DNA from: Kribbibacterium absianum | GTDB lineage: Bacteria > Actinomycetota > Coriobacteriia > Coriobacteriales > Atopobiaceae | NCBI RefSeq assembly: GCF_030067705.1 | Contig: NZ_JASJEX010000001.1 | Location: 1 to 64,000 of the forward strand | Length of the DNA: 64,000 bases | Direction of reading: 5' to 3' | In this document: piece by piece, positions 1-64,000 of the stretch | How positions within the stretch are numbered: position 1 is the stretch's first letter | Layout of the letters: each line of letters begins with the position of its first letter | Position numbers and translations under genes: made by a program | Notes under the pieces: model-generated | Database searches by the model: none | What the model saw: the letters and a program-made list of their open reading frames with translations, nothing else | What the model was told of the DNA's origin: nothing

Positions 1-103
1 GGCGGGGGTGGCACACCCGGTCCCATGCCGAACCCGGAAGTTAAGGCCCCGAGCGCCGATGGTACTGCAGCGTCAGGCTGTGGGAGAGCAGGGCGCCGCC
101 GGC
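1..103 (+). rRNA. rrf: 5S ribosomal RNA, 3' part
   Basis: The first bases carry the hallmark conserved 5S stretch (CCATGCCGAACCCGGAAGTTAAG region at about 23-45), followed by the GATGGTACTGC segment and the 3' strand of the closing helix. About 15 bases of the 5' end lie outside the window. The 3' end is placed by comparison with other 5S genes and may be off by a few bases. A strong terminator follows. Confidence 0.95.
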
Positions 104-119
104 CCGCGAGGGACGCTTC

Positions 120-160
120 GAAGAGGCCCCGCCGATTCGTCGGCGGGGCCTCTTCGTGTT
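120..160 (+). terminator. Intrinsic terminator of the rRNA operon
   Basis: A 16-bp perfect stem (120-135 with 140-155) is closed by a TTCG tetraloop and followed by a short T-rich run. Its position just after 5S marks it as the end of the rRNA transcript. Confidence 0.9.
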
Positions 161-291
161 TGACGACGTGTGCGCTGCCGTCCTCTCTGTTTGGGTTCGG
201 GCGGCGCCTCACCGCCGGCATGAAGCGATGCCATGTCGTGGCTCCTGCTGGCGAGTCGCCCTATTCTTTGCAAGCTTGTGAGGCGCGCAGC

Positions 292-1746
292 ATGGCTCAG
301 ACTCCATCTCGGGATTCGTCGCCGACCACCAAGGTCGGTCTCGTCGGTCTTGTCGGCATTGTTGTGTCTGCCATGGTGGGTGGTGGCATCTACACGCTGC
401 CCGCATCGGTGGCCACCCATGCATCAGCCGGCGCGCTACTCGTCGCGTGGCTGGTGACGGGCGTCGGTATGTGGTTCGTGGTGGACACCTTCCGTGAGCT
501 TGCGGTCATTCGACCGGACCTCACCAACGGCATCTTCTCGTATGCGGAGACCGGCTTCGGGAAGCTTGTCGGCTTTCTCGTCGCGTTCGGGTATTGGATG
601 ACGTCCTGTTGTGCCATGGCATCGTACGGGATCTTGGTCATGGCCACGCTGTCCGCGGTCTTCCCGGCATTGGGGGCGGGCAACACGTTGCCGGCGCTCG
701 TTGGGGCGTCTTGCCTGGTCTGGGGCGTGTTCGCCATCGCACGGCGTGGGGTGGAGCAAGCGGCGATCATCAATGTGGTCGGCACCGTAGCGAAGTTCGT
801 GCCGGTGGCGGTGTTCATCGTGGTGGTGCTGGCGTGCTTTTCGCCGGCAGTGATGCAGGGAGACTTCTACGGTTCCGCCGTGGACGGGTCCCGTGCGGCG
901 GGCACGTTCGACAACCTGCTGCCTCAGGTTTCGAGCGTCATGATGGTCACCCTCTGGGTGTTCATCGGGATCGAGGGCGCGGTGGTCGTGTCCGGGGAGG
1001 CGAGGAGCCAGAAGCTCGTGGCGCGAGCGACGGTGGTGGGGTTCGCGATCGCGCTCGCGTTCTATGTGCTCGTGAGCGTGCTTCCCTTTGGCCTCATGTC
1101 CCAGAGCGAGCTGGCGGATCTCTCCTCTCCGTCCACTGCGGCGATCTTACAGTCGCTCGTGGGGCCGTGGGGGCGCGTCCTGATCAGCGTCGGCATTGTG
1201 GTGTCCATCCTGAGCTCCTGGCTCGTGTGGATGTGCCTGCAGGGTCAGATGCCCACCAGTGCGACTGAGGCCGGCATCTTCCCGACGTTCTTCAAGAGTC
1301 GCAACCGGTTCGGGGCACCGGAGACGTCCCTTCTCTGGAGCGCGATTGGGACGCAGCTGTTTCTGGTGCTGGCGTTCGCGCTCGGGAGCTCCGCCTGGGG
1401 AATCCTTGTCTCCATCACGAGCACGATGGCCATCCCCGCTTACTTCTTTTGCAGCCTGTTTCTGCTCAAGTCTGCCGTGACGGGCCACTGGGCCGGCCCG
1501 CGGGCGTCCCGCGAGCGTGCCCGCCTTGTGGGCATTGTCGGTTCGTTGTTCGGACTTTGGCTCGTGTACAGCTCGGGGCTGCAGAACCTGCTGACGGCGT
1601 CGGTGGTGTTCGCGCTCGGGTTGCCGCTCTTCTTCGTCGGCCGCGCTCAGGCTGGTCATAGGGGGCCCCTGCCGCGGCGCGAGCAGGTCATCGTTGTTGT
1701 GGTCGCCTGCTGCGCCCTGGCTGCCGTGGTGATGCTCGCCGTCTGA
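292..1746 (+). CDS. ArcD-like basic amino-acid/ornithine antiporter (APC superfamily)
   Basis: A 484-residue, highly hydrophobic protein with about 12-13 membrane segments. The first segment carries the APC signature GLVGIVVSAMVGGGIYTLP (residues about 19-38), followed by the ELAVIRPDLTNGIFSYAETGFG loop typical of the arginine/ornithine antiporter branch (basic amino acid/polyamine antiporters). Family members exchange arginine for ornithine, lysine for cadaverine, or similar pairs across the cytoplasmic membrane; the substrate cannot be fixed from sequence. The start at 292 follows a GTGAGG ribosome site; an upstream in-frame extension would run back into the 5S gene and is unlikely. No arcA/B/C genes are adjacent, so a role in the arginine deiminase pathway is not shown here. 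The next gene is a C45-type amidohydrolase on the same strand. Confidence 0.85.
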   Translation: MAQTPSRDSSPTTKVGLVGLVGIVVSAMVGGGIYTLPASVATHASAGALLVAWLVTGVGMWFVVDTFRELAVIRPDLTNGIFSYAETGFGKLVGFLVAFGYWMTSCCAMASYGILVMATLSAVFPALGAGNTLPALVGASCLVWGVFAIARRGVEQAAIINVVGTVAKFVPVAVFIVVVLACFSPAVMQGDFYGSAVDGSRAAGTFDNLLPQVSSVMMVTLWVFIGIEGAVVVSGEARSQKLVARATVVGFAIALAFYVLVSVLPFGLMSQSELADLSSPSTAAILQSLVGPWGRVLISVGIVVSILSSWLVWMCLQGQMPTSATEAGIFPTFFKSRNRFGAPETSLLWSAIGTQLFLVLAFALGSSAWGILVSITSTMAIPAYFFCSLFLLKSAVTGHWAGPRASRERARLVGIVGSLFGLWLVYSSGLQNLLTASVVFALGLPLFFVGRAQAGHRGPLPRREQVIVVVVACCALAAVVMLAV

Positions 1747-1749
1747 CGC

Positions 1750-1778
1750 GGGACGGACGCGTCCGGCACCGGCGTCCC
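1750..1778 (+). repeat. 29-bp GGGAC/GTCCC palindromic repeat, copy 1
   Basis: GGGAC...GTCCC ends with a CCGGCACC centre; exactly 29 bp. It lies in the spacer after the ArcD-like gene and is tandem with copy 2. Confidence 0.85.
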
Positions 1779-1782
1779 ATGC

Positions 1783-1811
1783 GGGACGGATGTGCCCGGC
1801 ACCGGCGTCCC
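1783..1811 (+). repeat. 29-bp GGGAC/GTCCC palindromic repeat, copy 2
   Basis: Same 29-bp architecture as the neighbouring copy, four bases downstream of it and in the same orientation; the pair could also act as a terminator. Confidence 0.85.
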
Positions 1812-1914
1812 ATTCGCTGGTTTGGTGCGGACGGTTTGCGGCTCTGTGCCGTGGGCGATATAGACCCTGGAACACCGAGGGCCCTCGCTGCCCTCCAACG
1901 GGAAGGGAGCCCAC

Positions 1915-3282
1915 ATGGCTGAGCTGACGCAGGAACAACAGGCCATCGTCGCAAAGGGGTCGCGCAGGGACATCAACGGGTGGCTGCACGTCAAGGTGCA
2001 GGGGAGCCCCTACGAGTGCGGCTTCCAAGAGGGCTACCTGACGGCCGACGAGTACGCGGACGCGATGCGCGTGTACGACTACATGACCTACCAGGTCTAC
2101 GGCATGACGTACCAATGGTTCGTCGAGCAGGCCGTCAAGCTGCACAAGGACAAGATCCCCGAGGACCTCATGGAGGAGCTGCAGGGCATGGCCGACGGCC
2201 TCACGGCCGCAGGCGTGCCGCAGACGGTGGACGACCTGATCGGCTGGAACGCCTACTACGAGATCACTGGCTACTGGTGGCCGCTCAACGCCCCGAAGGT
2301 GGTGGGCGCGATGCCGGAGAACATCATGGTTCCGAAGGCGTCGCATTGCTCGGCCATCGCGGCCACCGGGTCGGCGACCAAGGACGGCAAGCCGGTGCTC
2401 GGGCACGAGTCCTTCGACGACTTCTGGAGCGGCCAGTACTTCAACGTGTGCCTCGACATCACGCCCGAGAAGGGCAACCGCATCGTGATGCAGACGGTGC
2501 CGTGCTACCTGGACTCCATGACCGACTACTACGTCACGTCCGCCGGCCTGGCGATCACGGAGACAACGCTCGCCGGCTTCTCCGGCTACGACGACAACGG
2601 GGTCCCCGAGTACGTGCGCGTGCGCCAGGCGGCCCAGTACGCCACCGACATCGACTCTTTCGTGGAGATCATCGACAAGGGCAATAACGGCGGCTATGCG
2701 AACGCGTGGCTCATCGCCGACACCAACACCGGTGAGATCGCCCGCTACGAGCAGGGCCTCAAGTTCCAGGCGCTCGAGAAGAAGACCGGCGGGTGCTTCT
2801 TTGGCTGCAACGCGGTCTTCGACCCGCGCATCCGCAACCTCGAGTGCAAGGACAACGGCTTCAACGACCCGCGCCAGCAAACGGGCGCCCGTCGCCAGCG
2901 CTGGATGGAGCTCATCGACCAGTACGAGGGCCGCATCGACGTGGACGTGGTCAAGAAGATGCTCGCCGACACCTACGACGTGTACCTCGGCTACAACAAC
3001 CCGTCGAGCCGCTGCATCTGCTCGCATTACGACCAGGACCCGCAGTACTACGCGGACGACCCCAACGCCGTGTGGAACATCCCGTTCTATCCGGCGGGCA
3101 GCTGCGACGGCAAGTGCGCCGGCTACGACGACATTCGCTCGATGCACCTGTGGGGCCGCTACGGCCGTGCCGACGGCGTGGAGTTCGACGTGGACGAGTT
3201 CTTCCGCGAGCACCCGCTGTGGAAGTGGCAGGAGGGCTACCTGAAGTCGCGCCCGACGCAGCCGTGGACCTATTTCGACTAG
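1915..3282 (+). CDS. C45 peptidase / phospholipase B-like (Ntn-hydrolase) amidohydrolase
   Basis: A 455-residue protein with no signal peptide. The region from about residue 144 (HCSAIAATGSATKDGKPVLGHES) matches the nucleophile segment of C45/acyl-CoA:6-APA acyltransferase and phospholipase-B-like N-terminal-nucleophile hydrolases; Cys145 is the candidate nucleophile, and autocatalytic cleavage would leave a C-terminal chain of about 311 residues. The following segment (VMQTVPCYLDSMTDYYVTSAGLAITETTLAGF) is also family-typical. Members cleave amide bonds such as N-acyl amino acids, bile-salt-like conjugates or linear amides. Placed between amino-acid permeases, it may release amino acids from conjugates (inference). 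The start has a clear GGGAAGGGAG ribosome site. The substrate is unknown. Confidence 0.75.
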   Translation: MAELTQEQQAIVAKGSRRDINGWLHVKVQGSPYECGFQEGYLTADEYADAMRVYDYMTYQVYGMTYQWFVEQAVKLHKDKIPEDLMEELQGMADGLTAAGVPQTVDDLIGWNAYYEITGYWWPLNAPKVVGAMPENIMVPKASHCSAIAATGSATKDGKPVLGHESFDDFWSGQYFNVCLDITPEKGNRIVMQTVPCYLDSMTDYYVTSAGLAITETTLAGFSGYDDNGVPEYVRVRQAAQYATDIDSFVEIIDKGNNGGYANAWLIADTNTGEIARYEQGLKFQALEKKTGGCFFGCNAVFDPRIRNLECKDNGFNDPRQQTGARRQRWMELIDQYEGRIDVDVVKKMLADTYDVYLGYNNPSSRCICSHYDQDPQYYADDPNAVWNIPFYPAGSCDGKCAGYDDIRSMHLWGRYGRADGVEFDVDEFFREHPLWKWQEGYLKSRPTQPWTYFD

Positions 3283-3322
3283 CTCTGTGCCCGCTTGTCG
3301 GACGCCAGCAGGAAGCGCAACG

Positions 3323-3355
3323 AAACCCCTCGCGCACGCGAGGGGTTTCTTCTTT
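3323..3355 (+). terminator. Terminator after the C45 hydrolase gene
   Basis: A perfect 12-bp palindrome (3323-3334 with 3337-3348) runs into TTTCTTCTTT. It separates the hydrolase gene from the permease that follows. Confidence 0.85.
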
Positions 3356-3441
3356 GGCGAGCTTGTTCATTCTGTGACGAAACCGCAGGGCAGACCCCCG
3401 AAAATCCCGCATGTGCGGGTGTCCCTTCATATCGACTGGTA

Positions 3442-3558
3442 TTTGTACGTCCGCTTAAAAAACGGATGCGCAATTGGGGGTACAACCCCAGTGCCAATGG
3501 ATGGACTCAGGACTCGCCGGCGGGCCCTGGCCGGCCCATCACGACATCTGCGTACAAA
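3442..3558 (+). promoter_or_regulatory. Candidate structured leader RNA of the GadC-like gene
   Basis: The 285-base spacer before the permease holds an 8-bp perfect long-range pairing, TTTGTACG (3442-3449) with CGTACAAA (3551-3558), extendable by a G-T pair. It encloses three local hairpins: TCCG/CGGA (3450-3466), ATTGG/CCAAT with an inner GGG/CCC (3473-3498), and GCCGGC/GCCGGC (3516-3535). The 3' closing strand touches the GGAAG ribosome site at 3559, so folding could govern translation. It does not match a riboswitch class I recognise. This is structural inference by eye only. Confidence 0.4.
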
Positions 3559-3567
3559 GGAAGTGCC

Positions 3568-5784
3568 ATGAGTTTCCATCACCACCACGACGGCTCCGGC
3601 GGCGCGACGGCAGCCGCGCGGCCGGCCAAAGCCCAAAAGGGCGGGGCCCAGTACATCTCGCTGATGGCCCTCGTCATGATGAACGTCACCATCATCGGTT
3701 CGGTGGCCAATGACGTTCAACAGGCCTTTTACGGTCTTTCCTCGGTCACGCTGTTCATCATCGGCGCCTTGGTCTTCTTCCTGCCCACCGGCTTGGTGGC
3801 GGCAGAGCTGGCCTCCGGCTGGGGCCAGCGCGGCGGCATCTTCCGCTGGGTCGGCGAGGCCCTGGGCCCCGGGTTCGCCTTTGCCTGCCTGCTGATCCTC
3901 TGGTTCCAGACCTCGATCAACTTCGGCTCCGGCGTGGCGAGCGCCGCGACCACCATCGGCTTCTACACGCCCGATTGGGACTGGGCCGTCCAGTTCATGA
4001 ACCATCCCAAGTTCCAGCTGCTGATCATGTGCGCCTGGCTGGCCTACTATTGGCTGCTCACTTGGATGTCCACCAAGGGCGTCAAAGTGTTCGCCAAGCT
4101 CACCAAGTACGGCGTGATCATCGGCACGTTCATCCCGCTGGCCTTCATCGTCATCTTCACGGTGGTGTGGCTGGCCCAGGGCAACGTGTCCAACGTCACC
4201 CCCACGCCCGAGGCCTTCAACCCCCTCGCTGGCGGCTTCAGCCTGACCACCATGTCCCTGGCCGCCGGCGTGTTCTTCAGCTTCGCGGGCATCGACATGA
4301 ACGCCGCCCACATCAAGCAGCTGAAGAACCCCCAGAAGGAGTTCCCGGCGTCCATTTTCATCGCGATGATCCTGACGCTGATCATCTTCATCGCCGGCAC
4401 TGTGTGCATCGCCATCGTCACTCCGAAGCAGGACATGAACCTGGTCTACGGCCTGTTCCAGACTTACAAGATCCTGGGCGCCACCTTCAGCTGCCCGTGG
4501 ATCTATGTGGCCTTCGTCTGGGCCGGTCTCGCCACTTCCATGGCCTCGCTCGTCACCAACATGGCCGGCCCGTCGTTCATGCTGGGCCAGGCCGCCCGTT
4601 CCGGCTTCCTGCCCAAGGCCCTCCAGTCCAATAACAAGCACGGCATGCCGAGCCGCCTCATGTACGCGCAGATGGGCTTCATGACCGCCATCGGCTTCCT
4701 GGTCTTCCTGATCCCGAACATCGAGGGCTTCGTGATCCTGATCACCCAGTCCATCACCGTGCTGTACATGCTCTACTACGTGCTGATGTTCGTCTCGTTC
4801 CTCAAGCTGCGCCACGACCAGCCCAACCGTCCGCGCCTCTTCAAGGTGCCCGGCGGCAACTTCGGCGCCTGGCTCGTCTCGATCCTGGGTCTGGCCTCCT
4901 GCATCTTCGGCATCACGTTGGCCATCATTCCGCCGGCGCAGGTCAAGGAAGAGGTGGGCAGCCCCGTCACCTATGTGGCCGTGATCCTTGCGCTGATCAT
5001 CGCTGTCATCGCCATCTGCTTCGTGATGTACCGCGTCTCCAAGAAGCACCCCTACAAGGGCGCCACCGACACCGGCTGGGTGGACCCCACCAACCAGTTC
5101 GCGCCCTTCACCTGGCAGATCGAGGGCCTGGAGAAGCCGGCGAAGGTTCTCTCCAACGTTCCTTCCGAGGTCATGTGCGCCGGCCAGAACCCCATGGGCA
5201 TGCCCATCAAGAAGCTCTGGAACCCCGACGAGCAGATCCCGCTGCCTCCTGAGCACACTCCGGGCATCCACCATCCCAGCAGCCCTGCCATTGAGGCCGG
5301 GGACGACCCTGCGGCCCTGAACCATCCGGTCAAGACCAACGGCGTCATGAACACGGCCGTCGCCATCCCGATGAGCCAGCCGACCGTGATCTCCAAGGCC
5401 GCCGGCATGGACACTGCGGCCACTGCCGGGACCCGTGGCGGCAGGCCCTACGTGCAGACCCAGCCCGTGGCTGCCGCGCCCAACGTTCCGCCCGCGCCGG
5501 CGGCGGAGGTGGCCGCCGAGAAGATCCCGAGCGATCCGGCCGCCGACGCCAAGGCCGTCCAGGCCAAGCTGGAAGCGGTGCAGTCCGCCGAGGCCCGCGT
5601 GGCCGCTGACGAGCAAGCGTTGAAGGTGGAGGAGCAGGCCTACAAGGACCAGATCTCTGCCGACAGCCAGCTGGCCGACGCCGAACGTGCCGCCAAGACC
5701 GCCGAGGCTGCGGCCGCCCAGGCAACGGCTGACGCCGTCAAGACCGCCAAGCCCGACACGAAGGGCGACGCGTCCACCGAGTAG
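3568..5784 (+). CDS. GadC-like glutamate/GABA-type antiporter with long C-terminal tail (APC superfamily)
   Basis: A 738-residue protein. Residues about 27-490 form the APC core of about 12 membrane segments; the segment LFIIGALVFFLPTGLVAAELASGWGQRGGIFRWVGEALGPG matches the glutamate:GABA antiporter branch, in which transporters such as GadC exchange amino acids with their decarboxylation products. The N-terminus has a His-rich start and a basic, Ala-rich stretch. From about residue 495 comes a tail of about 245 residues: Pro-rich, then Ala-rich, ending in a heptad-like helix rich in Ala, Glu and Lys (about residues 665-735). GadC itself has only a short C-terminal plug, so this tail is unusual. 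The chosen ATG follows AAAGGAAG; earlier in-frame starts would read through the terminator and leader. No decarboxylase gene is adjacent. Confidence 0.8.
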   Translation: MSFHHHHDGSGGATAAARPAKAQKGGAQYISLMALVMMNVTIIGSVANDVQQAFYGLSSVTLFIIGALVFFLPTGLVAAELASGWGQRGGIFRWVGEALGPGFAFACLLILWFQTSINFGSGVASAATTIGFYTPDWDWAVQFMNHPKFQLLIMCAWLAYYWLLTWMSTKGVKVFAKLTKYGVIIGTFIPLAFIVIFTVVWLAQGNVSNVTPTPEAFNPLAGGFSLTTMSLAAGVFFSFAGIDMNAAHIKQLKNPQKEFPASIFIAMILTLIIFIAGTVCIAIVTPKQDMNLVYGLFQTYKILGATFSCPWIYVAFVWAGLATSMASLVTNMAGPSFMLGQAARSGFLPKALQSNNKHGMPSRLMYAQMGFMTAIGFLVFLIPNIEGFVILITQSITVLYMLYYVLMFVSFLKLRHDQPNRPRLFKVPGGNFGAWLVSILGLASCIFGITLAIIPPAQVKEEVGSPVTYVAVILALIIAVIAICFVMYRVSKKHPYKGATDTGWVDPTNQFAPFTWQIEGLEKPAKVLSNVPSEVMCAGQNPMGMPIKKLWNPDEQIPLPPEHTPGIHHPSSPAIEAGDDPAALNHPVKTNGVMNTAVAIPMSQPTVISKAAGMDTAATAGTRGGRPYVQTQPVAAAPNVPPAPAAEVAAEKIPSDPAADAKAVQAKLEAVQSAEARVAADEQALKVEEQAYKDQISADSQLADAERAAKTAEAAAAQATADAVKTAKPDTKGDASTE

Positions 5785-5802
5785 CTCGCATCGGCACCAT
5801 GG

Positions 5803-5836
5803 AGGGGCGCTCTTCCCTTGGGGAGGGCGCCCCTTC
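5803..5836 (+). terminator. Terminator after the GadC-like gene
   Basis: GGGGCGCTCTTCCC pairs with the GGGAGGGCGCCCC strand (5804-5833) with one interruption, followed by TTCTC. Modest U-tract, but well placed 20 bases after the stop. Confidence 0.65.
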
Positions 5837-5856
5837 TCGTAGCGGCGGGGCGAAGC

Positions 5857-5885
5857 GGGACAGAGGCGTCCGACACCTGCGTCCC
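5857..5885 (+). repeat. 29-bp GGGAC/GTCCC palindromic repeat, copy 3
   Basis: Exactly 29 bp, ends GGGAC and GTCCC, lying between the terminator of the GadC-like gene and the next permease gene. Confidence 0.85.
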
Positions 5886-6058
5886 GCGAGGGCTCCCTCA
5901 TTTTCACGTGCATCGATAACAGGGGGAGCTTCTGCGGCGTTTCGCCCTGAATGAAAGCGAACCGGCTTTAGGGGAATCGAGACCTCGAACACCCCATGAC
6001 ACACATGCCTCGTCGCGACCGTGGGTCGCGCGAGGGCGAGAAGAGGGAGACCACGGCA

Positions 6059-7669
6059 ATGAGCGCGAGCGATCCAACCAAAGCCACCACCCCGTCGGGG
6101 GGCGCTGCGACCAAGCCCGTGGACGCGACGGCGGAGGCCCTTGCCGCCGATGCCGCCCAGGCCACGGCGCATGCCGCCACCTCTGCGGCCGATAAGGGCG
6201 CGACCAACCCGAAGGCGCCCGCCACGACCCAGCCGACCTCCGGAAACGGGGGCGCCGGCTATCAGCGCACGCTGACCGTGTGGGACATGGTCATCTACGG
6301 CATGATCTTCATGGTGCCCATCGCGCCGTTCGCGATCTATGGCTCCATCTTCCAGACGTCCAACGGCATGCCGGCCCTGGCCTACGTGATCGCCGGCGTC
6401 GCGATGATCTTCACGGTGTTCTCGTTCGGCGTGATGATCGACCTGTTCCCGAGCTCCGGGTCCATCTTCACCTACGCGTCCAAGACGATGAACCCCGCCA
6501 TCGGCTTTGTGACCGGCTGGCTGATGCTCCTCCAGTACGCCATCACCCCGGCCATCATGTACATCATGGCCGGCACGGCGTTGCAGCAGTACCTGCCGCA
6601 GGTGCCGGTCTGGGTCTGGTGCCTGGTGTTCCTGGCGTTCACCACTGCGGTGTGCACACACTCCACCAAGGCCATGATGCGCATCGACCGTATCGCGCTG
6701 GTCTGCGAGCTCGTGGTCCTCGCGATCTTCTTGGTCTGCGGCATCGTCTACTGCTTCTCGCACCCCTCCAGCGGCTTCAGCCTCACCGCCGTCTTCAACC
6801 CGTCCAAGTTCAACATGAGCGACATGATGAGCGCCGTCTCGCTGGCCGCCCTGTCCTATGTGGGCTTTGGCTCCGTCGCCACCCTCACCCAGCAGGCCAA
6901 GAACGGCAAGACCGGCCCCTCGAAGGCCATGCTGATCATCGTCGTGGCGCTCATCTGCATGTTCTTCGGCATGTGCTACATCGCCACCTGCGTCGACCCC
7001 ACCGGATCGCTGTTCGACCAGAACGCCACCAACATCAACAACGGCTTCTACATCGTGGCCCAGGAAGTGGGCGGCACCTGGCTCGGCGTCCTCTGCGTGC
7101 TCGCCAACGCCCTCGCCCTCGGCCTCTTCACCGGTATCGCCGGCGTGACCTCTGTGAGCCACATCATGTACGCGATGGGCAAGGCCGGCCAGCTGCCCGA
7201 GCGCTTCGGCACGATGGGCAAGGGCAAGCGCGCCACCCAGCCGATGTTCGCCATCCTCTTCGAGTGCGGCCTCACGCTCGTGCTGATCTTCGCGCTCATC
7301 CCGGTGGGCATGGACACCGCCGCGAAGTTCTCCAACTACGGCGCCCTCTCCACCTACTGCGTGCTCAACCTGTGCGTGCTCTGGTACTGCTGGTTCAAGC
7401 AGAAGGAGCACAAGAAGGTCGGCCGCTATCTGGTGATGCCGCTGCTCGGCGCGGTCTTCACCGGCGTCATCTTCTGCTCGCTCGGCCAGCTGCCGCTGAT
7501 CGTCGGCACCATCTGGGCCATCATCGGCATGTTCTACTTCATGTTCCAGACCGAGGTGCAGAAGAAGAAGGTGCAGATCAGCGACGTGGACGGCACCGAG
7601 ACGACTTGGCGCTTCGGGAAGGTGCTCGAGGACGTCAAGAAGTCGGTCAAGAAGGTCGAGAAGGCGTAG
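6059..7669 (+). CDS. APC-family amino-acid permease
   Basis: A 536-residue protein. Residues 1-65 are soluble, low in complexity and rich in Ala and Thr; the remainder has about 12 membrane segments opening with LTVWDMVIYGMIFMVPIAPFAIYGSIF and the helix-breaking segment around FPSSGSIFTYASKTMNPAIGFVTGW, as in APC amino-acid/polyamine permeases. The substrate cannot be read from sequence. The ATG at 6059 is preferred because an AGAGGGAG ribosome site lies ten bases upstream; an in-frame ATG at 5996 lacks one. It lies in tandem with the GadC-like permease but with a terminator and a repeat between, so it is probably transcribed separately. Confidence 0.85.
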   Translation: MSASDPTKATTPSGGAATKPVDATAEALAADAAQATAHAATSAADKGATNPKAPATTQPTSGNGGAGYQRTLTVWDMVIYGMIFMVPIAPFAIYGSIFQTSNGMPALAYVIAGVAMIFTVFSFGVMIDLFPSSGSIFTYASKTMNPAIGFVTGWLMLLQYAITPAIMYIMAGTALQQYLPQVPVWVWCLVFLAFTTAVCTHSTKAMMRIDRIALVCELVVLAIFLVCGIVYCFSHPSSGFSLTAVFNPSKFNMSDMMSAVSLAALSYVGFGSVATLTQQAKNGKTGPSKAMLIIVVALICMFFGMCYIATCVDPTGSLFDQNATNINNGFYIVAQEVGGTWLGVLCVLANALALGLFTGIAGVTSVSHIMYAMGKAGQLPERFGTMGKGKRATQPMFAILFECGLTLVLIFALIPVGMDTAAKFSNYGALSTYCVLNLCVLWYCWFKQKEHKKVGRYLVMPLLGAVFTGVIFCSLGQLPLIVGTIWAIIGMFYFMFQTEVQKKKVQISDVDGTETTWRFGKVLEDVKKSVKKVEKA

Positions 7670-7698
7670 CCGTCGGCTACGACGCGCGTGACCTGAGT

Positions 7699-7727
7699 GG
7701 GACGGACGTGCCGGACGCGTCCGTCCC
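7699..7727 (-). repeat. 29-bp GGGAC/GTCCC palindromic repeat, copy 4 (inverted)
   Basis: Only copy in the opposite orientation (the centre reads TGCCGGAC on the plus strand). Its arms GGGACGGACG/CGTCCGTCCC pair perfectly and are followed by ACGTTTCTTGT, so it probably also terminates the permease transcript. Confidence 0.85.
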
Positions 7728-7862
7728 ACGTTTCTTGTCAATACGTGCAGGGCTCGCGATGGGCGGGGCTCCATGGTTTGCTGGGGAGTCCTCCGGGGTA
7801 GCATCAAACGTGTCTGAAAGAGCGGGCGCATCCCGCGCCCCATGAGAGAAGGGACGTCTCCG

Positions 7863-8258
7863 ATGGCTGACGTCAAGTTCTGGTACTGCACCCACTGTGG
7901 CAACCTTTTCTACACCGTCCAGGACGGCGGCGTGAACCCCGTCTGCTGCGGCGAGCCGATGGTTCTTCTGGAGGCCAACTCCACCGACGCCGCCGGCGAG
8001 AAGCACGTGCCGGTCGTCACCAACGACGGGGAGCGCATCGAGGTCCACGTGGGCGAGATCGACCACCCGATGCTCGACGAGCACTCTATCAAGTGGGTCG
8101 CGGTCGTGGCCGACAACGGCGACGTGCAGATCCGCTACCTGCGTCCGGGCATGGCCCCCAACGTCGTGTTCTCGAGCCGCGACATCACCTGCGGCACCGC
8201 GTACGCCTACTGCGACCTGCACGGTCTCTGGAAGACGGACTTCTGCTTCGCCGAGTAG
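7863..8258 (+). CDS. dfx: Desulfoferrodoxin (superoxide reductase, two-iron type)
   Basis: A 131-residue protein with both iron centres intact. Centre I, the desulforedoxin-like Fe(Cys)4 site, is formed by Cys9, Cys12, Cys28 and Cys29. Centre II, the catalytic Fe(His)4Cys site, has His48, His68, His74, Cys117 and His120, with the Glu46-Lys47 pair before His48 that is conserved near the active site. The enzyme reduces superoxide to hydrogen peroxide in the cytoplasm without releasing oxygen, the usual defence of strict anaerobes. The start is fixed by the family N-terminus and an AGAAGGGACG ribosome site. It stands alone, with no rubredoxin gene next to it. Confidence 0.95.
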   Translation: MADVKFWYCTHCGNLFYTVQDGGVNPVCCGEPMVLLEANSTDAAGEKHVPVVTNDGERIEVHVGEIDHPMLDEHSIKWVAVVADNGDVQIRYLRPGMAPNVVFSSRDITCGTAYAYCDLHGLWKTDFCFAE

Positions 8259-8463
8259 CGCACGCTCCCGGTCGACTCGAGGCGCCCTTGGCCCCACGCG
8301 GGTCGGGGGCGCTTGCCATATCCCGGGACGTATCGACTGAGCTGGGTTTTTGTCGTTCGTCGGGGCATTGGGCCTTTCTCGGGCGTCCTGCGGTCGACCC
8401 ACCTATCCTGAAGGCGAAAGCGTGGGCCCGGTGCCCAAGAGACCCCAAGAGAGGAGTCCTCGT

Positions 8464-10260
8464 TTGAAGATCGCGCTCGTGCAGATGAACTCGACGATGG
8501 GTCACTTCGACGGCACGCGGGAGCGCGTGCTGGCCCACGACCGCGCCTTCGCGCGACAGGGGGCCGAGCTTGCCGTGTACCCGTCCACGGTCGTCACGGG
8601 CTACGATCCCCAGGCGCTCCTCACCGAGCCGGGCTTCCAAGCGGACATCGCCACAATGCTCGAGCAGTTGGCCAACGAGTGCACGGTCCCGACGCTCCTG
8701 CCCTTCACGTTCGAGTTGGCCGGCGAGCCGGTGTTCGAGGTCGCCTACCTGAGCGAGGGGTCGGTCGTGCCGCTGCGCATGGCGTCGATCCTGGCGTCGC
8801 TGGGAAGCCTCGGGACGGCCCCTGTGGGGGATGCCCCCATTCAGTTCTCGCTCGGCGACGTGGACTTTGGCATCGCCTTCGACCTCACCATGCTCGATGC
8901 CTACGCCTCGGGCTCGCAGAACGCCGACGTCGTGATCTACCTGCCCTTTGACGGCTACAACACCGACGACGAGGCCAGCGCGATGGCCCACGGCGTCGGT
9001 GACGGCTTCTACCTCAAGGAGGCGGCCGAGGCCAACGCGTGGCTCGTGGCCGTGAACGGCGTGGGCGCCCAGGACCAGATCGTGTTCTCGGGCTCCTCGT
9101 TCGTGCTGGCGCCGTGGGGAGAGCTCGCCTGCGTGCTGCCGGCCTTCGAGGAGGTCGCCCGGGTGGTGGACGTGGATCCCCTCTCGGAGGGGCCGCTGCG
9201 CTCGCCACTGGCGCCTCCGGTGTACAACCGCACCCAGTTCCTGTGGAGCGCGCTCACGCTGGCGACCCATGACTTCGCGGTCAAGCAGGGCATGGGTGGC
9301 GTCGGCGTCCTCATGACCGGCGACCTCATGAGCTCTGCGGCCGCGGCGCTCGCCGTGGACGCGCTCGGGCCAACGCGGGTGCACGGCGTCGTCGCGCCGG
9401 TGCTCGGCGCCAAGGAGGCGGCCGATGCCAAGCGGCTCGCCCAGAACCTCCGTATCCAGGTGACCGAGATCGCGGGCGAGGAGCTCGACGCGGCGGCGAA
9501 CGCGCTCGGCCTGACCTATCAGGCTGCTGCCCTCTCGTTGGCGCGGATCCGCGCCAACGCGCTGTTCCGCGCGAAGGGCTACCTGAGCCTGTCCGGGGTC
9601 GACAAGACCGCGCTCGCGGTGGGCCAGGACTTCGACGCCTATGCCTCCTGCGACTTCGCGCCCTTCTCGGACGTGTACCGGACCGACCTGTTGGCGCTCG
9701 TCTCCAACCGCAACCTCAAGAGCCCCGTGGTGCCGCGCACGGTGCTGTCCCGCGTCGAGGTTCCCCGCAACCTGCGGCTGGAGACCAGGTTGCGCTCGGA
9801 CGCCCTGATTCTCTCGGACCTCGATTCCATTCTCTTGCGGCACGTGGAGCGGGGTGAGACGCTCTCGGAGCTCGTCCGCGACGGCTGCGACGAGATGCTC
9901 GCCCAGTTCATCGTCGGCCGCTACGATGCCTCGGAACTCGTGCGGCGCAGCTGCCCGGTGGGGCCGGTGGTCTCGGACCGCTCGCTGCTCGAGAACCGCC
10001 TGCCCATCTGTTGCGCGTGGCACGACCACGTGCGGGAGGACGTCGTCGCGTCCGACAGCTCCGAGCCGGCGGCGCTCTATGGCCTCGACGAGCTCATGGA
10101 GCGCTTCGCGCAGGTCACGGGCACGGCCCCCGGTGCGATCGAGCCTGCCGTGGGGGGCCAGACAGACATTCCAGGGTTCCTTCGGGACTTTGCCTCTGCT
10201 GGCGGCTTCTCTGCAGAAGGCGACGACGTCTGGGGCTCGGGCCTGTTCAGCAAGAACTGA
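8464..10260 (+). CDS. NAD synthetase (NadE)-like protein, probable pseudoenzyme
   Basis: A 598-residue protein with the two-domain plan of glutamine-dependent NAD synthetase: a nitrilase-type domain (about 1-260) and an adenine-nucleotide alpha-hydrolase domain (about 265-580). Homology is clear from VNGVGAQDQIVFSGSSFV and AAALAVDALGPTRVHGV. However, the active sites are missing. The nitrilase Glu (FPE in active enzymes) is Ser41, the nucleophilic Cys is Phe139, the lysine segment is lost, and the ATP loop SGGIDS reads TGDLMS (about 286-291). The later TTGNKSE motif is also gone. Starts at TTG after GAGGAG. An intact frame with lost chemistry suggests a structural or regulatory role rather than decay; the function is unknown. 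It precedes ruvC, separated by a LexA-type box. Confidence 0.75.
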   Translation: MKIALVQMNSTMGHFDGTRERVLAHDRAFARQGAELAVYPSTVVTGYDPQALLTEPGFQADIATMLEQLANECTVPTLLPFTFELAGEPVFEVAYLSEGSVVPLRMASILASLGSLGTAPVGDAPIQFSLGDVDFGIAFDLTMLDAYASGSQNADVVIYLPFDGYNTDDEASAMAHGVGDGFYLKEAAEANAWLVAVNGVGAQDQIVFSGSSFVLAPWGELACVLPAFEEVARVVDVDPLSEGPLRSPLAPPVYNRTQFLWSALTLATHDFAVKQGMGGVGVLMTGDLMSSAAAALAVDALGPTRVHGVVAPVLGAKEAADAKRLAQNLRIQVTEIAGEELDAAANALGLTYQAAALSLARIRANALFRAKGYLSLSGVDKTALAVGQDFDAYASCDFAPFSDVYRTDLLALVSNRNLKSPVVPRTVLSRVEVPRNLRLETRLRSDALILSDLDSILLRHVERGETLSELVRDGCDEMLAQFIVGRYDASELVRRSCPVGPVVSDRSLLENRLPICCAWHDHVREDVVASDSSEPAALYGLDELMERFAQVTGTAPGAIEPAVGGQTDIPGFLRDFASAGGFSAEGDDVWGSGLFSKN

Positions 10261-10302
10261 GGGGGTTTTCTCCCGGCGCGTCTGCTATCCTGTTCTCGTT
10301 GA

Positions 10303-10316
10303 CGAACGTGTGTTCT
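10303..10316 (+). promoter_or_regulatory. LexA (SOS) box upstream of ruvCAB
   Basis: CGAACGTGTGTTCT fits the Gram-positive SOS box CGAACnnnnGTTC. It lies 22 bases before the ruvC start, the expected place for damage-inducible control of Holliday junction resolution. Confidence 0.75.
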
Positions 10317-10337
10317 TTGTGACGCGAACGGAGGGGC

Positions 10338-10856
10338 ATGGTCATTCTCGGCATCGACCCGGGCCTGGCGAACACGGGCTGGGGCGTCGTGGAGACGCGG
10401 GGGTCCCTCTGCCGCGCCCGAGCCTACGGCAACATCTCCACCGGGGCGGACGAGCCGCTCGACCTCCGGCTTCGGGCCATCTATGACGGCCTGGCCGAGG
10501 CCATCGAGCGGTACCGGCCCACGGACGTCGCCGTGGAGAAGATCTTCTTCGGCCAGAACACGAAGTCGGCCATCGCCACCGCCCATGCCCGGGGCGCGGC
10601 CCTCGTGGCCTGCGCGCACGCTGGGGCGGCCGTGGGCGAGTACACGCCGATGCAGATCAAGCAGGCGGTGGTGGGCACGGGAGCGGCCGACAAGCACCAG
10701 GTCACCTATATGGTGCGGCGCCTGTTGGCGCTCGACCACGACCCGAGGCCCGACCACTGCGCGGACGCACTCGCGGCGGCCGTGTGCCATGCGAACCTGA
10801 CGCGCACCCAGGCGATGGTGGGGAGCGCGGCCTCGACCCGAGGGAGGACGGCATGA
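10338..10856 (+). CDS. ruvC: Holliday junction endonuclease RuvC
   Basis: A 172-residue protein of normal length. It cuts four-way junctions symmetrically during recombination and repair, as the nuclease of the RuvABC resolvasome. The RNase-H-like acidic residues are visible: Asp7 in GIDPGL, Glu67 in VEKIFF, and the HCADALA cluster with His140 and Asp143, the arrangement of Thermus RuvC. The stop overlaps the ruvA start (ATGA), so ruvC, ruvA and ruvB form one translationally coupled operon, with a LexA box just upstream. The start follows CGGAGGGG. Confidence 0.97.
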   Translation: MVILGIDPGLANTGWGVVETRGSLCRARAYGNISTGADEPLDLRLRAIYDGLAEAIERYRPTDVAVEKIFFGQNTKSAIATAHARGAALVACAHAGAAVGEYTPMQIKQAVVGTGAADKHQVTYMVRRLLALDHDPRPDHCADALAAAVCHANLTRTQAMVGSAASTRGRTA

Positions 10857-11479
10857 TCGTCCAATTGACCGGCACGCTGGTGGAGACCGCCGGCGCCTCT
10901 GTGGTGCTCGATGTGAGCGGCGTCGGCTACGAGCTGGGGGTCTCCCACGCGACGTTGGCCGACCTGCCCGCGCGGGGCACCCCGGGCGTGACGCTGCTCG
11001 TGCGGATGCGGGTGACGGACGCCGGCCCCGCGCTCTACGGGTTCTCCACCCGTGAGGAGCGCACGCTCTTCGACCGTCTCGTCCAAGTGAGCGGGGTCGG
11101 CCCCAAGATGGCCCTCTCGGTGCTCTCGAGCTTCCGCCCGCGCCAGCTGGCCGAGGTGGTGGCGACCGGCGACCTGCAGCGGCTCACGTCCGTGCCGGGC
11201 GTGGGCAAGAAGTCGGCGTCCCGGCTCCTGGTGGAGCTGGAGGGCATCTTCTCCAAGGACCCGGGGCTCAAGAGCCTCGCCGCCAGCGCGACGCTCGACC
11301 TGGACGGCCCTGCGCCTGCCGGCCCCGCGCCGTCGGTGCTGGCCGACGTGGTGGACGGCCTACTCTCGATGGGGTTCTCGCCTCAGGAGGCCGAGCTCGC
11401 ATGCGAGGGGCTCGACGAGTCGCTGTCCGTTGAGCAGGCGCTCGGCCAGGCGCTCAAGCGCTTGGGAGGCAGGTCATGA
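10853..11479 (+). CDS. ruvA: Holliday junction DNA-binding subunit RuvA
   Basis: A 208-residue protein: N-terminal OB fold ([11 protein letters not shown]..), two helix-hairpin-helix motifs ([10 protein letters not shown] near residue 80 and [12 protein letters not shown] near 117) that grip the junction, and a C-terminal UBA-like domain ([12 protein letters not shown]) that contacts RuvB. It tetramerises on the four-way junction and loads the RuvB motor. Start and stop both overlap neighbours by 4 bases. Confidence 0.97.
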
Positions 11480-12540
11480 GGTGGGAGGCCGACGACAACC
11501 GCGACCTTTTCGGCGACACACGGCCGGACCCGGTGGCGCCCACGGCCCGTGCGGTCACGCCCGAGCTCACGGCGGACGACCTGGACCAGGAGCGCAACCT
11601 GCGTCCGCAGACGCTCGCGGACTATTGCGGGCAGGCACGCGTGCGCGAGAACCTGCGCGTGCTCATCGATGCCGCGAAGAGCCGGCACGAGCCCTTGGAT
11701 CATGTGCTGTTCTCGGGCCCCCCGGGTCTCGGGAAGACCACGCTCGCCGCCATCGTGGCCAACGAGATGGGCACGTCGATGCACGCCACCTCGGGCCCGG
11801 CCATCGAGCGCGCCGGCGACCTCGCGGCGGTGCTCACGAACCTCGAGGAGGGCGACGTCCTCTTCATCGACGAGATTCACCGGCTCAACCACAACATCGA
11901 GGAAGTGCTCTACCCGGCGATGGAGGACTTCTTCTTGGACATCGTGATCGGCAAGGGCCCCGCCGCGCGCTCCATTCGGCTGGACGTGCCCCGGTTCACG
12001 CTCGTGGGCGCCACGACGCGCACCGGTCTTTTGACGGGGCCGCTGCGCGACCGCTTCGGCATCTCGTACCGGCTCGACTTCTACCGCGTGGAGGAGCTGG
12101 CCCAGATCGTGCTCAGGAGCGCCGGGATCCTCGGCGTGGCCATCGACGAGGGCGGCGCGATGGAGATCGCGAGCCGCAGCCGCGGCACGCCGCGCCTGGC
12201 GAACCGCCTGCTCAAGCGCGTGCGCGACTACGCCCAGGTCAAGGCCGAGGGCGACGTCACGTGGCAGGTGGCGGCGGAGGCCCTGTCGTTCTTCGAGATC
12301 GACGAGCTGGGCCTCGATTGGATGGACCAGAAGGTGCTCGGCGCCCTCTGCCGCACGTTCCGCGGGCGCCCGGTGGGCCTTTCGACCTTGTCGAGCGCCG
12401 TGGGCGAGGACGCGTCCACTCTGGAGGATGTATACGAGCCCTTCCTGCTCCAGCAGGGCCTGATCGTGCGGACGCCGCAAGGGCGCAAGGCGACGCTGGC
12501 CGCGTTCGAGCATCTGGGTATCCCCTTTGTGGGCGACTGA
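11476..12540 (+). CDS. ruvB: Holliday junction branch-migration ATPase RuvB
   Basis: A 354-residue AAA+ motor. Walker [11 protein letters not shown] (about 80-89), Walker B with DEIH (about 131-134), sensor 1 in GATTRTGLL, the arginine-finger region GPLRDRFG, and a C-terminal winged helix. Hexamers pump DNA through the RuvA-held junction. It is the last gene of ruvCAB; its ATG overlaps the ruvA stop. Confidence 0.97.
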
Positions 12541-12570
12541 ACCACTGACGACCGCGCGGGAGGCTGCGCC

Positions 12571-13023
12571 ATGATTCAAAAGGACTATCTGAGCAAGATC
12601 ATCGAGTCGTTCAACAAGCAGGTGAACGTCACGCTCAAGGACGCGCTCGTGGTGCGCTCCGAGGAGGGCATCCGTGCGACCGAGGAGGCGGTGGGCGAGC
12701 TGCTCGAGCTGGACGCGGCCACCGTCCTTGCGCTGACGCCGGAGTCCTTCCTGACCATGGTGCAGCTGAGCGGCACCGGCGACGTGGTTGGGGACTACCT
12801 CGCCTACGCCTTGGACGGCCTGGCCGACGCCTACCTGCTCCAGCTGAACGGGTCGATGAGCGAGGAGCAGCGGGCCGAGGTGCGCGCCGTCGCCAAGTTG
12901 CGGAGAGCGCAGGCCCGCGCCGTCGCCCTGGCCTTTGGCATCGACCGCAGCGGGGTGCCGGAGCCGTTCCGGGAGCTGGACCGCGAGGTCCAGCGGGCAC
13001 GCAGCGAGGCCGGTGCCCGCTAG
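12571..13023 (+). CDS. Conserved hypothetical helical protein (DUF6483-like)
   Basis: A 150-residue soluble, mainly helical protein. The N-terminus MIQKDYLSKIIESFNKQV resembles a small family of unknown function found in Firmicutes and Actinobacteria (DUF6483 is my best guess, from memory). No membrane segment, signal peptide or catalytic motif is evident; the C-terminus is rich in Arg and Glu. It starts 30 bases after ruvB with a GGGAGG ribosome site and may be co-transcribed with ruvCAB, but nothing in the sequence links it to repair. Confidence 0.6.
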   Translation: MIQKDYLSKIIESFNKQVNVTLKDALVVRSEEGIRATEEAVGELLELDAATVLALTPESFLTMVQLSGTGDVVGDYLAYALDGLADAYLLQLNGSMSEEQRAEVRAVAKLRRAQARAVALAFGIDRSGVPEPFRELDREVQRARSEAGAR

Positions 13024-13153
13024 GGCGGACTTCACGGCTCTGAAGGTCCCACAAAGCGCATGATTCCGGAACCACGGCAGGGTGTACCTGCGGCTTTATA
13101 TGGTGCGTATCCATCAGTGTGAAAGCAACCTAAAGCCGTTCAGGATTCAGGGA

Positions 13154-13180
13154 TTGAAGGCCTCCGCAATGGGCTACACT
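13154..13180 (+). promoter_or_regulatory. Possible promoter of the cold-shock gene
   Basis: TTGAAG (13154-13159) and TACACT (13175-13180) are 15 bases apart, shorter than ideal. If used, the transcript has an untranslated leader of about 95 bases, as is common for cold-shock mRNAs. Confidence 0.4.
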
Positions 13181-13280
13181 TGCCCTTGCTGTCTTCGGGC
13201 AGCGTTGTTCGAGCGTGGTTAAGAATCTCCGCGCATCATTAAGTCGCGTCCAGCCGGCGCGACGGAAAGAAGGGCACGTC

Positions 13281-13484
13281 ATGGCTCACGGTACTGTTAA
13301 GTGGTTCAACCCCGACAAGGGCTACGGCTTCATCTCTCGCGAGGACGGCGACGACCTCTTCGTCCACTACAGCGAGATCCAGATGGACGGCTTCAAGACC
13401 CTGGACGAGGGCCAGATCGTCGAGTTCGACATCACCACCGGCCAGAACGGCAAGCTCCAGGCCTCCAACGTCCGCAAGGCCTAG
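13281..13484 (+). CDS. Cold-shock domain protein
   Basis: A 67-residue single OB-fold protein with RNP1 (KGYGFISR) and RNP2 (LFVHYSEI), full length for the CspA/CspB family. It binds single-stranded nucleic acid and melts mRNA structure. The start follows AAAGAAGGG, and the gene is monocistronic with its own terminator. Confidence 0.95.
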
Positions 13485-13513
13485 TGGTCGGACTACACCA
13501 GCCAGCTTTGCCA

Positions 13514-13538
13514 GGGGCTCCGCGCGGGGCCCCTTTTT
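13514..13538 (+). terminator. Terminator of the cold-shock gene
   Basis: GGGGCTC (13514-13520) pairs with GGGCCCC (13527-13533) and is followed by five Ts. Confidence 0.85.
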
Positions 13539-13560
13539 CGTGCGCACGGAGGGCTCGGCC

Positions 13561-14244
13561 CTAGGCGCAGGCCAAGGACTGGAAGTCGGGGATCGTGATG
13601 GCTGCGGCGGCCGCCAGCGCGTCCCGATCCTGGTGCGGGTCCTCGGAGAGGACGCCGACCCCCGTCATGCCGATCCGCTTCGCCGAGGAGAGCCCCACCG
13701 CGATGTCCTCGAACACGAGCGCCCTCTCGGGCCGCGCCCCGAGCCGGCGGGCACCCTCCGCATAGATGTCCGGGAAGCGCTTGTCCCGGCGCACCTCGCG
13801 ACCGTAGACCTCGGCGTCGAAGAGCCTCCGGTCGATGTGGGGCCCGAGGGCCGCGATCACGCCCGGGTCGTTGTTCGTGACGAGGGCCGTCTTGACCCCG
13901 GCGCCCTTGAGGGCGCGCAGGTACTCGCTCACTCCGGGTCGCAGCCGCACCTGCTCTAGGTACAGCTCCGCGCCGAGGGCGTTCCACTCGTCGCAGACCT
14001 CGTCGACGGTCTCGTCGAGGCCGAAGCGGTCGATGAGCCAGGCGGCCCCTGCGCGGAAGCCCCGTGATGCCAGCTCGGCGCCAAGGCCGTCGGGGCAGGG
14101 AATGCCGCGGCGCGCGAGGAACGTCTCGTCCACCCGTCGCCACACGTGGTAGGACTCGGCGATGGTGCCGTCGAAGTCGAACAGCGCGGCCTCGAACCTT
14201 CCGGCCACGCGGGCCGGTGCCAGGTCCTGGTCAGTGAGCGTCAT
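13561..14244 (-). CDS. HAD-superfamily phosphatase (beta-phosphoglucomutase/phosphoglycolate phosphatase type)
   Basis: A 227-residue HAD-IA hydrolase: motif I ALFDFDGTIAES (nucleophile Asp in DFDGT), a helical cap from about residue 30 to 95, motif II LVTNND, motif III lysine in RRDKRFPD, and motif IV FEDIAVGLSSA. Enzymes of this group remove phosphate from small sugar phosphates or phosphoglycolate; the substrate is not predictable. The minus-strand start follows AAGGAGG. It is convergent with the cold-shock gene and divergent from the dipeptidase gene. Confidence 0.85.
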   Translation of the reverse strand: MTLTDQDLAPARVAGRFEAALFDFDGTIAESYHVWRRVDETFLARRGIPCPDGLGAELASRGFRAGAAWLIDRFGLDETVDEVCDEWNALGAELYLEQVRLRPGVSEYLRALKGAGVKTALVTNNDPGVIAALGPHIDRRLFDAEVYGREVRRDKRFPDIYAEGARRLGARPERALVFEDIAVGLSSAKRIGMTGVGVLSEDPHQDRDALAAAAAITIPDFQSLACA

Positions 14245-14365
14245 CCGTGTGCCTCCTTGCGTTCCGCCGAAAAGTATAGGCAGGCGGACTTCGAGGGACG
14301 CGAGCGGCTGCTAGGGTGTGGTTCGACAGCGTGAGGCCGGCGGACCCGGCCGGGAGAGGAGACCC

Positions 14366-15775
14366 ATGGCAGAGAAGAACGAGGAGCGCCTCGCCGACAT
14401 CAAGGCGTTCGTGGGGCGCGTGTGGCCCGATGTGCTGGACGACATCGCGACGCTCGTGGCGATCGACTCCGTCGAGGACCTCGAGGCGGCCGCGCCCGGC
14501 GCTCCGTGGGGCCCGGGGCCCAAGGAGGCGCTCGATGCCGCGCTCAACATCGCGCAACGTCTCGGCCTGGAGCCCACGGATGCCGACGGCTACATCGGCT
14601 TCGCCGACCTGCCGGGCGAGAGCGACACGCAGCTGGCCACGATCGCGCACGTGGACGTTGTGCCCGCCGGTCCCGGCTGGACCTGCGACCCCTTCACGAT
14701 GGAGCGTCGCGACGGCTACCTGATCGGGCGCGGCACGCTCGACGACAAGGGCCCGCTCGTCCTGACCCTCTATATGGCCAGGTACTTCGCCGAGCGGCCC
14801 GAGAGGCCGCGCTACACGATCCGGTGCATCGTGGGCGCCAACGAGGAGACCGGCCTGGCCGATGTCGAGTACTACAACGAGCACTATCCGCAGCCGGCGT
14901 TCCTCTTCACGCCCGACGCGGAGTTCCCGGTGTGCTGCGGTGAAAAGGGCGGCTTCTCGGCCACCATCACGAGCGGCCCTGTGGCCGGCGGCGCCATCGT
15001 GGAGCTGGAGGGCGGCACGGCCGGCAACGCCATTCCGTCGCTGGCCCATGCGCAGGTCCGTGCGGACGTGGCGGCCCTCCCGCCTGCGGACAACATCGAG
15101 GTGGAGCGGCTCGACGACGGCCTCGTGCGCTTGACCGCCCACGGCATCGGGGGCCATGCGTCGCTGCCCGAGGGCACCCGCAACGCAATCGGCATGCTCG
15201 TCGACTACCTCTGGGAGAACGGCCTCTACAGCGAGGACCAAAGGCCCTTCCTGGAGATGGAGCGGCTCGTCTTTGGCTCGACGGACGGCTCGACGCTCGG
15301 GATCGCCGCGACCGACGACGTCTTCGACCCGCTCACCTGCATCGGGGGCACCGTCGCCACCGTCGACGGGCGCTTCGAGCAGACCATCGACTCGCGCTTC
15401 CCCAAGTCCACGACGGCCGAGCATCTGGAACGGACGGTGCGCGCCCTCGCCGAGGAGCACGGCTGCACGCTGACCGTGGACCTCTCGATGCCCCCGTTCT
15501 ACGTGGACCCCTCCTCGCCGGAGATCCAGACCTGCATCCAGACCTACAACGACCTCACCGGCAAGGACAAGAAGCCCTTCACCATCGGCGGCGGCACCTA
15601 CGCCCGCGACTTCGCGAACGCCGCGAGCTTCGGGCCGGAGGAGCCGGACCTGGTCGACCCGGAGTGGGTGGGCCAGATGCACGGCCCCGACGAGGCGGTG
15701 TCCGAGCAGCTGCTCAAGGACTCGCTCGCCATCTACATCGAGGCGATGGCGCGGCTGCAGGAGCTTGACCTGTAG
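14366..15775 (+). CDS. M20 Sapep/PepV-type dipeptidase
   Basis: A 469-residue metallopeptidase with a shared-metal site: His in AHVDVVP (about 95), bridging Asp in GRGTLDDKGP (about 127), catalytic Glu-Glu in GANEETG, Asp in FTPDAEFP, and a late His in QMHGPDEA. GGGTYARDF is typical of the PepV/Sapep branch. The family cleaves dipeptides with two divalent metal ions in the cytoplasm, which suits peptide use as a nutrient. The start is placed at an ATG after GAGAGGAG. It is monocistronic or co-transcribed with the ThrE-type exporter that follows. Confidence 0.9.
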   Translation: MAEKNEERLADIKAFVGRVWPDVLDDIATLVAIDSVEDLEAAAPGAPWGPGPKEALDAALNIAQRLGLEPTDADGYIGFADLPGESDTQLATIAHVDVVPAGPGWTCDPFTMERRDGYLIGRGTLDDKGPLVLTLYMARYFAERPERPRYTIRCIVGANEETGLADVEYYNEHYPQPAFLFTPDAEFPVCCGEKGGFSATITSGPVAGGAIVELEGGTAGNAIPSLAHAQVRADVAALPPADNIEVERLDDGLVRLTAHGIGGHASLPEGTRNAIGMLVDYLWENGLYSEDQRPFLEMERLVFGSTDGSTLGIAATDDVFDPLTCIGGTVATVDGRFEQTIDSRFPKSTTAEHLERTVRALAEEHGCTLTVDLSMPPFYVDPSSPEIQTCIQTYNDLTGKDKKPFTIGGGTYARDFANAASFGPEEPDLVDPEWVGQMHGPDEAVSEQLLKDSLAIYIEAMARLQELDL

Positions 15776-15858
15776 CGCCACTGTTGTCTCACGAGGGCGG
15801 ATGCGGACGGCTTCGGGAGTATGGTAGGGAAACCGTCCCTGCGTCTCCCGGAGCCGCT

Positions 15859-17217
15859 TTGCCTTCTGAACCCCATGAGCCCATCACCACCTACCTCGAC
15901 CGCACCGAGCCCCGCCAGCACATGGCGGTGCCGTGGCACGAGGTCATCTCCGGCATGCAAGTGCCGGCTCCCGAGGCGCCCCTTGCCGACAAGGTCACCG
16001 CCATTCTCCGCACCGGCCAGTTGTCGCTCTCGTCCGGCGACTCCGCCTGGCGTGTGCGCGACTACATGAACCGCGTGGGCCACGTGCTCGGCGTGACGGT
16101 GCACGCGGACATCTCGCTCGTGAACATCGAGCTCACCTGCATCCAGGGCACGGAGTCCATCACCGAGGTGGCCGCCAATGCGTCGGCCGGCGTCAACACC
16201 GAGCGCGTGATGCTCGTCGACCAGTTCGTGCACGAGGTGGAGGCCATCGGCACCGAGATAACCCTCGAGGCGTACCACCACATGCTCGACGTGGTGGAGT
16301 GCAAGAGGGCCCGCTACCGACCGTGGCAGAGCGGCCTTGCGTCGGGGATCGCCTGCGCGAGCTTCATGTTCCTGCTCGGCGGCGGCCCCATTGAGATGAT
16401 CGGGGCCGGGCTCGGCTCCGGCTGCGGGCAGTGGACCCGCGTGAGGCTGCTGGGTCGCCGGATCAACCAGCTCGTGGCCGTGGCGGCGGGCGTGGCGGTG
16501 GCGGGCGTCGTGTACCTGCTCTGGCTGCACCTGTTGTCGCTCGGGATGGCGGGCGCGATGAGCCATGAGGCCGGGTACATCGGCGCGCTGCTCTTTGTGA
16601 TCCCCGGCTTCCCGTTGATCACGAGCGGGTTCGACCTGTTCCAGTCCGAGATGCGGAGCGGCATCGAGCGCTTGGCCTACGCGCTCGTGATCATCGTGAC
16701 GGCGACCGCCGTGGCGTGGCTTGTGGCCGAGACCGTGCAGCTCTTTCCGGACGACTTTGCCGACCAGGGGCTCTCGCCGGTGACCCTCACGCTGCTGCGC
16801 GTGGTCGCGAGCTTCGCCGGTGTCTACGGCTTCTCCGTGATGTTCAACTCGGCTCCCAAGATGTGCGCGACGGCCGGGTGCATCGGCGCCGTGTCCAACA
16901 CGCTCCGGCTGTCGCTCGCGGGCTTCACGGGCATGGCGCCGGAGGCGGCCGCGTTCCTCGGCGCCCTCTGCGCGGGGCTCCTCGCGAGCGTCTCGGCACG
17001 GCGGCTGTCCATTCCGAGAACCGCCGTCACCGTGCCGAGCATCGTGATCATGGTGCCGGGGCTCTATATGTACCGCGCCGTGTACTACATGGGCGTGACG
17101 CAGGTGGGCGACGCGGCGGAGTGGTTGATCCGCGCGGTGATGATCGTGCTGTTCCTGCCCATCGGGTTGATCGCCGCGCGCGTGCTGACGGACCCGCGCT
17201 GGAGAAGGACATCATAA
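15859..17217 (+). CDS. ThrE-family threonine/serine exporter
   Basis: About 452 residues if the TTG at 15859 (after CCCGGAG) is used; the frame is open back to a TTG at 15784 and an ATG at 15922 is also possible, so the start is uncertain. The N-terminal half has the soluble ThrE domain with the DKVTAILRTGQLSLSSGDSAWRVRDYMNRV segment, followed by about ten membrane helices in two sets (ThrE and ThrE_2 regions) joined in one chain. Corynebacterial ThrE exports threonine and serine by proton exchange. Lying after a dipeptidase gene, it could relieve amino-acid excess during peptide feeding (inference). Confidence 0.85.
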   Translation: MPSEPHEPITTYLDRTEPRQHMAVPWHEVISGMQVPAPEAPLADKVTAILRTGQLSLSSGDSAWRVRDYMNRVGHVLGVTVHADISLVNIELTCIQGTESITEVAANASAGVNTERVMLVDQFVHEVEAIGTEITLEAYHHMLDVVECKRARYRPWQSGLASGIACASFMFLLGGGPIEMIGAGLGSGCGQWTRVRLLGRRINQLVAVAAGVAVAGVVYLLWLHLLSLGMAGAMSHEAGYIGALLFVIPGFPLITSGFDLFQSEMRSGIERLAYALVIIVTATAVAWLVAETVQLFPDDFADQGLSPVTLTLLRVVASFAGVYGFSVMFNSAPKMCATAGCIGAVSNTLRLSLAGFTGMAPEAAAFLGALCAGLLASVSARRLSIPRTAVTVPSIVIMVPGLYMYRAVYYMGVTQVGDAAEWLIRAVMIVLFLPIGLIAARVLTDPRWRRTS

Positions 17218-17273
17218 GGAGCGAAGCGCGAACCTGTCCGCCCAAGTACAGTGCCCTGTGAGGTCGATGTGAC

Positions 17274-18026
17274 ATGGCCGAGGAAGTCCCCCTGCACGAC
17301 CTGAACCACCCCAAGGAGCGCCTGGCCCGCATCATGGGCCAGGAGGGCCTCGAGCGGCTGGCCGACGCGCGCGTGCTTGTGCTCGGCATCGGCGGCGTGG
17401 GGTCCAACTGTGCGGAGGCGCTCGTGCGCGGCGGCCTCGGGGGCATTGTGGCGGTGGACGGCGACGTCGTTGCGCCGAGCAACATCAACCGCCAATCCAT
17501 CGCGTTCCTGAGCACGGTGGGGCTGCCCAAGGTGCAGGTCTTCTCGGCGATGGCGGCGGACATCGACCCGGCGTGCACGGTCGAGCCCGTCCAGCGGTTC
17601 GTGCACGCGGAGGACGTGGCTGCGTTCCTCGACGAGGTCGGCCCCGTTGACTGGGTCGTCGACGCCTGCGACATGGTGTCCACCAAGCTGGCCCTCGCCG
17701 AGGAGTGCGAGCGGCGCGGACAGCCGCTCATCAGCTCCATGGGGGTCGCGAACAAGCTGGACCCGAGCGCCGTCGCCGTTGCGGACATCTATCAGACCGT
17801 GAACGACCCTCTGGCGCGCGTGATGCGCAAGGAGGCACGCAAGCGGAAGATCCGCTCGCTCACGGTGGCCTACTCCAGCGAGGTGCCGCACAAGGGCGCC
17901 CAGCTCCCCGGCAGCGAGCGGCGCGAGCGCACGGACCTTGGCACCTGCTCGTACATGCCGGCCGTCATGGGGCTCACCATCGCCGGCCACGTGATACGCC
18001 AAATCAGCGGGGTGGGGCTCGCGTGA
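17274..18026 (+). CDS. tcdA: tRNA threonylcarbamoyladenosine dehydratase (TcdA/CsdL)
   Basis: A 250-residue ThiF/E1-like protein. The ATP site GIGGVGSNCAEALVRGG (about 37-53), VDGDVVAPSNINRQS and the STVGLPKVQ segment are typical. TcdA cyclises t6A at position 37 of ANN-decoding tRNAs to ct6A. The end overlaps the next gene (GTGA), so the two are translationally coupled. The start lies soon after the ThrE-type exporter with only a weak GAGGT site. Confidence 0.88.
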   Translation: MAEEVPLHDLNHPKERLARIMGQEGLERLADARVLVLGIGGVGSNCAEALVRGGLGGIVAVDGDVVAPSNINRQSIAFLSTVGLPKVQVFSAMAADIDPACTVEPVQRFVHAEDVAAFLDEVGPVDWVVDACDMVSTKLALAEECERRGQPLISSMGVANKLDPSAVAVADIYQTVNDPLARVMRKEARKRKIRSLTVAYSSEVPHKGAQLPGSERRERTDLGTCSYMPAVMGLTIAGHVIRQISGVGLA

Positions 18027-18799
18027 CGCCGCTCTACGACATGCACCTTCACCTGGACTGGTTCGCGGATCCAGGCGCCGCGGCGCGGGCCATGGCCGGC
18101 GCCGGGACGGGCTGCCTGGGCTGCACGGTGACGCCCGACGGCTATGTGGCCCTGGCGCCGCAGGTGGAGGGTGTCCCGGGCGTGCGCGCGGCGCTCGGGC
18201 TGCACCCGTGGCACCTCGGTCGCGGGACGCAGGCGTCCGGCACGTTCGTCCCAGCCGTGGCCGAGGCACAGACGGAGCGGTTCTGCGCGCTGGCGGCGGG
18301 GACGCGGTTCATCGGCGAGGTGGGGCTCGACTTCGGGCGCGCCCATCAGGGGACGCGCGAGGCCCAGCTCGCGACGTTCCGGCGGATCGTCGCGGCCGTG
18401 AGGCCGGGCAGCGTGGTCTCCGTGCATGCGGTCCGGTCCGCCGGCGTCGTGATGGACGTGGTCGAGGAGTGCGGCGCGCCGTCCTGCGCATGGGTCTTCC
18501 ACTGGTTCAGCGGCAGCTCGGAGGAGCTGGCGCGCGCCCGGCGTGCCGGGTGGCGCTTCTCGGTGGGGCCGTTCATGCTGCGCTCCAAGCGCGGGCGCGA
18601 GTACGCGCGCCAGATTCCGCAGGGCCGGCTGCTCCTCGAGACGGACCTGCCGGAGGGGCGGGGCGCGACGATGGACGCGGAGGCTCACCGTTCGCTGCTG
18701 GCGGCCGCCTGTGAGACGATCTCGACTCTCAAGAATGTGGGCGGGCCGGAGCTTGCGACCGTTCTTGCCGAGAACAGCGCCGCGCTGCTGGACCGGTAG
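18023..18799 (+). CDS. TatD-family metal-dependent hydrolase
   Basis: A 258-residue TIM-barrel hydrolase: metal ligands in DMHLHLD (residues 6-12), GLHPWH, the Glu of IGEVGLDF (about 95), HAVRS, FHWFSG, and LLLETDLPEG. TatD proteins are 3'-5' exonucleases or related phosphodiesterases. A 29-bp repeat (18224-18252) is inserted in frame and encodes the segment RGTQASGTFVP in the loop after GLHPWHLG, so this homologue carries about ten extra residues at that point. The GTG start overlaps the tcdA stop. Confidence 0.82.
   Translation: MTPLYDMHLHLDWFADPGAAARAMAGAGTGCLGCTVTPDGYVALAPQVEGVPGVRAALGLHPWHLGRGTQASGTFVPAVAEAQTERFCALAAGTRFIGEVGLDFGRAHQGTREAQLATFRRIVAAVRPGSVVSVHAVRSAGVVMDVVEECGAPSCAWVFHWFSGSSEELARARRAGWRFSVGPFMLRSKRGREYARQIPQGRLLLETDLPEGRGATMDAEAHRSLLAAACETISTLKNVGGPELATVLAENSAALLDR
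18224..18252 (+). repeat. 29-bp GGGAC/GTCCC palindromic repeat, copy 5, inside the TatD-family gene
   Basis: Same ends and CCGGCAC centre as the intergenic copies, but within the coding region and in a frame without stops. Confidence 0.85.
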
Positions 18800-18829
18800 C
18801 CGCAGCCCACAAGGGACGCGACGGCGCTC

Positions 18830-20059
18830 CTAGATGCGGTGGAACAGGAGGCCGCTCCGCAGCTTGGGCTCGAACCACGTGCTCTTGGGCGGCATCAGGG
18901 CGCCGTCGTCCGCCACCGCCATCAGCTGCGCGGCGCTCGTGGGGAAGCAGCTGACGGCGATCCCGTCCTCGCCGGCCGAGGCGGCCAGCTCGTCGAGGCC
19001 GCGGTTGCCGCCCATGAAGTCGATGCGCGGGTCCTCCCGTGGGTCACCGATGCCGAGGATCGGCCCCAACACGCGGTCCTGGAGCACGGCGACGTCGAGC
19101 TGCTCGGCCGGCGGCAGTTTCGCGACCTCGGCCGCCAGCTCGGGGCCGACGGCGACGGTGAACCACCGGCCGTCGGTGAAGAGGCCGAAGACCCCCGGCG
19201 CGTCCGGCTGCACGGGGGCCGCGGCCGGAGCGACGACGAAGCCGGCCCCTTGGATGGCGCGGAGCAGTCCCTCCGGAGAGAGCCCGTTGCAATCGGCCAC
19301 CACTCGGTTGTAGGGGAGCACGGTCAGTTCGCCTGCGGGGAAGAGCACGGCCATGAGCCCGGTCGCCTCGCCGCCCCGCTCGGCGGCCACGCGGGCGGCG
19401 CTCGCGGCGCGGTGATGCCCGTCGGCGATGTAGGCGCAGGGCAGCGACGCGGCGCGCCACTCCAGCTCGCCCATCGCCTCGGGGTCGCTCACGGCCCACA
19501 GCTGGTTGCGCACGCCCCATCGGTCTCTGAAGTCGTAGACGGGGGCGCCGAGCATCCGGCTCAGCTCCGTGGCCTCTCGGAGGAAGTCCCCCTCCGGCGT
19601 CTCGTCGCGATAGGCGAGGAACACCGGCCCCGTCTGCGCCGCGAGCGCCCCGATGTGCCGCACGCGGTCGTCCTCCTTGGCGCGCCGGGTGTTCTCGTGC
19701 CGCTTGACCAGGCCCCTCTCGTAGTCCGCCACATCGACCAGGCACACGAGCCCTGTCATGGCGCCCTGATCGTTTGAGAGCTCGTACACGTAGAACGCCG
19801 GTGTCGGGTCCTGGACGAGCAGACCCTGGTCGCCGTAGTCCTGGAACAGCTCGGCGCCCTTCTCGTACACGTCGGCGGCATAGGGGTCGTGGCCGGGCTC
19901 GAACGCGGTCTCCGGCAGGTCGACGGCCAAGAAGGAGAGCGGCTCGTCCGCCACGACCTGGCGCGCCTCGTCGGCCGAGACAACGTCGTAGGGGAGCGCG
20001 GCGATGCGGGGGGCCGCTTCGGGAACGGGACGAAGCGCAGCAAACGGGCGAACGTGCAT
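18830..20059 (-). CDS. DUF1015 family protein of the serine operon
   Basis: A 409-residue soluble protein matching DUF1015 over its whole length: N-terminal MHVRPFAALRP and ALPYDVVS, KRHENT at about 119-124, and IADGHHR at about 211-217. The DGHHR segment resembles the motif of ParB-like proteins, a fold that includes free-serine kinases (SbnI, archaeal SerK). It lies directly downstream of serC and serA on the same strand, a neighbourhood also seen in other bacteria. A role in serine or phosphoserine handling is therefore likely, but the reaction is not established here. The start follows a GGAGGTTCC ribosome site. Confidence 0.8.
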   Translation of the reverse strand: MHVRPFAALRPVPEAAPRIAALPYDVVSADEARQVVADEPLSFLAVDLPETAFEPGHDPYAADVYEKGAELFQDYGDQGLLVQDPTPAFYVYELSNDQGAMTGLVCLVDVADYERGLVKRHENTRRAKEDDRVRHIGALAAQTGPVFLAYRDETPEGDFLREATELSRMLGAPVYDFRDRWGVRNQLWAVSDPEAMGELEWRAASLPCAYIADGHHRAASAARVAAERGGEATGLMAVLFPAGELTVLPYNRVVADCNGLSPEGLLRAIQGAGFVVAPAAAPVQPDAPGVFGLFTDGRWFTVAVGPELAAEVAKLPPAEQLDVAVLQDRVLGPILGIGDPREDPRIDFMGGNRGLDELAASAGEDGIAVSCFPTSAAQLMAVADDGALMPPKSTWFEPKLRSGLLFHRI

Positions 20060-20106
20060 GGGAACCTCCAATGGGCACCGAAGTCGCAGGCGGAGCGGGG
20101 CCGGGC

Positions 20107-20135
20107 GGGACGAAGGGCTACGGCACGACCGTCCC
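20107..20135 (+). repeat. 29-bp GGGAC/GTCCC palindromic repeat, copy 6
   Basis: Lies in the spacer between the serA stop and the DUF1015 start; ends are GGGAC and GTCCC and the length is 29 bp, but the centre is diverged (CTACGGCACGA). Confidence 0.75.
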
Positions 20136-20150
20136 CGTCTCTCGGGGCGT

Positions 20151-20179
20151 GGGACACAGGGCTCCGGCACCGGTGTCCC
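20151..20179 (+). repeat. 29-bp GGGAC/GTCCC palindromic repeat, copy 7
   Basis: Second copy in the serA-DUF1015 spacer, 15 bases from copy 6 and in the same orientation, with a standard CTCCGGCACC centre. Confidence 0.85.
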
Positions 20180-20196
20180 ACGTTGGCACCGGGCCG

Positions 20197-21366
20197 CTAC
20201 TGGATCACGCGGACGCGCCACATCTGCGGGATGTCGCGGAGCGCGTCGATGATCCGGGGCTCCAGGTGCTCGTCGGTGTCGAACATCGTGTAGGCGGCCT
20301 CGCCGGCGTTCTCGTTGGTCATGCGCTGCACGTTCGCGGAGGCGTTGCTCAGCACCGCGGTGATCTGGCCGATCATGCCCGGCACGTTCGCGTGGAGGCA
20401 CGCGATGCGGCTCGCCCCTCGGCACGTGCCCATGTGGCAGTCGGGGAAGTTCACGGAGTTGGTGATGTTGCCGTTCTCGAGGTAGTCCACGAGCTCGTGG
20501 ATCGCCATGCGGGCGCAGCTGGCCTCGGCCTCGACGGTGCCGGCCCCGGCGTGCGGGGTCACGAGCGTGTGGGAGAGGTGCAGCGCCTTGCGCGTCGCGA
20601 AGTCCGTGAAGAACGTGCTCACCTGGCCCTTGTCGATGGCGCGCTCGATGGCGTCCTCGTCGACGATGTCCTCGCGGGCGTAGTTGAGCACCACGGCGCC
20701 GGGGTTGAGGAGGTCGAGCAGCTCGTCGCTCACCATGCCGATGGTGTCGCTCTTGCGCGGGACGTGGACGGTGAGGTAGTCGGCGCCGGCGCAGAGCTCG
20801 GCGACGTCGCTCACGCGCTTGACGTCGCGGGACAGCTGCCAGGCGTGGTCAACCGAGAGGTACGGGTCGTAGCCGTAGACGTCCATGCCGAGGTCGATGC
20901 AGGCGTTGGCCACCTTGGAGCCCACCGCGCCGAGCCCGATCACCGCGATCTTGCGGCCGCGGACCTCCTGGCCCACGAAGGCCTTCTTGGACGCCTCGGC
21001 GGCCTTGTACGCGTCCGGGTCGTCCTCATGCTGGCGGCACCACTGCATGCCGCCGAGCACGTCGCGGGACCCCATCATGAGGAGGCCGATGACGAGCTCC
21101 TTCACGGCGTTGGAGTTGGCTCCGGGCGTGTTGAAGACCACAACGCCCTGCTTGGCCAGGTCCTTGGCGGGGATGTTGTTGGTGCCGGCGCCCGCGCGGG
21201 CGATGGCGCGGACGGAGGCCGGGACCTCGACGCCGTGGATGTCCGTGGAGCGCATCAGGACGGCGTCGGCGCCGTCCATGTCGGGCACGATCTCGTAGCC
21301 CTCCGCGATGGAGTCGAGGCCGTCCTTCACGATGTCGTCGATGATCTTGATGGAGCGGGTGGGCAT
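20197..21366 (-). CDS. serA: D-3-phosphoglycerate dehydrogenase
   Basis: A 389-residue enzyme for the first step of serine synthesis, oxidising 3-phosphoglycerate with NAD. The NAD site is GLGAVGSKVANAC (about 143-155); the catalytic trio is Arg in NYAREDIVDE, Glu of that segment or the following turn, and His in VTPHAGAGT. A C-terminal ACT domain (ASRIACLHANVPGMIGQIT onward, about 75 residues) suggests serine feedback control. It has the short form without the extra intervening domain. It is transcribed with serC (upstream) and DUF1015 (downstream). The start follows AAGGAG. Confidence 0.94.
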   Translation of the reverse strand: MPTRSIKIIDDIVKDGLDSIAEGYEIVPDMDGADAVLMRSTDIHGVEVPASVRAIARAGAGTNNIPAKDLAKQGVVVFNTPGANSNAVKELVIGLLMMGSRDVLGGMQWCRQHEDDPDAYKAAEASKKAFVGQEVRGRKIAVIGLGAVGSKVANACIDLGMDVYGYDPYLSVDHAWQLSRDVKRVSDVAELCAGADYLTVHVPRKSDTIGMVSDELLDLLNPGAVVLNYAREDIVDEDAIERAIDKGQVSTFFTDFATRKALHLSHTLVTPHAGAGTVEAEASCARMAIHELVDYLENGNITNSVNFPDCHMGTCRGASRIACLHANVPGMIGQITAVLSNASANVQRMTNENAGEAAYTMFDTDEHLEPRIIDALRDIPQMWRVRVIQ

Positions 21367-21447
21367 GGGTTCTCCTTGGATGACGGGCGCGAAACAGCAG
21401 ATGAGGTGGCCATCGGGCGGACCGGTGCCAGGGGTCCGGCTCGATGG

Positions 21448-22536
21448 CTAGAGGAATCGCTCGAAGGAGCGCATAAGGCCGGCGAGCGCCTCGACGGACT
21501 CGAGGCGCACGGCGTTGTAGATGGAGGCGCGCATGCCTCCCACGAGCCGGTGGCCGCCGAGGCCCACGAGCCCCTGGTCGGCCGCCTCGCTGACGAAGCG
21601 CTTGTCGAGGGCCGGGTCGCCGGTGGTGAACGTCACGTTGCAGATGGAGCGGCTCTCGGGCTGCGCCGTGCCGTGGAACAGCTTGCTCTCGTCGATCGTG
21701 GAGTAGAGCAGGCTCGCCTTCTCGCGGTTGCGGCGCTCCATCTCGGCCAGGCCGCCCTGCTCCTCGACCCAGCGGAACACCTTGCCGCACAGGTAGATCC
21801 CAAAGGTGTTGGGGGTGTTGTACATGGAGCCCTTGGCGGCCTCGAGCCGCCAGTCGAGGTACGTGGGGCAGACGTCGAGCGGCCCCGCTGCAACGAGGGC
21901 CCTTCTCACGAGCACCACGGTCACGCCGGCCGGCCCCGCGTTCTTCTGGGCGCCCGCATAGATCGCGCCGTAGCGGGCCACGTCGATCGGCAGCCCGAGG
22001 AAGCAGCTGCTCACGTCCGCCACCAGGGGCACGTCGCCGGTTCTCGGCAGCTCGTGGTACATCGTGCCGAAGATCGTGTTGTTCTGGCAGATGTGCAGGT
22101 AGTCCAGGCCGCCGGCCGCGCAGGCCTCGTTCACCGGCCCCAAGTCCGGGATGCGCGAGAAGCGCTCGTCCGCAGAGCTCGCCAGCACGCGGGCGTCCCC
22201 GTACTTGGCGCCCTCCTGCGCGGCCTTCTCCGCGAAGTGCCCGGACACCACGTACCCGGCGGTGCCGGAGCGCATCAGGTTGAGCGGCACGCCGGCGAAC
22301 TCCAGCGTCGCGCCGCCCTGCAGGAACAGCACGGCCCAGTCGTCGTCGAGCCCCAGAAGACGCCGCAGCGTGGCCTCCGCGTCGTCGATCACGGCCTGGT
22401 AGGCGGCCGAGCGGTGGCTCATCTCGAGCACGGACATCCCGGTGCCCCGGAAGTCGAGCAGCTCGTCGGCGCATTCCCGGAGCACGCGCTCGGGAAGGGC
22501 GGCCGGACCTGCAGAGAAGTTGTGCACGCGCGCCAT
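21448..22536 (-). CDS. serC: Phosphoserine aminotransferase
   Basis: A 362-residue class-V PLP aminotransferase for the second step of serine synthesis. The N-terminus VHNFSAGPAALPERVL is diagnostic for SerC; the PLP lysine is in YAGAQKNAGPAG, and the C-terminus has GHRLVGGMRASIYNA. It is the first gene of the minus-strand serC-serA-DUF1015 cluster, with AAGGA before its start. No classical serB lies in the cluster; the HAD gene transcribed divergently could supply the phosphatase step. Confidence 0.95.
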   Translation of the reverse strand: MARVHNFSAGPAALPERVLRECADELLDFRGTGMSVLEMSHRSAAYQAVIDDAEATLRRLLGLDDDWAVLFLQGGATLEFAGVPLNLMRSGTAGYVVSGHFAEKAAQEGAKYGDARVLASSADERFSRIPDLGPVNEACAAGGLDYLHICQNNTIFGTMYHELPRTGDVPLVADVSSCFLGLPIDVARYGAIYAGAQKNAGPAGVTVVLVRRALVAAGPLDVCPTYLDWRLEAAKGSMYNTPNTFGIYLCGKVFRWVEEQGGLAEMERRNREKASLLYSTIDESKLFHGTAQPESRSICNVTFTTGDPALDKRFVSEAADQGLVGLGGHRLVGGMRASIYNAVRLESVEALAGLMRSFERFL

Positions 22537-22661
22537 GCTCGTCCTTTCTTGGGGGCTGCCCCGCGAAGGGCCGCAGGTGCAGTTGTTTTAGTGTAGGGGG
22601 ACAACGGCCGCCCACGGGTTTTGGCCATGGTATTGAAACGAGAGGGTCGAGGGGGTTCCAC

Positions 22662-23387
22662 GTGGTGTGGCTTGCGCAAGGATGGGGTCGCGGGGACTTC
22701 TCGAGCCGCGCGTGCGTGTTCTTCGACTTCGACGGCACGGTGGCCAACACGGTGGACGGCATCAAGCGCACCGCGCGCGACACGCTCCTCGCCCGGGGGC
22801 TCTCGGACGAGGAGATCGGCGACGTGGGCTGTGTGATCGGGCCCGCCTTCCCGGGCGCGTTCGAGCAGGTCTACGGCATGTCGGCCGAGGAGGCGGAGGC
22901 CGTGACCGAGGACTACCGCCGGCGCTACGACCTGCTCGGCCCGGGGGCCTACGCCGCCTATGGCGGGGTTCCCGAGCTGCTGGAACGCTTGCGCGCCGCC
23001 GGCCGCTGGCTCTGCCTCACCACGTCCAAGCGCCAGGACCTCGTCACGCGGCAGGCCACGGAGAACGGCCTGGTCGGCCTCTTCGACCGCGTGATAGGCC
23101 AACGAGGGCCCGGCCACGACACGAAGCCGCTCCTGGTGGGGGAGTCCATCGAGGCGGCCGGCGGCGACCCGGCCCGGTGCGTGATGGTGGGCGACCGCTT
23201 CCATGACGCGGAGGGCGCCGAGGAGAACGGCATCCCGTGCGTCGGCGTCACCTGGGGCGCGGGCACGGCGGACGAGCTGGCGGCCGCAGGCGCGGCGGCT
23301 CTCGTGGACACGCCGGGGGAGCTGGCCGCGCTCCTCTTGGGCGAACGTGACATGACCGTGAGTCCCCTTGCGAGGCCCTTGAGATAG
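22662..23387 (+). CDS. HAD-superfamily phosphatase (phosphoglycolate phosphatase-like)
   Basis: A 241-residue HAD-IA hydrolase: motif I VFFDFDGTVANTVDG, helical cap (residues about 30-90), motif II LTTSKRQD, lysine in HDTKPLLV, motif IV VMVGDRFHDAEGAEENG. The closest general type is Gph (phosphoglycolate phosphatase). Divergence from serC makes a phosphoserine phosphatase role conceivable, but sequence type alone does not show it. The GTG start follows GAGGGGG. Confidence 0.85.
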   Translation: MVWLAQGWGRGDFSSRACVFFDFDGTVANTVDGIKRTARDTLLARGLSDEEIGDVGCVIGPAFPGAFEQVYGMSAEEAEAVTEDYRRRYDLLGPGAYAAYGGVPELLERLRAAGRWLCLTTSKRQDLVTRQATENGLVGLFDRVIGQRGPGHDTKPLLVGESIEAAGGDPARCVMVGDRFHDAEGAEENGIPCVGVTWGAGTADELAAAGAAALVDTPGELAALLLGERDMTVSPLARPLR

Positions 23388-23449
23388 GGTAGGAACCAAC
23401 CATTGACGCCAACGACGCGCAGGGGCGCGTCCGGAGAAAGGATGGCACC

Positions 23450-23860
23450 ATGGCTGACGACAAGAAGGGCCTCGACCTGGGCGAGCTGGCTCACAACCTG
23501 TTCCTGGCGGGCGTGGGCGCCGCCGCGATCGCCGGCGAGAAGGTCTCCGACGTTGCCGACGACCTCGTCAAGAAGGGCAAGCTGACCGTCGAGCAGGGCA
23601 AGGCCGTGAACCAGGAGCTCTCCCAGAAGGCGAGCGACGCCGTGGCCGAGTCCACTGCCGCGATGCTCAAGGCCCAGATGAAGCAGATGACCCCCGAGCA
23701 GCGCGAGGCGTTCGTGGAGCGCGTGCGCAAGATGGCCGACGATGTGGAGGCCAAGGCCGCCGAGGCCAACGCGAAGACCGAGGAGGCCGTCGACGACGCC
23801 GCCGAGGACATGACCGAGGACGTCGAGGACGCCGCCATCGACCCGGACGACGTCGAGTAG
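23450..23860 (+). CDS. Phasin-like helical protein
   Basis: A 136-residue, highly charged helical protein. A short hydrophobic segment (ELAHNLFLAGVGAAAIAGEKVSD, about residues 11-33) is followed by KKGKLTVEQGKAVNQEL and heptad-rich helices, ending in a very acidic tail. This plan matches the phasin-like/PhaF-type small proteins found in Clostridia and Coriobacteria. It ends 10 bases before the ABC1 kinase gene, so the two are probably one operon and may work together at a membrane or lipid surface. The precise role is unknown. The start follows GGAGAAAGGA. Confidence 0.65.
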   Translation: MADDKKGLDLGELAHNLFLAGVGAAAIAGEKVSDVADDLVKKGKLTVEQGKAVNQELSQKASDAVAESTAAMLKAQMKQMTPEQREAFVERVRKMADDVEAKAAEANAKTEEAVDDAAEDMTEDVEDAAIDPDDVE

Positions 23861-23870
23861 CCGAGGCGCC

Positions 23871-25586
23871 GTGGCAGAGGACGGGCGGAAGGTGTCGCTG
23901 GACGCCGACCAGGTCGACGAGGCCTTGTCGGCGTCCGGCTCTCAAGAGGTGACCATCGGGCTGTTTGGCGAGCAGGTGCACTCGTCGGGCGACCTGTCGC
24001 CGTCTGCGCGCCGCAAGCGCCTGCGCCAGATCTTCTCGATCCTCCGCAAGTACGACATCGTCAAGGGGCTCACGCCGCAGAAGCTCGTGGACATGCTCGA
24101 GGACCTCGGCCCCACCTTTGTGAAGGCCGGCCAGATCCTCTCGATGCGCTCGGAGATTCTGCCCGAGCCCTTCTGCAAGGAGCTGGAGAAGCTCCGCACC
24201 AACGTCGAGCCGATGACCTACGCCACGGTGCGCGAGGTCCTGCAGGCCGAGTACCCGGTCCCGCTCGACGACATCTTCTCGTCCATCGACGAGACGCCCC
24301 TGGGATCCGCGTCCGTGGCACAGGTGCACCGGGCGCGCCTGAAGACCGGCCAAGAGGTGGCCATCAAGGTCCAGCGCCCGCGCGTGCGCGAGGTGATGGG
24401 GCAGGACATCGAGATTCTGCGCTCGCTCGTGAAGCACGCGTCGCCCTTCATGGGGAACGACCAGTTCCTCGACCTCAAGAGCGTGGTGGACGAGCTGTGG
24501 GACTCCTTCAAGGAGGAGACGGACTTCCTCATCGAGGCCGCCAACCTCAAGACCTACCGCGAGCTCAACGCGGACGTTCGGTACGTGACGGCCCCGCGCC
24601 CGTACCTGCAGTGGTGCACGAGCCGCGTGCTCGTGATGGAGTACGTGGACGGGCTCACGATCTCGCACCCTCACAAGATCGTGGCCGAGGGCTACGACCT
24701 GACCCAGATCGGCCAGGACCTCGTGGAGAACTACGCCAAGCAGGTGCTCGACGACGGCTTCTTCCACGCGGACCCGCATCCCGGCAACATCATGATCGCG
24801 AACCGCAAGATCGTGTGGATCGACTGGGGCATGGTGGGTCGTCTGAGCGCCCACTACCGGCAGATCCTCAAGGACATGATGATGGCCGTGGCCACGCACG
24901 ACTCACCGCAGCTCAAGCAGGGGCTGCTCGAGCTGTCCGAGAACCGCGTGACCGACGACATCGACCACGGCGCCCTGCTCGCGGACCTCGACGCGATCGT
25001 GGCCGCCTATGGGTCCGTGTCCCTGGAGGAGCTGGACCTTGGCGCGTTCCTCGGCGACCTCGTGAACCTGGCGCGCCGCTACAACATCGAGCTGCCTGGC
25101 GCGATGACGATGATCGCCCGCGGCATGGTGACGCTCGAGGGCGTGCTCGACGAGTTCCTTCCCGGCGTGTCGATGATCCAGATCATCCAGCGGCACATCA
25201 TGGAGTCGCAGTCGCCCGAGGCCGCGGCCAAGGACGACCTCAAGGAGCTTGCCATCGAGGCCCACAAGGCCCTCCATGGCGTGCTCGAGGCGAGCGCCCA
25301 GCTGGGGCTCGTGACCGACATGCTCACCCGTGGCCAGCTCAAGCTGAACCTGGACTTCTCCGGGTCCAAGGACCCCATCGAGGACCTCTCCCACATCGCC
25401 GACCGCCTGACGCTCGGCATCATCATCGCCGGTCTGCTCGTGGGGAGCTCGATCATCTACTTCGCCGGCGCCGGCTACGACATCCTCGGCATCCCGCTCC
25501 TCGGGTTCCTCGGGTTCCTGTTGGCGATCGGGCTGTCCGTCTACATGGCCAACGACATCTTGGGGCACCGTCGCAGGAAGCGCTGA
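23871..25586 (+). CDS. AarF/UbiB (ABC1) atypical kinase
   Basis: A 571-residue UbiB-family protein. It shows the KxGQ motif (FVKAGQILSMRSEILP, about 84-99), the Ala-rich nucleotide loop GSASVAQVHRA (about 146-156), the lysine in VAIKVQRP, the catalytic segment HADPHPGNI (about 302-310) and the metal-binding DWG, then two C-terminal membrane helices (about 510-560). UbiB proteins are ATPases/kinases linked to isoprenoid lipid and quinone metabolism. The partner here is likely the phasin-like protein encoded just upstream. GTG start. Confidence 0.88.
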   Translation: MAEDGRKVSLDADQVDEALSASGSQEVTIGLFGEQVHSSGDLSPSARRKRLRQIFSILRKYDIVKGLTPQKLVDMLEDLGPTFVKAGQILSMRSEILPEPFCKELEKLRTNVEPMTYATVREVLQAEYPVPLDDIFSSIDETPLGSASVAQVHRARLKTGQEVAIKVQRPRVREVMGQDIEILRSLVKHASPFMGNDQFLDLKSVVDELWDSFKEETDFLIEAANLKTYRELNADVRYVTAPRPYLQWCTSRVLVMEYVDGLTISHPHKIVAEGYDLTQIGQDLVENYAKQVLDDGFFHADPHPGNIMIANRKIVWIDWGMVGRLSAHYRQILKDMMMAVATHDSPQLKQGLLELSENRVTDDIDHGALLADLDAIVAAYGSVSLEELDLGAFLGDLVNLARRYNIELPGAMTMIARGMVTLEGVLDEFLPGVSMIQIIQRHIMESQSPEAAAKDDLKELAIEAHKALHGVLEASAQLGLVTDMLTRGQLKLNLDFSGSKDPIEDLSHIADRLTLGIIIAGLLVGSSIIYFAGAGYDILGIPLLGFLGFLLAIGLSVYMANDILGHRRRKR

Positions 25587-25658
25587 GCCCGACGCCCGGT
25601 GCCGCAGGGGGTCGGCTTAAGCCATCGTTGGCGCCATGGACGTTCTGTGGAGTTGTTC

Positions 25659-25679
25659 GGTACCTAATCGTTAGGCACC
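25659..25679 (+). promoter_or_regulatory. Probable MarR operator
   Basis: A 21-bp imperfect dyad, GGTACCTAAT-C-GTTAGGCACC, with 8 of 10 positions symmetric. It lies about 55 bases before the marR start, a typical autoregulatory position. The assignment to this regulator is inferred from position. Confidence 0.6.
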
Positions 25680-25734
25680 TTGTAATCAGCTCCTGCGGGG
25701 ACTACCCTCCTTGAACCAACAAAAGGAGGGGCCA

Positions 25735-26172
25735 ATGGGCCAGTGGACGAACGCGGACGCCGAGCGCGTCACCGCCATCATTCACGACCTCAAAATGCTC
25801 GGGCACTTCCTCAACTACCAGCGGGGCGGCATCTCTGGCCGCAGGCACATCCTCTGCCTGCTCTACGACCTCGGGGGCACCGTCCCACAGCGCGAGCTGG
25901 GGGAGCACTTCGGCATGAAGGCGGCGACGCTTTCCGAGGTCCTGGCAAAGATGCAGAACGACGGGCTCGTGGAGCGCACCCGCGACGACGATGACAGCCG
26001 CAAGCTCTGGGTGCGGCTCACCGAGAAGGGCGCGCAGGCCGGCGCCGAGGAGGTCGAGAACCGTAGGCGGTTCCAGAAGCGCTGCATGGCGGCGCTCACC
26101 GTGCCGGAACAAGAGGAGCTCCTCGGCCTTCTGGACCGCCTGCGGGCAGATTGGGAGACGATAGATGATTAG
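25735..26172 (+). CDS. MarR-family transcriptional regulator
   Basis: A 145-residue winged-helix regulator. It shows the segment GRRHILCLLYDLGGTVPQRELGEHFGMKAATLSEVLAKMQNDGLVERTRDDDDSRKLWVRLTEKG, with recognition helix and the DxRxxxVxLTxxG wing. It overlaps the first ABC gene by 8 bases, so it almost certainly controls the exporter operon, repressing it until a ligand binds. The start follows AAAAGGAGG, and an operator-like dyad lies upstream. Confidence 0.92.
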   Translation: MGQWTNADAERVTAIIHDLKMLGHFLNYQRGGISGRRHILCLLYDLGGTVPQRELGEHFGMKAATLSEVLAKMQNDGLVERTRDDDDSRKLWVRLTEKGAQAGAEEVENRRRFQKRCMAALTVPEQEELLGLLDRLRADWETIDD

Positions 26173-27991
26173 AACGCTCATGCAGAGCATCCGGGAGTAC
26201 AAGCTCCTGGCCATCCTCACGCCCATTCTCGTCATCGGCGAGGTGGTCATCGAGGTGCTCATCCCGTTCCAGACGGCCACCCTCATCGACACGATCAACG
26301 CCGGCGCCGATGTGGCCCAGATCATGTCGAGCGGGTCGGTGCTGCTCGTCATGGCGGTCATCTCGCTCGGCTTTGGCACCGCCGCCGGCGTCACGTGCTC
26401 CAAGGCGTCCGCCGGCTTCGCGAAGAACCTGCGCCGCGACATGTTCTACAACATCCAGACCTTCAGCTTCGCCACCATCGACCGGTTCTCGACGCCGTCG
26501 CTCGTGACCCGCATGACCACCGACGTCACGAACGTCCAGATGAGCTTCATGCAGATCATCCGCACCGCGGTCCGTGCCCCGATGATCATCGTCTTCGCAT
26601 TGGTCATGGCCTTCACCATGGCCGGCGACCTCGCGTTCGTCTACCTCTATGTGACGATCCCGCTCGCCATCGGGCTCTTCTTCGTGATCAAGAGCGTGCT
26701 GCCGGTCTTCCGCCGCGTGTTCCGCAAGTACGACGCCCTCAACGAGTCCGTGGAGGAGAACATCAAGGGCATGCGGGTCGTGAAGTCCTTCGTGCGCGAG
26801 AAGTTCGAGATGGAGAAGTTCGACATCGCCGCCACCGACGTCCAGAAGGACTTCACCCGGGCAGAGAAGCTCCTGGCCCTCAACGGCCCCATGATGAACT
26901 GCGCCGTCTCCGTGATTTTCGTCTCCGTGATCTACTGCGCGAGCCAGGTCATCGTCGTCTCCAAGGGCGTCGCCCTCAACATCGGCCAGTTCTCCTCGAT
27001 GTTCACCTACGGCTTCATGATCTTAATGTCCCTCATGATGTTCTCGATGATCTTCGCGATGATCGCGATGTCGCTGGAGAGCGCCCACCGCATCGTCGAG
27101 GTGCTCGAAGCCAAGACCACGATCAGTGACCCTGAGAACCCCGTGACGTGCGTCAAGGACGGCTCCGTGGACTTCGACGAGGTGGCCTTCGCCTACAACG
27201 GCGACGCCGAGAACCTCGACCGCGCCGCCCTCCACAACATCGACCTGCACATCAAGAGCGGCGAGGTCATCGGCGTGATCGGCGGCACCGGCTCCGCCAA
27301 GTCGACGCTCGTGCAGCTGATCCCGCGCCTCTACGACGTCACCGCCGGCTCCGTCAAGGTGGGCGGCGTGGACGTGCGCGAGTACGACCTCGACACGCTG
27401 CGCCACGCGGTCTCGATGGTGCTGCAGAAGAACGAGCTCTTCTCCGGGACCGTGGCCGACAACCTGCGCTGGGGCGACCCCGACGCCACGATGGACCAGG
27501 TCATCGAGGCCTGCCGCCTGGCCCAGGCCGACGAGTTCGTCGAGCGCATGCCCGACGGCTACGACACCTGGATCGAGCAGGGCGGCGCCAACGTCTCCGG
27601 CGGCCAGAAGCAGCGCCTCTGCATCGCCCGCGCCCTTCTCGCGAAACCCAAGGTGCTGATCCTCGACGACTCCACGAGCGCGGTCGACACCAAGACCGAC
27701 GCGCTCATCCAGCAGGGCTTCACGTCCTTCATCCCGGACACGACCAAGATCATTATCGCGCAGCGCACCAGCTCCGTGAAGGACGCCGACCGCATCGTCG
27801 TGATGGACAACGGCACCATCGCGGACGTCGGGACCCACGAGGAGCTGCTCCGTCGCTCGCCGATCTACCGCGAGGTCTACACGTCCCAGAACAAGCAGTC
27901 CCACGACGAGAAGATCGGGACCGTCGCGGACGAGACCTCGCAGTTCGCCGCCCAGCCCGCAACGACCACCCCGGGGGTGCAGCATGCCTAA
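26165..27991 (+). CDS. Heterodimeric ABC exporter, degenerate-site subunit
   Basis: A 608-residue half-transporter: six membrane helices (about 15-300), then a nucleotide-binding domain with Walker A GGTGSAKS (about 374-381), signature VSGGQKQR, and Walker B VLILDDSTSAVD. The catalytic Glu after Walker B is Asp (about residue 502), the hallmark of the degenerate-site partner in heterodimers such as BmrC/D, LmrC/D and TM287/288. Such pairs export drugs, lipids or peptides. Overlaps marR by 8 bases and its partner by 8 bases. Confidence 0.9.
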   Translation: MIRTLMQSIREYKLLAILTPILVIGEVVIEVLIPFQTATLIDTINAGADVAQIMSSGSVLLVMAVISLGFGTAAGVTCSKASAGFAKNLRRDMFYNIQTFSFATIDRFSTPSLVTRMTTDVTNVQMSFMQIIRTAVRAPMIIVFALVMAFTMAGDLAFVYLYVTIPLAIGLFFVIKSVLPVFRRVFRKYDALNESVEENIKGMRVVKSFVREKFEMEKFDIAATDVQKDFTRAEKLLALNGPMMNCAVSVIFVSVIYCASQVIVVSKGVALNIGQFSSMFTYGFMILMSLMMFSMIFAMIAMSLESAHRIVEVLEAKTTISDPENPVTCVKDGSVDFDEVAFAYNGDAENLDRAALHNIDLHIKSGEVIGVIGGTGSAKSTLVQLIPRLYDVTAGSVKVGGVDVREYDLDTLRHAVSMVLQKNELFSGTVADNLRWGDPDATMDQVIEACRLAQADEFVERMPDGYDTWIEQGGANVSGGQKQRLCIARALLAKPKVLILDDSTSAVDTKTDALIQQGFTSFIPDTTKIIIAQRTSSVKDADRIVVMDNGTIADVGTHEELLRRSPIYREVYTSQNKQSHDEKIGTVADETSQFAAQPATTTPGVQHA

Positions 27992-29894
27992 GGAACAGAC
28001 CGCGACCAAGCACGCATCGGTGAACCCCGGCACCCTGGGCCGCGTGCTCAAGAGCATTCTCAAGTTCTATCCCGTGCTCCTGCCGGTCATGGTGGTGTGC
28101 CTGCTCGTCAACGCCGTGGTCAACGCCGTGCCCGCCATCTTCATGCAGCAGGCCCTCGCGGTGGTGCAGGCCAACTGGCAGACCGGGGACTGGGCCGCTG
28201 CGGCCGGCCCCCTCGGGCAGATCGCCCTCACGCTCGGCTGCTGCTACGCGGTGGGCCTCGTCGCCAACTTCACGTGGAACCGCATCGGCGCCGTCATCAC
28301 CCAGGGCTCCCTCAAGAAGTTCCGCCAGCAGATGTTCGACCACATGCAGACGCTGCCCATCAAGTACTTCGACATGCACCTGTACGGCGACATCATGTCC
28401 CACTACACCAACGACGTGGACGCGCTGCGCCAGATGATCTCGCAGTCGCTGCCGCAGATCACGATGACGTCGCTCGTGCTGGTGTCCGTGCTCTTCATCA
28501 TGCTCTGGTACTCCGTGTGGATGACGATCGTGGTGCTCTGCGGCGTGGCCGTCATGGTGCTCTGCTCGCGCGCGCTGGCCGGCCGGTCCGCCAAGAACTT
28601 CCTGGCCCAGCAGCGCGAGATCGCCGCCGTCGAGGGCCGCGTCGAGGAGTACATGAACGGCGAGCGCGTGGTGCAGGTGTTCTGCCACCAGAAGGGCGCC
28701 GAGGAGGACTTCGACCAGTACAACGAGCGCCTCTACGAGGCCTCGCGCAAGGCCAACACCTTCGCGAACATCCTGGGGCCCGTCCTGATGAACATGGGCA
28801 ACGTGATCTACGTGGTCGTCGCCGTCGCGGGCGGTCTCTTGCTCGCGCTCGATGCGCCGAGCCTGTCCATCTCGGGGATGGCCTTCTCCATCTCGGTCGC
28901 CGTGCCGTTCCTCAACATGACCAAGCAGTTCGCCGGGCAGATCGGCCAGATCTCGCAGCAGGTGAATCCCGTGATCATGGGCCTTGCCGGCGCCGAGCGC
29001 ATCTTCGCGATGGTCGACGAGGAGCCCGAGACCGACGACGGCTACGTGACGCTCGTGAACACGCACATGGAGAACGGCATGCTCGTGGAGGCCGGAGAGC
29101 GCACGGGCATGTGGGCCTGGAAGCACCCGCACCACACGGGCGAGACCACCTACACGCCCTTGGCCGGCGATGTGCGCTTCTACGACGTGGACTTTGGCTA
29201 CCGGCCGGACCACACCGTGCTGCACGACGTGTCGCTCTTCGCGAAGCCGGGCCAGAAGGTCGCGTTCGTCGGCGCCACCGGCGCGGGCAAAACCACGATC
29301 ACCAACCTGATCAACCGCTTCTACGACATCGCCGACGGCAAGATCCGCTACGACGGCATCAACATCAACAAGATCAAGAAGTCCAGCTTGCGCCACTCGT
29401 TGGGCATCGTGTTGCAGGACGTGAACCTCTTCACTGGCACCGTGATGGAGAACATCCGCTACGGGCGCCTGAACGCGAGCGACGAGGAGTGCGTGGACGC
29501 CGCCAAGCTCGCCGGGGCCCACGACTTCATCATGCGCCTGCCGGACGGCTACGACACGATGCTCACCGACAACGGCTCGCAGCTCTCCCAGGGGCAGCGC
29601 CAACTGGTGTCCATCGCCCGTGCCGCCGTGGCCGACCCTCCCGTGATGATCATGGACGAGGCCACAAGCTCCATCGACACGCGCACGGAGGCCATCGTGC
29701 AGCGCGGCATGGACGCGCTGATGAAGGGCCGCACCACCTTTGTGATCGCGCATCGCCTGAGCACGGTGCGCAACAGCGACGTGATCATCGTGCTGGACCA
29801 CGGGCGCATCATCGAGCGTGGCAGCCACGACGAGCTCATCGCGAAGAAGGGCACCTACTACCAGCTCTACACCGGCGCGTTCGAGTTGGAGTGA
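27984..29894 (+). CDS. Heterodimeric ABC exporter, consensus-site subunit
   Basis: A 636-residue half-transporter with six membrane helices, an extended linker (about 350-390) and an NBD with Walker A GATGAGKT (about 431-438), signature LSQGQRQL and Walker B VMIMDEATSSID with a normal catalytic Glu. Together with the preceding subunit it would form one functional and one degenerate ATP site. The signature LSQGQ rather than LSGGQ is common in this subunit type. A terminator follows. Confidence 0.9.
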   Translation: MPKEQTATKHASVNPGTLGRVLKSILKFYPVLLPVMVVCLLVNAVVNAVPAIFMQQALAVVQANWQTGDWAAAAGPLGQIALTLGCCYAVGLVANFTWNRIGAVITQGSLKKFRQQMFDHMQTLPIKYFDMHLYGDIMSHYTNDVDALRQMISQSLPQITMTSLVLVSVLFIMLWYSVWMTIVVLCGVAVMVLCSRALAGRSAKNFLAQQREIAAVEGRVEEYMNGERVVQVFCHQKGAEEDFDQYNERLYEASRKANTFANILGPVLMNMGNVIYVVVAVAGGLLLALDAPSLSISGMAFSISVAVPFLNMTKQFAGQIGQISQQVNPVIMGLAGAERIFAMVDEEPETDDGYVTLVNTHMENGMLVEAGERTGMWAWKHPHHTGETTYTPLAGDVRFYDVDFGYRPDHTVLHDVSLFAKPGQKVAFVGATGAGKTTITNLINRFYDIADGKIRYDGININKIKKSSLRHSLGIVLQDVNLFTGTVMENIRYGRLNASDEECVDAAKLAGAHDFIMRLPDGYDTMLTDNGSQLSQGQRQLVSIARAAVADPPVMIMDEATSSIDTRTEAIVQRGMDALMKGRTTFVIAHRLSTVRNSDVIIVLDHGRIIERGSHDELIAKKGTYYQLYTGAFELE

Positions 29895-29934
29895 CCGGCG
29901 GGGCATCTGCGTTGGAGCGACCGTGAAAGACGGG

Positions 29935-29971
29935 GCCGCGGCGTCTTCGGAAGGGGGCGTCGCGGCTTTTT
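29935..29971 (+). terminator. Terminator of the marR-ABC operon
   Basis: GCCGCGGCG (29935-29943) pairs with CGTCGCGGC (29958-29966) with one G-T pair, followed by five Ts. Confidence 0.8.
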
Positions 29972-29990
29972 GGTGCATGTGGTGGAATGG

Positions 29991-30009
29991 GCAGGTGCTA
30001 AGAACCTGC
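29991..30009 (+). repeat. 19-bp GCAGGT/AACCTGC palindrome, copy 1
   Basis: GCAGGTGCTAAGAACCTGC; first of three copies in the 660-base spacer between the ABC operon and the Rossmann-Rrf2 pair. Confidence 0.75.
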
Positions 30010-30122
30010 TCTAAGAGGCTATTGGCGAAGGCACCCAGGAAACTGCGAGAACACCAACGGCGATATTGATGGATCCGTGCTGGTACGATGGCAACGCTGC
30101 CGGCACTGATCCAAGGATATCG

Positions 30123-30332
30123 ATGCTTTGCCTAGCTGACGACTGCGCCCACGCCGTCTATGTGGGCGGGATTCCTCTGGCCCGTTTTGCCACCGCCGAG
30201 GCCGAGCGCAGGGCTCTGGCCTCGTGTCAGGCGTCGAAAGCGCTGCGCCGCGAGGACCTCGTCTGGGCGCCGGTGGGCGGGTGGCTGCCTACACGACGCG
30301 CACAGTGGGCGTCCTATCGGTGCGTTCTGTAG
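30123..30332 (+). CDS. Small hypothetical protein (doubtful)
   Basis: A 69-residue frame from an ATG preceded by CCAAGGATATCG (AAGGA as a possible ribosome site). It contains a Trp-rich C-terminal half (LVWAPVGGWLPTRRAQWASY). I do not recognise it. It lies between two copies of the 19-bp palindrome, and its coding character is uncertain; it could be a remnant or chance frame. The frame is open about 57 bases further upstream. Confidence 0.3.
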   Translation: MLCLADDCAHAVYVGGIPLARFATAEAERRALASCQASKALRREDLVWAPVGGWLPTRRAQWASYRCVL

Positions 30333-30347
30333 GTCGGACGCCTGAGG

Positions 30348-30366
30348 GCAGGTGGCAAGAACCTGC
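30348..30366 (+). repeat. 19-bp GCAGGT/AACCTGC palindrome, copy 2
   Basis: GCAGGTGGCAAGAACCTGC; same orientation as copy 1, just after the small doubtful frame. Confidence 0.75.
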
Positions 30367-30432
30367 CAAAAACGCTCTCTAGCCCTGCATCCTCCCCATA
30401 TGTCGCGAGAAACCGCCAGACATGCTGGTGCG

Positions 30433-30451
30433 GCAGGTTCTCATCGCCTGC
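30433..30451 (-). repeat. 19-bp GCAGGT/AACCTGC palindrome, copy 3 (inverted)
   Basis: Reads GCAGGCGATGAGAACCTGC on the minus strand, i.e. inverted relative to copies 1 and 2. Confidence 0.7.
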
Positions 30452-30495
30452 TGCATTCATTGGCGGCCCGCCCCTGCGGTCCCCTTTTCGCCAAA

Positions 30496-30535
30496 CCAAG
30501 GATATCGTATAACCATGGATACGTAATATCCTTGG
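30496..30535 (+). promoter_or_regulatory. 40-bp dyad operator, probably for the Rrf2 regulator
   Basis: Perfect 10-bp arms CCAAGGATAT (30496-30505) and ATATCCTTGG (30526-30535), with inner GTAT/ATAC arms. A TATAAC -10-like element (30508-30513) lies inside it. It ends 22 bases before the Rossmann-protein gene. The left arm recurs as CCAAGGATATCG at 30111-30122. Confidence 0.65.
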
Positions 30536-30557
30536 AATGTCGGTCGAAGGAGGCCCC

Positions 30558-31130
30558 ATGGCTCACACCATCGTCATGCTCGGCGGTAACGGCTACATCG
30601 GACGCAATGTCATCGACGTGTGGCACCGGCAGTGCCCTCACGACCGCTTCGTCGTGGTGTCCCGTTCCGGAGTTGGGGCGCCGGCGATCCCGGAGGTCAC
30701 CAATGTCATCACCAACGCCGACGACTACGACGCGGTGAGCAGGGCGCTCCCGACCTCTTTCGATATGATCTGCGACTTCGTGGGCGGCATGGATCCGTCG
30801 GCGAACATGCCGGCCGCCAAGGTGATGGCCAGGCTCGCCGAGACACATCACTGCCTCTGCATGGGCTACGTGCAGGGACGCTTGGGCGGCAGGGAGTTCG
30901 TCGAGTCCAAGGAGGCCGTCGCGAGGTTCCTGGAGCAGCAACCGGTGCCGGTTGCCATCGTCGACCCGACGCTCGTGTACGGCAATGGTCGCAACGACAA
31001 GCTGAGCCGGATGGTGCCGTTGCTCAGGTTCTGTGGCATCTTTGTCAAAGGCCTGCGCCCGGATCCTGTGGGTCAGGTGGCCGAGAAGCTCGTGAAGGAG
31101 ATGCGCGCCCGTGCCAGTCAAGCCCACTGA
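30558..31130 (+). CDS. NAD(P)-binding Rossmann protein (epimerase/NmrA-like)
   Basis: A 190-residue protein starting with VMLGGNGYIGRNVID, an atypical short-chain dehydrogenase nucleotide motif (GxxGxxG). The later segments ICDFVGGMDPSANMPAAKVMA and PVAIVDPTLVYGNGRNDK are like NAD-dependent epimerases or NmrA-type redox sensors, but the chain is shorter than a full epimerase (about 300). It overlaps the Rrf2 gene by 20 bases, so the pair is an operon behind the 40-bp dyad. Ribosome site GAAGGAGG. A redox-linked function is plausible but unproven. Confidence 0.75.
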   Translation: MAHTIVMLGGNGYIGRNVIDVWHRQCPHDRFVVVSRSGVGAPAIPEVTNVITNADDYDAVSRALPTSFDMICDFVGGMDPSANMPAAKVMARLAETHHCLCMGYVQGRLGGREFVESKEAVARFLEQQPVPVAIVDPTLVYGNGRNDKLSRMVPLLRFCGIFVKGLRPDPVGQVAEKLVKEMRARASQAH

Positions 31131-31593
31131 CCGCAGTTTTGAACAGGGCCTGTGCGTCCTGCTCATGCTGGCCCTGCAGGACGGCCATGTGCCCGTGGGC
31201 AGCAGCGCGCTGGCGGGATGGCTCGAGGTCTCCGACTCCTACCTCAAGAAGATTCTCCGCAAGTTGACCGTCGCGGGGCTGGTGCGGAGCCGCGCCTGCC
31301 CTCGCGGCGGCTTCACGCTGGCGCGGTCCCCTGAGGACATCACCGTGGCCGATGTGCAACGTGCGCTCCACCCGCTCCGTGCCTTCGAGCCGAGCGGCCT
31401 CGGCGCCCGGGTGTTCCCCGACGCCGAGCACGCGGTCTCGGTGGGGGAGGAGCTGCGCGGGCTCTTCTCCCGGGCGCGCGCCGCCTACGAGGCCCAGCTG
31501 GAGACCGTGTCGCTCGCCGACCTGCTGCTCCCCGACGCCTGGCCGAAGGGCTCGGTGGACTGGCGCGATCTCGCGCGGCGCGACAACGGGTAG
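31111..31593 (+). CDS. Rrf2-family transcriptional regulator
   Basis: A 160-residue winged-helix protein: VGSSALAGWLEVSDSYLKKILRKLTVAGLVRSRACPRGGFTLARSPEDITVADV matches the Rrf2 DNA-binding core. The three-cysteine cluster of NsrR/IscR-type members is absent; only Cys15 and one Cys in the RSRACPRGG wing are seen, so an iron-sulfur cluster is unlikely. GTG start inside the preceding gene. Probably controls its own operon through the 40-bp dyad. Confidence 0.85.
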   Translation: MPVKPTDRSFEQGLCVLLMLALQDGHVPVGSSALAGWLEVSDSYLKKILRKLTVAGLVRSRACPRGGFTLARSPEDITVADVQRALHPLRAFEPSGLGARVFPDAEHAVSVGEELRGLFSRARAAYEAQLETVSLADLLLPDAWPKGSVDWRDLARRDNG

Positions 31594-31763
31594 GCGCGGT
31601 GTCGCAGGGTGGCATCTGTCGGGCGACAACAGCCTCTGCGCGCGTCCCGGCGACCGGCGCCGGCGTCAACCATTGCAGTGCCGTCACCTCCCTTGTTGGG
31701 CGCACGCCGAATGGCTAGGGTGTAGCTCTTGGACGTCTGGCACATCTCGGAAAGGGGTGTTTC

Positions 31764-33206
31764 GTGGCCGAGTCCCTCATGGCCCCCACTTCCCGCGTGA
31801 TGGTCGAGCGCGAGGACGGCGCGATGATCTCTGCCGCGGTGTACTCGCCGGATGGCATGACCGAGGAGCCCGGCAAGCCCTTTGGCATCGACATGGGCGT
31901 CCCGCCGCTCGTGCTGCTGCACGGCAACGGCGAGGACTCGACGACCCTCGCGCCCCTTGTCGAGACGTTCCGCCAGGAGCGCTCCGTGATCGCCATCGAC
32001 TCCCGCGGGCAGGGTCTCTCGTCGCGCGGCACGGCGCCGCTCACGTACGAGACGATGGCCGCCGACGCCCTCGAGGTCATGAGCCGCATGTCTGTCACGA
32101 GGGCCCACGTGATGGGCTACTCGGACGGCGCGATCATCGGCCTTTTGATGGCGTCGGGCGCCCGGCACCGCGTGCTCACGCTCACGGCCATGGGCGCCAA
32201 TGTGACGCCGGAAGGCCTGACCCCCGAGACCCGCGAGGAGATCCGCGAGGCCGTGGCGTCGCTCCGCGCCTCAGGGCGCCCGGCGGTGGGCGATCCCGAA
32301 TGGCACGCCGCCGCCCGCGAGCTGCTCGAGCTCATGCTCACCGGCCCGCACATCGTGGGGGAGCGGCTCCGCTCGATCGTGTGCCCCACGCTCGTGCTGG
32401 TGGGCGAGCACGACGTGGTGCTGTTGCCGCACACGTTGCGCATCGTGCGCGAGGTGCCGGACGCGCGGCTCTGCCTGATCGGCGGGGCCAGCCACGAGCT
32501 CGTGGTCGAGAAGCCGGACGTGGTCGTCGCCGAGATGCGTGCGCAGATGTCGCTCAACGACCCCCGGTTGGCGGTGCGCGCCCCGCGCGCTCGCGAGAAC
32601 CTTGCGGTGGTGCCGCTCGGCCCCGAGCACTGGGGGCTCGTGGAGGAGGTGTACGAGCGGGTGCTCGACACCTGCGAGGGCCCCGACGCCGACACGTCGG
32701 GCTGGAAGCGCGGCCACTGGCCGGACTATGACAACGTTCGCAACCATCTGGCCGCCGGGTCCATGCGCGGGTGCTTCCGCGTGGAGGACCTTAACAAGGG
32801 CGAGAACGGCCTCGAGCCCGCGCCGGACGCTGCCGCCCTTGGCGTGATGTCGGTGGACCACGACATCGCCGTGGACGAGGCGGTCATCAACTGGCCGGCC
32901 CGTGACGCCGAGGACGTGTTCTGCCTGCACTTGTTCGCGACCAACCCGCAGTTTCGCGGCCAAGGGGCGGCCGACGCGCTGCTCGCCGACTTCATCGACG
33001 AGGGGCTTCGGGAGGGCGTCGACGCGTTCCGGCTCAACACGAGCCCGGAGAACGTCACGTCCAACGGCCTGTACCAGGCGCGCGGTTTCGAGCTGTACCG
33101 CGCGGCGTACTTCCCGTACCGCGGCCTCGCGCTGACCCCCTGGTCCAACTGCTACGAGCTGACGGCCGAACGCGCCCGCGAGCTGCGGGACGCCGACCGG
33201 TCCTGA
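31764..33206 (+). CDS. Alpha/beta hydrolase fused to a GNAT acetyltransferase
   Basis: A 480-residue two-domain protein. Residues about 35-260 form an alpha/beta hydrolase: oxyanion segment LLHGNGED, nucleophile elbow MGYSDGAI (Ser about 116), acid VGEHDVVL and His in GGASHELV. Residues about 280-470 form a GNAT domain with the acetyl-CoA loop ATNPQFRGQGAADALLADFI and a late NVTSNGLYQARGFELY. Serine hydrolase and N-acetyltransferase in one chain suggests sequential action on one substrate, for example releasing and acetylating an amine; this is inference. GTG start after AAAGGGG; the gene stands alone. Confidence 0.8.
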   Translation: MAESLMAPTSRVMVEREDGAMISAAVYSPDGMTEEPGKPFGIDMGVPPLVLLHGNGEDSTTLAPLVETFRQERSVIAIDSRGQGLSSRGTAPLTYETMAADALEVMSRMSVTRAHVMGYSDGAIIGLLMASGARHRVLTLTAMGANVTPEGLTPETREEIREAVASLRASGRPAVGDPEWHAAARELLELMLTGPHIVGERLRSIVCPTLVLVGEHDVVLLPHTLRIVREVPDARLCLIGGASHELVVEKPDVVVAEMRAQMSLNDPRLAVRAPRARENLAVVPLGPEHWGLVEEVYERVLDTCEGPDADTSGWKRGHWPDYDNVRNHLAAGSMRGCFRVEDLNKGENGLEPAPDAAALGVMSVDHDIAVDEAVINWPARDAEDVFCLHLFATNPQFRGQGAADALLADFIDEGLREGVDAFRLNTSPENVTSNGLYQARGFELYRAAYFPYRGLALTPWSNCYELTAERARELRDADRS

Positions 33207-33331
33207 GCCGGGTGCCGCGCTTTTCGCGAGGGTGCCGCAGCGTCGCGCATCTCTCGGCCCACGTCCGTTTACTATAGGGAAGACGCAGGCGCCGGATGGG
33301 CGCCACTGTATCTGAGATGAGGAGTCAAAGC

Positions 33332-33787
33332 ATGAGCGATTTCGTCAAGGAGTCCGCCGTCTTCGTCGATAGCCCTGCTGCCAGCCGCGAGGAAGTCCTT
33401 CAACTGCTGAGCGACGAGGCCGTCGCGCTCGGGTACGCCGAGGACGCCGCCGCCGTGCGCGCCGCCTTCGACGCCCGTGAGGACATGGGCGCCACCGGGA
33501 TGCAGGACGGCTTCGCGATCCCGCACGCCAAGAGCGACGCCATCAAGGAGCCGGGCGTTGTGGTCGTGAAGCTGCAGAAGCCGGTGGACTGGCCGTCGTT
33601 CGACGACAAGCCCGTCGACGTCGTGATCTCGCTGCTCGTGCCCGACGGCGAGGCCGGCACCACCCACATCAAGCTGCTGTCCAAGGTCGCCGTCATGCTG
33701 ATGCGCGAGGAGTTCCGCGACGCGATGCGCGAGACCAACGACGCCGCGAAGATCGCCGAGGTCATCAACGACGGGCTCGACGACTAG
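33332..33787 (+). CDS. PTS fructose/mannitol-type EIIA protein
   Basis: A 151-residue EIIA of the fructose-nitrogen class. The phosphorylation site is His65 in DGFAIPHAKSDAI. It takes phosphate from HPr and passes it to an EIIB, but no EIIB or EIIC gene is next to it; it is a stand-alone gene with its own terminator. A paralogue of the same length lies at 52329-52778. Start after GAGGAG. Confidence 0.9.
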   Translation: MSDFVKESAVFVDSPAASREEVLQLLSDEAVALGYAEDAAAVRAAFDAREDMGATGMQDGFAIPHAKSDAIKEPGVVVVKLQKPVDWPSFDDKPVDVVISLLVPDGEAGTTHIKLLSKVAVMLMREEFRDAMRETNDAAKIAEVINDGLDD

Positions 33788-33828
33788 TCGACGAGAAACG
33801 TCAGCGAGTCAGTGTCACGTTCGGTCAG

Positions 33829-33850
33829 CGGGGCCTTCGGGCCCCGTTTT
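33829..33850 (+). terminator. Terminator of the EIIA gene
   Basis: 7-bp stem CGGGGCC/GGCCCCG with TTCG loop, then TTTT. Confidence 0.88.
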
Positions 33851-33880
33851 CGTTGGCGCTGAACGAGGCGGTTGCGTCCG

Positions 33881-33926
33881 TGATCCCGAGTTGGGCCTCT
33901 CGCGCGAGACGGCTGACTCGGGATCA
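33881..33926 (+). repeat. 46-bp TGATCCC hairpin element, copy 1
   Basis: Arms TGATCCCGAGT and ACTCGGGATCA pair perfectly around a GC-rich loop. The rest of the 490-base spacer (33788-34279) holds the second copy and no gene that I can see. Confidence 0.8.
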
Positions 33927-34056
33927 TGTCTTTAACGATGGGCTGATGGACGCGACGCTCTGAGTCACTCGACCTGCGGTTTTGTCGTGAGACTGTCTGT
34001 CTTCGCAGGTCTCAAAGGACTCGCTGGCCGAGAAATGGCGCTCTTGGTTGAACCGG

Positions 34057-34102
34057 TGATCCCCAGTTGACTCTTCGGCGCGAAAGGCCCAACTGGGGAT
34101 CA
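34057..34102 (-). repeat. 46-bp TGATCCC hairpin element, copy 2 (inverted)
   Basis: Inverted copy of the element at 33881-33926. Its arms read TGATCCCCAGTTG and CAACTGGGGATCA, with a base change that is compensated on the other arm. Confidence 0.8.
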
Positions 34103-34279
34103 ATGCGTGAACCATGGAGGCTGGCTGCGACGCCAAGGGGTCTCGAGGCGTGTCTCGGTGTCCTCATCCCGCCCGTTTGGCGAGTGCGGCTCGCTCGATC
34201 CGGCCGGGCGACAGCACCCGCCCGGGTCGTGTCCCATCGACCAAGGCCGACGAGCAAAAACCCGACGGGTGCCGTCCCA

Positions 34280-36352
34280 TTACTTCTTGTACTGCGACGG
34301 GTGCTTCGAGAAGAAGTCCGTGCGCGGGGGCAGCTCGACCATCGCGTGGGTCTCGGGCGTCTCGCCCATCACGTCCAGCAGCTCGGGGACGCCGTCGAAG
34401 GCGTGCTCCCACGAGAAGAAGAGCCCCGCCGGGACCGCGAGGTGCTCCGCCACCATCTCGCAGCCGCTCGGCGCGGCCGGGTGCATCAGAAGGGCGAGCG
34501 TGCGGAGCGACCGGAACGCGTCGGCCAGCGCGGCCACGTACGCAGCCTCGTCCTCCTTGGCGGCCTTGCTCGCCGCGTCCCAGCGCTTGTTGGCCTCGCG
34601 CCCGAACTCCTCGGCCACGCTCATGGCCCCGTGCAGGTCGAGCCCGTGGCAGCACCGCTCGAACGCCAGCGTCGCCTCGTCGCACGCGGCGACGCACTCC
34701 GGCGACGGCGCCACGCTCGGCACGTGACCGCCGCAGTGCCTCTGCGCCCCGTAGAAGCAGCTGCGCGCCAGACGGTTGAAGATGTTCGTGAGAAACGCGC
34801 TCTCCTTCAAGGCCGGGTCCACCACGCGCGGGTCGTCCTTCACGAGCACGTCCTCGCCGGTCTTCTTGTCCTTGTGGCTCACCGACGTGTCGAAGGCCTT
34901 GGGCGCGAAGCTCACGGCCTTGGCGTCGAGGCCGAGGCTCAGCCAGTGACAGCGCAGCTGGTCGGGCGTGTAGTGGTCGAGCAGCTCGGCAGCCATCGGC
35001 GGTTTGATCTGGCCGGAGCTCGACGCCTTCTTGTTCATAAAGAGGATGTGGTAGTTGGCCACCGGCGTGTCCTGGAAGAGCCCCCAATCGAGCGCCTTCC
35101 AGAGGGCGGGCTGCGCCACGCAGTAGAAGTAGATGTTGTCCTGTCCGATGAACTGGAACACCTGCGCGTCGTCGGCGCACCACCAGTCGTGCCAGTCGCT
35201 CGCGGAGTACGCGGGCGCCTTGCGGTCCGGGCGCTTGACCAGCACATCGGCCGTCGTGCGGCCGGCTGCCGCCTCCTGCAGCGCGGTGATGCAGAAGCTG
35301 ATGGGCGCCCAGAGGCTCTCGGGCCAGCACCACACCGTGAGGCCCTCCACGCCGTCGATGTCCGGCGCCGGCACGCCCCAGTCGATGTTGCCCGTGATGC
35401 GGAACGGCAGGAGGCACTTGCTCGCGCGGAAGCGCACGCCGGCCTTCTCGAGCAGGGCGCGGGCCCGGTCGCGGTCCTCCCAGTCCTCGAAGGTGACCGA
35501 GAAGCTCTGCTGGTTGCCGGTGGGCTCGGTCACCCGGTGCGGCGGCAGCTGGGCCGCGACGGCGTCGAACGAGTCCCGCAGCTCCACCTTGATGTAGAGC
35601 GCCGGCGCCACGAGGCTCTCGCGCACGGTCTTCACGACCACGTCGCGCACCTGGGGGTCACAGGCCCACTCGTCCATGAGCTCTTCCAGGTAGCCCTCGA
35701 AGTGCGGCAGGTCGAAGTACCAGTTGGCCACCGGGCGCAGCTCGGGCGTGGTGCCCGTGAGCTGGCTCACGGGGTTGATGAGGTCCTCGGGGTCGAACTG
35801 GTGGCCCATGTCGCACTCGTCGGCGTAGGCCTTCTCGCCCTTGCAGCCGCGCACGGGGCAGGTGCCCTGCACCTGGCGCCCGTTCAGGAACGTCTGGGCC
35901 TCGGTGTCGTAGAACTGCAGCGTCTCGAGGCGCCGCAGGTGCCCCATCTCGTGCAGGCGGCGGATCAGCTCGTCCGTCAGGCGCGCGTGCACGTCCTTGG
36001 CGGGGCCGAGGCCGCTGCCCGCGTAGAGGTCGAGCGACACCTCGTACGCGCTGAGCGCGTCGCGCTGCAGCTCGTGGTTGCGGGCCACGTAGTCCGTGAT
36101 CGTGGCGGGCGCGTCGGGCGTGCCCTGGAGCTTGCGGAAGCCCTCCATGATGGGCGAGCCGTAGCAGTCGGTGCCCGAGACGAAGAGGACGTTCTCCGGC
36201 CCGATGCGGTCGCGCAGGAAGCGCGCGAAGAAGTCCGCGGGCACGAAGACGCCGCCGATGTGGCCAAAGTGCAGGTTCTTGTTGCCGTACGGCATGCCGG
36301 CCGTGACCACGGCGCGGGCCGGGAATGCGGGGCGGTCAGAGGTGTGAGCCAT
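34280..36352 (-). CDS. Methionyl-tRNA synthetase-like class I tRNA ligase
   Basis: A 690-residue protein with class I synthetase architecture close to MetRS: GMPYGNKNLHFGHIGG (HIGH motif as HFGH), FVSGTDCYGSP, a zinc-knuckle-like insert CPVRGCKGEKAYADECDMGH, and an anticodon-domain helix NIFNRLARSCFYG. The KMSKS loop reads KKASSSGQI (about residue 440), so the second lysine, which activates ATP in MetRS, is a serine. MetRS charges tRNA-Met; whether this protein does, or is a divergent paralogue with another role, cannot be decided here. Start after GAGAGGG. Neighbours give no help. Confidence 0.75.
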   Translation of the reverse strand: MAHTSDRPAFPARAVVTAGMPYGNKNLHFGHIGGVFVPADFFARFLRDRIGPENVLFVSGTDCYGSPIMEGFRKLQGTPDAPATITDYVARNHELQRDALSAYEVSLDLYAGSGLGPAKDVHARLTDELIRRLHEMGHLRRLETLQFYDTEAQTFLNGRQVQGTCPVRGCKGEKAYADECDMGHQFDPEDLINPVSQLTGTTPELRPVANWYFDLPHFEGYLEELMDEWACDPQVRDVVVKTVRESLVAPALYIKVELRDSFDAVAAQLPPHRVTEPTGNQQSFSVTFEDWEDRDRARALLEKAGVRFRASKCLLPFRITGNIDWGVPAPDIDGVEGLTVWCWPESLWAPISFCITALQEAAAGRTTADVLVKRPDRKAPAYSASDWHDWWCADDAQVFQFIGQDNIYFYCVAQPALWKALDWGLFQDTPVANYHILFMNKKASSSGQIKPPMAAELLDHYTPDQLRCHWLSLGLDAKAVSFAPKAFDTSVSHKDKKTGEDVLVKDDPRVVDPALKESAFLTNIFNRLARSCFYGAQRHCGGHVPSVAPSPECVAACDEATLAFERCCHGLDLHGAMSVAEEFGREANKRWDAASKAAKEDEAAYVAALADAFRSLRTLALLMHPAAPSGCEMVAEHLAVPAGLFFSWEHAFDGVPELLDVMGETPETHAMVELPPRTDFFSKHPSQYKK

Positions 36353-36493
36353 GGGACCCTCTCGGATGTGATTTGCCGGCGCGCTCGGCCGGACGTACCC
36401 TGAACTGGCTCAGTATCCCACAGGTGCGGGGGAAGGATCCCAGCCACGTGCGGGGGTGGGCCTGTTGGGCGGCACCCACGAGAGGAGGCGCTC

Positions 36494-37048
36494 ATGAGCT
36501 ATTCCGTGATCGAGTCCGTGGACGTGCTGGACGACCGGGTTCTGCAGGGACGCCTTGTGCGGTGGGGCGCCATGGTGTTCGTGGTCGGCGTGTTCCTGAC
36601 GGTGGCGTGGGCGCTGCTCGGCGGCCCGATGGGGCGCTGGGGGCAGTGGCCGGAGTGGCTCGTGGCGAGCGCGGTGGGCTCGTTTGTCGCGCTGCCGGTG
36701 CACGAGCTGGTGCATGCGCTGTGCTTCAAGCTGCTGGGGCCAGCGGGACTCAAGGTCCGGTTCGGCTACCAAGACGGCATGCTGTACGCGGGCGCGCCGG
36801 GCGCGGTGCTGACGCGCGATGCGATGCTCGTGGTGTTGCTGGCGCCAGCTGCGGTGCTGACGGTCGGGTTTGTTGTCCTGGGCTGCGTGCTGGACGCGCC
36901 CTTTGTGGCGATGGTCTGCATCTGGGTGCACCTTTCGGGCTGCGTGGGCGACGTCCTGATGGCGGTTCAGATCTGGAAGCATCCGGAGGCGTCGCACGTG
37001 CGCGACACCGAGACGGGCATCGCCCTGCTCAAAGAGGTCGCATCATGA
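36494..37048 (+). CDS. DUF3267 membrane protein with HExxH motif
   Basis: A 184-residue protein with about four membrane helices. VHELVHALCFKLLG (about 72-85) carries an HExxH zinc-protease motif, as in DUF3267/M50-like membrane proteins. Substrate and activity are unknown. The stop overlaps the queH start (ATGA), so the two are co-transcribed. Start after GAGAGGAGG. Confidence 0.75.
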   Translation: MSYSVIESVDVLDDRVLQGRLVRWGAMVFVVGVFLTVAWALLGGPMGRWGQWPEWLVASAVGSFVALPVHELVHALCFKLLGPAGLKVRFGYQDGMLYAGAPGAVLTRDAMLVVLLAPAAVLTVGFVVLGCVLDAPFVAMVCIWVHLSGCVGDVLMAVQIWKHPEASHVRDTETGIALLKEVAS

Positions 37049-37701
37049 ATGTGCATTCAGGGACAGTCCCCAAATGCACATCGCGGCCGCTCGCGGTGCA
37101 CGCCTGCTGCGGCCCCTGCTCGCTGGAGCCCGTGCGGCTGCTGCGCGAGGAGGGCTGGGAGCCGACGATCTTCTGGTGCAACCCCAACATCCAGCCCCGC
37201 GCGGAGCACGACCGACGGCTCGCGACGCTCCAGGAGTGGGCCGCGGGCGAGGGCATCGAGGTGGTGGTGTGCGCCGACGACCGCGCGCTCTGGGAGCGTG
37301 CCGTCGCGCCGCGCGGAGCCGCCGGTGCGGTGGGCGTCACGGGCGAGGACCGCACGGATCGCTGTCGCGCCTGCTACGCGCTGCGATTGGCAGAGACCGC
37401 GCGGCAAGCGAAGGGCCTCGGATTCACGGCGATGACCACGACGCTGGCCGTCTCGCCCTACCAGTTGCACGACGTGTGCGACGAGGCGCTCGTTGCCATC
37501 GCGCGCGCCCATGGCCTCACGCCCGCGGTGCGCGACTTCCGCCCCTACTACCCGGAGGCCACGAAGCGCTCGCGCGAGCTGGGCATGTACCGCCAGAACT
37601 ACTGTGGGTGCCGGTTCTCCGCTGCCGAGGCGGCGGTGGAGCGTCAGGTCCGCCGTGACGAGCGGAAGCGGGCGAAGCGCGAGGGGCGCGCGTGCATTTA
37701 G
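37045..37701 (+). CDS. queH: Epoxyqueuosine reductase QueH
   Basis: A 218-residue QueH (DUF208) protein: Cys pair HACCGPCS (about 22-29), FWCNPNIQP, RCRACYALRL and YCGCRFSAAE, the conserved cysteines that bind the iron-sulfur cluster and metal. QueH performs the last step of queuosine synthesis, reducing epoxyqueuosine in tRNA; it replaces QueG. queA and tgt lie downstream. The first residues after the ATG (NVHSGTVPKCT) and the stop codon are both encoded by copies of a 29-bp palindromic repeat, so the native N-terminus may have been altered or may start later. The ATG overlaps the DUF3267 stop. Confidence 0.9.
   Translation: MNVHSGTVPKCTSRPLAVHACCGPCSLEPVRLLREEGWEPTIFWCNPNIQPRAEHDRRLATLQEWAAGEGIEVVVCADDRALWERAVAPRGAAGAVGVTGEDRTDRCRACYALRLAETARQAKGLGFTAMTTTLAVSPYQLHDVCDEALVAIARAHGLTPAVRDFRPYYPEATKRSRELGMYRQNYCGCRFSAAEAAVERQVRRDERKRAKREGRACI
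37051..37079 (+). repeat. 29-bp GTGCATT...AATGCAC repeat, copy 1
   Basis: Nested palindrome: GTGCATT/AATGCAC outer arms and GGGAC-A-GTCCC inner arms. It covers codons 3-12 of queH. Confidence 0.9.
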
Positions 37702-37720
37702 GGACAGTCCCCAAATGCAC
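37692..37720 (+). repeat. 29-bp GTGCATT...AATGCAC repeat, copy 2
   Basis: Differs from copy 1 at one base. It supplies the last codons and the TAG stop of queH (37699-37701). Confidence 0.9.
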
Positions 37721-37808
37721 GTCCCGCGTTCTGCGTCTCTTGAAGACGTCTGAGCAAAGCCGCTGCTAGACTGGGGCGCGTTTGAACCGCGACACCCGGG
37801 AGGCGCCC

Positions 37809-38969
37809 ATGCGCACCGATGACTTCGATTACCCGCTGCCCGACGAGCTGATCGCCCAAGAGCCGGCCGAGCCCCGCGACTCCTGCCGCCTGCTCGTGCT
37901 GCACCGTGACACCGGCGAGCTCGAGGACCGGCGCTTCTCCGACATCGGCGACTACCTGGCGCCCGGCGACCTGCTCGTCGTGAACAAGACCCGCGTCCTC
38001 CCGGCGCGCCTGGTGGGCAAGAAGCCCACCGGCGGCGTTGCCGAGACGCTCCTGCTCAAGCGCCGCGAGGACGTCGATCCGCTCGGGACCGTCTGGGAGT
38101 GCCTCGTGAATCCCGGCAAGCGCCTCAAGCCGGGCGCGGTGATCGAGTACCGCGCGGGCGGCCTGCACGCGCCCGACACGGCCGACGTGGTGCTCACGGG
38201 CACCGTCGAGGACTTCGTCGAGGACTCCAAGGGCGGTCGTCTCGTGCGCTTCGCCCCGCAACAGGGCCGCACGCTGGACGAGGCCATCCATGCCGCCGGA
38301 CATGTGCCCCTGCCCCCCTACATCACGGATTACTCGGGCGACCCCGAGAAGTACCAGACGGTCTACGCGATGCGCGAGGAGCACTCCGCCGCCGCGCCGA
38401 CCGCCGGCCTGCATTTCACGCCCGAGCTGCTGGAGCGCCTGCAGGAGAAGGGCGTCCGCGTGGCGCAGGTGGAACTGGAGGTGGGCATCGACACGTTCCG
38501 CCTCGTGGAGGAGGACGACCCCCGCGACCACGCGATGCACACCGAGCGGTACCACGTGCCGGCCGAGGTGGTTGAGGCCGTGCACGAGACCAAGCTGGCC
38601 GGCAAGCGCGTGGTGGCCGTGGGGACCACGTCCGTGCGCTCGCTGGAGAGCGCGTACGACGCGGGCGCGCCGGCGGCCAAGCCGCCGATGGTGGCGCGCC
38701 GCTTCGAGAACTTCGACGACTCCTCGGTGCGGACGGGGGAGGGCGACCTCGTCGAGAGGCGCGACGCGACCACGGACCTCTACCTGATGCCCGGCAGCTG
38801 CTACCACGTGGTGGACGCGCTCGTCACGAACTTCCACGTGCCGCGGTCGACGCTCATGATGCTCGTGAGCGCCTTCGCGACGCGCGAGCAGATCATGGAC
38901 GCGTACGCCCACGCGATGGACGAGCGGTACCGCTTCCTGTCCTTCGGCGACGCGATGCTCATCCTGTGA
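37809..38969 (+). CDS. queA: S-adenosylmethionine:tRNA ribosyltransferase-isomerase
   Basis: A 386-residue QueA: N-terminal FDYPLPDELIAQEPAEPRDSCRLLVL, DLLVVNKTRVLPARL, EHSAAAPTAGLHFT, and LVTNFHVPRSTLMMLVSAFA. It transfers the ribosyl part of SAM to preQ1 in tRNA to give epoxyqueuosine, the substrate of QueH. The start after GGGAGG is chosen over an in-frame ATG 27 bases upstream. The coiled-coil gene that follows is convergent. Confidence 0.96.
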   Translation: MRTDDFDYPLPDELIAQEPAEPRDSCRLLVLHRDTGELEDRRFSDIGDYLAPGDLLVVNKTRVLPARLVGKKPTGGVAETLLLKRREDVDPLGTVWECLVNPGKRLKPGAVIEYRAGGLHAPDTADVVLTGTVEDFVEDSKGGRLVRFAPQQGRTLDEAIHAAGHVPLPPYITDYSGDPEKYQTVYAMREEHSAAAPTAGLHFTPELLERLQEKGVRVAQVELEVGIDTFRLVEEDDPRDHAMHTERYHVPAEVVEAVHETKLAGKRVVAVGTTSVRSLESAYDAGAPAAKPPMVARRFENFDDSSVRTGEGDLVERRDATTDLYLMPGSCYHVVDALVTNFHVPRSTLMMLVSAFATREQIMDAYAHAMDERYRFLSFGDAMLIL

Positions 38970-39016
38970 GCCGCGGGCGGCGATCGCGGCGTCAGCGGTC
39001 CCTCGACGGCGGACCT

Positions 39017-39124
39017 GCAGAACGAGGCTGCGTCGTTCTGCGGATTGCGACGGCGCACGGGGGCGAATCCGCCGAGCCGCGGCTTGGTTCTGTGGCTCGG
39101 CCGGGTGAATCCACAGAACCAAGC
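39017..39124 (+). repeat. Pair of hairpins between convergent genes
   Basis: GCAGAACGA/TCGTTCTGC (39017-39041, 9-bp perfect stem) and GCTTGGTTCTGTGG/CCACAGAACCAAGC (39082-39124, 14-bp perfect stem). The two share the GTTCTG core. They lie between queA and the minus-strand coiled-coil gene, where a bidirectional terminator would be expected, but lack T-runs. Confidence 0.65.
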
Positions 39125-39162
39125 CGGGCGCCGATCCAAAAACGGCGCTTCCGCCTCGCTCG

Positions 39163-40617
39163 TCACTGTCCGTTCAGCATCAGGAAGACCAGCACGAGGA
39201 TGATGACGGCCGCGGCCACCACCAGCACGAACACGACGCGGCTCGACAGAGTCTTCTTCCGTACGTCCTTCTCGGCCTGCGCAAGGGCATCCACCTGCTG
39301 CGACTGAAGCTCGGCCGCCGCGCGGTTGTCGGCCACGGAGTTCTCGAGGTCGCGGATCTTCTCGGGGTGGGCGTGCACCTCCTCGGCCTCGTCCAGGGCT
39401 GTCTGTGCGTCGTCGGCCGCCTGCTGGTGCTGCGCCGCCTCGTTCTTGAGCCGGCGGCATTCCTTCTGGGCCTCGATGACCTTGTCCTCCACGGCGTCCT
39501 CGTGCTTCTGGAACGCCGCCGCTTCCTCGTCGTGCTCGCGTTTGGCCTGCTTCCAGGCCTGCTTGGCGGAGTCCGCCTCGCGCTGGGCGTCGTCTCTGGC
39601 GCTCGTGGCGTCGGACACCCGCTCCTTGGCGTCGGCGATGGGGCCCGCCAGCTCGGTGGGCGCCGCGTCCACTTCTTCGCGCGCCTTCGAGAGGCGCCCC
39701 ATCTCGGCCGCGTGGTCACTGCGGAGCCGGGCCACGTCGCCGCTCGATGCGTCGGGGTTCCGCTGCGCCGACGCGAGGTCCTCCTGCAGCTGCGCGATGC
39801 GCCGCTGCGAGGCGTCGATGGCGCGGTTCGCCTGGCTCACGCGGTCGTCCCGCCGCTTGACGAGGTCCTTGAGCGCCGACTCCGCCGAGCGCAGGGCTTT
39901 CTTGGCGTCCGAGAGGCGCTTGTCGGCGTCGCCGGACGCGGACTTGGCCTTGTCCAAGGCCTGCTTGTAGGGACGGAGCGCCTTGGCGTCGTCCTTCTTG
40001 AGGGCCTCGAGCTTCTTTTGGTAGCGACCGGCCTTGTCGTTCTGCGCGTCCGCCTCGTCGAGCAGCTGGTGCATCGTCTGCAGCGCCTTGTCGCGCGCCT
40101 CGGTCTGCGCCGCGACGATCTCGTCGTAACGGTCGAGCAGGCCCCGGCGCTTGGCAAGGTCGGCGGAGTCCGCGTCGATCTGGGCCTGTAGCTGGGCGAG
40201 CTGCTCTTTCGCGTGGGCGTGCTCGCGTTTTGCCTTGCCTACCGCACGGAGCGCCGTGAACCCCTCGCTCGTCTGCTGCGTCAGCGAGGTGCTGGCCTTC
40301 TTGGCGGCGGTGGTGACGGTCTTCATGTGCTTGACCACTGGGCTCGGTGCGGGAGCGGCCTGGGGGGCGTCTTGCCCCATGGGCTCTGCGGGCGCGGGTT
40401 CTTCGTCTGCGTCGGTGGGCTCTTCGTCCTCGTCCTTGGCTTCGGCTTGGACGGTGTCCTCGACCTCGTCCTTCTCGGGCACGTCCTCTTCCACGTCGAG
40501 CTCGGCGTCGTCCTCGGCGGCCTCCTCGGTGGGGGCCTCGATGTGGGCGTCGTCCTCGGGCCCCTCGACCGTGTCGGGCTCCTGAGGCTCCACGTCCTCG
40601 CGCTTGGTGTCGTCCAT
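39163..40617 (-). CDS. Tail-anchored long coiled-coil protein
   Basis: A 484-residue protein of clear layout and unknown function. Residues 1-95 are strongly acidic and Pro-rich; residues about 100-450 are almost unbroken heptad-like helix rich in Ala, Lys, Glu and Gln with no globular domain; residues about 458-482 (RVVFVLVVAAAVIILVLVFLMLN) form a single C-terminal membrane helix with two or three residues beyond it. Such tail-anchored rods can act as cytoplasmic scaffolds or membrane tethers. It separates queA from tgt on the opposite strand and does not look functionally tied to queuosine. Start after AAGGAG. Confidence 0.75.
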   Translation of the reverse strand: MDDTKREDVEPQEPDTVEGPEDDAHIEAPTEEAAEDDAELDVEEDVPEKDEVEDTVQAEAKDEDEEPTDADEEPAPAEPMGQDAPQAAPAPSPVVKHMKTVTTAAKKASTSLTQQTSEGFTALRAVGKAKREHAHAKEQLAQLQAQIDADSADLAKRRGLLDRYDEIVAAQTEARDKALQTMHQLLDEADAQNDKAGRYQKKLEALKKDDAKALRPYKQALDKAKSASGDADKRLSDAKKALRSAESALKDLVKRRDDRVSQANRAIDASQRRIAQLQEDLASAQRNPDASSGDVARLRSDHAAEMGRLSKAREEVDAAPTELAGPIADAKERVSDATSARDDAQREADSAKQAWKQAKREHDEEAAAFQKHEDAVEDKVIEAQKECRRLKNEAAQHQQAADDAQTALDEAEEVHAHPEKIRDLENSVADNRAAAELQSQQVDALAQAEKDVRKKTLSSRVVFVLVVAAAVIILVLVFLMLNGQ

Positions 40618-40707
40618 GGCAGCTCCTTCGGGCCGGGTTGGTTTCTCGTGCCTTGTTCAACACCTTAAGGTACCCATGTCGCTGCTGTCCCCAGAAACGG
40701 CGCCGGC

Positions 40708-40736
40708 GGGACAGACGCGTCCGGCACCTGCGTCCC
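40708..40736 (+). repeat. 29-bp GGGAC/GTCCC palindromic repeat, copy 8
   Basis: GGGACAGACGCGTCCGGCAC-type copy in the divergent spacer between the coiled-coil gene and tgt. Confidence 0.85.
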
Positions 40737-40743
40737 GCGACGG

Positions 40744-40809
40744 GGCGTGGACAAACGGCTCTCTCCGAAGCGTCCAGGCGTGGACAAATGGCTTTGACCG
40801 AAGCGTCCA
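40744..40809 (+). repeat. 33-bp direct tandem repeat, two units
   Basis: Units 40744-40776 and 40777-40809, each running from GGCGTGGACAAA to CCGAAGCGTCCA, with inverted TGGAC/GTCCA ends; they differ at about five bases. The array lies 50 bases before tgt. Confidence 0.85.
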
Positions 40810-40861
40810 CGTGCCGCTGGTAGACTTAGCCGCCGAGAAACCCGCGCGCCCAGGAGGTGCC

Positions 40862-42007
40862 ATGCCCCAAGACCAGCTCTTCTCCTTCGACATCCAGGCC
40901 GAGGACCCCCATTGCGCCGCCCGCGCCGGCGTCTTCCACACCGCGCACGGCGACGTCCCGACGCCCATCTTCATGCCGGTCGGCACCAAGGCCACGGTCA
41001 AGGGCATCACGCCGGACCAGCTCAAGCAGCTCGGTGCGAAGATCATCCTCGCCAACACCTACCACCTCTCCCAGCGCCCGGGGCCCGAGCTCATCGCACA
41101 CATGGGCGGCCTCCACGCCTGGGAGCGCTGGGACGCCCCCATCCTCACTGATTCCGGCGGCTTCCAGGTCTTCTCTCACAACGACTTCGTGAAGCTCTCC
41201 GACGACGGTGTCAGCTTCCGCGTCGTGGACTACGACGGCCGCCACGTCACGTGGACGCCCGAGGAGAACATGCGCATCGCCGAGTTGCTCGGCGCCGACA
41301 TCGTGATGCAGCTCGACGTGTGCCCGGGCTACCCGTGCGACCGCGCGTACCTGGAGCGCGCGGTGCAGCTCTCGAGCGCGTGGGCGGCCCGCTGCTGGCA
41401 GGCCCACACGCGTCCCGACCAGGCGCTCTTTGGCATCGTGCAGGGTGGCATGGACCTGTCCCTGCGCGTCCAGAGCCTCCGCGTGCTCGAGGAGTGCGGC
41501 GACTTCCCCGGCTACGGCATCGGCGGCTACTCGGTGGGGGAGAGCCACGAGACCATGTTTGAGTCCCTCGCGCCGCTGGCCAGCGAGTACATGCCAAAGC
41601 ACAAGCCCCGCTACCTGATGGGCGTCGGCAACCCGGCCACGCTCGTGCGCGCGGTGGGCTGCGGCGTCGACATGTTCGACTGCGTGCTGCCCACCCGCAC
41701 GGCGCGCATGGGGACCGCGTTTTCCAGCGAGGGGCGCATGAACCTCAAGCACGCGCGCTTCATCGACGACCCGCGCCCCATCGACGAGACCTGCGGCTGC
41801 CCGGCGTGCGCCCAGGGTTTCTCGCGCAGCTATCTCAACCATCTCGTGCGGCAAAAGGAGATGCTCGGCTCGATCCTCATCTCCCTGCACAACATCTGGT
41901 ACCTGCTCGACCTCATGCGCCGCGCGCGGAACGCCGTGATCGAGGGCTGCTACCCGGCGTTCGAGCGGGCGTTCCTCGAGAGCGAGGCCGGGCGCCGCGA
42001 CTTCTGA
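40862..42007 (+). CDS. tgt: tRNA-guanine transglycosylase
   Basis: A 381-residue bacterial-type TGT. It swaps guanine 34 of GUN tRNAs for preQ1. Visible are the proton acceptor/base site in TDSGGFQVFS, the GIVQGG segment, the nucleophile region MGVGNP..CGVDMFDCVLPTR, and the zinc site CGCPAC...YLNHLVRQKE. With queA and queH it covers insertion, ribosyl transfer and epoxide reduction of the queuosine pathway; preQ1 synthesis genes are not in the window, so preQ1 may be salvaged. Start after AGGAGG. Confidence 0.96.
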   Translation: MPQDQLFSFDIQAEDPHCAARAGVFHTAHGDVPTPIFMPVGTKATVKGITPDQLKQLGAKIILANTYHLSQRPGPELIAHMGGLHAWERWDAPILTDSGGFQVFSHNDFVKLSDDGVSFRVVDYDGRHVTWTPEENMRIAELLGADIVMQLDVCPGYPCDRAYLERAVQLSSAWAARCWQAHTRPDQALFGIVQGGMDLSLRVQSLRVLEECGDFPGYGIGGYSVGESHETMFESLAPLASEYMPKHKPRYLMGVGNPATLVRAVGCGVDMFDCVLPTRTARMGTAFSSEGRMNLKHARFIDDPRPIDETCGCPACAQGFSRSYLNHLVRQKEMLGSILISLHNIWYLLDLMRRARNAVIEGCYPAFERAFLESEAGRRDF

Positions 42008-42040
42008 GCGTGCCGGGTCGCTGCGCTGGCGACGCGCGTG

Positions 42041-42082
42041 CCGATGCGGGGCGCGTCTGGGCGCGGGCGTGCCCCGCATCGG
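42041..42082 (+). repeat. 12-bp inverted repeat after tgt
   Basis: CCGATGCGGGGC (42041-42052) pairs perfectly with GCCCCGCATCGG (42071-42082). It may terminate tgt, though no T-run follows. Confidence 0.7.
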
Positions 42083-42100
42083 GTCGTTCGCGCGGCAGGT

Positions 42101-42224
42101 CCGATAAGGGGTAAACCGTTGTGCCGCTTGCCCCGTATAGAGGGCATCGCGGCGCTTGGAGCCGCAGTGTGCCGCCGTGCGGCCGATAAAGGGTAAACCG
42201 TGCAGACTTTTGCCCCGTAGGAGG
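42101..42224 (+). repeat. Two direct copies of a CCGATAA hairpin repeat
   Basis: Units 42101-42143 and 42183-42224 share CCGATAARGGGTAAACCGT and TGCCCCGTA. In each, GGGTAA pairs with TTGCCC including one T-G pair. The rest of the spacer up to the RecJ-fusion start holds nothing else that I recognise. Confidence 0.75.
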
Positions 42225-42363
42225 TCAGCGGCGCGAGCGGGCCGATCCGGGGCTCCCCGGGCGCGCGGCCCGGTCGCCCGCGCCTGATACCCTCCGCCTC
42301 CGGCCTATACTGATCGGCACCGACACGATGAGACGAGACGACCGCGCAGGGGAGGGGGGCGAC

Positions 42364-45300
42364 ATGGCCGGAGTGCTGGAAAGCGACCGCTGGTGCGTGC
42401 TCGCCCCCGATGCGGCGGCCGAGAGGACCCTTCGAGAGGCGCTCGGCCTTGGCTCCCTGGCCGCTCGCGTGCTGGCCGCCCGCTGCGTCACCGACGTGGA
42501 CGCGGCCGAGCGGTTCCTGACTCCGTCGCTCGACCGCGACTGGCACGACCCTCTGGAGATTCCCGGGCTTGCGGACGTCGCGGACCGTGTGGAGCGCGCG
42601 CTCGACGACGGCGAGGCGATCGCGGTCTTCGGCGACTTCGACGTCGACGGCATGACGTCGGCCGCGCTCCTCACGTTGGGGCTGCGCGCGCTCGGCGGCT
42701 CGGTCGAGCCATTCATCCCGCGGCGCTTCGACGAGGGTTATGGGCTCTCGAGCGAGGCCGTCAACCGCGTGGTGGACCAGGCCGCCCCGTCCCTCATCGT
42801 CACCGTCGACAACGGCATCGCGAGCGCGGACGAGGTGGCCCGTGTCCGCGAGCTCGGCATCGACGTCGCCGTCACGGACCACCACGAGCCCGGCGAGTCC
42901 GTGCCCAAGGGCGTGCCCGTCTGCGACCCCAAACTGGACCCGGCGTGCCCCAGCCGCGATCTGGCGGGCGTCGGCGTAGCGCTCAAGCTGCTGCAGGAGC
43001 TGGGGCGCCGCCGCGGCCAGCCCCGGCTCTGGCTCGACTACCTCGACCTCGCGTGCCTCGGCACCGTGAGCGACATGATGGAGCTCACGGCCGAGAACCG
43101 CGCGCTTGTCTCGGCGGGCATCCGGCAGCTGCGCGAAGGGCGCCGGCCCGGGCTCGTGGCGCTGGCGGCCGAGGCCCGGTGCGACCTTTCCACCATCGAG
43201 GCCGACGGGCTGCCCTTCTCGCTGTCCCCGCGCCTCAACGCGGCCGGGCGCATGGGCGACGTGCAGATGGCCTTCGACCTCTTGATGGCCGACGACCGGC
43301 GCGAGGCCCAGGCCCTGGCCGAGAAGCTCGAGGCCGTCAACCAGGAGCGCCGTGCCATCGAGGGCGAGCTCTCCGACAAGGCCCTTGCCGAGGCCGAGCA
43401 CGCCTACCATGGCGAGCCCTGCGTGGTGCTCGGCGGCGAGGGCTGGCACGAGGGCGTCAAGGGCATCGTCGCGAGCCGCGTCGTGAGCCACTTCCATGTG
43501 CCGAGCCTCGTCTTCTCGATTCAGGACGGCGTCGCGCGGGGCTCTGGCCGGTCGGTGGGGTCCGTGGACCTCTACCACGCGGTGGACGGGTGCCGCGACC
43601 TGCTCACGCGCTTCGGCGGCCACGCCGGCGCGGTGGGCGTGACGATGGACGCCGACAAGCTCGACGAGTTCCGCGACCGGCTCACGGCAGAGCTCTCAGC
43701 GCTGCCGGCCGAGCAGTTCCAGAGCCGCGAGGAGGTGGCCTGCGTGGCTCGGCTCGACGAGCTGACCCTCGACGGCGTGGCCGGCCTCGACGCGCTCCGA
43801 CCCTTCGGCCAGGGCAACAAGGTGCCGCTCATGGCCGTGCGGGGCGTGACCATGCGCGGACGCTCGCTTGTGGGCGCCGGCGCCGAGCACCTGCGCTTTT
43901 TTGCGAGCGACGGCGTGTCGAGCGTCGCCTGCATCCAGTTCCGCGCGCCGGACCCCGCCAAGGCGGCTGCCTACGACGGCCTCGTCGACCTCGTCTTCGA
44001 GCCCGTCGTGGAGGTGTGGCAGGGCCGCTCCAAGGTCAAGCTCATGGTGCGCGACGTGATCTTCCGGGAGCCCGAGGCGTCTCCCGGCGCGCCTGGCCTT
44101 GTGGAGGCGCTCTTCGAGCGTGCCCCCCAGATCCTCGTGCGCGACTCCTACGCCGGCGTCGCCGACGAGGACTCGTTCTTCACGAAGGCCGTGGGGGTGA
44201 CGCAGCCGGGTCGGCAGGAGACGGTGGCCTCGCTCGTGCCCGGCCAGGAGCTCCTGCTTCGGCGCGAGCCCGACAACCCTGCGGACCCTCAGGCGATCGC
44301 GCTGTTCACGCAGGACGGCGCCCCCGTGGGCTACCTGCGGCGCCAGATCGCGGCCGCCATTGCCCCCGTCATGGACCGGGGCCAGGCCTACCGCTGCGTG
44401 GTGACGGACGTCACGGGCGGGGTTCCCGACGCGATGGGCACCGAGCGCGCCTGGGGCGCGAACCTCGAGGTCTCAAAGGTGAGCGTGGCCGCGGTGGAGT
44501 CGGTCGCGGCCGCGGCCGCTCGTCCGGACCTCGCCGGCCTCGACGCCGAGGGGCTCACCGACGCCCTGCGCCGGGCCATGATCGGCGACCACGCGCTGCT
44601 GCCGGCCCAGGCCCGCGCCCTGGAGGAGCTGGCCGCCGGCCGCTCGACCCTCTGCGTCATGGCCACCGGCCGAGGCAAGTCGCTCATCTTCCACATCCAT
44701 GCCGCGCGCCGCGCCCTGCTCGACGGCCGGGCGAGCGTCTTCGTGTACCCGCTCCGGGCCCTCGTGAACGACCAGGCCTTCCACCTGGAGGAGGCCCTCG
44801 AGCCCTTCGGCATCAGCGTGCGCCGGCTCACGGGCGAGTCGGGCGCCGAGGAGCGCGCCGAGGTCTACGCCGGGTTGGCGGACGGCTCGGTGGACGTCGT
44901 GCTGACCACCCCCGAGTACCTCGCGATCCATTCCCAGGAGTTCGCGAAGGCCGGTCGCGTGGGGTTCGTCGTCATCGACGAGGCCCATCACGCTGGCGCG
45001 TCCAAGGGCGGCGACCGCGGCGCCTATCAGGAGCTGCCGCGCGTGCTCGACGAGCTGGGCCGCCCGGAGGTGCTCGCGGTCACGGCCACGGCGAGCGACC
45101 CGGTGGCGCAGGAGGTCTGTCGGCTCGGGGGCATCGAGTCGGTGGTCAAGGACGTCTCTGTGCGCGCCAACCTCGCCATCGACGACCGTCGCGACCTTCG
45201 GGACCGCGAGGGCTTTGTGACCGGGGTCGTGGGCACCGGCGAGAAGACCGTGATCTATGTGAACTCGCGCGACCAGTCCGTGGCGCTCGCGCGGATGCTG

Positions 45301-46023
45301 CGCCAACGGCTGCCCCAGCTGGGCCAGAGGATCGCGTTCTACAACGCCGGCCTCACGCGGTCCGAGCGTGTGGAGGTGGAGCGCGCCTTCCGCGACGGCC
45401 GCCTCAGCTGCATCGTGTCCACCTCGGCCTTCGGCGAGGGCGTCAACCTCCCGGACATCCGTCACGTGGTGCTCTACCACCTGCCCTTTGGAGCGGTCGA
45501 GTTCAACCAGATGAGCGGCCGCGCGGGCCGGGACGGGCGTCCGGCGCAGGTGCACCTGCTCTTCGGCTCCGGCGACGCGCGCATCAACGAGCGGATCCTC
45601 GGGTCCCAGGCGCCGGGCCGCGAGGACCTCGTGGCGCTCTATCGGGCCCTCAAGGCCTACCAGGCCCAGGCCGACGCGGCACAGGAGGGGTCCTTCTCGG
45701 TATCGAACCAGGCGCTGGTCGATGCCGCCAGGGTGGCGGACCCGCGCACCAAGCTGGACGAGCACGCCGTGAGCGCCGGCGTCGGCATCTTCCGCGAGCT
45801 GGGCTTCCTCACCACCTCGGGCCGAGGCACCGCCCGCCGCATCGCGCTCAGCCCGTCGCCGGCCAAAATGGACCTCTCGTCCTCGGTGCGCTATCGCGAG
45901 GGGCTGGGAGCCCTCGACGACTTCGGCCAGTTCCGTGACTGGGCCCTGACCGCGGATGCCGCCGAGCTGTTGGCGCGTATCAACCGGCCCATCGCGCCGG
46001 GTTTCGGTGAGACCTGCGAGTGA
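42364..46023 (+). CDS. recJ: RecJ exonuclease - HIRAN - DEAH (RecQ-like) helicase fusion
   Basis: A 1219-residue protein in three parts. Residues 1 to about 570: complete RecJ core with FGDFDVDGMTSAA (about 91), DHH in VAVTDHHEPG (about 171), SPRLNAAGRMGD, and GGHAGAVGVTMD (about 417). Residues about 600-690: a HIRAN domain, seen in GQELLLRREPDNPADPQAI and PVGYLRRQIA. Residues about 735-1150: a superfamily 2 helicase with Walker A ATGRGKS (about 767), box II VIDEAHH (about 869), VTATAS, STSAFGEGVNLPDIRHVV (about 1016) and QMSGRAGRDGR (about 1049), most like RecQ. RecJ degrades 5'-3' single strands opened by RecQ; here both are in one chain with a HIRAN end-binding module. Start after GGGGAGGGG. 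An ordinary RecJ is about 550-750 residues. Confidence 0.92.
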   Translation: MAGVLESDRWCVLAPDAAAERTLREALGLGSLAARVLAARCVTDVDAAERFLTPSLDRDWHDPLEIPGLADVADRVERALDDGEAIAVFGDFDVDGMTSAALLTLGLRALGGSVEPFIPRRFDEGYGLSSEAVNRVVDQAAPSLIVTVDNGIASADEVARVRELGIDVAVTDHHEPGESVPKGVPVCDPKLDPACPSRDLAGVGVALKLLQELGRRRGQPRLWLDYLDLACLGTVSDMMELTAENRALVSAGIRQLREGRRPGLVALAAEARCDLSTIEADGLPFSLSPRLNAAGRMGDVQMAFDLLMADDRREAQALAEKLEAVNQERRAIEGELSDKALAEAEHAYHGEPCVVLGGEGWHEGVKGIVASRVVSHFHVPSLVFSIQDGVARGSGRSVGSVDLYHAVDGCRDLLTRFGGHAGAVGVTMDADKLDEFRDRLTAELSALPAEQFQSREEVACVARLDELTLDGVAGLDALRPFGQGNKVPLMAVRGVTMRGRSLVGAGAEHLRFFASDGVSSVACIQFRAPDPAKAAAYDGLVDLVFEPVVEVWQGRSKVKLMVRDVIFREPEASPGAPGLVEALFERAPQILVRDSYAGVADEDSFFTKAVGVTQPGRQETVASLVPGQELLLRREPDNPADPQAIALFTQDGAPVGYLRRQIAAAIAPVMDRGQAYRCVVTDVTGGVPDAMGTERAWGANLEVSKVSVAAVESVAAAAARPDLAGLDAEGLTDALRRAMIGDHALLPAQARALEELAAGRSTLCVMATGRGKSLIFHIHAARRALLDGRASVFVYPLRALVNDQAFHLEEALEPFGISVRRLTGESGAEERAEVYAGLADGSVDVVLTTPEYLAIHSQEFAKAGRVGFVVIDEAHHAGASKGGDRGAYQELPRVLDELGRPEVLAVTATASDPVAQEVCRLGGIESVVKDVSVRANLAIDDRRDLRDREGFVTGVVGTGEKTVIYVNSRDQSVALARMLRQRLPQLGQRIAFYNAGLTRSERVEVERAFRDGRLSCIVSTSAFGEGVNLPDIRHVVLYHLPFGAVEFNQMSGRAGRDGRPAQVHLLFGSGDARINERILGSQAPGREDLVALYRALKAYQAQADAAQEGSFSVSNQALVDAARVADPRTKLDEHAVSAGVGIFRELGFLTTSGRGTARRIALSPSPAKMDLSSSVRYREGLGALDDFGQFRDWALTADAAELLARINRPIAPGFGETCE

Positions 46024-46201
46024 CCGAGCGCGTGCCAAGGCCCTGTGTCCGCCCTCCGTTCGGTCGAGAAGGGGGCGGCTCCGGTCGCCGGGTGTGCCCG
46101 CACGCAGGCGTTCGGGCCCCTCCGACAAGCCCGTTTGTTGAATGGAAGCTTTCGAAAGCTAGACTTACATGCTGTTCAGCTGGCCGACGAGAGGAGCACC
46201 C

Positions 46202-48583
46202 ATGAGCGACATGCCGAACGAGGCCACTCCCGCTCCGCCCGAACCGCTCGGCCCCGGCCCCGACGTCCCGCGCATCCCCAAGGTGCCGGCCGACAACTAT
46301 CCGCAGCTGCGCGCCGCGTGCCAGCTCTACATGACGCCCGAGCAGCTCCAGCGCGTGGAGGACGCCTACCTCTTCGCGGCGGACTTCCATTCCGAGCAGC
46401 GCCGGCGTTCCGGCGAGCCCTACATCAACCATCCGGTGGAGGTGGCGCTCATCCTGGCCCACGACCTCCGCATGGACGACGACGTGATCTGCTCGGCCCT
46501 CCTCCACGACACCGTCGAGGACACCCCGGCCACCAAGGAGCAGCTCACGAACCTCTTCGGCGAGTCCGTCGCGGAGCTCGTGGACGGCGTCACCAAGCTC
46601 ACCAACATCGACGTGGGCACGATGGACGAGAAGCAGGCCCTCAACCTGCGCAAGATGTTCCTGGCCATGAACAAGGACATCCGCGTCGTGATCATCAAGC
46701 TCGCGGACCGCCTCCACAACATGCGGACGCTCGCCGCGCTGAAGCCGGACCGGAGGCTCTTCAAGGCCCGCGAGACGATGGACGTCTACGCGCCGCTCGC
46801 CGACCGTCTCGGCATGAGCTCCATCAAGTGGGAGCTCGAGGACCTCGCGTTCTTCTACCTGGAGCCCGAGCAGTACCAGCGCATCGCCCGGATGGTGCAG
46901 GAGTCACGCGAGCAGCGCCTCGCCGCCACCGACGAGGCCATCAAGGTGCTCGACGACGAGCTCAAGAAGGAGGGGCTCACCGACTACCAGATCACGGGCC
47001 GCGCGAAGCACCTCTGGTCCATCTACCAGAAGATGCGCCGCAAGGACAAGGACTTCTCGGACATCTACGACCTCATCGCCCTGCGCGTGATCACGAAGAC
47101 GGTGGGCGACTGCTACTCCGTGCTCGGGGCCGTCCACTCGCTCTGGCACCCGCTGCCCGGGCGTTTCAAGGACTACATCGCGACGCCCAAGCCCAACCTG
47201 TACCAGTCGCTCCACACGACGGTCGTGGGCCCCGAGGCGCGGCCCATCGAGATCCAGGTTCGCACCGTCGAGATGCACGAGCAGGCCGAGTACGGCATCG
47301 CCGCCCACTGGCTCTACAAGTCGAGCGGCAACTCGATGGGCGTGATGGCCAACGACGACAAGGGCGTGGACTCGCGCATCTCCTACATCCGCCGCTCCAT
47401 CGACTGGGCCACCGAGGGCGACATCACGGACGCCTCGAAGTTCCTGCAGGAGCTCCGCGTTGACCTCTACGACGACGAGATCTTCCTCTTCACCCCCAAG
47501 GGCGAGGTGCTGAGCCTCCGGCGCGACTCGACGCCGCTCGACTTCGCGTACGCCGTCCACACCGAGGTGGGCAACCACTGCGTGGGCGCCAAGGTCAACG
47601 GCGCGGTGGTGCCGCTCACCTACAAGCTCCAGATGGGCGACCGCGTGGAGATCATGACCAACAAGAACTCCAAGCCGTCGGCCGACTGGGTCAACATCGT
47701 GCGGACCCCTTCCGCGCGCGCCAAGATCCGCAAGTACTTCTCGAGCGCCAACAAGGACACCGACGCCGAGTACGGGCGCTCGATGCTGGCCGCCGAGCTG
47801 CGCAAGAAGGGCTTCGGCATCTCCACGCGCCGGTCGGTGAAGGCCATCGCGCAGGTGTGCGAGACGCTCAACTTCCGGACGCCGGAGGACCTCTTCGCCG
47901 CCATCGGCTCCAACAAGCTGAGCCCCAAGACCGTCGCGAACAAGGTGCAGGCCATCCTCGACGAGGGGTCGCCCCAGCAGCTGGCGGCCGAGGCCAAGGC
48001 CAAGGCGCAGGCCGAGGAGCTCAGACAGTCCTTCTCAGAGGACCGCCCCATCATGCCGCAGCACGTGGCCAAAGGCCGGGCGCAGGACCGCTCCAAGCGC
48101 CCGAGCTGCGGCGTCGTGGTCAAGGGCGACCCGGACCTCCTCGCGCACCTGGCCCATTGCTGCAACCCGGTGGCGGGCGACGACATCTGCGGCTTCATCA
48201 CGCGCGGCCGGGGCGTCTCGGTGCACCGCGCCACCTGCCCCAACGTGAAGGGCCTGATGGAGCACCCGGAGCGCATGATCGAGGTGGCCTGGGACACCTC
48301 GGGCGCCACGCAGTTCCAGGTGGAGATCGTCGTGGAGGCCACGGACCGCATCGGCCTCCTCAAGGACGTGACCATCGCCCTCGGCGACGCCGGGGGTAAC
48401 ATCCTCTCCGCTGCCACCCAGGTGTCGAGCGACGGCGTCGCGAAGCTGCGGTTCCTGATCGCGATCTCCGACGCGAGCCTCCTCGACCCCCTGCTGGCGG
48501 CCGTGAGCCGGGTGCCGAGCGTGTACGACGCACGGCGCATCATGCCCGGCGAGGGGGCCAACCAAATGAAGAGGAGGGTCTAG
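46202..48583 (+). CDS. rel: Bifunctional (p)ppGpp synthetase/hydrolase
   Basis: A 793-residue RelA/SpoT homologue. The HD hydrolase site is intact (INHPVEVA and LLHDTVEDT, about 75-108), as are the synthetase segments (DIYDLIALRVI, RFKDYIATPKPNLYQSLHTTV, EIQVRT), followed by TGS (IFLFTPKGEVLSLRRDSTPLDFAY) and a C-terminal ACT domain. It makes and degrades the stringent-response alarmone. The next gene starts on the base after its stop. Start after GAGAGGAG. Confidence 0.96.
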   Translation: MSDMPNEATPAPPEPLGPGPDVPRIPKVPADNYPQLRAACQLYMTPEQLQRVEDAYLFAADFHSEQRRRSGEPYINHPVEVALILAHDLRMDDDVICSALLHDTVEDTPATKEQLTNLFGESVAELVDGVTKLTNIDVGTMDEKQALNLRKMFLAMNKDIRVVIIKLADRLHNMRTLAALKPDRRLFKARETMDVYAPLADRLGMSSIKWELEDLAFFYLEPEQYQRIARMVQESREQRLAATDEAIKVLDDELKKEGLTDYQITGRAKHLWSIYQKMRRKDKDFSDIYDLIALRVITKTVGDCYSVLGAVHSLWHPLPGRFKDYIATPKPNLYQSLHTTVVGPEARPIEIQVRTVEMHEQAEYGIAAHWLYKSSGNSMGVMANDDKGVDSRISYIRRSIDWATEGDITDASKFLQELRVDLYDDEIFLFTPKGEVLSLRRDSTPLDFAYAVHTEVGNHCVGAKVNGAVVPLTYKLQMGDRVEIMTNKNSKPSADWVNIVRTPSARAKIRKYFSSANKDTDAEYGRSMLAAELRKKGFGISTRRSVKAIAQVCETLNFRTPEDLFAAIGSNKLSPKTVANKVQAILDEGSPQQLAAEAKAKAQAEELRQSFSEDRPIMPQHVAKGRAQDRSKRPSCGVVVKGDPDLLAHLAHCCNPVAGDDICGFITRGRGVSVHRATCPNVKGLMEHPERMIEVAWDTSGATQFQVEIVVEATDRIGLLKDVTIALGDAGGNILSAATQVSSDGVAKLRFLIAISDASLLDPLLAAVSRVPSVYDARRIMPGEGANQMKRRV

Positions 48584-49216
48584 ATGGCCGAGAAGACGTT
48601 GCCGGAGATCCGGCAGTTCGTGGTGGGTCCCATCGAGACCAACTGCTACGCGCTCGTGAGCGACGGCCACGCCGTGGTGGTCGACCCGGGCGCGGCCGGC
48701 GCGCGCATCGCGCAGGAGCTGGGGGACGTCACGGTGGACGCGGTCATCGCGACCCATGGCCATGGCGACCATGTGGGCGGCGTGAAGGGGCTCGTGGACG
48801 CGCTGCCCTACGACGTGCCGTTCTGGATCCACGAGGCCGACGCCGCCCGCGCGAGCCGTGCGGGCACCCCGGGCAACCTCGGCATCGCCTATGACGATGA
48901 CGCGCCCGCACCTGCGCGGCACCTGCACGACGGCGACCGGATCGACGTGGGCGACGTCTCGATGCGCGTCATCGAGACCCCCGGCCACACGCCGGGCGGC
49001 GTCGTGCTTCTGGGCGACGGCTTCGCCTTCACGGGCGACACGTTGTTCGCGGGCAGCGCCGGGCGCACGGACTTCCCCGAGGGGGACCACGCCACACTGA
49101 TGGCGTCGCTGAGGCGCCTCATGCAGGAGGTGCCGCCCGAGACCGTGGTGCTCCCGGGCCACAACGCCGTCACGACGATGGAGCGCGAGCTGGCGACGAA
49201 CCCGTTCCTGCAGTAG
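48584..49216 (+). CDS. Metallo-beta-lactamase-fold hydrolase (glyoxalase II-like)
   Basis: A 210-residue MBL hydrolase with the metal motif ATHGHGDHVGG (about 56-66), ETPGHTPGG, FTGDTLF and LPGHNAVTT. Small proteins of this type include glyoxalase II-like thioesterases; it sits in the same position next to rel in many Gram-positive genomes. It begins directly after the rel stop, so it is translationally coupled. The substrate is unknown. Confidence 0.88.
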   Translation: MAEKTLPEIRQFVVGPIETNCYALVSDGHAVVVDPGAAGARIAQELGDVTVDAVIATHGHGDHVGGVKGLVDALPYDVPFWIHEADAARASRAGTPGNLGIAYDDDAPAPARHLHDGDRIDVGDVSMRVIETPGHTPGGVVLLGDGFAFTGDTLFAGSAGRTDFPEGDHATLMASLRRLMQEVPPETVVLPGHNAVTTMERELATNPFLQ

Positions 49217-49288
49217 CGCACCGAACGGGGCGGAGCGCTTGAGCGCCGTCGACAACGGAGCGCCCGTTGTGGCACACTGACCAAGCTC

Positions 49289-49374
49289 GCCCGAGTGGTG
49301 GAATGGCAGACACGGGGGTCTCAAAAACCCCTGGGGGCAACCCCGTGTGAGTTCGAGTCTCACCTCGGGCACCA
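49289..49374 (+). tRNA. tRNA-Leu (anticodon CAA)
   Basis: Acceptor GCCCGAG/CTCGGGC, anticodon stem GGGGT/ACCCC with loop CTCAAAA (CAA, reads UUG), long variable arm, TTCGAGT T-loop, encoded CCA. Class II tRNA, 86 bases including CCA. Confidence 0.95.
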
Positions 49375-49384
49375 TAAGAGAATC

Positions 49385-49420
49385 AAGCGCCTCTTGGCAT
49401 CTGGCCGGGAGGCGCTTCTC
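49385..49420 (+). terminator. Terminator after tRNA-Leu (CAA)
   Basis: AAGCGCCTC (49385-49393) pairs with GAGGCGCTT (49409-49417), then TCTC. Confidence 0.75.
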
Positions 49421-49488
49421 GTAGGCCCGCGCAGATGGGTAAGGACTACCATCAAAGACCGAACACCGTCCATGCAAAGGGGGCGTCC

Positions 49489-49944
49489 ATGAGCCTGCTG
49501 GGCCCGAGCAAGGCCGACTTCTACACGGTCATCGTGGGGTGCGGCCGCCTGGGGTCGATGCTCGCCAACGACCTCTCCAACGCTGGCGGCGAGGTGCTCG
49601 TCGTGGACAAGGACCCGGGCGCCTTCGTGCGCCTGTCGAGCGGCTTCGGCGGCCTCACCGCCCAGGGCGACGCGACCAACATCGACTTCCTCACCGAGAC
49701 CTGCCGCCTGAGCGACGCCTTCGCCGTGGTGATCGTCACCGACGACGACATCATCAACATCATGGTGGCCCAGATGGCCCACGAGATCTACCACGTGGAG
49801 CATGTGATCACGCGCATCTACGACCCGGACCGCGAGGGGCTCTACCAGGAGCTCGGCATCGAGACCATCTGCCCCGTGCGCCACAGCGCCAAGAGGATCA
49901 AGTCCATGCTCACCACCTCGCACGAGGAGGGGGCGTCGGCATGA
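49489..49944 (+). CDS. TrkA-type K+ transport regulator, first subunit (single Rossmann domain)
   Basis: A 151-residue RCK/TrkA-N protein: VIVGCGRLGSMLANDLSNAGGEVLVVDKD with an intact GxGxxG nucleotide motif. It lacks the TrkA_C domain, ending after about 145 residues. Binding NAD(H), ATP or ADP would gate the TrkH pore. First gene of a three-gene overlapping operon. The ATG after AAAGGGGG is preferred to an in-frame ATG at 49435 without a ribosome site. Confidence 0.9.
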   Translation: MSLLGPSKADFYTVIVGCGRLGSMLANDLSNAGGEVLVVDKDPGAFVRLSSGFGGLTAQGDATNIDFLTETCRLSDAFAVVIVTDDDIINIMVAQMAHEIYHVEHVITRIYDPDREGLYQELGIETICPVRHSAKRIKSMLTTSHEEGASA

Positions 49945-50630
49945 AGCGCAGCGTGCTCCTCATCGGCGGGTACTCGAAGACCCGCTCGCTCGCCACGTCC
50001 CTCATCGCGAAGGGCTACGCGGTCACGGCGATCAACGACAACCCCACCATCTGTGACGAGCTCTCCTCGATCGACGGGCTCGAGGTGGTCTGCGGCGACT
50101 CCTGCGAGGCGGGCATCCTCGACGAGGCGGGCGCCGGCAGCTGCGACATCTCCATCGCGCTCTCCAACTCGGACGCGCGGAACCTCGTCTCGAGCGAGCT
50201 CTGCAAGGAGCGCTTCGGCGTGCCCAAAAGCGTCTCGATCGTGAACGACGCCAAGAAGCTCGAGTTCTTCCACTCGATGGGCGTGAACGCGCCCATCTCG
50301 GTGGCCCACATGATCACGTCCCTGATCGAGCAGCAGGCTTTTGTGGACGACCTCGAGAACGTCATTCCGATGGACCATGGGCAGATCGAGGTCATGGAGC
50401 TGCGCGTCCCCAAGGACAGCCCGCACGCGGGCAAGCGCATCCGCGAGCTCGACATCCCGGGCGACGTCATCGTGGCGTGCCTGCTCCGCGGCCCCCGCAC
50501 CATCGTCCCCAACGGCAACACCACGGTGCTGCCCGGGGACCGCCTGATCGTGATCAGCGGCCAGCACCTCGAGAGCGACTCCTCCGACGACAGCGAGTTC
50601 CTGAACGACATGCAGGACGTGCGCTCGTGA
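49941..50630 (+). CDS. TrkA-type K+ transport regulator, second subunit
   Basis: A 229-residue protein with TrkA-N (about 1-130) and TrkA-C (about 140-215, with IELRVPKDS-like MELRVPKDSPHAGKRIREL and GDRLIVISG). The nucleotide motif GxGxxG is replaced by IGGYSKTRSLA, so it may bind ligand differently or not at all. ATGA overlap with the previous gene. Two unequal TrkA subunits thus serve one TrkH. Confidence 0.88.
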   Translation: MKRSVLLIGGYSKTRSLATSLIAKGYAVTAINDNPTICDELSSIDGLEVVCGDSCEAGILDEAGAGSCDISIALSNSDARNLVSSELCKERFGVPKSVSIVNDAKKLEFFHSMGVNAPISVAHMITSLIEQQAFVDDLENVIPMDHGQIEVMELRVPKDSPHAGKRIRELDIPGDVIVACLLRGPRTIVPNGNTTVLPGDRLIVISGQHLESDSSDDSEFLNDMQDVRS

Positions 50631-52153
50631 TCGGGGCGGCCAGATCGAACGAGCGCCTCGTGGAGTGGGCCATGCGCTTCCGGTACGGCAGCAACATCGG
50701 CAAGCTGATGGTGCTGCTCGGGTGCCTCATGTATGTGCCGCTCGTGGTGATCCTGTTCCAGCCCGACCAGCTCCGCTACGCCTACGCGTACCTGATCCCC
50801 GCCTCGGCCTCGGTGGCCCTCGGGCTCATCGTGCTCTACTTCACCACGCCCGACGAGGACAAGCCCCAGAACTACCGCGCCGTGCTGGCGAGAAGCTCCT
50901 GGGTGGTGCTCTTCATCTGGATCTGGGGGTCGCTCGTGGGCGCCGCCCCCTTCGCGCTCGGGCTCCACATGACGTTCCTGCACGCGCTCTTCGAGTCCGT
51001 GAGCGGGTGGACCACCGTGGGGCTCTCGATCATCGACGTGGGCGCCACGCCGCAGATCTTCATGTTCCACCGCTGCTTCATGCAGTACTGCGGCGGCCTC
51101 GGCTTCGTGCTGATCATGATCCTCATCATCAGCAACCGCGACTCGATGAACCTCTACGACGCCGAGGGCCACCCCGACAAGATCCTGCCGTCCATCCGCC
51201 GCACGGCCCAGGCCATCTTCCTCGTCTACAACATCTGCCTCGTTGTGGCGACGGTGGCCTACATGCTGGCGGGGCTCTCCTTCTTCGACGGCCTCTACCA
51301 CGCGATGTGCGGCCTCTCCACCGGCGGTTTCACCAACAAGCTCGGCAGCGTGGGCGATTTCCAGTCCGTCCCGGTGGAGGTCATCACCGTGGTGCTCATG
51401 CTCGTGGGCGCCACCAACTTCGCGACGCTGCTGCTCTTCGTGCAGGGCAAGTGGCGGCGCGCGTTCAAGACCACGGAAGTGCGCTTCATGCTCGGCTCGC
51501 TCGTGGTGGTGACGGCGGTGGTGTCGGCGGACCTGGCGATCGAGGGGGGCCTCGGGCTCGTCGAGGGCTTCCGGCAGGGGTTCTTCTCCTGCGTGACCGC
51601 GATGACCACGACGGGCTTCTCCATCTGCGACTTCACCACGTGGCCGCCGGCCGCGGTCGGCGTGCTCATCGTCGTGATGCTCGTGGGCGGCGGCTTCGGG
51701 TCCACGGCGGGCGGACTCAAGCTGCGCCGCGCCTACATCATGCTGCGCGTGATGGTGCAGGACGTGCGCCGGCGCGTGCTGCCATCGAGCCGCGTGGCGC
51801 CCATGTACTTCACCACCGCCCAAGGGCGCAACAAGATCGACCCGGCGCTCGTGTCGAACACGATGAGCATGTTCGTGATGTACATCCTCGTGTACCTCAT
51901 CGGCGCCATCGGCATGTGCATGACGAGCGGGGCCCCGCTCGAGGGGTGCCTCTTCGAGTTCGCGAGCGCGTTCTCGAGCGCCGGCGTGTCGGTGGGCATC
52001 ACGAGCGCGAGCGCCTCCAACGGCACGCTCATCATCGAGATGATCGGCATGCTGCTCGGCCGCCTGGAGATCGTGGTGGTGTTCGTCGGCTTTGGCGCCA
52101 CGTGGGAGTACCTGAAGCAATGGCGCCGCCAGCGCTCGCGCCGGCGCCTCTAA
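50627..52153 (+). CDS. trkH: Trk potassium uptake channel subunit TrkH
   Basis: A 508-residue membrane protein with the repeated M1-P-M2 plan of SKT channels. The four selectivity-filter-like segments include SGWTTVGLS, CGLSTGGFTNK, MTTTGFSICD and SSAGVSVGIT. It imports K+ in complex with the two TrkA subunits. GTG start overlaps the preceding stop. Confidence 0.93.
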   Translation: MIGAARSNERLVEWAMRFRYGSNIGKLMVLLGCLMYVPLVVILFQPDQLRYAYAYLIPASASVALGLIVLYFTTPDEDKPQNYRAVLARSSWVVLFIWIWGSLVGAAPFALGLHMTFLHALFESVSGWTTVGLSIIDVGATPQIFMFHRCFMQYCGGLGFVLIMILIISNRDSMNLYDAEGHPDKILPSIRRTAQAIFLVYNICLVVATVAYMLAGLSFFDGLYHAMCGLSTGGFTNKLGSVGDFQSVPVEVITVVLMLVGATNFATLLLFVQGKWRRAFKTTEVRFMLGSLVVVTAVVSADLAIEGGLGLVEGFRQGFFSCVTAMTTTGFSICDFTTWPPAAVGVLIVVMLVGGGFGSTAGGLKLRRAYIMLRVMVQDVRRRVLPSSRVAPMYFTTAQGRNKIDPALVSNTMSMFVMYILVYLIGAIGMCMTSGAPLEGCLFEFASAFSSAGVSVGITSASASNGTLIIEMIGMLLGRLEIVVVFVGFGATWEYLKQWRRQRSRRRL

Positions 52154-52328
52154 GGGCGGCCTCTGGCAGCGGCGTCGGGCCTCGACGAGCCTTTGGCTCA
52201 GCCCGTGAGAGCCGGTTGTCCACCGGCCGCTGGCCAACTCGCGCGAATCTCTGATTATCCTGAGGCCGACGTGCGGAAACGCCCGCTCGGGTTACGATGA
52301 ACTCAGTGTTCTGAATAAAGGAGCGCCC

Positions 52329-52778
52329 ATGGCCCAGACGGTTCCGGCCGACCACGTCTTTCTTGACATCCCCGCCGCCAGTCGCGACGAGGTGCTCGAC
52401 TTCCTCTGCGGCCAGGCCGTGGCGCTCGGGATCGCGTCGAGCGCCGAGGGGCTCAAGGAGGGCTTCCTCGCCCGCGAGACGGAGGGCTCCACGGGCATGG
52501 TCGCGGGATTCGCGGTCCCGCACGCGCAGTGCGATGCCGTCCAAGAGCCGGGAGTGCTCGTCGTGAAGCTCGCGCAGCCGGTGCCGTGGGAGACGATGGA
52601 CGGCGCGCCCGTGGACGTCGCCGTCGCGATCGTCGCGCCGACGGACGCCGCCGGCCACCTGCGCATGCTCTCGAAGCTGGCCGTGGCCCTCATGGCGCCG
52701 GACTTCTCGGGGTCGGTGCATGAGGCGGTGACGCCGGAGGACGTGGCCGCGCTCGTGAACGAGGCGGTCTCGGACTAG
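52329..52778 (+). CDS. PTS fructose/mannitol-type EIIA protein
   Basis: A 149-residue EIIA with phosphorylatable His65 in AGFAVPHAQCDAV, a paralogue of the EIIA at 33332. It precedes the PfkB-type kinase gene by about 90 bases and probably feeds the same pathway. No EIIBC gene is in the window. Start after AAAGGAG. Confidence 0.9.
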   Translation: MAQTVPADHVFLDIPAASRDEVLDFLCGQAVALGIASSAEGLKEGFLARETEGSTGMVAGFAVPHAQCDAVQEPGVLVVKLAQPVPWETMDGAPVDVAVAIVAPTDAAGHLRMLSKLAVALMAPDFSGSVHEAVTPEDVAALVNEAVSD

Positions 52779-52866
52779 CCCGCACACGTACTGAACGCGG
52801 CGACCGCACCGGCGCCGCGAGGAACAACTGCGGGCACGAGCGCCCGCGCCGGAGAGGGAGAGAGAC

Positions 52867-53871
52867 TTGATCTACACCGTGACCTTCAACCCGTCCGTCG
52901 ACTACGTGATGCACCCCACGACCCTCGACATGGGCTACACCAACCGCTCCACGGCCGAGGAGTTCTACGCCGGCGGCAACGGCATCAACGTCTCCACCAT
53001 CCTCACCGAGCTCGACGTGGACAACGTCGCGATGGGCCTCATCGGCGGGTTCACCGGGGAGTTCGTGCTCGACACCCTGCAGGCCCAGGGCATCAACACC
53101 AACTTCGTGCGCCTCGACAAGGGCAACACGCGCATCAACGTGAAGCTCAACGGCATCATCATGACCATCATCAACGGTATGGGCCCCAACATCCCCATCG
53201 CCAAGGTGGACGAGCTCTTCCGCCGCATCGACCGCATCCAGGCCGGCTCCACGCTCGTGCTCACGGGCTCCATCCCGAGCTGCCTGCCGGACGACATGTA
53301 CGACATCATGATGAGCCGCTTCGGCGACCGCGGCATCCGCTTCGTGGTGGACGCGCCGGGCGACCTGCTCATGAACGCCCTCGCCGCCAAGCCCTTCTTC
53401 ATCAAGCCCAACAACCACGAGGTGGGCCGCATCTTCGGCGCGAACCCGGAGACCCCCGAGGAGGTGCTCCCGTACGCGCGCCTGCTCCACGAGAAGGGCG
53501 CCCAGAACGTGCTCGTCTCCTGCGGCGGCTACGGCGCGGCCCTCGTGGACGAGTACGGCCAGGAGCACACCACCAAGTGCCCGCCCTGCCGCCTGGTGAA
53601 CGCCACCGGCGCCGGCGATTCCATGGTGGCCGGCTTCCTCGCCGCCCTCGACCGCGGTTGGGACTACGGCGACGCCCTCAACTACGCGAGCGCCTGCGGC
53701 TCCGCGACGGCCGCGTCCAACGGCCTTGCGAACCGTGAGACCATCGAGCGCTTCTACAACTCGCTGGTTCATCTGCTCGAGGACGAGGCCTCCAAGGCCG
53801 GCCAGGACCCGGTCGAGCCGGTGGCCCACGATGCGGGCGACGTGGAGAACGCGTCGGATAGCGAGGATTAG
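52867..53871 (+). CDS. PfkB-family 1-phosphofructokinase/tagatose-6-phosphate kinase
   Basis: A 334-residue ribokinase-superfamily kinase. The start YTVTFNPSVDYVM and EEFYAGGNGINVSTILTELD are typical of FruK/LacC; the catalytic loop is VNATGAGDSMVAGFLAAL. FruK phosphorylates fructose-1-phosphate, made by the fructose PTS; with a fructose-type EIIA just upstream, FruK is the better guess than LacC. TTG start after GGAGAGGGAGAG. The last 35 residues are an acidic tail. Confidence 0.85.
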   Translation: MIYTVTFNPSVDYVMHPTTLDMGYTNRSTAEEFYAGGNGINVSTILTELDVDNVAMGLIGGFTGEFVLDTLQAQGINTNFVRLDKGNTRINVKLNGIIMTIINGMGPNIPIAKVDELFRRIDRIQAGSTLVLTGSIPSCLPDDMYDIMMSRFGDRGIRFVVDAPGDLLMNALAAKPFFIKPNNHEVGRIFGANPETPEEVLPYARLLHEKGAQNVLVSCGGYGAALVDEYGQEHTTKCPPCRLVNATGAGDSMVAGFLAALDRGWDYGDALNYASACGSATAASNGLANRETIERFYNSLVHLLEDEASKAGQDPVEPVAHDAGDVENASDSED

Positions 53872-53999
53872 GCCTCTGGCCATGCCGTTCCCTTAAAGGG
53901 GACTGGTACACTACCCTATGGTTGCAACGGGCGGTCGCGACCACCGTCCGAGTGGCACACGAGATGTTTTCTAGTTGGCACGTCAAGAAGGAGAAGGAC

Positions 54000-54263
54000 A
54001 TGGTTTCTGAGACCGTCACCATCATCAACCCCACCGGCCTCCACATGCGCCCGGCCGGCCTCTTTGCCTCCACGATGGGCAAGTTCAGCTCCAACGTCAC
54101 CATCAAGGGCAACGGCAAGGAGATCAACGGCAAGTCCCCGATGGCCATCATGGCCGGCGGCCTCGGTGCCGGCACCGAGATCGAGATCGTGTGCGAGGGC
54201 GACGACGAGGCTGACGCCCTGAAGGCCGCCGTGGACCTGGTGAACTCCGGCCTCGGCGAGTAA
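54000..54263 (+). CDS. ptsH: PTS phosphocarrier protein HPr
   Basis: An 87-residue HPr with the active His15 in NPTGLHMRPAG and the regulatory Ser46 in INGKSPMAIM, so control by HPr kinase is possible. It passes phosphate from EI to the EIIA proteins. Start after AAGAAGGAGAAG. A terminator lies before ptsI, so partial read-through or separate promoters set HPr and EI levels. Confidence 0.96.
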   Translation: MVSETVTIINPTGLHMRPAGLFASTMGKFSSNVTIKGNGKEINGKSPMAIMAGGLGAGTEIEIVCEGDDEADALKAAVDLVNSGLGE

Positions 54264-54311
54264 CCTGCGCTTCAGACTTCGGGGCGCGAGCCCACCTGTG
54301 TTACAGCCTGA

Positions 54312-54344
54312 GGGGCGCCGTTCATGATGTGCGGCGCCCCTTTT
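54312..54344 (+). terminator. Terminator between ptsH and ptsI
   Basis: GGGGCGCC (54312-54319) pairs with GGCGCCCC (54333-54340), then TTTT. Confidence 0.85.
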
Positions 54345-54391
54345 CACCCCGCCAGCGAGATGCGCGTCCCCGCGCATGTTTGGAGGCTCTC

Positions 54392-56095
54392 ATGTTCCAA
54401 GGCGTCAACGGTTCTGACGGCATCGGCATCGGCGTGGCCCAGGTGGCCGTCGAGCCCGACCTTACCTACACGGCCACCGCGCACAACGACCCGGAGGCCG
54501 AGCGCACCCGGTACGAGAAGGCCCTCGACGCCTTCTGCGACCGCACGCAGGCCCAGGCCGAGCGCATGGCCGTCACGGTGGGCGAGGAGGAGTCGCAGAT
54601 CATGATCGGGCACATCAACATGGCCCGCGACCCGTTCATGATCGACGAGATCAACAACCGCATCAACTCCGGCATGTCCGCCGAGCAGGCCACCGACGAG
54701 GTCTGCGACATGTTCTACGGCATGTTCGCCGGCATGGACGACCCGATGATGCGCGAGCGCGCCGCCGACGTGCAGGACATCCGCACGGGGCTGCTCGCGA
54801 ACCTGCTCGGCAAGGAGGTCGTGGACCTCTCCGTGCTCCCGGCCGGCTCCATCGTGGTCGTGCACGATCTGACGCCGTCTATGACCGCCGACATCGACAA
54901 GGAGAACGTCGCCGGCATCATCACCGAGACCGGCGGCCGCACCTCCCACTCCGCGATCATCGCCCGCGCGCTCGAGATCCCTGCGGTCCTCTCGGTGCCC
55001 AACGCCTGCACCGTGTGCCGCCAGGGCGACACCGTCGTGGTGGACGGCACCAAGGGCGAGGTCTACGTGAACCCGGACGAGGCCGCGCTCGACGACTTCA
55101 AGGCCCAGGCGGCCGCCGCCGCCGAGGCCAAGGCCGCCCTCAACGCCTACCGCGGCAAGCCCACCGAGACGGCCGACGGCGAGAAGGTGCTGCTCGTCGC
55201 CAACATCGGCAACCCCGAGGACGCCGCCGGCGCCCAGGAGCACGACGCGGAGGGCATCGGCCTCTTCCGTTCCGAGTTCCTGTTCATGGACTCCAAGGAG
55301 CTGCCGAGCGAGGACGAGCAGTTCAACGCCTACCAGAAGGTCGCGCTGCGCATGAAGGACCAGCCGGTCATCATCCGCACGCTCGATGTGGGCGGCGACA
55401 AGGAGATCCCGTACCTCGACCTCCAGAAGGAGGAGAACCCGTTCATGGGGTACCGCGCGGTGCGCTACTGCCTCGCGAACCCCGACCAGTACAAGGTGCA
55501 GATCCGCGCGCTGCTCCGCGCCAGCGCCTTTGGCGACATCAAGATCATGGTGCCGCTCGTCACCTGCCTTGAGGAGATTCGCCAGGTCAAGGCGCTCGTC
55601 AAGGAGTGCATGGCCGAGCTGGACGCCGAGGGCATCAAGTACAACCCGGACATCGAGGTCGGCACGATGATCGAGACGCCGGCCGCCTCGCTCATCGCCG
55701 ACGACCTCGCCGCCGAGTGCGACTTCTTCTCCATCGGTACCAACGACCTCATCGGCTACACGATGTGCGCCGACCGCGGCAACGACCGGATCGCCTACCT
55801 GTACTCCGTGTACAACCCGGCGGTGCTGCGTTCCATCAAGCGCGTCATCGAGTGCGGCAACGAGGCCGGCATCATGGTGGGCATGTGCGGCGAGGCCGCG
55901 GCCGACCCGCTGCTGATCCCGATGCTGATCAGCTTCGGCCTGGGCGAGTACAGCGTGTCCGCGCCGTCCGTCCTCAAGACCCGTAAGATCATCAGCGAGT
56001 GGACGAAGGCCGAGGCCGACGAGCTGGCCGAGAAGGTCATGAAGCTCAAGACCGCCGAGGAGGTCAAGGACGCGCTGGCGACCGCTGCCAAGTAG
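54392..56095 (+). CDS. ptsI: PTS enzyme I (phosphoenolpyruvate-protein phosphotransferase)
   Basis: A 567-residue EI. Active His186 is in TETGGRTSHSAIIAR; the PEP-binding TIM barrel shows GIGLFRSEFLFMD, IRTLDVGGDKEIPYL, and the Cys in GMCGEAAADP near the end. It starts the phosphate relay by autophosphorylation from PEP. The ATG follows TTGGAGG. Confidence 0.96.
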   Translation: MFQGVNGSDGIGIGVAQVAVEPDLTYTATAHNDPEAERTRYEKALDAFCDRTQAQAERMAVTVGEEESQIMIGHINMARDPFMIDEINNRINSGMSAEQATDEVCDMFYGMFAGMDDPMMRERAADVQDIRTGLLANLLGKEVVDLSVLPAGSIVVVHDLTPSMTADIDKENVAGIITETGGRTSHSAIIARALEIPAVLSVPNACTVCRQGDTVVVDGTKGEVYVNPDEAALDDFKAQAAAAAEAKAALNAYRGKPTETADGEKVLLVANIGNPEDAAGAQEHDAEGIGLFRSEFLFMDSKELPSEDEQFNAYQKVALRMKDQPVIIRTLDVGGDKEIPYLDLQKEENPFMGYRAVRYCLANPDQYKVQIRALLRASAFGDIKIMVPLVTCLEEIRQVKALVKECMAELDAEGIKYNPDIEVGTMIETPAASLIADDLAAECDFFSIGTNDLIGYTMCADRGNDRIAYLYSVYNPAVLRSIKRVIECGNEAGIMVGMCGEAAADPLLIPMLISFGLGEYSVSAPSVLKTRKIISEWTKAEADELAEKVMKLKTAEEVKDALATAAK

Positions 56096-56114
56096 GCGCG
56101 ATTTCTCGTGAACA

Positions 56115-56167
56115 AAAGGGGCCGGGTGCTCCGCCCGTTGCTGGGCGGGGCACCCGGCCCCTTTTTT
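56115..56167 (+). terminator. Strong terminator after ptsI
   Basis: A stem of about 23 bp (56115-56137 with the strand after the GTTGCT loop), followed by a run of Ts. Confidence 0.92.
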
Positions 56168-56349
56168 GGGCGCAGGGATGCCGTGGGTCGGCTTAGGGTC
56201 CGTTGAGTGGGGATTGTGGGGTCATTGAGAGCCTCTTGAGGGTCAGCAGCCCTTCGCGCGGGGCATGATGAAGGCGCCAGGACTCGGAGGGGAGGGTTCG
56301 CTCCGGTGATCCATGCTGAACGGGGAATGACAAAGAGGAGAGGGTGAAC

Positions 56350-56856
56350 ATGAGCACTCTTCGTACGCGCTGTCATAAGAAGTTGCGCATAGCTCTTGGT
56401 TTGGTTGTGTTCGCGGTGTGCCTTTGTCTCGCAACGCCTGCTCAGGCCAAGACCCTCTCTGCGACATTCGACCTAGAGACCTTGCAGCCCCAAAGTAAAA
56501 CGTTCGTTCTTGAAGACGGGACAAAAGGGGAGCTGGGCATTAGTCCTGTCGTATACCCTGCTTTCTTTGATATGGGTTCCGGAAAGCATACGTACACAGT
56601 GTATTGGAACACAGGGACACTCAACACAAGCTTCAAGATTGACATTGATAACTACCGTATAACACGCGGTTACGATAAAACGTTCAGCGGAATATTCACT
56701 CGCGTGTCTCAGGAGTTCTCAAACAAAACTCCGAAAAAATACACTCTGAACACAGTTTTTTCGGGAGCTGTGGGAGGAATCACCGTTACTCAGACCCAGC
56801 TGCTCACAGGCGAAATCGTCAGTAAGGATCTCCAGACCTACGTGACCTACGCGTAG
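56350..56856 (+). CDS. Small secreted protein (DUF5626-like), low GC
   Basis: A 168-residue protein with a clear signal peptide (basic RTRCHKKLRI, hydrophobic ALGLVVFAVCLCLA, cleavage after TPAQA at about residue 34). The mature part is a beta-rich single domain of about 130 residues containing FDLETLQPQSKTFVLEDGTKGELGI and TYTVYWNTGTLNTSFKIDIDNYRITRGYD. It resembles DUF5626-type secreted proteins of Firmicutes. Codons are much richer in A/T than in surrounding genes, suggesting recent transfer. The ATG is preferred to a GTG six bases earlier because of spacing from AGAGGAG. The function is unknown. Confidence 0.75.
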   Translation: MSTLRTRCHKKLRIALGLVVFAVCLCLATPAQAKTLSATFDLETLQPQSKTFVLEDGTKGELGISPVVYPAFFDMGSGKHTYTVYWNTGTLNTSFKIDIDNYRITRGYDKTFSGIFTRVSQEFSNKTPKKYTLNTVFSGAVGGITVTQTQLLTGEIVSKDLQTYVTYA

Positions 56857-56874
56857 GAAGATGGGAGGGCTCCG

Positions 56875-57378
56875 GTGATTTCCGCTTTCATTACGGTCAC
56901 CTCCCAAAGCCTCGGCCTCGTTCTGGGAGCTGCCCTCCTGGTGGCTATGGGGATATGGGGCGCCGTGCTTGTGCTGGTGCCCTTTCTCAAGGAGGTGCGC
57001 GCCCCTGACCCTGCTCCCGCTCCTACGGCAGAGGCTGCAAAGGCTTCGCAGGCGCGTATGGATGAGGCCCCCGCTCCCACCTGGGTGTCTCTGGGCAACG
57101 TCAGCTACAGCATCGTGGGCAGGCAGGCGTTCGTGGGTGACCGGGAAGTGCCTCTGAGCCCCATCGAGCACGATCTCTTGCGCTTCTTCTTGGAGCATCC
57201 CAACGAGGCGGTCTCGAAGCAGGCCTTGCAAGAGCGGTTCTGGGGATGCAGGGGCCCCGACACGCGCGCCGTCGAGGAGGCCAACCTGAGGCTGCGAAAG
57301 AAGCTGCAGGCCGCCGGGTCCACTGCCACAAATGAGGTCGTCCGGGGGTACGGTTACAAGTTCACGGTGCGCGACTGA
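56875..57378 (+). CDS. Membrane-anchored winged-helix protein (N-terminal anchor)
   Basis: A 167-residue protein. One membrane helix lies at the N-terminus (about 12-37), then a Pro/Ala-rich linker (about 43-68), then an OmpR/PhoB-type winged helix: EVPLSPIEHDLLRFFLEHPNEAVSKQALQERFW...VEEANLRLRKKLQAAG...VVRGYGYKFTV. There is no receiver or extracellular sensor domain. In ToxR/CadC the winged helix is N-terminal, so the order here is reversed. It begins 18 bases after the secreted-protein gene and was probably acquired or retained with it. GTG start after GGGAGGG. Confidence 0.75.
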   Translation: MISAFITVTSQSLGLVLGAALLVAMGIWGAVLVLVPFLKEVRAPDPAPAPTAEAAKASQARMDEAPAPTWVSLGNVSYSIVGRQAFVGDREVPLSPIEHDLLRFFLEHPNEAVSKQALQERFWGCRGPDTRAVEEANLRLRKKLQAAGSTATNEVVRGYGYKFTVRD

Positions 57379-57411
57379 ACGGTGGCGACAGCCCCAAGAG
57401 AGGCCTTGCGG

Positions 57412-58437
57412 CTACTCTCCCCGCACCTTCTCCGAGAGCTTGGTGCCGAGCAGCCCGTCCATCGGGCGGAGCTTCTCGGGCTCCACGCGGTTGGGGTTCC
57501 ACGGGAAGGAGTTCGGGACGATGACCTCGAGCGCCTGCGGCTGCACCGAGACCTCGAAGCGCCGGCCGGTCATCTTCTCGCCGTCGATCTGCACCGGCGG
57601 CTCCTCGTCGAAGGTCACATTGAGGTGCTTGAAGGTCTCGATTTTGACCGTCGGGGAGCTGCAGTGGAGGCCGAGGCGCGTCCGCGCGAACAGCGCGAGC
57701 GCGGCCGGCTTGCTCGGCATCCTGGTGTTGTAGCAGAGGTCGAGCTTCCCATCCACCGGGCTCGCCTCCGGACAGATCTTGAACCCGCCGCCGTAGGTGG
57801 GGCCCACCTGGCACGCGAAGGCGATCTCCTCGCCCGAGAAGCGCTTGCCGCCGTCGAGGGACGCCGTGTACTTCCAGCCGTGGGTGTAGGAGCGGAAGAT
57901 GTCGTAGCCGCTCTCCGCGAAGAGGCGCGTGCCGTGGGCGCCTGTGCGCTTGCGGCGCTCCATCGTGTCGAGGGCGATCGCCGCGTCGAGGCCGAAGGAG
58001 AGCGTCTCGCAGAAGTAGACGCCGTTGCAGAGTCCCAGGTCGAGCATCATGCGCGTGCCGTTGAGCACTTGGCCGAGGCTCGCGGTGGGGTCGTTGAGCG
58101 CTAGGTGGAGCGTGCGCGCGTAGTCGTTGCCGCTGCCGATGGGGATGACGCCGAACGCCGGGCGGCTCCCGGCTTTGATCTTCATAAGGCCGTTGACCGT
58201 CTCGTGGATGATGCCGTCGCCGCCGATGGCGATCACCGTGTCGTAGCCCTGCGCCTTCGCCGCGATGCCCGTGGCGTCACCGGGGCCTGAGGTCATCACC
58301 ATCTTGTAGGCGGTGGTGGCGTTGCTGAAGCTCTGGAGGAAGCGGTCGACGAACTCGGCGGCCTCCCTGCCCTTGCCGCTCTGGGACACGGGGTTGGCGA
58401 TCACGAGCGTGCGCCCGAGCTTGGTCTTCTCGGCCAT
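57412..58437 (-). CDS. Diacylglycerol kinase-family lipid kinase
   Basis: A 341-residue DagK/YegS-type kinase: ANPVSQSGKGREAAEF, IAIGGDGIIHETVNGLM (GGDG nucleotide motif, about 75), IPIGSGNDYARTL, and late CPEASPVDGKLDLCY. It phosphorylates diacylglycerol or a related lipid at the membrane surface. Start after AAGGAGCC; convergent with the winged-helix gene. Confidence 0.9.
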   Translation of the reverse strand: MAEKTKLGRTLVIANPVSQSGKGREAAEFVDRFLQSFSNATTAYKMVMTSGPGDATGIAAKAQGYDTVIAIGGDGIIHETVNGLMKIKAGSRPAFGVIPIGSGNDYARTLHLALNDPTASLGQVLNGTRMMLDLGLCNGVYFCETLSFGLDAAIALDTMERRKRTGAHGTRLFAESGYDIFRSYTHGWKYTASLDGGKRFSGEEIAFACQVGPTYGGGFKICPEASPVDGKLDLCYNTRMPSKPAALALFARTRLGLHCSSPTVKIETFKHLNVTFDEEPPVQIDGEKMTGRRFEVSVQPQALEVIVPNSFPWNPNRVEPEKLRPMDGLLGTKLSEKVRGE

Positions 58438-58531
58438 GGAGGCTCCTTCGGTATGGGGAACCCCTTCAAAGTAGGCGAACGCCGCGGTTGCTCGCTGTCC
58501 CCTCGGACGAAAAACAGCCGCAGTCCACGGA

Positions 58532-58729
58532 GGATGCGCGAGAGCCGTTTTCCCGCATCTGATCGGCCGGCGTTGCGGGGATGCGTTTCCGCGCATCCGA
58601 GGGTCCTGCGTTGTGGGGAACCGTTTCTCCGCAAGCCGCCAGTCCCGGCGTTTACGCCGTGCGGGGGAGCGGGGGCGCCGTTTCCCCGCAAGCGGTTGCG
58701 AAAGTTTGCGGGCAACCGTTTCCCCGCAA
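58532..58729 (+). repeat. Array of five degenerate palindromic repeats with 38-bp phase
   Basis: The core CCGTTTCCCCGCA recurs at 58545, 58583, 58621, 58678 and 58716, spaced 38, 38, 57 and 38 bases. Each core pairs with a preceding TGCGGGGAA-type strand. This explains most of the 370-base gap between the lipid-kinase gene and the tRNAs; I see no gene in it. Confidence 0.75.
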
Positions 58730-58762
58730 GCTGCGGTCGCAGTAGCCGCAGGGTGCGGCTGA

Positions 58763-60472
<1,710 letters not shown>

Positions 60473-60492
60473 GCGCACGGATCAGTGTGAAA

Positions 60493-60534
60493 CGAGGGGT
60501 CTCTCCGGCGACGGGGAGGCCCCTCGTTCTTTGT
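60493..60534 (+). terminator. Terminator of gdhA
   Basis: 11-bp stem CGAGGGGTCTC/GAGGCCCCTCG (60493-60503 with 60516-60526) with one T-G pair, then TTCTTTG. Confidence 0.85.
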
Positions 60535-60572
60535 GGAGGCAATGTCAGGCATGAGTGGGTGCCGCTGCTCCC

Positions 60573-60601
60573 TTGACAGAGAAGAACGTGTGTTCTATAC
60601 C
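60573..60601 (+). promoter_or_regulatory. Consensus sigma-70 promoter of tRNA-Leu with embedded LexA box
   Basis: TTGACA (60573-60578) and TATACC (60596-60601) are 17 bases apart. Within the spacer and touching the -10 lies AGAACGTGTGTTCT (60583-60596), which shares 13 bases with the ruvC SOS box. Predicted transcription start is about 45 bases before the tRNA. Confidence 0.75.
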
Positions 60602-60650
60602 AAGAGGCAGAGAAACGAGGGAGAGCAGCCCTTTGCTACACTGGCCGGAC

Positions 60651-60735
60651 GCGGACATGGCGGAACTGGCAGACGCGCTGGATTTAGGTTCCAGTGGGGA
60701 GACCCGTGGAGGTTCGAGTCCTCTTGTCCGCACCA
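60651..60735 (+). tRNA. tRNA-Leu (anticodon TAG)
   Basis: Acceptor GCGGACA/TGTCCGC, anticodon stem CTGGA/TCCAG with loop TTTAGGT, long variable arm, GGTTCGAGTCC T-arm, encoded CCA; 85 bases. Confidence 0.96.
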
Positions 60736-60889
60736 GAGCGAATGTGCAGGGGCCGTCGGCGTGGTGGGCGGCCCCGCTCGCGTTTTGACCAGCTGTGCCA
60801 AGTGGCGCACAATAGGCCGTTGGTACAGGTAAGGTGGGCGAGCAGTCGCCCTATCGGCCGCGAGGAGCGGCCCGTTTTCAGGAGGAACG

Positions 60890-62230
60890 TTGGACATCAC
60901 CGTCACCGCGGAGGAGCCGAAGGACTCGAAGCTCGTCGCCACCCTGACCGTCCCGGCAGCCGACGTGGATCGCGCGATCAAGGCAGCCTACAAGGAGGTC
61001 GCGAACAAGTACAACTTCCAGGGCTTCCGCAAGGGCAAGGCCCCGCGCCCCGTCATTGACTCCATGGTGGGCAAGCAGAACATCCTGGCGGACGCCACGA
61101 ACGACGTCCTGGCCCAGGCCGAGCCGCTGCTGCTCGACCAGCTCGATATCGTGCCCGTGGGCGATGTGGACTACGGCGAGAACCTCGAGCCGGTGGCCGA
61201 GCACAACGACTACGTGGTGACGGTGACCATCGACCTCATCCCCGAGGCCGAGCTCATCTCCTATGACCCGGTCTCCATCAACATGCCCCCTGCGGAGGTC
61301 ACCGACGCCGAGATCGACCAGCAGCTCGAGGTGCTCATGGGCTACCAGGCGCACTACGACGAGGCCGAGGAGGGCGCCGAGGTGGCGACCGGCGACATCG
61401 TGAAGGTCACCGTCAAGGACATCGAGAACGGCGAGCGCTTCGCCGGCGACGACCGCATGCTGATGACCGGCTCCGGGATGCTGCCCGAGGCCCTCGAGGA
61501 GGCGCTCGTGGGCATGAAGGTCGGCGACTCTAAGGAGGTCGCCTTCGAGATGCCGGGCGCTCCCACCGAGGACGACCAGGAGCCGGAGCCCGTGCACGTC
61601 GTGATCGACGTGACGCTGAATGAGATTCAGGTCAAGCACGTGCCGGAGCTCACGGACGAGTTCGTCGACAGCGCCTTCGGGTTCGAGAACGTTCAGGCTC
61701 TCCGCGACGCCGTGGCGGCCGAGATCAAGGCCGACAAGGACCAGCACCTGCCCTCCCTCAAGGAGGAGCGCGTGATCGTCGAGCTCACCAAGCGCTCCGA
61801 GCTCGAGGAGGTGCCCGAGGACTACGTCAAGCAGGTGCACGACGAGATCGCCCGCCAGTTCCTGCAGGACCTTCAGGCTCAGGGGCAGACGGTGGACTCC
61901 TTCCTCCAGATGCGCCACATCACGATGGCCCAGCTGATGGCCGACATGCAGGAGCAGGCCGCCGAGCACGCGAGCCAGTCCATCGCGCTTGACGCCCTGG
62001 CCCGTCACCTGGACCTCCAGCTGACCGAGGACGAGGTCAAGACCGAGTTCGCCGACGTCTACGGCGTCAAGGACGTCGACAAGGTCATGGCCGACTTCAA
62101 GAAGAACGGGCAGATGCCCGCCGTCCGTCAGACCATCCGCCGCTCTCGCGCTGTCAAGTGGCTGCTCGACACCGCGGAGGTCACCGAGGTGGACGAGGTG
62201 GCGGAGAAGCGGGCCGCCGACAACCAGTAA
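60890..62230 (+). CDS. tig: Trigger factor
   Basis: A 446-residue ribosome-bound chaperone with prolyl isomerase activity. The ribosome-docking signature appears as [17 protein letters not shown] (about 42-58), the FKBP domain at about 155-245 ([13 protein letters not shown]), and the C-terminal helical arms follow. TTG start after GGAGG. It lies before clpP and clpX, the common Gram-positive order, linking nascent-chain folding with proteolysis. Confidence 0.96.
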
Positions 62231-62243
62231 CCCCGCACCTCTA

Positions 62244-62270
62244 CCGGGGCGCGTCTGCGCCCCGGGTCTT
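62244..62270 (+). terminator. Hairpin between tig and clpP
   Basis: 9-bp perfect stem CCGGGGCGC/GCGCCCCGG with GTCT loop and a weak GTCTT tail; likely an attenuator or partial terminator. Confidence 0.55.
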
Positions 62271-62289
62271 GTGGGAGAAAGGATGCGCA

Positions 62290-62910
62290 GTGGTCAACCC
62301 AGCCAAGAACATCCCGAACATTCCCTACGTTATCGAGCAAACGCCGCGCGGCGAGCGCTCCTATGACATTTACTCGCGCCTGCTCAACGACCGCATCGTC
62401 TTCCTCGGCGAGCAGGTGGACTCCAACTCCGCGAATCTGGTGATCGCGCAGCTGCTGCACCTGGAGAGCCAGGACCCGGACAAGGACATCTCGCTCTACA
62501 TCAACTCGCCCGGCGGCGACATCTATTCCGGCATGGGCATCATCGACACGATGAACTACATCAAGCCGGACGTCTCGACCATCTGCGTCGGCATGGCCGC
62601 GTCGATGGGCGCCGTCATCCTCGCTGCGGGCACCGAGGGCAAGCGGTACTGCCTGCCCAACTCCATGGTCCTGATCCACCAGCCGTCGAGCGGCGTGCAG
62701 GGCCAGCAGACGGACATCAACATCGTCGCCCAGGAGACCTCCTACCTGCGCGACCACCTCAATCACATGCTGTCCGACTACACCGGCCAACCTGTCGAGC
62801 GGATTCAGCAGGACACCGAGCGCGACAACTATATGCGCGCCCAGGAGGCCATGGAGTACGGGCTCGTGGACAAGGTGATCGCCTCCCGCGTCGACCCGAA
62901 TGAGGGGTAG
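62290..62910 (+). CDS. clpP: ATP-dependent Clp protease proteolytic subunit
   Basis: A 206-residue serine peptidase with triad Ser105 (GMAASMGA), His130 (VLIHQPSSG) and Asp179 (ERDNYM). It forms the double-heptamer chamber fed by ClpX. GTG start after GGGAGAAAGGA; clpX begins 3 bases after its stop. Confidence 0.96.
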
Positions 62911-62912
62911 CG

Positions 62913-64000
62913 ATGTCGGATTTTGACCACGACCACGACCACGACGACAAGCAGCTCCACTGCTCGTTCTGCGGCCGCACTCGCGACCAGGTGCAGAAGC
63001 TCGTGCAGGGGCCTGCCGGCGTGTTCATCTGCGACGAGTGCATCAGCACCTGCAGCGAGATGATCAACGCCGACCTCCCGCCCGAGGAGGCCGCCACAGG
63101 GATGCTCATCGAGCACCTGCCCACGCCGCACGAGATCTACGACGAGCTGAGCGAGTACGTGATGGGTCAGGAGGCGGCCAAGCGCGCGATGAGCGTGGCC
63201 GTCTACAACCATTACCGCCGCATCATGAACGGGCCGTCCGGCGCCGCGCAGCCCGCAGCCTTCGATGAGGACCACGAGGAGGTCGAGCTCGCGAAGAGCA
63301 ACATCCTGCTGCTCGGCCCCACCGGCACCGGCAAGACGCTTCTGGCCCAGACGCTCGCGCGCTTCCTCGAGGTGCCGTTCGCCATCGCGGACGCCACCAC
63401 CCTCACCGAGGCGGGGTACGTGGGCGAGGACGTCGAGAACATCCTGCTCAAGCTCATCAACGCCGCCGACGGCGACGTCGAGCGCGCGCAGGTGGGCATC
63501 GTCTACGTGGACGAGATCGACAAGATCGCCCACAAGGCGGAGAACTTCTCGATCACGCGCGACGTGTCCGGCGAGGGCGTGCAGCAGGCCCTGCTCAAGA
63601 TCCTCGAGGGCACGATGGCGAGCGTCCCGCCCCAGGGCGGTCGCAAGCACCCGCAGCAGGAGCTCATCTCGATCGACACCACCAACATCCTGTTCATCTG
63701 TGGCGGCGCGTTCGTCGGGCTCGACAAGATCGTGGCGGACCGCATCGGCAAGAAGGGCATCGGCTTCGGCACCGACCTTGGCGCCCGCGTGGAGGAGGCT
63801 GAGGACGAGCTGATGAGCCAGGTGGCGCCGGAGGACCTTCACAAGTTCGGCCTCATCCCCGAGTTCATCGGGCGTATCCCGGTGGTGACCAACACGCAGC
63901 AGCTCACCGAGGACGACCTCATGGACATCCTCACGACGCCCAAGAACGCGCTCGTCAAGCAGTACAAGCGCATGTTCGAGATCGAGGGCGTGGACCTCGA
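62913..64000 (+). CDS. clpX: Clp protease ATPase subunit ClpX, 3' end outside window
   Basis: The first 362 residues of an AAA+ unfoldase. A His/Asp-rich start ([10 protein letters not shown]) is followed by the zinc-binding domain (CSFCGR...CDECIS, about 17-45), Walker [11 protein letters not shown] (about 131-140), Walker [11 protein letters not shown], and the GYVGEDVEN pore loop. It recognises and feeds substrates to ClpP. Only the last part of the AAA+ small domain is missing. Confidence 0.96.

Follow-up and report, generated by a model that had tools for sequence, protein, structure and literature searches.

A NadE-derived pseudoenzyme with a conserved FSxN C terminus is maintained under selection in Atopobiaceae

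The gene that precedes ruvCAB in Kribbibacterium absianum encodes a real, conserved pseudoenzyme derived from the NAD synthetase NadE, and it is under selection. The gene lies in the first 64,000 nucleotides of contig NZ_JASJEX010000001.1 (assembly GCF_030067705.1), a stretch called the window here. We consider it probable that the protein is a former NAD synthetase whose place was taken by a different NadE and which survives as an adaptor without catalysis, with a docking tail. Clade-wide loss of catalytic residues, purifying selection and an intact enzyme elsewhere in the genome, three of the traits by which a functional pseudoenzyme is recognized, were found. Metabolic pseudoenzymes in general retain an enzyme fold without the catalytic residues and are under selection, as is the case here. 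The window protein differs from them in that it appears to be what is left of an essential enzyme after one from another subfamily took its place, and in that a terminal motif is among its most conserved parts. Our literature searches returned no papers on this pseudoenzyme.

The reading frame from 8464 to 10260 is open, ends with TGA and has GAGGAG at 8451-8456 ahead of the TTG start, in agreement with the initial annotation of an uninterrupted frame of almost 600 codons (598 amino acids). Pfam matched CN_hydrolase (49.6 bits) and then NAD_synthase (42.8 bits), both above the gathering scores, while the NCBIfam models NF010588 (172.7 bits, cut-off 479) and TIGR00552 (25.0 bits, cut-off 63.65) gave matches well short of their cut-offs. 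By sequence, the closest solved proteins are the NAD synthetases 5kha, 4f4h, and 3n05. The AlphaFold2 model of the window protein has a pLDDT of 89.9, and its residues 1-523 match 3n05 best in the PDB, with a Z of 34.5 and an rmsd of 2.5 over 477 aligned residues at 28% identity. Domain order, fold and sequence homology are therefore those of the short two-domain glutamine-dependent NAD synthetases (NF010588/PRK13981; 3n05, 5kha, 4f4h). In contrast to these, the window protein lacks catalytic residues at both sites, falls below the curated cut-offs, and is extended at the C terminus by a segment that closes with the conserved FSxN. Pfam, fold, and residues thus bear out the earlier description of an intact two-domain NadE homologue with both active sites erased.

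Table 1. Positions in the window of the pseudoenzyme gene, its parts and its neighbors.
Feature	Coordinates	Strand	Remarks
Desulfoferrodoxin (superoxide reductase family), upstream neighbor	7863..8258	+	PF01880 and PF06397
NadE-derived pseudoenzyme CDS	8464..10260	+	598 aa, TTG start; homologues in 134/140 genomes of the family
Nitrilase (glutaminase)-like domain	8467..9177	+	residues 2-238; PF00795 stretch; catalytic triad gone
Ser41 at the catalytic Glu position	8584..8586	+	alignment column
NAD-synthetase-like domain	9280..9945	+	residues 273-494; PF02540 stretch; fold match to 3n05
TGDLMS, eroded ATP loop	9316..9333	+	residues 285-290; SGGxDS in intact relatives
Asp-Lys-Thr 380-382, rewritten TGNKSE motif	9601..9609	+	Lys381 invariant
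Asp403-Val-Tyr-Arg406	9670..9681	+	xDVYK in intact relatives; Lys to Arg406
C-terminal extension	10021..10257	+	residues 520-598; low model confidence; short helices 541-552 and 569-578
Terminal Phe-Ser-Lys-Asn-COOH (FSxN tail)	10246..10257	+	conserved end
ruvC, downstream neighbor	10338..10856	+	PF02075
ruvA	10850..11479	+	RuvA_N, HHH_5, RuvA_C
ruvB	11476..12540	+	RuvB_N, RuvB_C

Residues of the two active sites were read from aligned copies of Atopobiaceae, the family of the window (f1, 98 copies), of a second family (f10, 20 copies), and of 19 homologues from other families. We take SGGxDS to be the ATP loop and TGNKSE, GD, and DVxK to hold Mg/ATP residues. At the glutaminase site, Glu was not among the residues listed for the Ser41 column in any of the 98 + 20 + 19 copies. 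The column of the catalytic Cys falls on Phe139 or Asp140, varying with the alignment; since there is no Cys in residues 74-221 of the window protein, the catalytic Cys is absent under either alignment. The initial assignment of the nitrilase Glu to Ser41 therefore stands, and that of the Cys to Phe139 holds as to its absence but not as to its exact position. The same lack of Cys rules out that the catalytic residues of the window protein have merely shifted. The Glu-Lys-Cys triad of a glutaminase was not found in the window protein, with the Lys position judged by inspecting the alignment. A Cys does occur within columns 137-142 in 10 of the 98 f1 copies, none of which has the Glu.

At the synthetase site, the loop at residues 285-290 reads TGDLMS instead of SGGIDS, as first noted. 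SGGxDS was found in 0/118 of the aligned f1 and f10 copies, none of the 98 f1 copies has either it or the glutaminase Glu, and the loop differs between the two families. The initial annotation also held that the TTGNKSE segment is lost, which was not confirmed: its counterpart, LSGVDKTALAVG (residues 375-387), aligns without a gap and is rewritten. The TGNKSE stretch reads GVDKTA in the window protein, with the Asn and Glu gone, and has the general form xxDKT, with the Lys retained. This Lys381 is invariant in all 118 f1 and f10 copies as well as in 19 synthetase-intact relatives, and Asp403 is invariant in the 118 dead copies. Ser285, Gly287, Asp289, Glu383, Asp393, and Lys406 are each present in 19/19 of the intact relatives and in few or none of the f1 and f10 copies; in the window protein, Glu383 is replaced by Ala, Asp393 by Tyr, and Lys406 by Arg. 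Some 35 columns without any variation among the 19 intact relatives are not kept in f1 and f10. Judged from these alignments, catalytic residues are lost at both sites of the window protein.

The gene is widespread in Atopobiaceae, a family of gut bacteria. Among 140 f1 genomes searched, 134 have a homologue (100/101 among those at least 90% complete), and the pseudoenzyme is kept in 32 of 35 genera. The 101 f1 loci studied are that of the window and 100 fetched from 99 genomes (G136 twice); the locus of G017 was read separately, and 33 further f1 genomes with a match lie outside the fetched set. For f10, 20 of the 47 genomes with a match were fetched, and the doubly dead protein was present in 20/20 loci read. 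Another 20 loci were fetched from other families, and the set searched included three f3 genomes. Column counts omit one locus cut by a contig end (L052), two broken copies (L110 and L129), and a further cut one (L274). A scan of contigs with the single window protein as query gave no match. With the alignment as query, the same kind of scan gave 79 loci, mostly labeled Atopobiaceae, Olsenella, Thermophilibacter, Coriobacteriaceae or Coriobacteriales, and one weak haloarchaeal match.

Nei-Gojobori dN/dS, taken as a measure of selection, ranged from 0.028 to 0.277 across 13 f1 pairs and from 0.055 to 0.099 across 4 f10 pairs. The values for ruvC (0.009-0.176) were below those of the pseudoenzyme in 13/13 f1 pairs, so the pseudoenzyme is constrained, though less than ruvC. 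The frame is intact to its end in 99/101 f1 loci; of the two broken copies, L110 stops prematurely and L129 is truncated. The earlier suggestion that selection holds the protein is borne out by these values. In an alignment of 108 sequences, eight positions never vary, and three of these, Phe595, Ser596, and Asn598, lie in the tail.

A canonical NadE, whose presence elsewhere in the genome had been proposed as a check, was found on contig G000:C2. This long enzyme has 661 amino acids, scores 864 bits against NF002730 (cut-off 473), and carries the motifs PECC, EVCEDLW, SGGLDS, and GTGDLSE. It belongs to the long glutamine-dependent NAD synthetases (NF002730/PRK02628; Mycobacterium tuberculosis type), which have two domains as the window protein does. 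Unlike the window protein, it is a separate gene, on a different contig, with both active sites intact, and it is not the source of the pseudoenzyme. A survey of 197 genomes from the order placed the long NadE in 50/50 f1 and 47/47 f10 genomes versus 3/100 others (G183, G185, and G192), and these three gave only weak short-protein matches (E about 1e-4 to 1e-5). In a set of 30 genomes, most of the intact f3-f9 genomes had one strong NAD_synthase match, of 223-258 bits, the exceptions being G149 (163 bits) and G157 and G192 (none). In the f1 and f10 genomes of that set, the long NadE scored 94-108 bits and other NAD_synthase matches at most 46 bits. One f2 genome (G218) has two strong NAD_synthase matches, the second of 118.9 bits, and its synthetase site is still intact, so displacement need not end in erosion.

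The nearest relatives in the tree are NadE proteins of families f2, f3, f4, f5, f6, f8, and f9, represented by 19 aligned homologues (L263-L273 and L275-L282). They share the dead glutaminase with the window protein (catalytic Glu in 0/19) but keep what it does not: SGGxDS, the Lys and Glu of NKSE, the Asp of GD, and the Lys of DVYK are present in 19/19. Both intact relatives tested passed TIGR00552 (L263, 217.5 bits; L277, 208.4 bits; cut-off 63.65). Since their glutaminase domain is dead, the NAD synthetases of these families should need free ammonia, and many Coriobacteriales seem to rely on such a NadE. In most of those genomes, the glutaminase-dead protein is apparently the only strong NadE. 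The f1 and f10 proteins form one clade (SH-aLRT 100), whose sister is the synthetase-intact f3 protein L263 (SH-aLRT 99). L263 shares the FSxN tail and a desulfoferrodoxin neighbor with the window locus; it is the only synthetase-intact relative known with this tail, and its assembly is fragmented.

The last residues of the pseudoenzyme are nearly fixed. FSxN-COOH ends the protein in 99/101 f1 and 20/20 f10 loci (119/121), the exceptions being the broken L110 and L129. The NadE fold is followed by 69-132 residues in f1, 96-125 in f10, 88 in f3, 34-38 in f5, and 4-24 in the remaining families. FSKN closes the synthetase-intact f3 protein L263, and a comparison of two f3 genomes gave 54% identity over the last 50 residues versus 27% over the synthetase part. 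The copy that has diverged most, found in G017, has 1085 residues, ends with PFSIN and precedes ruvC, and no Pfam model matched it. A long low-complexity insert of very acidic character accounts for the swollen size of this homologue (L324, 1663-4896). Eight synthetase-intact f5 proteins (L268, L272, L273, L275-L278, and L281) have a short end motif of their own whose last residue is Asn, for example NFLDN or DILEN.

The tail serine is encoded by TCN in 116 and by AGC in 3 of 119 copies. Because both serine codon families are used, the constraint on FSxN appears to act at the protein level, and a DNA-level signal for ruvC is unlikely. The coding pattern F-S-[EKDN]-N-stop, which leaves out Q, L, I or V at the variable position, occurs once in the genome, in the pseudoenzyme gene; FSxN is thus not a tag on many proteins in this form. 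In the model built with 108 sequences, the last two blocks of ten residues had mean pLDDT values of 50 and 40, the lowest confidence of the protein, and the tail was not seen to dock on its own body. A pLDDT of 40 with 108 sequences would be expected if the segment becomes ordered only upon binding a partner, but it is also compatible with self-docking or mere disorder, which counts against a docking model. A fixed, unordered C terminus behind a linker of variable length would be typical of a short docking motif.

The position directly before ruvCAB, which had been remarked upon as curious, proved to be a conserved linkage, with ruvC adjacent downstream in 93/101 f1 loci. Desulfoferrodoxin is adjacent upstream in 75/101, and both are neighbors of the pseudoenzyme in 20/20 f10 loci read. 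About 2.2 kb separates the pseudoenzyme gene and ruvC in three f1 loci; a DUF4012 gene lies between the two in L102 (658-2727), and gaps of like size occur at L089 and L106. G004 and G009 have ruvC with no adjoining pseudoenzyme. G025, a 1.6 Mb genome on one contig that is 99% complete, has lost the pseudoenzyme, and neither ruvC nor a real ruvB was found in it. A promoter and terminator scan of 7800-12700 in the window gave no promoter-like site, and no terminator between the pseudoenzyme gene and ruvC. After ruvB, the window has a 150-residue ORF with no Pfam match (12571-13023).

We propose a stepwise history in which this synthetase became an adaptor. According to the residues of the relatives, the glutaminase of a two-domain NadE would have died in an ancestor shared by these Coriobacteriales families, with the synthetase intact. 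In the branch of f3, f10, and f1, the sequences read then show the protein lengthened at its C terminus by about 70-130 residues, with FSxN-COOH as the end. Both f10 and f1 have a complete long glutamine-dependent NadE as a separate gene, and the old synthetase site was probably erased once in their ancestor; co-occurrence and the tree carry this step, and the order of its two events is our reading. Since a separate long NadE is found in every sampled f1 and f10 genome, the old enzyme would have been displaced, lost catalysis, and been kept. The NadE distribution fits a course in which the long NadE first displaced the old enzyme and the synthetase site was lost afterwards, and both displacement and erosion have sequence evidence behind them. 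The flexible tail may dock its free C terminus onto a putative partner protein, and the protein would be kept because its folded body and tail carry a second function. The products RuvC and RuvAB are the best-linked candidate partner. It is possible, though we hold this only tentatively, that FSxN was a moonlighting tail on a working synthetase that outlived the replacement of this enzyme by a NadE from a different subfamily, giving rise to a new adaptor family in two bacterial families that might serve the Holliday-junction machinery encoded beside it. The faster evolution relative to ruvC (13/13 pairs) and the gene loss in G025 count against an adaptor, as do the lack of the gene beside ruvC in G004 and G009, the intact synthetase site of G218, and the fact that L263 is the sole synthetase-intact relative with the tail. 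"Another role" had been listed among the options at the outset, and it stands, now with the FSxN C terminus as a clue that the first reading did not have.

The conserved linkage raises the question of whether the protein is an accessory factor of RuvABC that docks via FSxN, a special case of the adaptor account that we regard as unlikely. Adjacency to ruvC in 93/101 f1 and 20/20 f10 loci, its being commoner in f1 than the desulfoferrodoxin linkage (75/101), and the joint absence of ruvC, ruvB, and pseudoenzyme in G025 speak for it. On the other hand, a single block deletion could explain the joint loss in G025, ruvC of G004 and G009 has no adjoining pseudoenzyme gene, and a shared promoter could be enough to keep the gene order. 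Moreover, in the f3 genome G141, the tailed protein and ruvC are on different contigs, so the tail would predate the ruvC linkage. It seems quite unlikely that the protein is a sensor whose former synthetase pocket still takes up a nucleotide or dinucleotide and whose tail passes on the signal. Gly286 (nearly always), Lys381, and Asp403 do remain, and the f1 copies have a new D-G-S/T-L loop in common, with Asp at 285 in 76/98. However, the six residues from Ser285 to Lys406 listed above survive in few or no copies, the loop differs between f1 and f10, and the Lys and Asp that are left may have a structural role. The nucleotide binding considered in the initial annotation is weakened accordingly by the loss of some 35 columns invariant in the intact relatives.

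Regulation of the true NadE, the role named first in the initial annotation, would make the protein a dead regulatory or stabilizing subunit bound to the long enzyme, and we give this little likelihood. The two co-occur in 49/50 f1 and 47/47 f10 genomes sampled, and mixed assembly of this fold with NadE is conceivable in principle; but they belong to different subfamilies (NF002730 versus remnants of NF010588), and their genes are unlinked in the genome of the window. G025, G183, G185, and G192 have the long NadE without the pseudoenzyme, and, conversely, G141 has the tailed protein without a long NadE, which makes the long NadE unlikely as the partner and leaves the suggestion unsupported. 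There is a similarly low probability that the gene is a functionless, slowly decaying relic, open only since decay is recent in each lineage. Although evolution faster than that of ruvC, two broken copies (L110 and L129), and one clean loss (G025) are in line with decay, dN/dS is well below 1 in all 17 f1 and f10 pairs, 99/101 f1 and 20/20 f10 loci reach the FSxN end, 32/35 genera keep the gene, and three of the eight invariant positions are in the tail. Finally, the protein might be a PII target that keeps the regulatory surface of a dimeric NadE. PMC7196632 describes binding of PII to the dimeric glutamine-dependent NadE of other bacteria, and a PII gene is present in the genome of the window. 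PII was not found, however, in 7 of 10 f1 and f10 genomes searched (G018, G058, G022, G087, G051, G258, and G266), all carrying the pseudoenzyme, which contradicts PII as a general partner and makes this reading highly improbable.

If the displaced-enzyme account is right, the series from an essential enzyme to a non-enzyme would be an ordered one: glutaminase lost at the start, tail gained with the synthetase still intact, second NadE present, synthetase lost, and protein kept. It would also imply a protein-protein interaction that depends on a short C terminus and is testable in culturable bacteria of the Olsenella or Thermophilibacter type. Since NadE profiles match them, some of these pseudoenzyme genes could be mis-annotated as NAD synthase, which would mislead metabolic models.

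A possible second erosion of the synthetase site was seen by sequence in the f3 genome G149, where the gene looks split. One piece, at the end of contig C50, carries GLAGDLDSS, and the other, at the start of C60, has ACDKTARAL and terminates in GMPLFSKN; the two loci are L330 (2-1084) and L331 (3169-4428). An independent death of the synthetase in G149 was not upheld, the trees being compatible with one loss (minimum 1 change). G149 has a single-domain NadE that scores 163.9 bits versus a cut-off of 63.65.

Follow-up and report, generated by a model that had tools for sequence, protein, structure and literature searches.

Physical joining of a motor to a nuclease for the processing of DNA ends is familiar from AddAB/RecBCD and Dna2/Bad, in which a PD-(D/E)XK nuclease works with SF1 motors. 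RecQ-family enzymes cooperate with RecJ in resection. Both RecJ and RecQ bind SSB, no direct contact between them is known, and their working together is regarded as an open question (PMC11442139). Ordinary RecJ (TIGR00644; D. radiodurans 5f55, S. aureus 8y30) has a DHH, DHHA1 and OB core, followed by a ‘domain IV’ (ssDNA-exonuc_C, PF10141) or by nothing at all. The C-terminal domain of D. radiodurans RecJ binds SSB-Ct (PMC4846377) as well as HerA (PMC4663267); for the Deinococcus-Thermus domain an HHpred search was reported to yield no homologue (PMC4663267), and that of S. aureus has been described as non-conserved (PMC11442139). The HIRAN domain (PF08797) of HLTF, there joined to a SNF2 motor and a RING domain, binds the ends of single strands, including 3' ends, as well as fork junctions (PMC4666394 and work cited therein).

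The window analysed here, 64,000 nucleotides of Kribbibacterium absianum, contains a single uninterrupted frame in which RecJ, HIRAN and helicase modules follow one another. We consider it probable that this protein, the organism’s only RecJ, is a single-chain nuclease-helicase, an old fusion that survives intact here and whose helicase has decayed in relatives. Its features and flanking genes are as follows.

40604..42007, + strand: tgt, upstream neighbour of the recJ locus (Pfam TGT 1.2e-139; longest frame, the true start probably lying further in)
42364..46023, + strand: fused recJ-HIRAN-helicase gene, single frame, 1219 aa
42619..43065, + strand: RecJ DHH domain, residues 86-234 (Pfam PF01368 1e-22)
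43420..43695, + strand: RecJ DHHA1 domain with GGH, residues 353-444 (Pfam PF02272 9.9e-11)
43747..44055, + strand: RecJ OB domain (RecJ_OB), residues 462-564 (Pfam PF17768 8e-19)
44176..44388, + strand: HIRAN domain, residues 605-675 (Pfam PF08797 1.1e-12)
44602..45105, + strand: helicase RecA-like domain 1 (DEAD) with Walker A ATGRGKS and DEAH, residues 747-914 (Pfam PF00270 3e-23)
45235..45537, + strand: helicase RecA-like domain 2 (Helicase_C) with motif VI SGRAGRDGR, residues 958-1058 (Pfam PF00271 7.7e-24)
45616..45999, + strand: winged helix and conserved C-terminal tail, residues ~1085-1212 (model pLDDT 93.5; hhalign to RecJ domain IV)
46169..48583, + strand: relA/spoT, downstream neighbour (Pfam RelA_SpoT, HD_4, TGS, ACT_4)

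In one protein, an entire RecJ is followed by HIRAN, by an entire SF2 helicase most similar to RecQ, and by a winged helix and a conserved tail; all six Pfam domains (DHH, DHHA1, RecJ_OB, HIRAN, DEAD, Helicase_C) lie above their cut-offs. A first-pass annotation had read an unbroken frame, a RecJ core with DHH and GGH motifs and a HIRAN domain, and was right on each count: the translation from 42364 to 46023 is free of stops, DHH, DHHA1 and RecJ_OB are all matched with GGH present, and the Pfam search that it proposed places HIRAN at 48.1 bits against a cut-off of 24.7. Its list of domains holds as far as it went, with the winged helix and tail overlooked; the ~130 residues after the helicase are predicted to fold into helices and a unit resembling a winged helix, with a long helical tail (pLDDT 93.5), where ‘winged helix’ is our reading of the predicted secondary structure and of a Foldseek match to RecQ1 D2-Zn-WH. 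The full-length model has a pTM of 0.68, leaving the position of the helicase relative to the nuclease uncertain.

The fused protein belongs to RecJ by equivalog cut-off, by its DHH/DHHA1/OB domains and by its catalytic motifs. It passes TIGR00644 with 448.7 bits (cut-off 396.9), and the model aligns with 5f55/6lrd at a VIA Z of 54; the metal-binding residues (D91, D93, D95, D149, D172, H173, H174, D237) show no variation across all 92 fused proteins, and neither does the GGH motif. Core, catalytic residues and a locus beside relA are thus all common to the fused and ordinary proteins; the difference lies downstream of the OB domain, where HIRAN and a complete helicase stand in place of domain IV or nothing.

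The helicase is RecQ-like, in its SF2 motifs and in the RecQ-type folds of its RecA domains, yet fails the tests for RecQ proper, so that the ‘full RecQ-like helicase’ of the first-pass annotation stands for the two RecA domains (both DEAH and GRAGR being found) and falls for RecQ itself. The RecQ family (TIGR00614; 4tmu, WRN, RECQL) supplies the nearest solved folds for both RecA domains: RecQ/WRN are the top helicase folds for the whole module (VIA Z 27–32), and the RecA2 half finds its best structural matches there too (Foldseek/VIA, Z 21). In contrast, the protein misses the family cut-offs of TIGR00614 (164.7 versus 219.8 bits) and TIGR01389 (161.7 versus 640.2 bits). The aromatic-rich loop that follows DEAH in RecQ (CISQWGxDFR) was not found, the fused protein reading DEAHHAGASKGGDRGAY where the organism’s own RecQ has DEAHCISQWGMDFRPDY. 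Zinc-binding, RQC and HRDC domains gave no Pfam match in the fused protein, with the same genome’s RecQ showing all three as a positive control; the absence of RQC and HRDC had been correctly anticipated, and RecQ_Zn_bind can now be added to it. Unlike RecQ, finally, this helicase is joined to a nuclease. Motifs I, Ia, Ib, II, III, V and VI are kept in ~90 of the 92 fused proteins (Walker A and DEAH of RecA domain 1 in 89–91) which, together with the conserved catalytic residues of RecJ, places both halves under selection. One family member (L036) was called dead by a regular-expression screen; its Walker A reads GTSRGKS, and we set that call aside, as the enzyme is probably active. Separately, the helicase part of the window (44602–45537) scores up to 202 bits with PADLOC models of DpdF, from the 7-deazaguanine DNA modification system, a similarity that suggests shared ancestry with this defence helicase.

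The HIRAN module belongs to the same domain family as that of HLTF and keeps the N and D of the NPxD motif (N638 in 87 of 92 fused proteins, D641 in 90), here joined to a nuclease rather than to a SNF2 motor and RING. It is found in most families of Coriobacteriia, though missing in many members of the organism’s own order (e.g. L045, L047, L050, L056 and L060), in which RecJ runs directly into an intact helicase. HIRAN is therefore dispensable, being absent from many members of the class that retain an active-type helicase; from its loss in active forms we infer that it tunes loading and is not essential. In a close relative (L010, genome G195) the helicase is intact and HIRAN degenerate, with the conserved N and D gone, which by its sequence appears to be HIRAN decay caught under way.

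The gene occupies the ordinary recJ locus beside relA. The order in the window is tgt-recJ-relA-MBL hydrolase; recJ-apt-relA is seen in Listeria, Orenia and a further record (L154), and recJ-relA in Vescimonas (gene names in Orenia and L154, and the MBL hydrolase, were read from translations), such that recJ-(apt)-relA is common to fused and short forms. Within the assembly of the organism itself (2.18 Mb, 7 contigs), where the gene is matched at C1:42364 with 100% identity, the fused protein is the single RecJ. The search for separate recJ and recQ genes that the first-pass annotation had called for returned no second RecJ and one canonical RecQ (L002, contig 3), with DEAD, Helicase_C, zinc, RQC and HRDC domains; the fusion is thus no substitute for a missing RecQ in Kribbibacterium absianum. 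An AddA-like UvrD protein (L231; contig 2, ~519.4–522.9 kb) lies under the AddA cut-off and carries a C-terminal PD-(D/E)XK-like nuclease motif, GSIDLL..DYKTG, read by eye. The suggestion of a self-contained resection machine accordingly survives as an architecture of RecJ plus RecQ-like helicase with its motifs kept, and not as the sole route of resection, which the canonical RecQ and the AddA-like enzyme rule out. Other carriers often lack a canonical RecQ: among Bacillota in which the fusion is intact, the RecQ cut-off is exceeded only in G510, G657, G588, G633, G469, G628 and G563.

The fusion is not peculiar to this organism. The survey of Coriobacteriia proposed by the first-pass annotation gave a class-wide result, with a match in 194 of 199 sampled genomes, including all 172 of 172 of good quality, nearly all among the matches listed being one long frame. 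The complete fusion is also present in two more actinobacterial lineages, sisters to the class (f27, f80), and other long actinobacterial RecJs, mostly 740–940 aa, are without it. Outside the phylum it is present in Orenia metallireducens (Halanaerobiales) and in Bacillota MAGs, 36–43% identical to the window protein over full length; in two overlapping samples of Bacillota it occurs, HIRAN included, in 13 of 149 and 18 of 199 genomes (~9%). The full fusion was not found in plasmid or phage records, and in the open-access literature we found no prior report of a RecJ-RecQ or RecJ-HIRAN fusion, or of a helicase origin for the RecJ C-terminal domain. Within one genus of the class, genome G007 (L233) has cleanly lost HIRAN and helicase, its 571-residue RecJ frame ending after OB with relA directly next. 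RecJ of Bacteroidota (L085) likewise stops after the OB domain. In Parabacteroides (L085 2995–6645) recJ and recQ are adjacent, ~10 bp apart, and both features are likewise annotated in a Bacteroides record; RecJ and RecQ are encoded side by side here, reminiscent of the fused protein, but as two separate genes with RecQ unfused.

Comparison of the C-terminal half with domain IV of ordinary RecJ indicates, at the level of sequence profiles, that PF10141 and the C-terminal half of the fused helicase are homologous, and points to domain IV of the S. aureus/Listeria type being a decayed helicase: it corresponds to RecA2, winged helix and tail and, unlike the fused protein, has neither RecA1 nor any ATPase motif. 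A domain IV set including Listeria, Paenibacillus and other Bacillota aligns with the fused C-half at an hhalign E of 2.8e-42 over 261 columns, covering winged helix and tail; the control against RecQ reaches 1.5e-9 on the RecA2 part only, and controls against RecA1 or HIRAN are negative (E 0.03–0.04). The RecJ C-terminal domains of other Actinobacteriota match RecA2, winged helix and tail (probability 98.7%, P 1.7e-16), and gave no match to the RecA1 half. When the PDB is searched with the domain IV profile, S. aureus RecJ 610–754 comes first (3.9e-9), followed by helicase RecA2 domains (DBP5 4e-7, RecQ 1.7e-5). With the profile of the helicase C-half, helicases dominate and RecJ is absent among the best 60 PDB matches; with the C-half model in Foldseek and VIA, helicases again dominate, with RecJ not seen among the matches listed. 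Structural alignment places 626 residues of S. aureus RecJ (12..731) onto the fused model (1..1167) against ~520 for D. radiodurans, at an rmsd of 18 that reflects differently placed pieces and makes this comparison supporting only. For D. radiodurans RecJ there is no sequence alignment to the fused protein past residue 536, and the VIA alignment ends at 534, at the OB domain.

Living RecJs, assigned to stages by module profiles (HIRAN, RecA domains, tail, motifs), span the distance between the two forms: intact proteins (L170–L188); proteins with HIRAN, both RecA domains and tail, without Walker A, DExH or motif VI (L191, L192); proteins with both RecA domains and tail, without HIRAN or those motifs (L193, L195, L197); and proteins of 840–1020 aa with a RecA2 remnant and/or tail (L190, L201–L205, L207, L217, L220, L223), beyond which lie the 783-aa RecJ of Listeria and that of Vescimonas (693 aa; winged helix and tail region only, read by eye). 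The dead helicase of L195 is still recognised by Pfam (Helicase_C 2.3e-13, DEAD 1e-5). Its genome, G622, also has a separate intact HIRAN-helicase gene (648 aa; L194 243–2189, 45% identical), a pair that probably records a fission or replacement event, as if the motor had moved out. In most Bacillota and other Actinobacteriota, decay would have removed the helicase motifs, then HIRAN, then the first RecA domain, and would have left the second RecA domain and winged helix as the domain IV of ordinary RecJ.

On the RecJ-core tree, intact, dead and short forms are interleaved, with mixed pairs such as L180 (Orenia, intact) with L192 (dead; SH-aLRT 98) and L177 (intact) with L220 (short; 99), and a single clade for all intact forms is rejected (AU p 6.6e-5); as the tree is unrooted and its deep forks are weak, some of this scatter could stem from horizontal replacement of recJ. 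No branching order was read from the helicase tree, in which the dead and outgroup sequences sit on very long branches. An ATPase, once lost, is unlikely to be regained, which makes repeated decay the most economical account; the reading we favour is an ancestral nuclease-helicase in one chain that decayed more than once, the direction from intact to decayed being deduced from these comparisons. The intact fusion might instead be a later acquisition, one lineage of RecJ having captured a RecQ-like helicase that then spread horizontally, with short RecJs bearing domain IV descended from that spread. The patchy 9% in Bacillota and the weak deep branches would suit such a capture, which we nonetheless judge unlikely: carriers and non-carriers share the same recJ-relA locus, and domain IV remnants in many helicase-less RecJs require helicase decay in any case. 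The pairwise distances of the RecJ and helicase parts are, moreover, congruent (r 0.88, Mantel p 0.001, n=34 intact fusions), which argues that the two halves have travelled together.

RecQ-type motors move 3'-5' along DNA, and RecJ degrades it in the 5'-3' direction; from a break or gap both would therefore proceed the same way, the motor on the 3' strand and the nuclease on the 5' strand. For the single-chain nuclease-helicase we envisage that HIRAN and/or the winged helix engages a DNA end or junction; that the RecQ-like motor, moving 3'-5' on one strand, opens the duplex; that the released 5' strand is degraded 5'-3' by the RecJ core attached in cis; and that 3' single-stranded DNA is left for RecFOR/RecA at gaps and breaks. 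Unwinding, its polarity, its coupling to 5'-3' digestion and the part played by HIRAN are deduced from the architecture and homologies of the protein. The helicase module could alternatively serve mainly to position RecJ, by remodelling forks or as an ATP-dependent platform that binds DNA or SSB, without acting as a resection motor; loss of the ATPase would then cost relatives little. Such a role would fit the repeated loss of ATPase motifs with retention of RecA2 and winged helix, the disappearance of HIRAN from many active forms and the binding of SSB and HerA by the D. radiodurans C-terminal domain (PMC4846377, PMC4663267); a mere platform would, however, have no need of the seven helicase motifs that intact lineages keep nearly invariant, and we regard this as improbable. 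That the protein is an anti-phage nuclease-helicase, DpdF-like or similar, is highly improbable despite the PADLOC score, the match being confined to the helicase domains of a class-wide protein that is the genome’s only RecJ and sits in a housekeeping tgt-recJ-relA locus. A sequencing or assembly artefact joining two genes can be dismissed, since dozens of independently assembled genomes, drawn from several classes, show the same single frame.

Looking further back, it is possible, and we offer it tentatively, that helicase and nuclease were already united, as a self-contained enzyme, in the RecJ ancestral to bacteria at large and not to Bacillota and Actinobacteriota alone. The RecJ-RecQ partnership of E. 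coli would then be derived, with the functions split over two proteins, and domain IV of Bacillota and of Deinococcus-Thermus would be a fossil of the older enzyme; the RecJ of Bacteroidota ends after OB, which leaves room for an older or a younger fusion. Like AddAB/RecBCD and Dna2/Bad, the fused protein joins motor and nuclease physically, as would suit end processing, though with modules unrelated to theirs. With RecJ and RecQ-like functions in one chain, their coupling becomes directly testable with one purified protein and point mutants. A domain reported to lack homologues (PMC4663267) or to be non-conserved (PMC11442139) would, at least for the S. aureus/Listeria type, be explained as a decayed helicase, and the living intermediates would provide a rare worked example of a motor becoming a binding domain.
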